Assembly: GCA_902518835.1 (NCBI GenBank)
Contig: CABYHH010000009.1
Span: 1-34,943 of the forward strand
Length of the DNA: 34,943 nucleotides
Origin: an uncultured Pelagibacteraceae bacterium
GTDB lineage: Bacteria > Pseudomonadota > Alphaproteobacteria > Pelagibacterales > Pelagibacteraceae
Reading direction: 5' to 3'
Shown here: positions 1 through 34,943 of the stretch, in pieces
How the letters are laid out: every line of letters begins with the position of its first letter
Position numbering within the stretch: position 1 is the stretch's first letter
Notes under the pieces: generated by a model
What the model was told of the DNA's origin: nothing
The model's input: the letters and a program-made list of their open reading frames with translations, nothing else
Database searches by the model: none
Made by a program: the position numbers and the translations under genes

Positions 1-2
1 AG

Positions 3-1334
3 TTCATAGATAAGTTATCTAGTGAAAGCGGTGAAGTGACAGCAGCAACTATTAGAGAAGACAATAAAGAAAAACAAAAAACATTTGATAGTGATCTTGG
101 TGAAGCCGGCGAAGTTCTAGAAAATGCTCCAGAGGAAGATATCGAAGCTATTGAAAACGAGTCAGAAGTAATAAAATTTAGTACAGCAGTTGTTGCCGAA
201 GCTATCAAAAGAGGAGTAAGTGATATTCATATTGAACCTTATCGATTTTCATCAAGAGTAAGATATAGACAAGATGGAATGCTTCAAGAACAAGAGCAAT
301 ACAGAAAATTTTTACATGATAATTATGGAGCTGTCGTTACTCGTTTCAAGATAATGGGTAAACTTGATATTGCAGAAAGAAGATTGCCTCAAGATGGAGC
401 AATAAATTTTAAAATTGAAGGTAAAGTAGTTGATCTTCGTTTATCAATATTGCCAACTGCAAATAATGAAAGAATTGTTATGCGTGTTCTTAATAAGGAT
501 GCAGGAGACATCACTTTAGAGCAATTGAATTTTGATGATAAAGATTTAAAAAGCTTGAGAAAATCTATTCATTCTACTCAAGGATTGATATTAGTTACTG
601 GACCAACGGGTTCTGGAAAATCAACAACATTGTATAGTATTCTAAAAGAAGTAAGCAAACCTCATTTAAATATATTAACTGCTGAGGACCCAGTTGAATA
701 TGAATTGGATGGAGTTGGTCAAGTTCAAATTAAAGATGATATAGGTTTTACGTTTGCTAAGGCTCTGAGATCGTTTTTAAGACAAGACCCAGAAATAATT
801 CTTGTTGGTGAGATGAGAGATAAAGAGACAGTAGATATTGGTCTGAAAGCTGCTCTTACTGGACACTTAGTATTTAGTACTCTTCACACAAATGATGCTC
901 CAAGCACAATTACTAGATTACAGAATATGGGTACACCAGATTATTTAATAAGTGCAGCCTGCCAATTAGTTGTAGCTCAAAGATTAGCGAGAAGAAATTG
1001 CAAAGATTGTAAAATTCCTGATGATGATGTTAATCCAAAAGTTTTACAGGATCTAGGTTTTAGCGAAGATCAATCATCAAAAGTAAAAGCATTTAAAGGC
1101 AAAGGTTGTGCTAAGTGTAATGATACGGGATATAAAGGGAGACAAGGAATTTATGAAATTTTAGTTATTTCTAAACCTCTTAAGGAAGCAATTTTAAGAC
1201 AGGCAACTACTCCAGAATTGAGAGAGATTGCAATAAAAGAAGGATTTCAGACAATGCAGGATATGGGTAAAAGAATGATTGCATCTGGAGATCTTAACTT
1301 TAGAGAATATGAAAGAGTTTTAAGCTCAGAATAA
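3..1334 (+). CDS. pilB: Type IV pilus / type II secretion assembly ATPase (PilB/GspE family), 5'-truncated by window edge
   Basis: Hexameric cytoplasmic ATPase that powers pilin polymerisation. The reading frame is open back to base 3 with no stop, and a GTG at 36 would give only 432 aa where PilB/GspE proteins usually exceed 550. The gene therefore most likely begins outside the window and has lost its N-terminal MshEN region here. Counting from the GTG at 36, the Walker A motif GPTGSGKST is at residues 189-197. It is followed by the Asp box around AEDPVEYE, a Walker B region (ILVGEMRD) and the His box (STLHTNDA). A C-terminal four-cysteine zinc site (CKDC ... CAKC) is present. The next gene, the platform protein, starts 11 bases downstream, so the two are probably co-transcribed. 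PilB and GspE cannot be separated on sequence alone; the neighbouring pilin-like genes favour a pilus. Confidence 0.9.
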   Translation, partial: FIDKLSSESGEVTAATIREDNKEKQKTFDSDLGEAGEVLENAPEEDIEAIENESEVIKFSTAVVAEAIKRGVSDIHIEPYRFSSRVRYRQDGMLQEQEQYRKFLHDNYGAVVTRFKIMGKLDIAERRLPQDGAINFKIEGKVVDLRLSILPTANNERIVMRVLNKDAGDITLEQLNFDDKDLKSLRKSIHSTQGLILVTGPTGSGKSTTLYSILKEVSKPHLNILTAEDPVEYELDGVGQVQIKDDIGFTFAKALRSFLRQDPEIILVGEMRDKETVDIGLKAALTGHLVFSTLHTNDAPSTITRLQNMGTPDYLISAACQLVVAQRLARRNCKDCKIPDDDVNPKVLQDLGFSEDQSSKVKAFKGKGCAKCNDTGYKGRQGIYEILVISKPLKEAILRQATTPELREIAIKEGFQTMQDMGKRMIASGDLNFREYERVLSSE

Positions 1335-1345
1335 TATAATTCATT

Positions 1346-2587
1346 ATGGAAGCTTTTACATATAAGGGAATTTCTGATGGGAAATATGTTGAGGGTGATA
1401 TCGAAGCACTTAATTCAGATGAAGCCTCGCATAAATTAAAAGAACAAAAGATTATAATTACTAACTTAGTTCGAAGTTCAAAAAAGACTAAAAAAGACAA
1501 AAAAGATAAGAAAAAAAGTCCAGGATTTTCCCTTTTTGGAAAGAAAAAAGCAAAAGTTGAAGATGTGCTTATTTTTTCAAAACAGTTTGCAACCATGGTA
1601 AAAGCCGGGCTTCCTATTTTGCAAGTTCTTGCAATGTTACGAGACCAATTAGAGAGCCCTGCAATGAAAGATGTTGTTGAAGATATAAGAAAAAGTTTAG
1701 AAGGTGGTGTAACATTATCTAAATGCTTTGAAAAGTTTCCTGATCTATTTGATAACGTATATGTTAACTTAATCAAGGCTGGTGAAGCGAGTGGTAAGTT
1801 AGACGTATTTTTACTAAAAATTGTAGAGTCGTTGGAAAAAAAAGAAGCGATTAAAAAAAAAATTAAGTCAGCTTTAATGTATCCTTCTATTATGTTTTCT
1901 GTAGCAATTATTGTAAGTGCATTTATGTTGGTAAAAGTCGTTCCAGTATTTGCAAAAATGTATGATGGTATGGGTATAGAATTACCAGCAGCCACAGCTA
2001 CAATTATGGGAATGAGTGATTTTTTGAGGGGCGCTGGGGGAAAAATATTATTATTATCTCTGATAGTATTTTTCTTTGTATTTAGATTTTTAACTACTAA
2101 GAATGAGAAAATAAGATACTTGTGGCATAAACAAGTTCTTAAATTACCAATTTTTGGTGAAATGATTTTAAAGTCAATGCTTGCAAGAATTTCTTTAATA
2201 ATGGGAAATTTAAGTGCAGCGGGCGTAAATTTACTTGAGAGTTTAGAAATAGCAAAATCAGTTAGCAATAATGTTGTAGTTTTAGAGTCACTTGAGAATG
2301 TAAAAAAAGGAGTTTTCTCAGGAGATACTTTAACTAAGTTATTTCTCAAGGATCCTTTATTTCCACCAACTTTTGGTCAATTAATATCAGTAGGTGAACA
2401 AACTGGACAACTGGATGAAATGTTTGGATCAGTTGCAAAATATTATGAATCAGAATTTGATACTGTGGTTGATAACCTTTCAAGTTTAATTGAACCTATT
2501 ATGATAGTGTTTATGGGTGTAATGATTGGTGGATTAATGATTGCTATGTATTCTCCAATATTTAACGTCGGAGCATTAATAGGTTAA
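1346..2587 (+). CDS. pilC: Type IV pilus / T2SS inner-membrane platform protein (PilC/GspF)
   Basis: Inner-membrane platform that couples the PilB ATPase to the growing pilus. The 413-aa length is normal for the family. It has two tandem T2SSF domains, roughly residues 70-195 and 270-395. Each contains the typical FxxQLxxMVxAGLP-like opening (FSKQFATMVKAGLP near residue 75) and a GEASGKLD/GEQTGQLD signature. Hydrophobic segments are visible near residues 180-200, 230-245 and 380-405. A lysine-rich linker precedes the first domain. The ATG at 1346 lies directly after pilB. The gene ends only 2 bases from the convergent RsbW-like gene, leaving no room for a conventional terminator. Confidence 0.92.
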   Translation: MEAFTYKGISDGKYVEGDIEALNSDEASHKLKEQKIIITNLVRSSKKTKKDKKDKKKSPGFSLFGKKKAKVEDVLIFSKQFATMVKAGLPILQVLAMLRDQLESPAMKDVVEDIRKSLEGGVTLSKCFEKFPDLFDNVYVNLIKAGEASGKLDVFLLKIVESLEKKEAIKKKIKSALMYPSIMFSVAIIVSAFMLVKVVPVFAKMYDGMGIELPAATATIMGMSDFLRGAGGKILLLSLIVFFFVFRFLTTKNEKIRYLWHKQVLKLPIFGEMILKSMLARISLIMGNLSAAGVNLLESLEIAKSVSNNVVVLESLENVKKGVFSGDTLTKLFLKDPLFPPTFGQLISVGEQTGQLDEMFGSVAKYYESEFDTVVDNLSSLIEPIMIVFMGVMIGGLMIAMYSPIFNVGALIG

Positions 2588-2589
2588 TT

Positions 2590-3021
2590 TTAAAGTTGTT
2601 TAGTTAAAACTAGATGATTTATCCAAGGTTTATTTCCGTCTCTAAACTCTACTGCATCCATTATCTCTTGAATAAAAAAAGTTCCTAATCCACCTGGTTT
2701 AACATTATCAATTTCCCTATGTTTAACTTTTTTGGGATCTACTGGTGTACCCCTATCATAAAATGCAATTTCTAGTTTTTTATTCTCACAACTTATCTGC
2801 ACAACCATTAATTCATTCGCATTCGCATTATTTTTAAAAGCATGTTTAACAATGTTTTGAGCGGCTTCAGCAATAGCTAAAACCAGTTCATCTTTTAAAT
2901 CTTGTTCAATATGAAGTTTTTCAAATACATCCCTGCAAAAAATTCTTACATCTTTCAAGCTAGATGAATTTACTAAAAAGGCCTTTTTTTCAGTGTGATT
3001 TAGTTGAGCTGTTTCACCCAT
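2590..3021 (-). CDS. RsbW/SpoIIAB-like serine kinase (HATPase_c fold, anti-sigma-type switch protein)
   Basis: A 143-aa GHKL-type ATP-binding domain with no membrane segment. It has the N-box with E52 and N56 (AIAEAAQNIVKH), the G1 box DRGTP (residues 89-93) and the glycine-rich lid PGGLG (119-123). This arrangement defines the RsbW/SpoIIAB family, which phosphorylates a STAS partner on serine and alternately sequesters a target, classically a sigma factor. It is the last gene of a leftward operon, 6 bases after the second STAS gene, which fits a kinase-antagonist pair. No alternative sigma factor lies nearby, so the sequestered partner is unknown. A non-sigma target is possible, as in several proteobacterial partner-switch systems. 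Confidence 0.87.
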   Translation of the reverse strand: MGETAQLNHTEKKAFLVNSSSLKDVRIFCRDVFEKLHIEQDLKDELVLAIAEAAQNIVKHAFKNNANANELMVVQISCENKKLEIAFYDRGTPVDPKKVKHREIDNVKPGGLGTFFIQEIMDAVEFRDGNKPWINHLVLTKQL

Positions 3022-3027
3022 AAAAAA

Positions 3028-3327
3028 TTATTCCAAATTTAAAATCTGTTCTAGTTTAGCCATCATGATGACTTTAAGAACCGATTTGCTTACATCTTTT
3101 ATTATTACTTTAGTATTTTTCTCTAAAGCTTTTTGGTGGCTTTCTATTAAAACAGAAATTCCAGAGGAGTCCATATATTGAACTTGGCTTAAATTTAAAT
3201 GAACCTCTTTGCCAGCATCAACGTGGGGAAAAATAACTTCTTTTGCCTTCTCAACAACATCCATGTCAATTTCACCATCAAGATGGATCGTTGCTATATT
3301 ACCTTCCTCAGTTACTTTATAACTCAT
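3028..3327 (-). CDS. STAS-domain anti-sigma factor antagonist (RsbV-like), copy B
   Basis: A stand-alone STAS domain of 99 aa. The core motif MDSSGISVL places the predicted phospho-acceptor serine at residue 54, with Ser55 adjacent. The N-terminal strand HLDGEIDMDV is identical in the neighbouring copy A, so the pair arose by tandem duplication. Its ATG overlaps the stop codon of copy A by four bases (ATGA), which implies translational coupling. By family knowledge, the unphosphorylated form binds the RsbW-like kinase and displaces its target, while the phosphorylated form is inactive until a PP2C phosphatase removes the phosphate. Two PP2C sensors are encoded a few kilobases away. The C-terminal part diverges from copy A, which may give different phosphatase or kinase preference. 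Confidence 0.88.
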   Translation of the reverse strand: MSYKVTEEGNIATIHLDGEIDMDVVEKAKEVIFPHVDAGKEVHLNLSQVQYMDSSGISVLIESHQKALEKNTKVIIKDVSKSVLKVIMMAKLEQILNLE

Positions 3328-3608
3328 AAAAATTTCCTTGCCATTGCCAAAACTTTTTCTACAGGTTTGCTTACTTCTATCAATTCAAATTTTGTTTTTT
3401 TCTCCTCTGAAAGTTTTTTACTTTCTATTAAAACTGAAATTCCTGAGGAGTCCATGTAAGTGACTTTGCTAAGATTTAATTGAACTTCATGACCTGCCTC
3501 AATTAATGGTAATATTGTACTTCTCGATTTATCTGCAACATCCATATCTATCTCACCATCAAGATGAACAATTCTTTTATTTTCGATTTCTTCTACTTTA
3601 TATGTCAT
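3324..3608 (-). CDS. STAS-domain anti-sigma factor antagonist (RsbV-like), copy A
   Basis: First gene of the leftward partner-switch operon, a 94-aa single STAS domain. The YMDSSGISVLIES motif carries the predicted phosphorylated serine at residue 54, exactly the same index as in copy B. It lies divergent to the pilin genes, with 142 bases of shared upstream DNA that probably hold both promoters. Keeping two intact STAS paralogues with conserved phosphosites next to one kinase suggests each receives a separate input rather than being redundant. The specific partners cannot be read from sequence. It could instead regulate an unrelated STAS-binding enzyme, but adjacency to the HATPase makes partner switching the best reading. 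Confidence 0.88.
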   Translation of the reverse strand: MTYKVEEIENKRIVHLDGEIDMDVADKSRSTILPLIEAGHEVQLNLSKVTYMDSSGISVLIESKKLSEEKKTKFELIEVSKPVEKVLAMARKFL

Positions 3609-3750
3609 AATTCTATAAAAATTCTCATTATGTGCAGATATCTTGTATTTTCCACTAAAAAAATACTAATATTGACGCTTAAATTATTTACATATTTGAA
3701 AAAATTAATAAGAATCGCTTTATAAATAAACTTAACTAATAAAAAGAGGC
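3609..3750. promoter_or_regulatory. Shared divergent promoter region: STAS/kinase operon (left) and pilin genes (right)
   Basis: This AT-rich 142-base gap separates two divergently read operons. On the plus strand, TTGAAA (3696-3701) and TATAAA (3721-3726) resemble -35 and -10 boxes, though the 19-base spacer is long. A second TTGACG lies at 3672-3677. The Shine-Dalgarno-like AAGAGG at 3744-3749 ends just before the pilin start. No operator repeat stands out. Confidence 0.3.
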
Positions 3751-3753
3751 ATG

Positions 3754-4278
3754 ATGAAAAACAATAAAGGTTTTACACTTATCGAACTATTAGTTGTAGT
3801 TGCGATTATAGGAATTTTAGCAGCTGTTGGAACAGTTGCTTACACAGGATATACCGCAAGTGCAAAAGTAAATGCTGCTAAATCTAACCATGCTGCTGTA
3901 GTTAAATATATAGCTGCAGAGGTTACAAAATGTAGCACAGGTTCAGATAAAGTAATGGATGATAATCTAGACTGTGATGATATTGACTCGGATGTTTCAG
4001 ATAAAGCTACACCTACAATTACAGCTGCAGTAACTGCATTAGCAGATTTTAAAAATCCAGCTAAACCAAGTACTAGCGCTGTATCAGATGGATCTAGCGA
4101 CTCAGATGCAGATGCAGGAGGAGACTCATCAGGAGCAACTGTAGGAGAAACAGTTTTGACAAAAGACAGTAACACTAAAATAAAAGTAAGTACTAAATTT
4201 GAAGCTGTTGACACTGAGGATACAAAAAAAGATACAGAAGCAAAAGTTACAACTGAGAATACAGTAACTATTGAATAA
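3754..4278 (+). CDS. Type IV major-pilin-like prepilin with Asp/Ser-rich C-terminal region
   Basis: Prepilin of 174 aa. The class III signal is KG|FTLIELL: a very short basic leader, cleavage after Gly6, an N-methylated Phe at mature position 1 and the conserved Glu at position 5. A roughly 20-residue hydrophobic helix follows. Cys60 and Cys74 could form a small disulfide loop. Residues around 105-130 are very rich in Ser, Asp and Gly, giving an acidic, probably flexible surface region. An ATG at 3751 directly precedes the ATG at 3754. I chose the second because the AAGAGG ribosome-binding site leaves only one base before the first ATG. The stop overlaps the start of the second pilin gene, so both are probably co-translated. 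It could also be a T2SS pseudopilin; ORF size and context favour a pilus. Confidence 0.85.
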   Translation: MKNNKGFTLIELLVVVAIIGILAAVGTVAYTGYTASAKVNAAKSNHAAVVKYIAAEVTKCSTGSDKVMDDNLDCDDIDSDVSDKATPTITAAVTALADFKNPAKPSTSAVSDGSSDSDADAGGDSSGATVGETVLTKDSNTKIKVSTKFEAVDTEDTKKDTEAKVTTENTVTIE

Positions 4279-4717
4279 AACTATTAGTTTGAAATTAATA
4301 GAAAATAAAATTAGAGGCTCACTGGGGTTTTCCCTAGTAGAGCTTCTAGTTGTTGTTGCAATAATAGGCATCTTATCAGCTGTTGGAATTGTGTCTTACA
4401 ACGGATACGTCAGTGGCGCTAAACAAAATACAACCAAAAGTATTATGCAACAAATTGCCTTGGCTCAAACTGAGGTGTATTCTTCAACTGGCTCCTATTA
4501 TGTTCCTGGTGGAGATACCTCTTGTAGTGTGAGCAGATCTTCTTCTGAGGATATAGGTTCAGAACTTTTTGATGATGACAGACTGGTACCTGAAGATTTA
4601 AAATTTAATATTTGTATCTATGGTTCTGGAGTATCTTATACAATTAAAGCAGATAATGGCGGAGGTTGTGTTTTAACATTAGCTCGGAATAAAACAATTG
4701 ATGAGTCAGAATGTTAA
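4271..4717 (+). CDS. Second type IV prepilin-like protein
   Basis: 148-aa prepilin. The peptidase site is G19|F20, followed by SLVELLVVVAIIGIL with the conserved Glu at mature position 5. The leader is longer than in the first pilin. The start codon is probably TTG at 4271, overlapping the upstream stop by eight bases; another TTG at 4289 is an equally possible start, and no ATG is available before the signal. The hydrophobic stretch and following helix (YNGYVSGAK) closely match the first pilin (YTGYTASAK), so these are tandem paralogues whose C-terminal halves have diverged. Four cysteines are present in the globular part, the last being the C-terminal residue. It is likely a minor pilin or an alternative major subunit. 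Confidence 0.82.
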   Translation: MNKTISLKLIENKIRGSLGFSLVELLVVVAIIGILSAVGIVSYNGYVSGAKQNTTKSIMQQIALAQTEVYSSTGSYYVPGGDTSCSVSRSSSEDIGSELFDDDRLVPEDLKFNICIYGSGVSYTIKADNGGGCVLTLARNKTIDESEC

Positions 4718-4758
4718 TATAACGTCATTATTCTTTAAAAATTATTAATCATTTTCTC

Positions 4759-6909
4759 ATGGCCCAAGATGTCATAAACATTCTAACAAGTAATATTGAT
4801 ACGCTTTGGGTCATCAATTGCGCGATTTTAGTTTTCATAATGCAAGCAGGTTTTATGTGCATGGAAACTGGCCTATCGCGACACAAGAACAGTATTAACG
4901 TTGCACTAAAAAACGCCGCAGATTTTGGAGTATCAGTAGTTATTTTTTGGATTTTTGGTTTTGGGTTAATGTTTGGGACTTCCTATAACGGTTTGTTTGG
5001 AACTGACTTATTTTTTTTTAAAACTGATAAAGCTGAGTATATGACTTACTTTGTTTTCCAAGCAATGTTTGTTGCAACGGCTGCAACAATTATTTCTGGA
5101 GCGGTTGCTGAAAGAATGAAGTTTAATGGATATTTAATAATGACTGTACTTGCTACTGGAATTATTTATCCTATCGTTGGTCACTGGGCATGGTCTTCAA
5201 GCTATCTTTCAAAATATGATACTGTGGATCAGTTATTAGTGGTAACTGATACAGTTAGAGCAACCGGGTGGCTTTCAGACATGGGCTTTATCGATTTCGC
5301 TGGAAGCACAATTGTTCATTCAGTTGGCGGATGGATTGCATTAGCTGCAATAATTATATTGGGACCGAGAATTGGAAAATATTCAAAAGCGAATAAAGGA
5401 AAATTTACTGGATCAAGTTTTCCTCTTGCTGTTTTGGGTACATTAATTTTATGGTTTGGTTGGTTTGGTTTTAATGGTGGAAGCAATGGTGCAATGGATG
5501 AGGTTGTTCCTTTAATTTTAATAAATACTTTTTTAGCAGCTGCATTTGGATTACTTACAGGTTTGAGTATTTCTTACTTAAAATTTAAAAAACCTGATCC
5601 TTTTTACATTATTTTAGGGCCTTTAGCTGGATTAGTCGCAATTACTGCGGGATGTAATTCTATGACATCGGTCACTTCCATATTTGTTGGAATAGGTGGA
5701 GCAATCATTGCTATAGTGGTAAATGAAATTCTAAACAAATACGAAATTGATGATGTCGTTGGTGCTGTACCGGTTCACTTAGCTGCAGGAATTTGGGGCA
5801 CCTTAGCGGTTGGACTCTTCAGTGACTTAAGTATTTTAGGAACTGAATTGGATCGGTTTTCTCAAATTAAAATTCAACTAGTTGGGATTGGATCAATTGG
5901 TGCATTTACTTTTATTTCTTCGTTTATAATTTTAAGTGCCTTCAATAAATTTTATCCTTTGAGAGTTAGTACCGTTCAAGAAGAATTAGGTCTTAACATT
6001 GCAGAACATAATGCAGTATCTATAGAACATGATTTAATTTCTATTTTAGATAAGCAATCAGAATCTGGAGATTTAAAAGTAAGAGGACCTCAAGATCCTT
6101 TTACTGCTGGAGGAGTAATTGGTCTTTATTATAATAAGTTGATGAGTAAACTTGAGACTAGTGAAGAAGAAAAAAATAAGTGGCGTGAAAGAATTTCTAA
6201 AGAAGTAAAACTTGCAGTTAAAGTTCAAGAAAATTTCTTACCTAAAAGGAATTTAAAAAATTACCCTGTTCATGGAATAAATATTGCTGCAAGAGAAGTA
6301 TCAGGTGATTTTTTTAGTTTTTATCCTCATAACGATAGCATTTATTTTATAATAGCAGATGTAGCTGGAAAAGGAATTCATGCAGGAATGGTTATGGCAA
6401 AAGCATCAACATTATTTGAAGTTTTATCTCAATCAAAGGTAGATCCAGATGAAATGGTTTTTCATATGAATAATGATTTAAATAATACTAAGACAGGTGG
6501 AATGTTTGTTACATCAATTGTTGGTGAATATAATGTAATCTCTGATGAACTTCTATGGGTTAATGCTGGACATCAGCCTGCAATTATTAGAGACAGTCTC
6601 GGTAAATACAGCCAAGTTGATAGCACAGCTCCGCCATTGGGAGTTATAAAGCATAAAGATAAAAATATTTATAAGATTAATAAAATTAAACTTAATGGCT
6701 CAAGGTTCTATGCATTTACAGATGGGCTATCAGAGAGCTTTAATGAGGAGGGTAATGAGATTGGCATAGAAGGTTCTATTAAAATTATTGAAGAAAATTA
6801 TAATAAAGACAGTAAAAAACAATTAGATAACATCACAAAATTTGTGATTAATACAACTAATAATAAAAAACTTAGTGATGATTTAACTGTAATAAGTGTT
6901 GGAAAATGA
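4759..6909 (+). CDS. Ammonium transporter (Amt) fused to a PP2C/SpoIIE-type serine phosphatase
   Basis: A 716-aa fusion. Residues 1 to about 425 form a complete Amt/MEP/Rh channel with eleven predicted helices. The GFMCMETG entry motif is present, and the two conducting-pore histidines are H187 (IVHSVGG) and H340 (VHLAAG), spaced as in E. coli AmtB. The cytoplasmic tail GLNIAEH is normal for Amt. A helical, charged linker (about 455-490) leads to a PP2C/SpoIIE domain (about 490-716). Its metal-binding acidic residues are intact: D517 (VSGDFF), D534 (ADVAGKG), D655 (FTDG) and D707-D708 (SDDLT). The likely role is a membrane ammonium sensor or transporter that controls dephosphorylation of a STAS protein; the two STAS genes are about 1.2 kb upstream. 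Amt fusions to histidine kinases and GGDEF domains are known; I do not recall a characterised phosphatase fusion. No glnK-like gene accompanies it. Confidence 0.93.
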   Translation: MAQDVINILTSNIDTLWVINCAILVFIMQAGFMCMETGLSRHKNSINVALKNAADFGVSVVIFWIFGFGLMFGTSYNGLFGTDLFFFKTDKAEYMTYFVFQAMFVATAATIISGAVAERMKFNGYLIMTVLATGIIYPIVGHWAWSSSYLSKYDTVDQLLVVTDTVRATGWLSDMGFIDFAGSTIVHSVGGWIALAAIIILGPRIGKYSKANKGKFTGSSFPLAVLGTLILWFGWFGFNGGSNGAMDEVVPLILINTFLAAAFGLLTGLSISYLKFKKPDPFYIILGPLAGLVAITAGCNSMTSVTSIFVGIGGAIIAIVVNEILNKYEIDDVVGAVPVHLAAGIWGTLAVGLFSDLSILGTELDRFSQIKIQLVGIGSIGAFTFISSFIILSAFNKFYPLRVSTVQEELGLNIAEHNAVSIEHDLISILDKQSESGDLKVRGPQDPFTAGGVIGLYYNKLMSKLETSEEEKNKWRERISKEVKLAVKVQENFLPKRNLKNYPVHGINIAAREVSGDFFSFYPHNDSIYFIIADVAGKGIHAGMVMAKASTLFEVLSQSKVDPDEMVFHMNNDLNNTKTGGMFVTSIVGEYNVISDELLWVNAGHQPAIIRDSLGKYSQVDSTAPPLGVIKHKDKNIYKINKIKLNGSRFYAFTDGLSESFNEEGNEIGIEGSIKIIEENYNKDSKKQLDNITKFVINTTNNKKLSDDLTVISVGK

Positions 6910-6964
6910 TCTCAATTTAATAAATTAATTGAAAAAACTTATATTCTTAATATCTTTCATTTTT

Positions 6965-8266
6965 ATGAATTTAAATTTTAAAATTAGAATATTCTTTGTA
7001 ACAATATTTTTATTTGTTTCCTCACAAGCATTTTCTTCAGATAAAAATATTACCTATATGGAGGTGTTACAAAACCCTAATGATTTAGATTTAAATTTAA
7101 AATATGCCCAACAACAAGGAGAAGCAGGAAATTTTAAACAAACCATATCTACTCTTGAAAGATTGAACATGGTTTATCCTGATAATATAGAAATAAAATT
7201 ATATTTATTATCTGTTTTAGTTCAAGTTGACTCACCAGAAAAAGCAAAAACAATCATAGAAGAAATGAAGTTAAGAAAAGATCTTGAAGCAGAGGATTTA
7301 GAAACGCTTAAAGAAATTGAGTTAGAAATAGCCGATAAAGAACCAGGTGTATGGACTTTGGCACTTGATATGGGCTTATCAAATGTTTGGAGCAACAATG
7401 TTAACAGTGTTTCAAAAAATAAATTAAAAATGGACTCGGATTCAAAAATTGCTTTTACATCGGCAAAATATGATAGAACTGGAAGTGGTTCATTAGGACT
7501 TTCAGCAACTCGACCTTTTGGTGAACAATCTTCATTATTAATTAGTTTGTCCCACAATACATCTGACCAATATCAAGAATTAGATGATGATGTCCAAACT
7601 TATGGACTGACATTTGGTCTTGATACAGTCTTAGGAAATCAAAGTTTGAGTCCGTATTATATATTAAGTAAAACTGATAATGCTGCTGATGCTGATGCAT
7701 TTTCATATATGTATGGGATAGGAGGTTTCTTCACCGCAGGAGAAAGAAGCACAATTACTTATGGTTATTCTTTTTCAGACTCAAAAGCTGATAATAATAT
7801 TTCAGATTTAACTGCTAATGAGGACAATGCTACTTCTCATGGTTTTACTTTAGGTCATGATTTTAGTTTAAACAATCTTATGTCAACTTCGATCGGTTTA
7901 GGTTTTAGCGATAGTGATGCAGTTGCAGATCCAGGCAATGATGCAGAAACATATGATTTTAGTCTTGGTGTTAATTTTGCTTTTCCATGGGCATTAGTTT
8001 CAGTTAGTAGCTCTCATAGTTTTAATGATTATAAAAAACAAGATACCTCAATTGATTCAAATACAATTAGATCAGATTATTCAGATACGTTAAATATAAG
8101 TTTAACTAAAGCTATTGGAGATTTTTTTCCAACAATCGATCCAAATAGAAATCTTTTATTAAATTTGAGTTATGAGGAAGTAGTATCCGAATCTAATATT
8201 GTAAATTATGATTATGAGGCAGATTCTTTCACTCTTGGATTAAGTAAATCGGCACGCTTCAATTAG
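6965..8266 (+). CDS. Periplasmic TPR plus outer-membrane beta-barrel protein
   Basis: 433 aa from the ATG at 6965. A TTG at 6929 would add 12 residues ahead of a normal signal peptide, so I prefer the ATG. The signal peptide ends near SSQAFS|SD. Residues about 20-115 form helical TPR-like repeats (LDLNLKYAQQQGEAGNFKQTISTLERL). From about 130 to the end come alternating beta strands rich in Gly, Ser, Asp and aromatics (LSNVWSNNV, GSLGLSAT, YGLTFGLD), typical of an outer-membrane barrel. The last strand ends with an aromatic residue next to the terminus. The layout resembles TPR-barrel proteins of the Slam/DUF560 type, but I cannot assign it to that family firmly. It sits between the Amt-phosphatase and the FecR/CHASE2 pair and may be the outer-membrane part of that envelope module. 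Confidence 0.7.
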   Translation: MNLNFKIRIFFVTIFLFVSSQAFSSDKNITYMEVLQNPNDLDLNLKYAQQQGEAGNFKQTISTLERLNMVYPDNIEIKLYLLSVLVQVDSPEKAKTIIEEMKLRKDLEAEDLETLKEIELEIADKEPGVWTLALDMGLSNVWSNNVNSVSKNKLKMDSDSKIAFTSAKYDRTGSGSLGLSATRPFGEQSSLLISLSHNTSDQYQELDDDVQTYGLTFGLDTVLGNQSLSPYYILSKTDNAADADAFSYMYGIGGFFTAGERSTITYGYSFSDSKADNNISDLTANEDNATSHGFTLGHDFSLNNLMSTSIGLGFSDSDAVADPGNDAETYDFSLGVNFAFPWALVSVSSSHSFNDYKKQDTSIDSNTIRSDYSDTLNISLTKAIGDFFPTIDPNRNLLLNLSYEEVVSESNIVNYDYEADSFTLGLSKSARFN

Positions 8267-8391
8267 TTTATCTACAACTCAGAATTAACATTTCTTAAAA
8301 GCCTCAATTTTGCAAGCTTTATTGACGTCCAATTTGAGGATCTTTGTGATTAAAATGTTTATTTTTATTATTTATTTGCTAGGTTAACCCA

Positions 8392-9621
8392 ATGAAAAAA
8401 ATAGTAGCAACACTTTTAAGTTTTGTATTCTTTGTAAATGTTTCATTTGCTAATGAATCATTAACTATAGAAAAACAACTTGTAGGTATAGTGGGTGCAA
8501 TTTCAGGCACAGTTAAAACTGAAAATAGAGAATTAAAAACTGGCGATAAAATTTATTTAAATGAAACGATCCTATCAGGAGCAAATTCTGGTACACAAAT
8601 TTTATTATTAGACCAATCCACGTTTACAGTAGGTGAAGACTCTGAGGTGGTTATGGATACTTTTATTTATGACCCAGCTACAAATGATGGAAAAATTGTT
8701 GCGAGTGTTAAACAAGGAAGTTTAAAGGTGATCTCTGGATTAATTAGTAAAAAAAATCCAGACAGCTTGACAGTTGAAGTTCCAGAAGGAACATTGGGTT
8801 CAAGAGGTACGGAATTTCAAACAATTGTATCAAAAGGTAAAACAGATACATTATTAATAGGTCCAGGAAAAAATAATACTTTAGGAATGAGACCGGGAAA
8901 AGTCTTGGTTGGAAATAAATTTGGTTCAACAATGCTTGATAACCCTTATAGCGTAACGTCTATGACAAAAGGTAAAGCACCAGGGCAAGCAAAAAAAATA
9001 ACTAAAAATCAATTGAAAAAATTCCAGAAAAAAATGAAAGCATTAAAAGTTGCTAAGTTAGACGTGAATGAGTCAAAAGCAAAAAAGAAGCAACTTAAAA
9101 AAGAAATGAAAAAAGAACTTAAGGCATTAGGTTTTGAAAAAGAGGAAATCAAGAAAATTATCAAATCTAATATTAAAAAAGATAAAAAGAAAAAAGTTCT
9201 TATAAAAGAAAAAGCTCTTGAGAAAAAGAAAAACAAAAAGAAAGCTAAAGCAAAAGATAAAAAGAAAAATAAAAAGAAAGCTAAAGCAAAAGACAAAAAG
9301 AAAAATAAAAAGAAAGCAAAAGCAAAAAATAATAAAAAAGATAAAAAGAAAAAAGCTACTAAAAAGAAACCAGCTAAGAAAAAAGCAGCGGCTAAGAAAA
9401 AACCAGCTAAGAAAAAAGCTGTAAAGAAAAAACCTAAACCTAAGAAAAAAGCTGTTAAGAAAAAACCAAAACCTAAAAAGAAAAAGGCTGTAAAAAAGAA
9501 ACCTAAAAAGAAAAAAGTAAAAAAGAAGCCTAAGAAAAAGAAAAAAGTAAAAAAGAAACCTAAGAAAAAGAAAAAAGCTAAAAAGCCAAAAAAGAAAAAG
9601 AAAAAGAAAAAAAAGAATTAA
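8392..9621 (+). CDS. Secreted FecR-domain protein with long lysine-rich C-terminal tail
   Basis: 409 aa. A signal peptide ends at about residue 21 (VSFA|NES). A FecR-like domain covers about residues 30-150 (GAISGTVKT, LSGANSGTQI, STFTVGEDSEVVMD, EGTLGSRGTEFQ). FecR domains are periplasmic signal-transfer or wall-associated modules. From about residue 205 the protein becomes a charged helix, and the last 150 residues are almost entirely Lys with Ala, Pro, Val, Asp and Asn, including three 12-residue repeats and KKPKPKKKA-type histone-H1-like units. With a signal peptide this polycation would lie outside the cytoplasm, where it could bind peptidoglycan, LPS or extracellular DNA. FecR genes are often next to CHASE2 genes, and here the CHASE2-phosphatase follows 54 bases later. 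The tail reading frame ends cleanly in a stop. Confidence 0.82.
   Translation: MKKIVATLLSFVFFVNVSFANESLTIEKQLVGIVGAISGTVKTENRELKTGDKIYLNETILSGANSGTQILLLDQSTFTVGEDSEVVMDTFIYDPATNDGKIVASVKQGSLKVISGLISKKNPDSLTVEVPEGTLGSRGTEFQTIVSKGKTDTLLIGPGKNNTLGMRPGKVLVGNKFGSTMLDNPYSVTSMTKGKAPGQAKKITKNQLKKFQKKMKALKVAKLDVNESKAKKKQLKKEMKKELKALGFEKEEIKKIIKSNIKKDKKKKVLIKEKALEKKKNKKKAKAKDKKKNKKKAKAKDKKKNKKKAKAKNNKKDKKKKATKKKPAKKKAAAKKKPAKKKAVKKKPKPKKKAVKKKPKPKKKKAVKKKPKKKKVKKKPKKKKKVKKKPKKKKKAKKPKKKKKKKKKN
9223..9330 (+). repeat. Three in-frame 36-bp tandem repeats in the FecR-protein tail
   Basis: Units at 9223-9258, 9259-9294 and 9295-9330 each encode KKKNKKKAKAK plus D or N. Units 1 and 2 differ by two bases and unit 3 by a few more. 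The plus strand is nearly all purine through this tract and onward to 9620. The units are adjacent with no spacers and keep the reading frame, so they are coding repeats. Confidence 0.9.
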
Positions 9622-9675
9622 ATTAGCTATTGAATAGCTTATTTACTTTAATCTCTTTATATATAAGTTTGTTGT

Positions 9676-11730
9676 GTGAAAGCTTTTGTTCAAAATAATT
9701 TTAATTACTTTGTATTTTTAATTATCTTAATTTTACTTATTACCTTAAAAATCATTAATCCCTCATTTATAAAATCGATTTCATTTTTAAGTTTTGATCT
9801 TTACCAAAAAGTTTTTTCAGAACAAAAAAAAGACTCTGAAGTTGTTATCATAGATATTGATGAAGCTAGTTTGGGAAAATTTGGACAATTTCCATGGAGT
9901 CGATCAGTTTTTGCAAAAATTTTAGATCAATTAAATCTATCTAATCCTAAGGCCATTGGTTTTGATATTTTTTTTACTGAAAAAGATAAACAATCTCCAG
10001 ATGAAATCATGAAATCTTATGGATTAATACCCTCCGATGTAGCGGAGTTACAAAAACTAAAAAGTCATGATAAAATTTTTTCAGAAAAATTAAAAGAATC
10101 GAAATCAATCATTGCTGTTCTTGGAAGTAATGTTCCATCCCATTCAAATTATGATCGAAAAGCAAAAGCAAAATTTTTATCAAAAGGTGGAGATCCCAAA
10201 GTGTTTACTTATTCATATCCTCATTCAATAGGATCTCTAGAATTACTTGAAAATAATGTTCAAGGTTTAGGCTCTATCTCTTTTCTTGATCAGCTAGATG
10301 GTATCATCAGGTCTTTACCTCTAATCGTTCAATTTGATAAAAAAATATATCCAACCATGGGACTTGAAATGGTTCGAGTTGGTTCTAATCAAAAAAATAT
10401 TTATATAGAGTTAAATGAGGTTGGTATTCAAAGAATTAGTGCAAGACCTTACAAGGTAGAATCTGATCCAAACGGAATAATTTGGATAAAATATAAAAAG
10501 TCAGACAAAAATCAATATATCTCAGCAGGAGATGTTTATGACGGAAAATTTCAATCAGATTTTTTTAAAGACAAATATGTTTTAATTGGAGCATCAGCAC
10601 AAGGATTATTTGATTTAGTAAAAACTCCTTTAGGTGTAACGATACCAGGGGTTGAGGTTCATGCTAATGTGATTGAAAATATTCTAGATCAATCCTATTT
10701 AATTAGAAATCCAAATACTTACGTTTTTGAATTAATATTTTCACTTATTGTTGCCTTAATAACATTTGTTTTATCGCAAAAAATTAAACCAAAAAATAGT
10801 TTATCAATTTTCTTTGGTAACCTTTTAGCAATTATTGTTATTGGTTTTTCGATTTATAAATTTAGATCTGAGCTTATAGATATCAGTTATCCAATTTTCA
10901 TGGTCACTATTACATTTTTAACTGGCCTTTATTTTAGATTTATTGAGGAAAATAAAATGGCTTTAGCTAATTTACAAAAAGAGGCTAAACTTTTAAAAGA
11001 ACGAGAACTTGCAGCAGGTGTCCAAAAGAGTTTATTCCCAGATATATCCAAATTTGAAAACTTTATATTTGCTAAAAACGTTCCAGCAAGAGATGTCTCA
11101 GGTGATTATTTTGATGTGGTAAGATCTACACCTGAAGAATATTTCTTCACATTAGCTGATGTCTCTGGAAAAGGTGTTAAAGCGGGCATGTATATGGCAA
11201 AAGCCTCTTCTATATTTAGGACACTCACCAATTTAAAATTTCCATTAGAAAAAGTTGTCTTTGGCGTCAACAATGAGCTGGTTGAAGCTAAATTTAAAGG
11301 TATGTTTGTGACAGCTGTTTTTGGAAAACTAAATATAAAAACAGGTGAACTTGTTTTCATTAATGCAGGTCACGAAAGCATTCTTATTTTTGATCAAAAT
11401 AAAAATTATGAATATATAAAGTCTGAAATGCCACCTCTTGGCATTGTTAAATACTTCACAGAGTCTATGGTTAAATCAAGCACAATGGATTTAAAAAATA
11501 AAACTTTAGTCGTTTATACCGATGGGGTAACAGAGGGATATATAAAGAGTGGTGAAGAATTGGGTGCTGAAGGAGTTCAAAAAATTGTTGATAATATGCC
11601 AGAAGTAACGCCAAAAAATATTGTTGAGTCTATTGAAAAAGAGTTAAATTGGGGTGCTGAAAAATTAAGGGATGATATTACTTGTATGGCCATAAATATA
11701 AATAATACTGAGCTGATCAAAAAGAAATAA
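9676..11730 (+). CDS. CHASE2 sensor fused to a PP2C/SpoIIE-type serine phosphatase
   Basis: 684 aa from a GTG at 9676; an in-frame TAA at 9664 leaves no other upstream start. A membrane segment at about 10-30 is followed by a periplasmic CHASE2 domain (about 45-335), recognised by VVIIDIDEASLGKFGQFPWSR, the KAIGFDIFF strand and the C-terminal GVTIPGVEVHANVIENIL. Three closely spaced transmembrane helices (about 350-425) and a short coiled linker lead to a PP2C domain (about 440-675). The acidic metal ligands are intact: D477 (VSGDYF), D495 (ADVSGKG), D616 (YTDG) and D666-D667 (RDDIT). It should dephosphorylate a STAS protein in response to an envelope signal. The phosphatase half is clearly related to that of the Amt fusion (shared AKASxxF and NAGH blocks). 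The upstream FecR protein is its likely periplasmic partner. Confidence 0.93.
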   Translation: MKAFVQNNFNYFVFLIILILLITLKIINPSFIKSISFLSFDLYQKVFSEQKKDSEVVIIDIDEASLGKFGQFPWSRSVFAKILDQLNLSNPKAIGFDIFFTEKDKQSPDEIMKSYGLIPSDVAELQKLKSHDKIFSEKLKESKSIIAVLGSNVPSHSNYDRKAKAKFLSKGGDPKVFTYSYPHSIGSLELLENNVQGLGSISFLDQLDGIIRSLPLIVQFDKKIYPTMGLEMVRVGSNQKNIYIELNEVGIQRISARPYKVESDPNGIIWIKYKKSDKNQYISAGDVYDGKFQSDFFKDKYVLIGASAQGLFDLVKTPLGVTIPGVEVHANVIENILDQSYLIRNPNTYVFELIFSLIVALITFVLSQKIKPKNSLSIFFGNLLAIIVIGFSIYKFRSELIDISYPIFMVTITFLTGLYFRFIEENKMALANLQKEAKLLKERELAAGVQKSLFPDISKFENFIFAKNVPARDVSGDYFDVVRSTPEEYFFTLADVSGKGVKAGMYMAKASSIFRTLTNLKFPLEKVVFGVNNELVEAKFKGMFVTAVFGKLNIKTGELVFINAGHESILIFDQNKNYEYIKSEMPPLGIVKYFTESMVKSSTMDLKNKTLVVYTDGVTEGYIKSGEELGAEGVQKIVDNMPEVTPKNIVESIEKELNWGAEKLRDDITCMAININNTELIKKK

Positions 11731-11741
11731 ATTTTAACACT

Positions 11742-14144
11742 ATGAAAATTATTAAAAAATTAAGTATTAAAAAGATATTAAAATCTCTAAGAAAAGGAAC
11801 TTTTAAGAAAAATATTTTTTTTATCTTATTTGGAATGTATTTTTCAACATTGGCTATTGCATCGACTTTATCTGTTCAATTTATAGGTGCTTTAATTCCT
11901 GGTGGTAATAATAATACGCCTATCGGCAATACACCACTACAACAGTGTCGAGGAAATGATAATGCAAAAACACTTCTTAGTAAAGACAGAACAACTGCAC
12001 CAACTGATATTGAATTTAATGCAGATGGAAGTTTTGTTTATACATCTAATGTTCAATCGTCTGGAATGCAAAATAATAATATAAGTCAAAATAAGCTTCT
12101 TGAAAATTATCAAATTTTATCTGACGCTATAAGAGCAGGAACTTTTAATTGTGATCACCTTAAAGGGGCTGCTCCGCAAGATCTATCTGGGGGAGAATTA
12201 GGACAATTACAAGAAGACATAGAAATTCATCAAAATGGAAAATTATTTTTCTTTTTAGATAATGCCCAAAATCTTGGAAAGTTTACAGCTAGTACACCTT
12301 ACGATCTTAATACTTTAACATTTAATGGATCTACAGATTTAAACGGTAAAGATAAAAGTATTGAATTTAACAAAGATGGAACACAAATTTTTGCTTTAAA
12401 TCATGATTTGGGTGACGTTCACCTTGCAACTTATCAATTACCAGGACCTTATGACATATCCTCAATAACAGAAATTGAAAGCATTGATTTAGCGAATTTT
12501 GGAATAGAAGATATAGATGGAGAAACAGAACATGGTCAAGATATTGAATTTAACGCTGATGGAAGTGTTATGTTTGTTTTGGTTGGTAGTAGTGACATCC
12601 AACAGGACTATATTTATCATTTTGATTTGGGCATAAAATACGACGTCTCAACTGCAGTTAAAGCTGGAAGGTTTCATGTTGGTGCAATATTTATGAACAG
12701 AGCAGCCGGTGATCGGTTTGGAGATCCTAGTGGATTTGGTTTTTCTAGAGATGGAATGAATTTGTATTTATTAGATAACAAAGGTTCTACTGGTGTCCAC
12801 CAGATAAACCAATATAAATTAGACTGTCCTTACGGATTAGTAAAATGTTCATCCGACCCACGTGCATCTGTTGACTCTCAAGTTGAATTAGCTAAGCAAA
12901 ATATAAGTTTAAATGTTACGACTATTTTTAAAAGATTTGAGTGGATTAAAAGAAACAGAGATAATGAAGATTTGACTAGTCATAATATAAATATAAATTA
13001 TCCCAATCCATTATTAAAATCTCTAGTAAGTAGGTTTGAACCCTCTTTAAAGAATAATTTAGCATCACTTGTAAGCAATACTCAAAATAACGATGAAAAG
13101 AAAAAATCCAAATGGTCATCATGGAGTCTTGTAGATTTATCAATAGGAGATTACAAAGAAATGCATTTAGATAGAGCAAAGGGTATTAAAACAAAAGGTA
13201 TAACACTTGGTTCTGATAGGAAAATTGGAGATGATAAGTTTTTTGGTTTGGCACTAAGGTATGGGAATGGCTCATCAAATATTAGACGTACTGTTCAAAA
13301 TGTTGATCTCGAGTCTTTGACATTAAATATTTATGGAATTGTTCCAACAAATAACAATCAGTACATCAATACAGTTTTAGGTCTAAGTGCCTTAAGATAC
13401 GATAATAAGTACTTAGGAAATATATCAGGTGAACGAAGTGGAAAACAGGCATTTGCATCCGTTAATTACAGAACTAAAAATGCATATAGCAAGTTTAATA
13501 TTACTCCTACAGGGAAACTTACTTATGGGGTGACACAATTATCTGAATTTACAGATTTTATAAGCAAAGCAGCAGATCGGCCAGCTAAAAATATTCGTTT
13601 TCATGAAGATACATTTGAAAGTGGGGAATTTGCAGGTGGTCTCTTATTTGAAATGGAAAAAATTGAAAGAGAGGGAGCAACAATCCAACCCATGGGAGGA
13701 ATTGAAATTATTTATGATCTAGCAGATGATAATACGTATAAATATTCATATGTAGGTTCAACTGTTGTAAATAAAGATACAACTAATAGTTATTCGAATA
13801 AAAAATTAAAAACCAATATCGGATTAGAGCATATACGTGAAAATGGCTTCACAATACTTTTTGATTATCAACACATAAAGAGTTTAGATAATTGTGAAAG
13901 ATGTGTGTATTCATCAGGATTATCTCAAAATTTCAATAACGAGACTTTTATTATTAAAATTAGCAAATCAAAAGAAGAGGATTCCCAGTTTGCTTTTGAT
14001 TTCGAACCACTATCAAACAATCTTGCTAATTTAAGTTACTCAAAAAATAACGGTAATTTTAATTACAAATTGAATTCTAAAATGAATTTATTATCCAAAA
14101 TTCCAGATTATGGAGTAAATTTAGAAATTTCAGGCACTTTCTGA
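11742..14144 (+). CDS. Autotransporter-type protein: five-repeat propeller-like passenger plus C-terminal beta-barrel (paralogue 1)
   Basis: 800 aa. The N-terminus has an unusually long basic signal peptide of about 40 residues, ending near LAIAS, as autotransporters often do. Residues about 85-370 hold about five repeats built on IEFNxDGxxxF...YDxSxxT, as expected of beta-propeller blades. A helical linker (about 385-460, with FKRFEWIKRNRDNEDLT) threads into a barrel of about 290 residues that opens with WSSWSLVDLSIGD and ends in ...LEISGTF with a terminal Phe, the usual BamA recognition feature. The passenger should be displayed on the cell surface. It starts 11 bases after the CHASE2-phosphatase gene, so it may be in the same transcript. 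It is a clear paralogue of the gene at 14587. The ligand is unknown. Confidence 0.82.
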   Translation: MKIIKKLSIKKILKSLRKGTFKKNIFFILFGMYFSTLAIASTLSVQFIGALIPGGNNNTPIGNTPLQQCRGNDNAKTLLSKDRTTAPTDIEFNADGSFVYTSNVQSSGMQNNNISQNKLLENYQILSDAIRAGTFNCDHLKGAAPQDLSGGELGQLQEDIEIHQNGKLFFFLDNAQNLGKFTASTPYDLNTLTFNGSTDLNGKDKSIEFNKDGTQIFALNHDLGDVHLATYQLPGPYDISSITEIESIDLANFGIEDIDGETEHGQDIEFNADGSVMFVLVGSSDIQQDYIYHFDLGIKYDVSTAVKAGRFHVGAIFMNRAAGDRFGDPSGFGFSRDGMNLYLLDNKGSTGVHQINQYKLDCPYGLVKCSSDPRASVDSQVELAKQNISLNVTTIFKRFEWIKRNRDNEDLTSHNININYPNPLLKSLVSRFEPSLKNNLASLVSNTQNNDEKKKSKWSSWSLVDLSIGDYKEMHLDRAKGIKTKGITLGSDRKIGDDKFFGLALRYGNGSSNIRRTVQNVDLESLTLNIYGIVPTNNNQYINTVLGLSALRYDNKYLGNISGERSGKQAFASVNYRTKNAYSKFNITPTGKLTYGVTQLSEFTDFISKAADRPAKNIRFHEDTFESGEFAGGLLFEMEKIEREGATIQPMGGIEIIYDLADDNTYKYSYVGSTVVNKDTTNSYSNKKLKTNIGLEHIRENGFTILFDYQHIKSLDNCERCVYSSGLSQNFNNETFIIKISKSKEEDSQFAFDFEPLSNNLANLSYSKNNGNFNYKLNSKMNLLSKIPDYGVNLEISGTF

Positions 14145-14264
14145 TTCAAATAATTTATAAATCTTTATTAAAAAATAACTCAAATATAAAAAAATAGGTA
14201 ATAACGACCCAAATTGGATAATTTTTACTATTTAAAACTTTAAAATTATGAATACATTGTCCCG

Positions 14265-14555
14265 GTGAGGAAGATAATTTTTATAATTTTGTTACTGCCA
14301 TTTTTGGCAAATTGTAGTCAATACACTGCAATGGTAGGTCCAAGTTTGACTTTAGCAAAAACTGGAAATGTTGTCCAAGCTTCAACATCCTTATCAAGCT
14401 CTTTGGCAGCGAATAAGATTAAAGACACTTATATTGATGATTTAAGTGTTGAAAAAATTTGTCCAACAGTTCATTCTGCAGAAATAAACCAAATATTTTT
14501 TGAAACAGTTGAACACATGGATTGTTATTATGATCCGATGAGCATCCTAAGGTAA
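14265..14555 (+). CDS. Small predicted lipoprotein of unknown function
   Basis: 96 aa from a GTG at 14265 that follows a CCCGGTGAGG context. The first 17 residues are a lipoprotein signal with lipobox LANC (LLPFLANC), predicting an S-acylated cysteine at residue 17. The mature part, with two further cysteines (around residues 66 and 82), has a short Ser/Ala-rich stretch (VQASTSLSSSLAANK). No known domain is recognised. It lies between the two propeller-autotransporter genes, which suggests an accessory role in their envelope assembly, but this is only positional. It is short but has a proper signal and codon use like its neighbours. Confidence 0.65.
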   Translation: MRKIIFIILLLPFLANCSQYTAMVGPSLTLAKTGNVVQASTSLSSSLAANKIKDTYIDDLSVEKICPTVHSAEINQIFFETVEHMDCYYDPMSILR

Positions 14556-14586
14556 AAGATTTATAAAAATTTTTTATTATATTTAA

Positions 14587-16851
14587 ATGATAAAAAATAG
14601 AATATTCTTAATTTCAATATTATTTTTTTTGTTGCTGCCAATCTCACATTCATTTGCTGCAATGGTAACTAAGATAGACGTTCAAACTTTTAATGATGCT
14701 GCTGATGGAAATCATAATTTCATGGGGGGTCCTGAATTTAATAAAGATGGTACCAAAATGTTTGTGAGTTATCACAACGGCGCTAACTTTCAAAATGATG
14801 GAGATGATGATTTTATAGCTGAGTATACTCTTTCCACACCTTTTGATATTTCAACAGCTACTTATGCTGGTGATAGTGAAAGATGTAACACAACTGATCC
14901 AGATCATGATGGTACTGTTGCTGGGGATAATGCAACAACAGCTGTAACAATTGCATTCAAATTTAGTGATGACGGAAAAAAAATATTTACAGCTCAAAGA
15001 GGTATGAATACAAGTCCAGGTAATTCTTTTGTAAACCGATATGACTTAACAACTCCGTTTGATGTTTCAACATGTACATACGTGTCAGATGTGGATGTTG
15101 ATACAGCAGAATTACAAGATGATACTAATGCTGGTGAGAGATTAAGTACAAACGATAGGAATAACTTACAAGGTATAGAAATAACCAATGATGGTACAAA
15201 ATTATTTGTAACAATGAATGATGCAACTAAAGACTACCAAAATATAAAACAATATAATTTTGGAACACCATATGATTTAAGTACAATCACCCTTGCATCA
15301 ATTGCAATAATTTTGGATCAAAATAATCCTTTTGGTATGGCATTTAGCGAAGATGGAAAAAAACTATTTCAATCTTTTAGAGGTACTGATACAGTAGTAC
15401 AATTTTCTCTTGATGTTGCTTTTGATCTGTCGTCATCTACTAAAGATGGTGAGATTAGTTTAAGATCTATTGATTCAACTTTAACTGATTTGATTGGTAT
15501 TACATTTAGTTCAAATGGTTCTAAACTATTTGCAGCACACAGAGGGAATACATTTACTGAAAGAGTATTTGAATTTAGCCTAGGTTGTGCTTTTGCACTT
15601 ATTGAAGGTAGTTGTTCTTCTATTACAGAAAATAAAGATAGAACTGGAATGGCAATTGCTCAAATAGAAATTGCTAAAAGAACTATCGATAACTCTGTTG
15701 ATAGTGCTTTAAATCGATTAAAATGGATCAGAAGAAATAAAGATAAACAAAATTTAACAAATTTTAATATTGATATTAATTTTACTAATCAAAGATTGGC
15801 ATCACTCACACAAGCGATTAAAGTATCAACATTAAAAAAAAAGCCTGAAAATAAAGACCAAGACGTATTTTATTGGAGTGAAGGAAGTATTGCAGTTGGA
15901 AAAGTAGGAGACACCGACATTGCTTCAAGTAGAAAAATAGGAACAGATGCAATTACTGTTGGTATGGATAAACTTAGCAATGAGAGTGGTGTTAAGGGGC
16001 TTGCGTTTAGATTTGGTAAAAATCACATTGATGTTGGAAGTACAGGAAGCAATTTAGATACAGATACTTATAATATTACATACTATGGCACTTCATTAAT
16101 TAAAGATACCACAAGGTTCTTAGATACTGTTTTTGGATATGGAAAATTAAGCTCAGAACTTTTTACTGTGATAGATAGTAATCATCTGACTGCAAACAGG
16201 TCTGGTGAGCAAATCTATGGATCAGTTAAGTTAAAAGATGAAATTAAGAAAGATAAAATAGTTTTAATTCCATCAGGTCAATTTGATTTTGGTCACACTG
16301 TTTTGAATGAATATACAGAAGTGGGAATTGGGGCAATAGCAGCAGAAAGGCAACATGTGAGATCAAAAAAATTAAGAGCAGCGATGGCAATGGTTGAAGA
16401 TAAATCAAATCATAACCTCAGGTACAAGCGACATGCTAAAATAGAGTATTTGGCTGATATAGATCGCTCTTCAAATTTTAAATATTCTTTTGCAGATGAT
16501 AGCACTAGTTCATTTAATGACACTCTACACTCTGATGCTTTACATAATTTAAATGGCGAAATCGGTATAGATTTAATTTTCCCTAACAGCTATAGTATTT
16601 TTTTAATCTATGAGCGTAATCAAGCTTTAGGCTCAGGTCATACAGATAAAATTCATATTGCTGTAGGATATCTTCCAAATAAAAATTCTAATTATGCTTT
16701 TAAAATCGATGGTTCTAATAAGTTAAAATCTACATATATAATGAGTAAAAACATTAATGATTATGACTTAGATTTTGAGATATCTAATAAAGATATCTTT
16801 AGACCAAGATCTTTTGATGAATTGATGTTAAAATTAAAAAAAATATTTTAG
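14587..16851 (+). CDS. Autotransporter-type protein: five-repeat propeller-like passenger plus C-terminal beta-barrel (paralogue 2)
   Basis: 754 aa with a standard signal peptide ending near SHSFA|AM. About five blade-like repeats fill residues 30-335, each with an FxxDGxKxF core followed by TPFDxSTxTY (for example FNKDGTKMF and TPFDISTATY). Similar repeats are widespread in marine bacterial and phage surface proteins. The helical linker (AQIEIAKRTIDNSVDSALNRLKWIRRNKD) closely parallels that of the gene at 11742. The C-terminal barrel (about 430-754) starts at YWSEGSIAVG and ends with Phe. The stop lies one base from the convergent carB stop. It is probably surface exposed, perhaps as adhesin or binding protein. 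No cleavage site for release of the passenger is evident. Confidence 0.82.
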   Translation: MIKNRIFLISILFFLLLPISHSFAAMVTKIDVQTFNDAADGNHNFMGGPEFNKDGTKMFVSYHNGANFQNDGDDDFIAEYTLSTPFDISTATYAGDSERCNTTDPDHDGTVAGDNATTAVTIAFKFSDDGKKIFTAQRGMNTSPGNSFVNRYDLTTPFDVSTCTYVSDVDVDTAELQDDTNAGERLSTNDRNNLQGIEITNDGTKLFVTMNDATKDYQNIKQYNFGTPYDLSTITLASIAIILDQNNPFGMAFSEDGKKLFQSFRGTDTVVQFSLDVAFDLSSSTKDGEISLRSIDSTLTDLIGITFSSNGSKLFAAHRGNTFTERVFEFSLGCAFALIEGSCSSITENKDRTGMAIAQIEIAKRTIDNSVDSALNRLKWIRRNKDKQNLTNFNIDINFTNQRLASLTQAIKVSTLKKKPENKDQDVFYWSEGSIAVGKVGDTDIASSRKIGTDAITVGMDKLSNESGVKGLAFRFGKNHIDVGSTGSNLDTDTYNITYYGTSLIKDTTRFLDTVFGYGKLSSELFTVIDSNHLTANRSGEQIYGSVKLKDEIKKDKIVLIPSGQFDFGHTVLNEYTEVGIGAIAAERQHVRSKKLRAAMAMVEDKSNHNLRYKRHAKIEYLADIDRSSNFKYSFADDSTSSFNDTLHSDALHNLNGEIGIDLIFPNSYSIFLIYERNQALGSGHTDKIHIAVGYLPNKNSNYAFKIDGSNKLKSTYIMSKNINDYDLDFEISNKDIFRPRSFDELMLKLKKIF

Positions 16852-16863
16852 CCTAGATATTTT
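16840..16863. terminator. Possible bidirectional AT-rich hairpin between convergent genes
   Basis: AAAATAT (16840-16846) can pair with ATATTTT (16857-16863) around a ten-base loop that contains both stop codons of the convergent autotransporter and carB genes. The stem is all A/T, so it would be weak, but the adjoining A and T runs would serve both directions. No stronger terminator is present here. Confidence 0.25.
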
Positions 16864-19800
16864 GTAAAGCTGTCACCTCAAGTTTTTTTGTTTTCAATGA
16901 TCTTATGGCCTCAAGACAAGCTTGAGCCGTTGACATATTTGTACAATATGGAACTTTATTTTTAAGAGTAGCTCTTCTAAGTGCAATCGCATCATTTATA
17001 CGATGTTCACTATTTCCACCTCCAGTATTTATAACTAATGCTATTTTTTTTGAATTCAACACATCCACGATGTGGGGCCTGCCACCACTTGCTTTATTGA
17101 TAGTTTTACATTTCATACCAAATTTTTTTATATAATTTGCAGTTCCTTGGGTTGCACATAATTTAAACCCCAGTTTTAAAAGGTCTTTAGCAAGATCAAT
17201 CCCTTCATCTTTGTGAGAATCTTTTAATGAAATAAATGCGAGACCATTTTTTGGAAGAGAATTATGAGATGATATTTGACTTTTGGCATAAGCCATCCCA
17301 AAATTCTTATCAAATCCCATCACTTCTCCAGTTGATTTCATTTCTGGTCCTAGCAAAAGATCACTGTTTGGAAACTTATTAAAAGGGAAAACAGCCTCTT
17401 TGACTGCAAACATTCCTTTTGATTTATCTTTTAGATTAAATTTTGATAATTTTTCACCCACCATTACTCTAGATGCGATTTTAGCAAAAGGTATTCCTTT
17501 AGCTTTAGAGACAAATGGAACAGTTCTACTTGCTCTAGGATTAACCTCAATTACAAAAATTTCATCTTTCTTAATTGCAAATTGAATATTCATAAAACCT
17601 TTTACGTTAAGAGCTAATGCTAATTTTTTAGATTGGTTTTCTATCTCTTTAATTAAATAAGGCTTAATTGATACTGGAGGTAAACTACATGCTGAGTCTC
17701 CTGAATGAATCCCAGCTTCTTCAATATGTTGCATAATTCCTGCAATATGAACTTTTTTACCATCAGATATAGCGTCTACATCAACCTCCATTGCTTGATC
17801 AATAAATTTATCAATTAAAATTGGATTTTTCTCCGCTGCTTTAAAAGCCTCTTCTATAAAATTTTTTAATTGTTTTTTTTCATAAACAATTTCCATAGCT
17901 CTGCCACCCAAAACATAAGAGGGTCTAACCATTAAAGGCAATCCTATTTTATCAGCTATTTTAATTGCTTCTTTATAAGTTTTTGCAATTCCACTTTCAG
18001 CTTGCTTAAGTTTTAATCTGTTTAAAAGATCTCTAAAACGATCCCGATCTTCAGCAAGATCAATAGATGAATATTGAGTTCCTAAAATTGGAAGATTGTT
18101 ATCATCCAAAAATTTTGCAAGTTTGATTGGAGTTTGACCTCCAAATTGAGCAATAATTCCTATCAAATTTCCGTTTTTTTTCTCTTTTTTTATTATATTA
18201 AAAACATATTCATCAATGAGTGGCTCAAAATAAAGTCTATCACTTGTATCATAATCAGTTGAAACTGTTTCAGGGTTGCAGTTGATCATTATCGTTTCAA
18301 ATCCTGTGTCTTTCAAAGCAAAGCTAGCTTGGCAACAACAGTAATCAAACTCAATTCCTTGGCCAATTCTGTTAGGTCCTCCACCAAGAATTATAATTTT
18401 TTTCCTATTAGAGGGCTCTGCTTCACACTCTGTGTTCAGCGAAAAATTACGTTGATAGCTTGAATACATATATGGTGTAAAAGATTTAAATTCTGCAGCA
18501 CATGTATCGACTTTTTTAAAAACCGGTAAAACCTTTAAGGCCATTCTTCTTTTTCTAACAATATCCTCTGAAAGGTTAGTTAATTCTGATAGTTTTTTAT
18601 CTGAAAACCCAATGGATTTTATTTTGTTAAAATCAATAAAATTCTTTGGTAATCCATTATTTTTTATATAAATTTCATGTTCAACTATTTCTTTTATTTG
18701 TTCAAGAAACCATGGATCAATTTTTGATAGAGAATAAATCTTTTTCAGGTCTATTTTCTTTCTAAAAGCTTCAGCAACAAAAAGTAGTTTATTTGGAACA
18801 TTTTCTTTTAACTTTCTTTTAATTTGTTTTTTATCCAAATTTAAAATTCTATCTAAGCCAGAAAATCCGGTTTCTAATGACACTAAAGCCTTTTGTAAAG
18901 ACTCTTTAAAATTTCTACCAATGGCCATTGCCTCACCCACTGATTTCATTGATGTACCTAAAATTGCTGGAGAGGTTGAAAACTTTTCGAATGTAAATCT
19001 TGGAATTTTTGTCACAACATAATCAATTGATGGTTCGAATGATGCAGGTGTTACCTTTGTTATTTCATTTTTAAGCTCATCTAAAGTGTATCCGACTGCA
19101 AGTTTTGCGGCTACTTTTGCTATTGGAAAACCTGTAGCTTTAGAAGCTAATGCAGAAGATCGAGAGACCCTAGGGTTCATTTCAATAATTACCATACGTC
19201 CATTTTTTGGATTGATTGCAAATTGAACATTAGACCCACCTGTTTCAACACCAATTTTTCTTAAACAGGCAATTGAAGCATTTCGCATTACTTGATACTC
19301 TTTATCTGTCAATGTAAGAGCAGGTGCTACAGTAACAGAGTCGCCGGTGTGTACTCCCATCGGATCAATGTTTTCAATTGAACATATGATTATACAATTG
19401 TCTTTTCTATCTCTAACCACTTCCATTTCAAATTCCTTCCAGCCCTCTAAACACTCTTCTACTAGAACTTGGCTTACAGGAGATTCTTGAAGTCCATTTT
19501 TAATAATTTTAACAAAATCTTTTTTTGTTTTGGCTATACCACCACCCAGTCCACCTAATGTAAATGCTGGTCTTATAATTGCTGGTAAACCAATCTGTTT
19601 TAATGCTCTTGAAGATTGATTAAAATTATTAACTATCTTTGATTTGGGTAAATCTAATCCAATATCTTGCATATTTTTTCTGAATTTTTTTCTATCCTCA
19701 GCATTTGAAATTGCCTTAGAATTTGCACCAATCAGTTCAATTTTATATTTTTTTAAAATCCCTTTTTTTTCTGCTTCTATTGCTAAGTTTAAGGCTGTTT

Positions 19801-20077
19801 GTCCTCCCATTGTTGGTAAAATTGCATCGGGTTTTTCTTTTTTTAATATTTTTTCAAGCACCTCAATGCTGATTGGTTCGATATATGTTTTATCAGCGAC
19901 ATCTGGATCAGTCATTATTGTTGCAGGGTTTGAATTTATCAAGACAACTTTATATCCTTCATCTTTTAATGCCTTGCATGCTTGCGTACCTGAATAATCA
20001 AACTCACATGCTTGGCCAATTATTATCGGACCAGCCCCAACCACTAAAATTTTTTTAAGATCTTTTCTTTTTGGCAT
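16853..20077 (-). CDS. carB: Carbamoyl-phosphate synthase large subunit
   Basis: 1074 aa, essentially the same length as E. coli CarB. It makes carbamoyl phosphate from bicarbonate, ATP and ammonia delivered by CarA, for pyrimidine and arginine synthesis. Two homologous ATP-grasp halves are present: the first begins [22 protein letters not shown], the second [21 protein letters not shown] near residue 560. Each has its QFAINP/QFAIKK and [36 protein letters not shown] block. A C-terminal MGS-like allosteric domain (about 940-1074) includes GTANYIKK and INTGGG. The ATG at 20077 lies 23 bases inside the end of carA, an overlapping operon arrangement. Confidence 0.98.
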
Positions 20078-21251
20078 GTTTTTTCATATCATTTACAAAT
20101 TGTTTAAAAAGATAAACGCTGTCTTGCGGTCCAGGATTTGCTTCTGGGTGATATTGAACAGAGAATATTGGTTTATTTTTTAATCTTATCCCCTCAATCC
20201 CACCGTCGAAAAGTGATTTGTGTGTTATTTCTATCTTCTTAGGCAAACTTTCTTTCATGATTTCAAAACCATGATTTTGACTAGTAATTTCTACCGCATC
20301 AGTAATAAAATTTTTTACAGGATGATTTGCGCCTCTGTGTCCAAGTTTCATTTTTTTTGTTTTTGCACCTAATGCTAATCCAAGAATTTGATGACCAAGA
20401 CAAATTCCAAAAATTGGTAAACTTTTTTTAATTAACTTTCTAACTATATTAATTGCATATTGACCGGTTGCAGCTGGATCACCAGGACCATTGGATAAAA
20501 ATACACCATCAGGTTTTAATGAAATAATTTTTTCAAAAACAGTCCTACAAGGTATGACCGTAACTTTACACTTAAAATCGGAAAAATATCTTAAAATATT
20601 TTTTTTTATTCCATAATCAATTGCGACGACGTGAAAGGTTTTCTTCTTATTTTTCTGATATCCTGTCTGTTTCTTCCACGTTTTAAATCCTTTCCATTGA
20701 TAATTTTTTTTTGTACTAACTTCTTTAGCAAGATCTAAATTTTTTAATCCACTCCATTTAATAGTAGAATTTATGATTTTATTGATATTAAATTTTCCAG
20801 TTTTAGAAATTGAGATTGTTCCTTTTGGTGCTCCTTTATCTCGAATGAAGTTAGTAAGACCTCTAGTATCCAACCCAGTTAAACCAACTATCTTATTTTT
20901 CTTTAACCAAGCGTCTAAGTGCGAGAATGATCTATAATTTGAAGGTGATGTTATTTCAGAATTAAAAATTACTCCTTTTGTCCAAATTTTATCAGACTCA
21001 TGATCTTCTTTATTTGTACCAACATTGCCAATGTGAGGAAAAGTAAAATTTATTATTTGGCCTGCATATGACGGGTCAGATATAATTTCCTGATACCCTG
21101 TGAGAGAAGTATTAAAACACACCTCACCTGTTGCAGATCCCTGATAACCAATACCAATTCCTCTAAAAACCTTCCTATTTTCGAGAACTAAAATACCTGT
21201 TTGAAATTTTGAGTAAGATTGTGAGTTTGTTTTTTTTGCTTTTTTGATCAA
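20055..21251 (-). CDS. carA: Carbamoyl-phosphate synthase small (glutaminase) subunit
   Basis: 398 aa. The class I glutamine amidotransferase half carries the nucleophile C284 in FGICLGHQ and the catalytic H368/E370 in YHPEANP. The N-terminal CPSase small-chain domain shows [22 protein letters not shown]. The start is TTG at 21251, placed immediately after an in-frame TAA, so it is the only usable codon that keeps the conserved [13 protein letters not shown] strand. Weak initiation by TTG could limit expression. It is the first gene of the carAB operon, divergent from yqeY. Confidence 0.97.
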
Positions 21252-21272
21252 TTACAACTCATAAGTTAAAGG

Positions 21273-21301
21273 TTAATACAATAATTGTTTTATTATCGCA
21301 A
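21273..21301 (-). promoter_or_regulatory. Candidate carAB promoter
   Basis: Read on the minus strand, TTGCGA (21301-21296) and TATTAA (21278-21273) are separated by exactly 17 bases and lie just upstream of the carA start. Each matches the sigma-70 consensus at four of six positions. In such AT-rich DNA this could be chance. Confidence 0.33.
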
Positions 21302-21314
21302 GAAAGATGTAATA

Positions 21315-21338
21315 AAAAATTGTAAAAAAACAATTTTT
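21315..21338. other. Perfect 9-bp A/T-rich inverted repeat in the carA-yqeY divergent region
   Basis: AAAAATTGT (21315-21323) is the exact reverse complement of ACAATTTTT (21330-21338), with a six-base A loop. It lies between the divergent carA and yqeY genes. It could be an operator or a hairpin, or chance in AT-rich DNA; nothing else supports a function. Confidence 0.3.
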
Positions 21339-21377
21339 CTTTTGAAGAATTTTTTCTTTAAAGTAGATTAAATTTAT

Positions 21378-21839
21378 ATGTCATTAAAAGAGACTATTGA
21401 AACTGATTATAAAAACGCTGTTAAATCAAAAGATAAAATCAAAATATCAACTTACAGGTTAATTTTATCCTCTATTAAGGATTTAGACATATCAAATAGG
21501 TCTGGCCCAAATAAAAAAGATACAGATGATGAAGATATTAAAAAGCTTTTAAAAAAAATGGTTAAACAAAGGTCCGAATCAATTGATATTTATAAAAAAA
21601 ATAATCGAGCTGACTTATTAGAGGTCGAGCAAAATGAATATAATATTTTAACAAATTATTTACCCAAACAATTAGGCGAGGAAGAAACTAAAAAAATATG
21701 TGAAGGTGTTATTTCAAAAATTGGAGCTTCCTCAATAAAAGATATGGGAAAAGTTATGGGCGCTTTAAAAAAAGAATATGCAGATCAGATCGATTTTGCT
21801 AAAGCTGGATCTTTACTTAAAACACTATTAAATAAGTGA
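21378..21839 (+). CDS. GatB/YqeY-domain protein
   Basis: 153 aa, the full length of the stand-alone YqeY family, which is related to the C-terminal tRNA-binding tail of GatB. The protein opens with LKETIETDYKNAVKSKDKIKISTYRLILSSIKD, followed by the family's KQRSESIDIYKKNNR block and the helical GKVMGALKKEY segment near the C-terminus. The molecular function is not established; tRNA or amidotransferase-related binding is assumed from homology. It overlaps the start of dnaG, forming the yqeY-dnaG-rpoD arrangement that is common in alphaproteobacteria. Confidence 0.9.
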   Translation: MSLKETIETDYKNAVKSKDKIKISTYRLILSSIKDLDISNRSGPNKKDTDDEDIKKLLKKMVKQRSESIDIYKKNNRADLLEVEQNEYNILTNYLPKQLGEEETKKICEGVISKIGASSIKDMGKVMGALKKEYADQIDFAKAGSLLKTLLNK

Positions 21840-23611
21840 TGAAGTACCCAAAAGAATATCTTGATGAAATTAAATTAAGATTAAAAGTTTCAACAGTTGT
21901 TTCAAAATTTGTAAGTTTAAAAAAAAGAGGAAAAGAGTTTGTCGGTCTTTCTCCATTTAAAAGTGAAAAAACACCTTCATTTACAGTTAATGATGAAAAA
22001 GAATTTTATCATTGCTTTGCAACATCTGAACATGGAAATATTTTTGATTTTGTAATGAAAACACAAAATCTTAGATTTGGTGAAGCGGTCAGGTACTTGG
22101 CAAACTTAGCAGGAATGCTACCATATACTTTTTCAAAACAAGATGTAGAAAGAGAAAAAAAATGGAAAGAATACTCATCAGTTTTTAAACTTTACACTGA
22201 TTTCTACCATAACGAACTTCTAAGGAATGAGTCTTTTTCAAAAGTTAGAGATTATTTAAAAAATAGAAATTTAACAAAAGATGATGTTAAAAAATTTAAT
22301 ATGGGATACGTTGAAAAAAATCCTACATTTTTTGATAAATTAAAAAGTGAATTTAGTTTAGAGACGATAATTGACACTGGTTTATTTTATTTAGATGATA
22401 AGAAAAAAACTTATGTCGAAAGATTTAGAGGTCGGTTAATTTTCCCAATTAATAATATTTCTGGTGAACCTATTGCTTTAGGTGGAAGAATAATTGAAAA
22501 AAGCGATTATCTTGCGAAATATATTAACTCACCTGAAACAGCTTTTTTTAAAAAAGGATCAAATTTATATAACTTAGATATGGCAAGAAAATTATCTAAT
22601 AAATTTGATAATATTTTCCTAGTAGAAGGCTACATGGATGTTGTGGGCTTAAGCAAAAATAAAATTGAAAATGTTGTTGCTAATCTTGGCACTTCTTTAA
22701 CAGATAGACAAATTCTTACATTGAATCAATTCTTTGATGATATCGCAATATGTTTTGATGGTGATGAAAGCGGTTATAAAGCTGCATTGCGTGCCGCAGA
22801 AAACTCAATTAAAGACTTAAGACCAGATAAGAATATTTCGTTTTTATTCTTACCAAACAAAGAAGATCCAGATAGTTTTGTTCAAAAAAATGGTAAGGAG
22901 TTTTTCTTAGATTTTTATAAAAATAATAAAATATCAATTCATCAATTTATATTTAGCCATTACAAAAAACAAACTTCTAATGACCCGTCATCTATGGCAG
23001 TTTTTGATAAAAAATTAAGATCTATAGCAAAAACAATTAAAGATGATTTTATTAGAAAATATATATTAGAGTTTTTTTTAGAAAGAATTTCAGAATTAAC
23101 TCCCTTTACCAACCAGAACAAAAATTATTATAAAAAAATAACAAAATCTCTAGAAAAAACAAAAAAATATTTCAATGACAGTAAATCCTTTACGAGTATT
23201 GAATTAAAAGAATTTTCATTACTTTATTTAGTAACTTCTAATCTTAAATTACTTGGTGAAAATATTCACTTGATTGAAGATATAAAATTGTTCACAGAAA
23301 TTAACATTCAAATTTTTGATAAAATCCTCTCTAAATTGAAATTAAATAAAGAATTAAAAGTGTACGAATTAGAGATTGATACTCAGTTGATTGATAAGAT
23401 AAATAAGTTTGCTCCGATAAAGTATATCCTCAAAAATAAATCAAATAAAGAGCATGAAATAATTGAGTTACTGGATGATATAAAAAGAGACTTAAATAAT
23501 TATAATTTAGAGTTAAGGATTAATGAATTAGAGCTTAAGTTTTCAAAAGATTTGAGTGAAGCTACATTTAATGAGCTAAAAGAGCTAAAAAAAAAGCAAA
23601 ATATCAATTAA
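21839..23611 (+). CDS. dnaG: DNA primase
   Basis: 590 aa from the ATG at 21839, which shares one base with the yqeY stop; a GTG at 21836 would add one residue. It synthesises RNA primers for replication. The N-terminal CHC2-type domain is recognisable (EKTPSFTVNDEKEFYHCF), but three of the four expected zinc ligands are replaced: SPFK in place of CPFH, and CFAT in place of CFGC. A Toprim catalytic core follows, with EGYMDV (about residue 265) and the metal-binding FDGDESG (about 306). The C-terminal helicase-binding part is very divergent and lysine/asparagine rich. I believe related losses occur in other alphaproteobacterial primases but cannot confirm this here. Confidence 0.95.
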   Translation: MKYPKEYLDEIKLRLKVSTVVSKFVSLKKRGKEFVGLSPFKSEKTPSFTVNDEKEFYHCFATSEHGNIFDFVMKTQNLRFGEAVRYLANLAGMLPYTFSKQDVEREKKWKEYSSVFKLYTDFYHNELLRNESFSKVRDYLKNRNLTKDDVKKFNMGYVEKNPTFFDKLKSEFSLETIIDTGLFYLDDKKKTYVERFRGRLIFPINNISGEPIALGGRIIEKSDYLAKYINSPETAFFKKGSNLYNLDMARKLSNKFDNIFLVEGYMDVVGLSKNKIENVVANLGTSLTDRQILTLNQFFDDIAICFDGDESGYKAALRAAENSIKDLRPDKNISFLFLPNKEDPDSFVQKNGKEFFLDFYKNNKISIHQFIFSHYKKQTSNDPSSMAVFDKKLRSIAKTIKDDFIRKYILEFFLERISELTPFTNQNKNYYKKITKSLEKTKKYFNDSKSFTSIELKEFSLLYLVTSNLKLLGENIHLIEDIKLFTEINIQIFDKILSKLKLNKELKVYELEIDTQLIDKINKFAPIKYILKNKSNKEHEIIELLDDIKRDLNNYNLELRINELELKFSKDLSEATFNELKELKKKQNIN

Positions 23612-23679
23612 TAAATAAAAATTAATAATGGATTTTTGTTAAATTGAGATTATATAAGTAACTTCAATAAAATTTTGCT

Positions 23680-25506
23680 GTGGAAAGAATAATTACTAAA
23701 TCATTTGCTAGATTAATGGGTCGGGGTACTCATCGAGGTTTCATCACATATGAAGAGTTGAATAAATCATTAGGCAAAAGAAATTTATCTGATGAAAATT
23801 TAGCTCAAGCTTTTATTCATATTTTAGATGAGAAAGTAACTCTCGTAGAAAAGAAATCAGATTTTAAAGTTTTAAGAAAAAAAGAGGGTTCCTCAAAAGA
23901 TGAGGGCAAAACAATAGACAAAAGTGATGACCCTATAAGAATGTATTTAAGAGAGATGGGAGGTGTTGAACTTTTATCCAGAGAGGGTGAGATTGCGATT
24001 GCTAAAAGGATTGAGGCTGGAAAGGATGTTATGCTAATTGCATTATCTCAAAGTCCAATTACAGCTCAACAATTTTTTGATTGGAATGAAAAACTACAGA
24101 AAGATGAGATTTTGGTCAGAGAAATTATCGATATTGATACAAACTACATGGAAGATGAAACTACAGGACCTAGTGCAAAGCAAAAAAATTCTGGTGAAAC
24201 TGAAAAGGAAGAAAATACATCTGAGGAAGTTGATGAGGATTTTAATCCAACACTCGCAGCCATGGAGACTGAGATTAAACCCAAAGTATTAAAAACTATT
24301 TATGAACTCACTAAAGATTATAATAAATTAATAAAATATCAAAAGGAAAAATTAGAATGTGTTTTATCTTCACAAATTTTTTCCTCTAGCAAAGAAAAGA
24401 ATTATGAAAAAATTGTTAGTCAAATTTTAGAAAATATCAAATCATTACAACTTTCCCCATCAGTCTTAGAGGAGTTGGTTCAAAAACATTATGTTGAGAA
24501 TAAAAAGATAATTTCTTTAGAAGGAAATTTATTAAGACTTGCTTTAAATTCGAATATTCCAAGAAATGAATTTATTAAATACTATATTGGCAACGAAATA
24601 AACCCAAGCTTTAAAAAATTCCTAGATACAAATTTAGCTTGGAAAAAATTTTTTACGAAAAATAAAGATGAATTTAAAAATATCAGAGAAAGACTAATTG
24701 AAATAAGTAACAAGTTGGGGATTTCTGTCACAGATTTTAAAAAATTAGTGAGTCGAGTTCAGAAGGGAGAGAAGGAGTCAAGAATAGCAAAAAAAGAAAT
24801 GGTAGAGGCAAATTTAAGATTAGTAATTTCTATAGCTAAAAAATATACAAATAGAGGCTTACAATTTCTTGATTTAATTCAAGAGGGTAATATTGGATTA
24901 ATGAAAGCTGTTGATAAGTTTGAATATAGAAGAGGATACAAATTTTCAACTTATGCTACTTGGTGGATCAGGCAAGCGATCACTAGATCAATTGCTGATC
25001 AAGCTAGAACTATAAGAATTCCTGTACACATGATTGAAACTATAAATAAAATAGTTAGAACACAAAGATTAATTTTAAGTGAATTTGGAAGAGAGGCTAC
25101 CCCAGAGGAATTAGCAAAAAAATTGAGAATGCCATTAGATAAAGTTAGAAAAGTATTAAAAATTTCAAAAGAGCCAGTGTCTTTAGAAAAACCTGTTGGT
25201 GATGAGGAGGATAGTAGTCTGGGTGACTTTATAGAAGATACGAAAGCATTAGCTCCACTTGAGCAAGCTATTAAATCAAATTTAGGTGAGGCAACCACAA
25301 AAATATTATCAACATTAACTCCTAGAGAGGAAAGAGTTCTAAGAATGCGTTTTGGTGTAGGGATGAATACTGATCATACTTTGGAGGAAGTTGGTTTGCA
25401 GTTTTCTGTAACAAGAGAGAGAATTCGACAAATTGAAGCAAAAGCATTAAGAAAGTTAAAACATCCTAGTAGATCAAAACAATTAAAAAGTTTTTTAGAG
25501 AGTTAA
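23680..25506 (+). CDS. rpoD: RNA polymerase housekeeping sigma factor (sigma-70)
   Basis: 608 aa from a GTG at 23680. Region 1.1 is at the N-terminus, region 1.2 is [22 protein letters not shown], and a long acidic non-conserved insert spans about residues 160-370. The 2.1-2.4 block is nearly invariant ([46 protein letters not shown]). Region 3 and region 4.2 ([24 protein letters not shown]) close the protein. It directs transcription of most genes. It is the only sigma factor in the window and is not an evident client of the RsbW-like protein, which normally binds alternative sigma factors. A tRNA gene starts eight bases after its stop. Confidence 0.97.
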
Positions 25507-25513
25507 TACTAAA

Positions 25514-25588
25514 GGGCCGTTAGCTCAATAGTAGAGTACTGCATTGACATTGCAGGGGTAGTTGGAGCGTAACCAACACGGCCCACCA
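25514..25588 (+). tRNA. tRNA-Val (anticodon GAC) with non-canonical D and T loops
   Basis: A 75-base cloverleaf. The acceptor GGGCCGT/ACGGCCC is followed by an encoded ACCA. The anticodon arm CTGCA-TTGACAT-TGCAG gives GAC at 25546-25548, and the T stem GTTGG/CCAAC is perfect. The T loop is AGCGTAA rather than the near-universal TTCRANN, so T54, T55 and A58 are all changed. The D loop is AATAGTA, with only one G where two adjacent Gs normally contact the T loop. All stems pair well, so it is not simply decayed. It directly follows rpoD and may be co-transcribed. Confidence 0.8.
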
Positions 25589-25628
25589 AATTTTGAATTT
25601 TAAATTTAAATGATAGTTTTTAAAAGTT

Positions 25629-26528
25629 ATGAGAAAAGAATTAGATGAGTTAAGAGTTGTTTTTGCTGGTTGTGCTAGAGACTGCGAAGACACCTTGGAA
25701 AAAAGTCTTCAGAATATAGAATTTTATTCATCTTTTTTTAAAGAAAGTCACCAGATAATAGTAGAAAATGGATCAAAAGATCAAACCAGAGAAATTTTAA
25801 AAAAGAACAAAACTAAAAATTGCTATTATTTATTTGAGGATCAACTTAATGCATTACCTGTAAGAGGCATGCGATTAGAAAGAGCAAGAAACATAATTAT
25901 AGATAAAATAAAATCAGTTCCCAGATTAAATGAATGTGATCTATTAATAATTTTAGATTTAGATGGATCAGGAAATTATAAGATAGAAAACAAGGATATA
26001 ATTGATTCTATTAATTTCCTTTTTTCCAAAAAAAATATAGCAGCTGTTTTTGCTAATCAATTAGGTACATATTATGATATGTGGACATTAAGAGACGAAA
26101 AGTATTGCAAAAATGATTTTTGGGCAGAGGTTCTACAAAATATTACAAAGAAAATAAATCCAAAAGAAAAAATTAATCAGCAAATTTTAGATAAGGTAAA
26201 GGAGGAATATATTGATAAAAACACTTATTCCTTCGATAAAAATCTAGAACCAATTAAAGTTCTTTCAGCATTTGGAGGTTTTGGTATCTACAAAATGAAC
26301 TTTATTATTGAAAATAAAAAAAAATATCAGGGTACACAAATAGTTGACCTGATCTTTAAAGATAACACCAAAGCAAAAATAAATTTTCAAAAATGTGAGC
26401 ATGTAAATTTTAATTTAGGCTTAAGTGAAAATAATTTAGAATTGTATATTTTACCTTATCTAATAAATAGAGAATATTTAAATGTTACTTTCCCCCCTCA
26501 GGCAGCAATAAAATTAATTATAAAATGA
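25629..26528 (+). CDS. GT-A-fold glycosyltransferase, CMT1/GT69-like
   Basis: 299 aa, no signal peptide. The N-terminal Rossmann-like strand FAGCARDCEDTLEKSL, the VENGSKDQTREIL segment, and a DxD-type metal site D110-L-D112 (ILDLDGSG) are typical of GT-A glycosyltransferases. The overall pattern (GxxRD, then long linker, then SAFGGFGIYK) recalls the CMT1-type mannosyltransferase family. The gene is followed by a GT4 glycosyltransferase overlapping by four bases. Together they probably build a surface polysaccharide or glycan; donor and acceptor are unknown. The composition is very AT-rich and it sits in an apparent island between two tRNA genes. Confidence 0.7.
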   Translation: MRKELDELRVVFAGCARDCEDTLEKSLQNIEFYSSFFKESHQIIVENGSKDQTREILKKNKTKNCYYLFEDQLNALPVRGMRLERARNIIIDKIKSVPRLNECDLLIILDLDGSGNYKIENKDIIDSINFLFSKKNIAAVFANQLGTYYDMWTLRDEKYCKNDFWAEVLQNITKKINPKEKINQQILDKVKEEYIDKNTYSFDKNLEPIKVLSAFGGFGIYKMNFIIENKKKYQGTQIVDLIFKDNTKAKINFQKCEHVNFNLGLSENNLELYILPYLINREYLNVTFPPQAAIKLIIK

Positions 26529-27649
26529 TATCACATAAACTAAAAATAATTTTAGATGGTACTGTTTTGGGTATGGCTATAGACAATAAGTTAGCTAGAA
26601 CAGGTATTTATTTTGTAATAAAAAATTTGTGTGACAGTTTACTTTTAAGGAATGATCTAGAATTTAAAATTTTAGCACCAGTTGAACTAAGAAAAAAAAT
26701 GATTTCTTTTTATTCGAATCATCGATTTGAAGAATGTTTTGACCTAACTAATATTAAACTTGGAGAAGAAAAATTAAATTTTATAATGCCCTTTCATCCA
26801 GCTGGTCAAGATTTATACAAAATTCCTGAGTCAAATATTTTTCAGATTATCTATGATTTTTCTATTCATTTTTGTCCGGAATTAAAAGGTTCAAATATAA
26901 GTTTTGAAAAAAATATTCTTAAATCATTGAATTCGAAAAGTCATGCACTATGTATTTCAAAAAAAACTAGATCTGATCTTTTATCTATTTCAAATATTGA
27001 GCCAAATAAAGTAGGAGTTTTTTATCCTGGACTGAGAAATGATTTTGATAAAAATTATAAAACTAAAATTGATATTAATAAATTTCTTAACATTCCCGAA
27101 AATTCAAAATATATTTTATGTTTGTCTACACTTGAACCAAGAAAAAACTTAAGAACTTCCATAGAGATTTTTGAAAGAATGATTTTAAACTCTAATTTTG
27201 ATAATTTATATCTTGTTCTTACTGGAGCGAAAGGTTGGGGTAAAATAGATGAGCAAATTAATACTTTTTCAAATAAAATTAAAAAAAAAATTATAATTAC
27301 TGGATATGTTGATGATAATATTGTTTATCATTTATATAAGTCATCGCTTTGTTTTTTATATCCATCTTTTTATGAAGGATTTGGATTGCCTCCACTTGAG
27401 GCAATGGCAGCTGGTACTCCGGTGATTGTTTCCAACAGAGGTTCACTTCCCGAGATTTTTGGAAAAGCTACTAAAGTTTTTGATCCATATGATATTACTG
27501 GTATGACATCTAAAATTCATTATTTATATTTAAATTCAAAAAAAAGAGAAGAAGAAGGAAATAAGTTAAAAAAATTTTCTAAATTATTTACTTGGAAAAA
27601 ATCTTCAGAAGAAATTATCAGTTTTATTAAGAAATTTAAAAAAATCTAA
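26525..27649 (+). CDS. GT4-family glycosyltransferase (group 1)
   Basis: 374 aa with two Rossmann-like halves (GT-B fold). The C-terminal donor-binding half is clear: [10 protein letters not shown] (about 204), the [10 protein letters not shown] strand, and the E284-x7-E292 motif in [27 protein letters not shown]. Retaining transfer from a nucleotide-sugar to a cell-surface glycan is expected. Start ATG at 26525 overlaps the previous stop (ATGA), so the pair is translationally coupled. The sugar specificity cannot be read from the sequence. Confidence 0.9.
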
Positions 27650-27701
27650 TTATTACTTATTAATTATTGATCTATATAATAAATACTTATAGTAATTTTG
27701 T

Positions 27702-28379
27702 ATGGAAAATTTAGATTTTTATAATTGGTTTGATAAAATCTCTATCAAATTAGAGACAAGAAAAGACTCATTTTACCAAATTTTTAAATATTTAGATAAA
27801 ATACCTGAACCAATTACGATTGTAGAAACAGGTTGTCTAAGAATTAAAGACAATTTTTCAGGTGATGGTCAAAGTACGTTGTTATTTGATAAATATACAC
27901 AATCTAGAAAAAATAATTCTAAAGTCTATACCGTTGATATTAATCCTAGTGCCACAAAAGTTTGTTCAGAAATTGTGAGTGAAAATGTTTCAATTAATAC
28001 GGGTGATAGTGTGAAATATTTAAATACTTTAAGTAAAGAATTCTTTAAAAATAAAACTGATGTTTCGTTATTTTATTTAGATAGCTTTGATTGTGATTGG
28101 AAATCACCATATCAATCAGCACAACATCATTTAAAGGAGTTGGTGAGTATAAAAAAAATTTTAAATAAGCAAACATTAGTAGTGGTAGATGACTCCCCAA
28201 TAATAGGATATTTACAACAATCAAATGTAAAAAAAGATACTCTTGAATTTATGAAGCCAGGATTAGTTCCTAGCCCAACAATTTCAGGAAAAGGGAGCTT
28301 GGTTCATGAGTATGCAGTTCATACAGGTGCAAAGATTCTTTTTTCAAATTATCAAACAGGGTGGGTAGGATTTAATTAA
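27702..28379 (+). CDS. Class I SAM-dependent methyltransferase-like protein
   Basis: 225 aa. The methyltransferase fold is suggested by IVETGCLR (motif I region, residues 43-50), VYTVDINPSATKVC (acidic end of strand beta2), and SLFYLDSFDCDW with VVVDDSP further on. This pattern fits class I methyltransferases (methyltransferase_24-like). Motif I is not the classic glycine-rich form, so the catalytic role is not secure. It follows the two glycosyltransferases after 52 bases and may modify the same glycan. Confidence 0.6.
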   Translation: MENLDFYNWFDKISIKLETRKDSFYQIFKYLDKIPEPITIVETGCLRIKDNFSGDGQSTLLFDKYTQSRKNNSKVYTVDINPSATKVCSEIVSENVSINTGDSVKYLNTLSKEFFKNKTDVSLFYLDSFDCDWKSPYQSAQHHLKELVSIKKILNKQTLVVVDDSPIIGYLQQSNVKKDTLEFMKPGLVPSPTISGKGSLVHEYAVHTGAKILFSNYQTGWVGFN

Positions 28380-28402
28380 TTAGAATATTATTCTTTTAAA
28401 AA

Positions 28403-28600
28403 ATGCGTGTTACAATGGATTATAATATCTCGTATATTGATATTAATTCTTTGAAATTAATAAAATACTTAGATAGAGAAACTGTTTTAGAGGTAAAGGC
28501 ATCTGACAATATAAGTTTCGATTATATACAGGAGTTTATTTACCATCCAATTTCAAGATTTTCAAAATATTTAAGAAATTTATTGGTCATGGGGAAATGA
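28403..28600 (+). CDS. Short hypothetical protein, possibly a remnant
   Basis: 65 aa from an ATG at 28403 with no recognisable domain, signal peptide or membrane segment. Its interior resembles ordinary coding composition (LKYLDRETVLEVKA-like pattern), but there is no clear ribosome-binding site. It may be the end of a decayed glycan gene at the edge of the tRNA-flanked island. A 20-residue frame starting at 28597 overlaps it and is probably noncoding. Confidence 0.25.
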   Translation: MRVTMDYNISYIDINSLKLIKYLDRETVLEVKASDNISFDYIQEFIYHPISRFSKYLRNLLVMGK

Positions 28601-28675
28601 AAAAAATAATTAAACCATTAAATGATTATCTTCAATTGATAACTGTTAAAAAATGATATAACACAGTATTTGTTT
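28601..28675. other. Short noncoding gap before the CAT tRNA
   Basis: AT-rich DNA between the short hypothetical gene and the tRNA. I see no convincing gene, hairpin or repeat; a tRNA promoter presumably lies here. Confidence 0.3.
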
Positions 28676-28752
28676 GGGCCTGTAGCTCAGTTGGTTAGAG
28701 CAGTACACTCATAATGTATTGGTCCCAGGTTCGAGTCCTGGCGGGCCCACCA
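28676..28752 (+). tRNA. tRNA with CAT anticodon, probably tRNA-Ile2 (lysidine-type)
   Basis: A canonical 77-base tRNA with encoded CCA, D loop AGTTGGTTA and T loop TTCGAGT. The anticodon loop CTCATAA places CAT at 28710-28712. The acceptor has C4-G69 and C5-G68, the pairs known to direct the lysidine synthase TilS in E. coli tRNA-Ile2. The variable region (TTGGTC) also resembles tRNA-Ile2. Elongator tRNA-Met remains possible. Confidence 0.85.
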
Positions 28753-28762
28753 TTATTACTTA

Positions 28763-29353
28763 TTAGTTTTTTGAAAAGTCTTTTAATGTTTTAAATAGAG
28801 CGTTAATATCACCATCATTAGAGTTTAAGATTGACGCAAACTCCTCTTTTTGAGTTCTAGCTAAACTTAAGCCTTCAATAATTAAATCTCTAATTAAAGG
28901 ATTTTCAGGATCTTTAGTATAAATTCTCCAGTCAATTTTTACTTCTGGTCTCTCTTTAGTACCCTTGAGTAGAGAATTTACAATTGTATAGTTTTTATTT
29001 AAGATCTCTTTATTAAAAACATCTATTTCTGGATTCGTATATTCTGCTAATCTGCTTGAAAAACTTTTTAAAAAATAGTCATTAAATAATCTTATATACT
29101 CTTTTTTTTGATTTTCATTTATCGTTTTCCTTGTGGAACCGAGTGTATAGAACGCAATCCCTTGTATATCGACTGTTTCTAAGGCAATCTTTTTCAATTC
29201 TGAAATCTTGTTTTCTTTTGGAATATTTTCCGAGAGTACTTTAGACGCTCTGTTTACTGTTGATTGAACAAAAATATCTGGTTGAGTTGCTGAGACAACA
29301 TTAATACCTAAAAAGTAAATTATAATTATGGATAAATAATTTTTAATCCTCAT
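28763..29353 (-). CDS. mlaC: MlaC-family periplasmic phospholipid-binding protein
   Basis: 196 aa with a signal peptide (about 1-22, VVSA|TQ). The fold is that of the Ttg2D/MlaC family: an N-terminal helix with residues such as VNRASKVLSENIPK, the YTLGSTRKTINENQKKEYIRLFNDYFLKSF core and LIEGLSLARTQKEEFASIL near the end. MlaC ferries phospholipids between the outer-membrane MlaA complex and the inner-membrane MlaFEDB transporter. It lies 13 bases after mlaA in the same operon; no mlaFED is in this window. Its end is ten bases from the convergent tRNA. Confidence 0.87.
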   Translation of the reverse strand: MRIKNYLSIIIIYFLGINVVSATQPDIFVQSTVNRASKVLSENIPKENKISELKKIALETVDIQGIAFYTLGSTRKTINENQKKEYIRLFNDYFLKSFSSRLAEYTNPEIDVFNKEILNKNYTIVNSLLKGTKERPEVKIDWRIYTKDPENPLIRDLIIEGLSLARTQKEEFASILNSNDGDINALFKTLKDFSKN

Positions 29354-29366
29354 TTATTTCTAAGAA

Positions 29367-30155
29367 TTAATTATTTTCTATTTCTTCCCAATCACTATCA
29401 TTCAGTGTCTCAATGACTGTTTTCATGTTAGCAATTTTTTGTTGTCTATCCTGTAAATATAAACTTTTCACAGACGCATAAAAATCTAGCGAATTTTCCT
29501 CTAAATTTTCAATTGCCTCATAATTTTTAGCTCTAAAGTCAACTCCTGCAGTTACTTTAGAACTGTAATAGTCTACATCGCGAAAATAGTGAGTATCATT
29601 TTTTACTGTAACATTGTACCAAGCATCTCCTCCAAGAAAATTTGCTCCTAATGATACAGCGTCTCTTGCGGTGCTAGGACCTAAAACAGGTAAAACAATA
29701 TAACAACCTGGTCCTACACCTGCTTTTGCTAATGATTGACCATAATCCTCTTTTTCATATTCCGCCATTCCAAGATGTTGCGCAACATCTACGAAACCTA
29801 AAATTCCAACAGTGGTGTTAACTAAAAATCTTCCAGTGTTTATCATAGCTAATTTAAATTCACCTTGGAGAATGTTGTTAGGTATTGTTACAAGATTTGA
29901 TAAGTTATCAAGTGAATTACTTACTCCACCTTTTACTGGTGATGGTAATTTTTTATAAACAGACGCAACTGGTTTAAAAATTATACCATCTAGAGCTTGA
30001 TTAAATGCAAAAGTTGCTCTGTTTAAACCTTCAAAACAATCTTTAACTTCAGCTGGGTCATTCTTTTTTAAAATTAGATCACCATCAGAAGCTGCATTAA
30101 CATTTAGAGTTAGCGCAAAGGTTGTAATTAAAATTATTACAAATTTTTTAATCAT
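29367..30155 (-). CDS. mlaA: MlaA/VacJ-family outer-membrane lipid-asymmetry protein
   Basis: 262 aa. The MlaA signature is clear: DPAEVKDCFEGLNRATFAFNQALD, VKGGVSNSLDNLSNLVTIPNNILQG, GRFLVNTTVGILGFVDVA and EDYGQSLAKAGVGPGCYIVLPVLGPS. It removes misplaced phospholipids from the outer leaflet. The N-terminus is a plain signal peptide ending NVNA|ASDG, with no lipobox cysteine, although the E. coli protein is a lipoprotein. The only nearby cysteine is at about residue 39, inside the conserved domain. First gene of the mlaA-mlaC operon, divergent from the amidase gene. Confidence 0.93.
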   Translation of the reverse strand: MIKKFVIILITTFALTLNVNAASDGDLILKKNDPAEVKDCFEGLNRATFAFNQALDGIIFKPVASVYKKLPSPVKGGVSNSLDNLSNLVTIPNNILQGEFKLAMINTGRFLVNTTVGILGFVDVAQHLGMAEYEKEDYGQSLAKAGVGPGCYIVLPVLGPSTARDAVSLGANFLGGDAWYNVTVKNDTHYFRDVDYYSSKVTAGVDFRAKNYEAIENLEENSLDFYASVKSLYLQDRQQKIANMKTVIETLNDSDWEEIENN

Positions 30156-30207
30156 AACAGTCTTTATAATATATAAAAAGACAAAGTAAATTAAGTAATT
30201 AACAAAA

Positions 30208-30951
30208 ATGAGCTCAAAATTAGGCCTAAAATTGATGAGAAATTACTCAATAAATTTTGATGTACATCCTAGAAATAAAAAACAGATTAAATTTATCATT
30301 ATTCATTATACCGGAATGAGAAAGCAGTCAGAGGCTATAAAAAGACTTTGTAACTCCAAATCTAAAGTAAGCTCACACTACTTTATTAAAGATAATGGTG
30401 AGGTTTTAAATTTAGTACCTGATCTTTATATTGCGTGGCACGCAGGTGAGTCGACTTGGAAAAAATTTAAATCTTTAAATAAATATTCTATAGGCATTGA
30501 AATTAATAATCCAGGACATGCCAATAAATATAAGAAATTTAATTCTAAGCAAATTAAATCATTAATAAAACTTTTAAGAATCTTAATTAAAAAATACAAA
30601 ATTAAAAAACAAAACATTCTAGGTCACTCTGATATATCTCCAAACCGCAAAAAGGATCCAGGTGAAAAATTTCCTTGGAAGATATTAGCAAATCAAAATT
30701 TGTGTCATTGGTATAAGTTAAAAGAAAGTAAAATCATAAAGTTTAGAAACCAAAAAATTAGCTCTTTAGAACAGAAAAAATTTATTAATAATCTTACTTT
30801 GATTGGTTATTCCAAGAGACTTAAAAAAAAAACGAAAGTATACAATTCTAAGGTAATTAAAGCTTTTCAAAGAAAATTTAGACAAGATTTAATTAATGGT
30901 AAAATAGATTTAGAATGTTTTCTAATAAGTAAAAGCTTGATAAAATCATAA
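30208..30951 (+). CDS. N-acetylmuramoyl-L-alanine amidase (Amidase_2/AmpD-like) with peptidoglycan-binding tail
   Basis: 247 aa, or 238 aa from the ATG at 30235, which directly precedes the conserved NYSINFDVHPRNKK and may be the true start. It cleaves the MurNAc-L-Ala bond in cell-wall peptides. The zinc ligands of the Amidase_2 fold are present: H33 (IIHYTG), H140 (GHSDISP) and D150 (KKDPG), with WHAG at 77-80. No signal peptide, so it is probably cytoplasmic recycling like AmpD. A C-terminal segment with SKVIKAFQRKF resembles a PG_binding_1 module. Amidase - rnpB - mraZ order is a familiar alphaproteobacterial arrangement. Confidence 0.9.
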   Translation: MSSKLGLKLMRNYSINFDVHPRNKKQIKFIIIHYTGMRKQSEAIKRLCNSKSKVSSHYFIKDNGEVLNLVPDLYIAWHAGESTWKKFKSLNKYSIGIEINNPGHANKYKKFNSKQIKSLIKLLRILIKKYKIKKQNILGHSDISPNRKKDPGEKFPWKILANQNLCHWYKLKESKIIKFRNQKISSLEQKKFINNLTLIGYSKRLKKKTKVYNSKVIKAFQRKFRQDLINGKIDLECFLISKSLIKS

Positions 30952-30959
30952 TAAAATAA

Positions 30960-30988
30960 TTGTTGAATTTTTTTTTTTAAATTATAAA
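30960..30988 (+). promoter_or_regulatory. Candidate rnpB promoter
   Basis: TTGTTG (30960-30965) and TATAAA (30983-30988) are 17 bases apart. The expected start site, about seven bases downstream, coincides with the 5' end of the RNase P RNA inferred from its P1 helix. Confidence 0.45.
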
Positions 30989-30995
30989 TTGGTTG

Positions 30996-31348
30996 TGTCA
31001 GATGAACGACTTATCACTTCAATTTAGAAGAGGAAAGTCCGGGCTCTACAAGGATACAGTGCCAGGTAATACCTGGCGGGGGCAACCCTAGGGATAGTGC
31101 CACAGAAAATAAACCGCCATAACATGGCAAGGGTGAAAAGGTGTGGTAAGAGCACACCGGTTCTATTGGTAACAATGAACGCTGGAAAACCCCACTGAGA
31201 GCAAGACTAAGTAGAGATGACATTGTTGAAAAACTAAAAGCCATCCTTGGCTAGTCATCAGGGTTAGTTGCTTGAGTTTAAGAGTGATCTTAAGCCTAGA
31301 CAAATGATAAGTTTAAAGGACAGAACCCGGCTTACAGTTCATCTGACA
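30996..31348 (+). ncRNA. rnpB: RNase P RNA (catalytic subunit, bacterial type A)
   Basis: Conserved landmarks in order: GAGGAAAGTCCGGGCTC (31033-31049), the ACAGAAA segment near 31112, and AGAACCCGGCTTAC near the 3' end. The ends form a perfect 12-bp P1 helix: TGTCAGATGAAC (30996-31007) pairs with GTTCATCTGACA (31337-31348). It trims the 5' leader of pre-tRNAs. End positions are set by P1 and could differ by a few bases. Confidence 0.95.
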
Positions 31349-31433
31349 AACTTCAAAAAATTATAAAAGCCAAATGCTCACGTTTTAATACATTTTATTA
31401 AACATTCTTAATTTCAATTAATAATAGAATGTA

Positions 31434-31462
31434 TTGACACCTATACCAAAAACCCATAATAT
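31434..31462 (+). promoter_or_regulatory. Candidate promoter of the mraZ/division operon
   Basis: A perfect -35 box TTGACA (31434-31439) is followed by CATAAT at 31455-31460 (spacer 15) or TAATAT at 31457-31462 (spacer 17). It overlaps the MraZ-box repeats, as expected for autorepression. Confidence 0.55.
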
Positions 31463-31476
31463 CCCAAATATTCCCA
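31453..31476. promoter_or_regulatory. Putative MraZ operator: three TGGG boxes with 10-bp period
   Basis: CCCA occurs at 31453-31456, 31463-31466 and 31473-31476, which is TGGG on the minus strand, at exactly ten-base steps. MraZ of E. coli is known to bind TGGGN direct repeats separated by five bases upstream of its own operon. The boxes overlap the promoter -10 region here. Confidence 0.7.
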
Positions 31477-31505
31477 ATTAAGGGAGAAAATGGAATTTAT
31501 GGTTT

Positions 31506-31961
31506 ATGTTTTTATCAACCTACGAAAACAAATTAGACAAAAAAGGAAGGGTCTCAGTGCCAGCAAGTTTTAGATCATATTTATCAAACTTGGGATATAA
31601 TGGAGTAATTTGTTATCCATCATTTAATAATTATTCGATAGAAGCATGGCCACAGGACAGAATAGAAAAAATTTCTAACTCAATAGACGCGCTAAACCCT
31701 TTTGAGGAAAAAAGAGATTTTTTTTCTACATCAATTTTATCTGAAAGTATAAATTTACAATTTGATAGCGAAGGTAGAATTTCAATAACTCCAAAATTAC
31801 TAAAATATGCAAAAATTAAAAATAGCATGGTTTTTGTTGGGCAGGGAAAAACATTCCAAATTTGGGAACCAACAATATTTGAAAAATTTAAGGTTAATGC
31901 AAAGAAAAAAGCTAATATTAATCGATCTAGCCTTAAATGGGAGCAACAATTTAACAAATAA
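31506..31961 (+). CDS. mraZ: Transcriptional regulator MraZ
   Basis: 151 aa, the normal size. Two SpoVT/AbrB-like half-domains are present: FLSTYENKLDKKGRVSVPASFR at the start and LQFDSEGRISITPKLLKYAKI in the second half (about 85-110), each with the family's D..GR.S.P pattern. It forms an octameric ring that binds upstream repeats and regulates the division and wall cluster. The ATG at 31506 fits the conserved N-terminus, although the strong ribosome-binding-like AGGGAG lies 19 bases upstream and instead suits an ATG at 31490 in another frame. It is the first gene of the operon mraZ-ftsZ-rsmH-ftsL-ftsI. Confidence 0.93.
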   Translation: MFLSTYENKLDKKGRVSVPASFRSYLSNLGYNGVICYPSFNNYSIEAWPQDRIEKISNSIDALNPFEEKRDFFSTSILSESINLQFDSEGRISITPKLLKYAKIKNSMVFVGQGKTFQIWEPTIFEKFKVNAKKKANINRSSLKWEQQFNK

Positions 31962-31979
31962 CGAGTGGGGGATAAAAAA

Positions 31980-33446
31980 ATGACTATTAACTTTAAAGTA
32001 CCAGAAATAAAAGAGTTACAACCAAGACTTTTAGTAATGGGTATTGGTGGGGCAGGTGGAAATGCAATAAATGAGATGATTGATAATGGAATGCAAGGAG
32101 TTGAATTTATTGCCGTAAATACTGATGCGCAAGATTTAAAACATAGTAAAGCAAAATCGAAAATTCAGATAGGTTTAAATTTAACAAAAGGATTAGGCGC
32201 TGGGGCAAAATTAGATATTGGTCAAGCTGCTGCCGATGAGTCATTAAATGATATAGTAAATATTCTTCAAGGTGCAAACATGGTCTTTATTGCTGCTGGA
32301 ATGGGCGGTGGTACTGGTACAGGGGCTGCACATGTGATTGCTAGAGCAGCAAAGGAATTAAACATTTTAACAGTTGGTGTAGTAACACTACCTTTTTTGT
32401 ATGAAGGTCCGTCAAGGATGAGAAGAGCGCAACAGGGTTTAGAGGAACTTAGAAGACATGTGGATACAATAATTGTAATTCCAAATCAAAATTTATTCAA
32501 AATAGCCAATGAGCAAACTACTTTTGAAGAGTCTTTTAATCTTTCAAACAATGTACTTATGCACGGAGTGCAAAGTATTACAGATTTGATGGTTAGACCA
32601 GGTTTAATTAATTTAGATTTTGCAGATGTTGAGTCTGTAATGGCTTCAATGGGTAAAGCAATGATGGGTACGGGTGAGGCTGAAGGTGAAGGAAGAGCCA
32701 TGAAAGCAGCTGAAATGGCGATTAGCAACCCATTGATCGATGATTATACACTAAAAGGAGCAAAAGGTTTATTGGTCAATATTACTGGAGGAAAAGATTT
32801 AAAACTTTTTGAGGTTGATGAGGCTGTAAATAAAGTAAGAGCTGAAGTTGATCCAGAGGCTGAATTAATAATAGGTGCAATTACTGACCCAGAGCTTGAT
32901 GGTAAAATGAGAGTTTCAATTGTTGCCACATCTCTGGATGGTCAGCAACCTGAAACAAAATCTGTAATTAATATGGTTCATCGTATTCAAAACCGAAATC
33001 CAGGGTATTCAGATTTTGTAAATAATAATGGAACAGCATCCTTTGGTTTTTCTAGTTCCAATTCAAATCCGTTTTCTCACGGTGCTAATGCACTAAAACT
33101 TGAAAACGAGGTTGTATCAGAAAATATAGATAATAATCAGACTATTAATGAGATGAACAATCAATATCATGAGGAATTACTTAAAAATCAAGATTCACAG
33201 AGTATTGATGAAAACACCTCTGAATTAAAAAATGAGTCATCTTTAAATTACGACGAAGATAATTTAAAAACCGAAAATCAACACTCTAGTGATTTAAAAG
33301 AGTTTGGGGTAGATACGAATGAACCAGACCTATTCAGTTCAGACAATCAAATCTCAAGTTCAGAAGATTTACTAGGATCCTCAGACGAAAACAATGAGGA
33401 AGATGATTTAGAAATACCTGCTTTTTTACGAAGACAAAAAAATTAA
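31980..33446 (+). CDS. ftsZ: Cell division GTPase FtsZ
   Basis: 488 aa from the ATG at 31980, preceded by a GGGGG ribosome-binding-like run; a GTG at 31965 would add five residues. Forms the cytokinetic Z-ring. GTP-binding is shown by GIGGAGGNA (about 21-29) and the tubulin signature GGGTGTGAA (about 108-116). The T7 region around [17 protein letters not shown] is intact. A long acidic Asn/Ser-rich linker (about 330-470) leads to the conserved tail peptide EIPAFLRRQ, which binds FtsA or other tethers. It is placed directly behind mraZ instead of at the end of the dcw cluster, which is unusual. A second ftsZ elsewhere cannot be excluded. Confidence 0.97.
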
Positions 33447-33464
33447 TGTTCTTCGGAAAAATAA

Positions 33465-34475
33465 ATGGAAGCCACCATGCTATCGGATGCTCCAAAACAT
33501 TATCCGGTATTGCTTGATGAAATAATCAGCATTATTACCCCTCAACATGGTGGCACATTTATTGATTGTACATTTGGCCAAGGTGGTTACACAGAGAAAA
33601 TTTTAAGTTTTAAAAATACTCAAGTCATTGCTTTAGATAGAGATATTGAAAGTAAGAAAAAAGCTGAAAAATTTCAAAAAAAATTTGGTCAGAGATTTAT
33701 ATTTAAAAATAAACGATTTAGTCAGTTAAATGATTTAAAGCTTAAAGATGTAAATGTCCGAGGTGTTATTTTCGATTTAGGTTTTTCGTATTTACAAATA
33801 AAAGATACCAAAAAAGGGTTATCATTTAATTCTGAAGGAGAACTGAATATGAAAATGGGATTAAATACTTTTTCAGCAAAAGATGTAATTAACAAGTTAA
33901 GCAAAAAAGAGTTAGAGCTGATATTTAAATTTTTTGGCGAGGAAAGAGAAGCAAAAAAAATTTCATCAAAAATAGATATAGAAAGAAATAAAAAACAAAT
34001 TGATACTAAAACTTTAGCAAAACTAATCGATGGAGTAAAATCAAGAAAAAGTTTTAAAATACACAGTGCAACAAAAACTTTTCAAGCTTTAAGAATTTTC
34101 GTAAATAAAGAGATAAGTGAGTTGATAAATGGTTTAATTTCTGCTGCTAAAATTTTGGATAAAGGAGGAATTTTACTAGTTGTTACATTTAATTCTCTAG
34201 AGGATAAAATTGTCAAATATTTTTTTAAAAGTTTATCTGAAAATAAAAGTGTTTCTAGGTATATGCCAAAAGAAGATAAAGAAAAAATATTATTTAAGTT
34301 ATTGAAAAGAAAACCAATTATACCAACAGAGAAAGAGACAACAATTAATCCACCATCTAGGTCTGCTAAACTTAGATACGTAATAAAAAAAGATAATTTC
34401 TATGAATTTAAAACAGATATTTTGAAAAAATTTGATTTTTTAATCCAAATTGAAAACCTAGGAAATAAATTATGA
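33465..34475 (+). CDS. rsmH: 16S rRNA m4C1402 methyltransferase RsmH (MraW)
   Basis: 336 aa. It N4-methylates C1402 in the ribosomal P site. The SAM-binding motif [14 protein letters not shown] (about 34-47) and the following VIALDRD are diagnostic, with [10 protein letters not shown] at the start and the C-terminal [10 protein letters not shown] ending. An ATG at 33477 is an alternative start. It starts 18 bases after ftsZ and overlaps ftsL by four bases, so it is in the same operon. In other bacteria it directly follows mraZ. Confidence 0.95.
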
Positions 34476-34777
34476 AAAAGTTTTCTGTTATTTCTTTAAT
34501 AATGTCCTTAATCTTATTTACAGCCCTTATAAAAAATTCTACTAAAAAAATTGATGAAGCAATTTTTGGAAAGGAGGAAAATTTAAGATCTTTAAATCAA
34601 GAATATAAAAATGCTAAATTAGAATTTGAATACTTGAGTTCCTCAGAAAAATTACTTGAATTTCAAAATTTATACTTCGACGAGCAAATGGTTCAAAAAG
34701 AGTTAAAAGAAATAAATTTAATTGAAAAATCATCTAATAAATTAATTATAAAGGAACTGAAAATAATTAATGATTGA
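34472..34777 (+). CDS. ftsL: FtsL-like cell division membrane protein
   Basis: 101 aa. A short cytoplasmic start, one transmembrane helix (about 5-22, [15 protein letters not shown]), then a charged helical segment (about 28-65) likely to form a coiled coil, as in FtsL. Sequence conservation in FtsL is low, so the call rests on size, topology and position between rsmH and ftsI. ATGA overlap with rsmH and an eight-base overlap with the next gene show tight coupling. Confidence 0.75.
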
Positions 34778-34943
34778 AAAAGATAATAGAATCTTAATTG
34801 AAGATAACTACAGTGATTTTAAATATCAGAAAAATCAGTCAAATCTTAAAATTAAATTCAGTAGAATCTCTTTTATATTTTTTATATTTTTTATAATTTC
34901 ATTCATATATTTTATTCATTTAATTCATCTTGGATCAAGGAAA
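34770..34943 (+). CDS. ftsI: FtsI/PBP3 N-terminus (cut by window end)
   Basis: ATG at 34770, open to the final base, 58 codons visible. It has a charged cytoplasmic start and a single strongly hydrophobic segment rich in Phe and Ile (about 33-52), then HLGSRK, matching the membrane anchor of division transpeptidases. The catalytic part is beyond the window. The assignment is from position after ftsL and topology; another membrane protein cannot be strictly excluded. Confidence 0.65.
   Translation, partial: MIEKDNRILIEDNYSDFKYQKNQSNLKIKFSRISFIFFIFFIISFIYFIHLIHLGSRK

Follow-up and report, generated by a model that had tools for sequence, protein, structure and literature searches.

A tRNA-Val(GAC) gene with A18/G55 at the elbow and its counterparts among SAR11 tRNAs

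Introduction

Across all domains of life, the contacts G18-Psi55 and T54-A58 count as hallmarks of tRNA, and Psi55 is the most universal tRNA modification. What, then, is a tRNA-Val(GAC) gene that encodes neither contact: a working adaptor, a failing copy or an RNA with a role outside the ribosome? We addressed this question for such a gene in a 34,943-nucleotide stretch of DNA from an uncultured Pelagibacteraceae bacterium (contig CABYHH010000009.1 of assembly GCA_902518835.1), the whole of which is called the window here. In the normal elbow, as described in PMC4810234 and PMC7912444, residue 18 reaches into the T loop and contacts residue 55, and the G19-C56 pair forms a flat outer face that is recognized by the ribosome, other RNAs and proteins.

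Identity and fold of the tRNA gene

An initial annotation of the window had reported a tRNA-Val(GAC) with D loop AATAGTA, T loop AGCGTAA, a single D-loop G and C56 kept, all of which was borne out. ARAGORN calls the gene, the covariance model Rfam RF00005 scores it at 53.6 bits against a gathering score of 29, and the cloverleaf is its minimum-energy fold at −28.6 kcal/mol (Table 1). In standard numbering, positions 18-55 are A/G in place of G/U and positions 54-58 are A/T in place of T/A; the G18-U55 and T54-A58 elbow contacts are therefore absent, and the Rfam cutoff is passed regardless. The further claim that the canonical contacts between TTC and GG are lacking holds for 18-55 and 54-58 and had to be dropped for G19-C56, as the single D-loop G is G19 and the pair is retained. 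Positions 15 and 48 are both A, as opposed to the usual R-Y combination, and cannot make the usual 15-48 pair.

A35 and C36 in the anticodon and discriminator A73 are main valine identity elements, and the window tRNA (GAC, ACCA) has all three. No match to a selenocysteine tRNA scored over the cutoff. The codons that tRNA-Val(GAC) should read, GTT and GTC, account for 334 of the 564 valine codons (59%) in 23 ORFs of the window.

Table 1. Features of the window around tRNA-Val(GAC), with positions counted from the first letter of the window
Feature	Position	Strand	Basis
rpoD (sigma-70)	23680..25506	+	ORF; Pfam sigma-70 domains
tRNA-Val(GAC), encoded ACCA end	25514..25588	+	ARAGORN; Rfam RF00005; minimum-energy cloverleaf
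D loop AATAGTA: A14 A15 T16 A18 (25530) G19 (25531) T20 A21	25527..25533	+	numbering by homologue alignment
Anticodon GAC, loop TTGACAT	25546..25548	+	ARAGORN; loop invariant in 14 homologues
Variable loop GGGTA, including A48	25556..25560	+	
T loop AGCGTAA: A54 G55 C56 G57 T58 A59 A60	25566..25572	+	
tRNA-Met(CAT), canonical	28676..28752	+	ARAGORN
RNase P RNA, class A, ordinary	30998..31350		286.7 bits

Only 7 bases separate the rpoD stop codon from tRNA-Val(GAC), which makes co-transcription of the two likely. At the rpoD loci examined in other SAR11 genera, tRNA-Met follows rpoD without an intervening tRNA-Val. The window holds a glycosyltransferase gene and two more ORFs between rpoD/tRNA-Val and tRNA-Met (25507-28675), and in several relatives tRNA-Val and tRNA-Met lie about 60 bases apart; given this spacing and the position of tRNA-Met after rpoD elsewhere, the interval may be a place of insertion. 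The source genome (86% complete) has 29 tRNAs, and the T loop contains TTC in all except two, tRNA-Val(GAC) and tRNA-Thr(GGT), the latter with T loop GTCAGTA. Its tRNA-Val(TAC) and tRNA-Phe are canonical.

Conservation and distribution in SAR11

When 101 related genomes were searched with the gene, 49 matched. All 49 belong to the window's genus, and 39 (the source genome included) match at 100% identity; no match was obtained in 12 of the 61 genomes of the genus or in any of the 40 from family f2. A sequencing error in the loops, which had been named as a possible undoing of the initial reading, is very unlikely, since the identical 75-mer recurs in 39 of 101 genomes and is present in many single-cell genomes too. 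A pattern scan of named genomes yielded at least 120 contigs, with the family recorded as Candidatus Pelagibacteraceae in 116 of 120 and not given in 4. The 80 scan contigs listed are all Pelagibacteraceae or Pelagibacterales by title, and many belong to single-cell genomes. Beyond SAR11, the pattern of the odd tRNA-Val, as we call the form found in the window, was sought with 2 mismatches in 385 genomes of the class and matched 3, all of the window's genus.

The variation among relatives bears on whether the gene is maintained. Across 142 loci with the 75-base form, mean identity was 99% within the tRNA versus 37 and 38% in the 60-base upstream and downstream flanks (2,000 random pairs, no gaps), the 99% leaning upward because the loci were found by identity or T loop. 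In the stems of 14 distinct homologues, canonical ones included, 294 of 294 cells are paired and 13 of 21 pairs are changed on both sides; the acceptor, anticodon and T stems of the variants change by compensation. None of 500 shuffles reached four of the five measures, covariation score included, and 31 of 500 reached the fifth (further pair types). The loops of the nine odd homologues among the 14 hardly vary. With compensatory stems and nearly constant loops, tRNA-Val(GAC) looks like a gene under selection and not the failing gene that the initial annotation had considered; neither the broken pairs nor the relaxed constraint of a pseudogene was found.

The elbow positions fall into discrete states in the same 14 homologues. 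Positions 18-55 are G/U in five and A/G in nine, and positions 54-58 are U-A in six and A-U in eight, with no mixed combination at either, in agreement with the reversed 54-58 pair proposed earlier; G19-C56 is kept in 14 of 14. One homologue, in G252 (L234), is intermediate: it has A18/G55 together with T54/A58, which shows that one change can occur without the other.

Both forms occur across SAR11. Family f2 has canonical forms: 41 of 53 genomes match the search pattern, with D loop AGTGGTA in 41 of 41 and T loop TTCGATY in the 31 examined. In family f1, canonical tRNA-Val is present in 13 genomes of genera g6, g7, g9 and g10, but G158 (g9) and G171 and G225 (both g8) have the odd form; in all, odd tRNA-Val is found in three genera. 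A canonical form in close relatives had been named at the outset as evidence against an altered tRNA, and the outcome is divided: four genomes of the window's genus (G037, G146, G147 and G226) carry canonical tRNA-Val(GAC) adjoining rpoD, whereas 160 of the 161 tRNA-Val(GAC) called in 164 loci are odd and 1 is canonical. Identity or the T loop had served to choose most of these loci, which biases the set toward odd forms. An rpoD tree of 79 rows requires a minimum of six changes of state; it is a quick tree with SH-aLRT support only, weak at 26 of its 76 inner branches, and the changes were counted before the odd form was recognized in G111. The gene has thus changed between odd and canonical several times, through mutation, exchange or both.

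In G225 (one contig) and G171, the odd gene lies near tRNA-fMet between flanks that match the canonical-gene flanks of g6, and contamination is unlikely as the cause of patchiness for g8. In G158, odd tRNA-Val lies at L378:4651-4725 on a 308 kb contig, and the best 25 blastn matches to the locus share the tRNA and some surrounding bases only. No canonical tRNA-Val appeared among the hits listed for G158, the other g9 genomes being canonical, and it is possible that a transferred odd gene replaced the canonical one there. Three IMG/VR pattern scans and a search of phage records returned nothing in favor of a phage origin.

Some genomes show no tRNA-Val(GAC). Among 10 genus genomes searched with the covariance model, nine (67-97% complete) gave another tRNA as best match, and no tRNA-Val(GAC) was among the 14 model hits of G140 (99% complete, genus g8). 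In G152, G179 and G202, gaps are likely, as rpoD was also not found; rpoD is present in G025, G035, G040 and G049, which likewise had no tRNA-Val(GAC) match. The tRNA may be dispensable, and it is possible that tRNA-Val(TAC) suffices for the valine codons. Fragments of the 3′ part of odd tRNA-Val, without the 5′ half, were seen in L126 from about position 5210 (the same place in L422, of G637) and in L077 at about 495-533 (G028), and they look like attachment-site remnants or broken copies; G637 also has an intact odd tRNA-Val about 256 kb from the fragment.

A18/G55 in other SAR11 tRNAs

The combination A18/G55 extends to other isoacceptors. Among 141 distinct SAR11 tRNAs, 117 were G18/U55, 24 were A18/G55 (Val 13, Phe 7, His 2, Thr 1 and Tyr 1) and none was mixed, counts that do not equal independent events given shared ancestry and the retrieval of some sequences by T-loop patterns. 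A script assigned position 18 to the base that precedes the last D-loop G followed by at least two bases. Six further sequences, whose ARAGORN end was not CCA, were excluded; by eye, two are A18/G55 and four G18/U55. A T-loop pattern, TGCRA, combined with A or G at position 18 and thus covering these two bases with a G55 T loop, matched 213 of 397 Pelagibacterales genomes and none of 53 f2 genomes. Among the matches listed, 13 distinct strings were inspected by eye: ten are tRNAs (six Phe, one His, two Thr and one Val), all with A18, and the remaining three have no D stem and are chance matches. Two tRNA-His backgrounds with different D stems carry A18/G55, the second in L407. On these sequences, with the search in tRNAs other than Val covering the order Pelagibacterales, A18/G55 is a recurrent alternative state of SAR11 tRNAs.

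A further case is G012, a genome of the window's genus in a single contig of 1,343,202 bases with 32 tRNAs. Its sole tRNA-Phe has D loop AGGAGTA and T loop TGCGAAT, that is, A18/G55; its tRNA-Val(GAC) is identical to that of the window, its tRNA-Thr(GGT) is also A18/G55, and the other 29 tRNAs have TTC and GG. In the single-cell genome G637, one tRNA-Phe was present among all 20 model hits, and it is A18/G55. Since a sole tRNA-Phe must serve translation, the ribosome should accept an A18/G55 elbow.

The tRNA-Tyr of G140 (L374:98-183) has D loop AGCAGTCAAA and T loop TGCGAAT and is likewise A18/G55. All isoacceptors with A18/G55 (Val GAC, Phe GAA, Thr GGT, His GTG and Tyr GTA) have G at the wobble position, and none of the distinct tRNAs with another base at 34 among the 141 has the swap. 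SAR11 tRNA-Thr(GGT) itself (in the source genome at L029:1498-1571; loci L343-L371, L426 and L427) occurs in several types, namely T loop GTCAGTA with G54/G58, the canonical TTCRATT, and A18/G55 in G012 and G022. The G54/G58 type comprises seven distinct sequences from the window's genus and family f2. In G078 (f2), two stretches matching tRNA-Thr(GGT) lie about 260 bases apart on opposite strands (L354 and L372), and ARAGORN calls neither.

Search for TruB

The enzyme that makes Psi55 in Bacteria is TruB. It accepts U55 within the motif GUUYRANYC, and Pus10 is described as not bacterial (all as set out in PMC7912444). In G012, the operon order in L489 is nusA-infB-rbfA-rpsO-pnp, with rpsO directly after rbfA and no truB between them. 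The E. coli TruB query returned nothing at E ≤ 10 in a phmmer search of the six-frame translation of G012, in which 11 of 12 control queries from E. coli were found (rbfA, infB, nusA, rpsO, pnp, truA, gmk, rpoZ, accD, folC and TrmH-like) and rimP was missed. By tblastn, the best TruB match had an E value of 1.1, with 10 of 12 controls found and rimP and rbfA missed. These searches covered one genome of the genus with a single distant query, and the missed rimP and rbfA make a false negative possible. A TruB motif scan of G012 gave two matches, which by eye were without the rest of the E. coli motif. In G061 (f2), the nusA-infB-rpsO operon was not within the 400 kb examined for truB. If TruB has truly been lost, as this one genome hints, U55 would no longer be an enzyme target and the inner pair would be freer to change; loss of TruB and Psi55 possibly opened the way for A18/G55.

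Discussion

We consider it highly probable that the window encodes a functional elongator tRNA-Val that reads GUU and GUC and folds into the usual L with a substitute elbow, in which A18/G55 and A54-U58 occur and G19-C56 is kept. This reading builds on comparison of sequences: conservation, stem compensation, the strict co-occurrence of A18 and G55 in the tRNAs read, and their presence in a sole tRNA-Phe. From these we infer the A18-G55 contact and the expression and charging of tRNA-Val(GAC). Retention of G19-C56 would preserve the flat outer recognition face, while the inner G18-Psi55 would be replaced by A18 with G55 and the intraloop T54-A58 by A54-U58, perhaps as a reversed trans pair. 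A purine would remain at 18, occupying the space between 57 and 58; A18 would change the hydrogen-bond polarity, which G55 could satisfy.

Three other accounts have to be weighed against this functional elongator. A redundant copy that is failing because tRNA-Val(TAC) can read all valine codons would fit the presence of that tRNA, the 3′ fragments in G637 and G028 and the several genomes with no tRNA-Val(GAC), yet the 75-mer that recurs unchanged in 39 of 101 genomes, the compensatory stems and the fixed anticodon loop speak against decay, as does the share of GTT and GTC among the valine codons of the 23 window ORFs; we regard it as barely credible. Hardly more probable is a specialized non-ribosomal tRNA, an idea that the initial annotation had floated and for which the analysis brought no support. 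Staphylococcal tRNA-Gly for cell-wall bridges has altered loops, and that analogy is what speaks for such a role; the window tRNA shares the altered loops but has a valine anticodon and gives no hint of a function other than translation. Its codon-reading loop is conserved, the 18-55 swap recurs in tRNAs for Thr, His and Tyr and in the one tRNA-Phe that G012 has, and no candidate partner enzyme was found among five window proteins checked with Pfam.

The remaining account dispenses with a specific A18-G55 contact. Psi55 synthesis would have been lost and both positions left free, the co-occurrence of A18 and G55 reflecting a small number of ancestral alleles that were inherited and also exchanged between SAR11 lineages. 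The patchy distribution on the rpoD tree, the odd form in three genera and the failure to find TruB in G012 all suit this idea. Drift, however, should leave mixed states, of which the 141 distinct tRNAs contain none, and the double change is seen in five isoacceptors, among them tRNA-His in two backgrounds whose D stems differ, which hardly suggests one allele. We therefore judge free positions unlikely, and the functional elongator with a paired substitute at the inner elbow is the reading that we prefer. The wider proposition, that SAR11 lost TruB and Psi55 and evolved A18-G55 as a substitute inner pair (with A54-U58 or U54-A58) in several elongators, including the sole tRNA-Phe of one species or more, stands in our estimate at an even balance.

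Known tRNAs offer partial parallels. A canonical bacterial tRNA-Val(GAC) shares the cloverleaf, anticodon GAC, discriminator A, encoded CCA and G19-C56 with the window tRNA, in which 18-55, 54-58 and 15-48 are changed. In E. coli, suppressor tRNAs were reportedly selected from randomized D and T loops (Zagryadskaya et al. 2003, 2004), with G54-G58 as one accepted substitute for T54-A58; those came from laboratory selection and not from natural genes, whereas SAR11 tRNA-Thr(GGT) has G54/G58 naturally. tRNA-Pyl, as portrayed in PMC7609411, is a natural tRNA without G18 and without U54-Psi55, but it also lacks G19/C56, its D loop is short and a single base separates the acceptor and D stems, all features in which the window tRNA is normal, with a 7-base D loop, G19 and C56. 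In Type II metazoan mitochondrial tRNAs, by the same source, G18/G19 and TPsiC are not conserved and the D-T loop interaction is lost, whereas the window tRNA keeps G19-C56 and its other contacts shift in step. Among open-licence papers found, as judged by titles and the starts of abstracts, no description of such SAR11 tRNAs appeared, and the main text of a paper on SAR11 tRNA signatures (PMC3937112) contains no mention of the D loop, T loop, valine, phenylalanine, G18, A18 or G55.

A textbook rule of tRNA shape thus seems to have a natural exception, and such genes may be misjudged wherever gene finding or modification mapping presupposes TTC and GG. With an inner elbow pair that switches as a unit, an intermediate in G252, canonical relatives at the same locus and a sole tRNA-Phe, the contacts that translation needs become directly testable. 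In a very abundant group of bacteria, the finding also links a feature of tRNAs to the possible loss of the Psi55 enzyme. If TruB has indeed been lost and A18-G55 serves as the substitute, SAR11 would be a case of free-living bacteria with a naturally rewired tRNA elbow.
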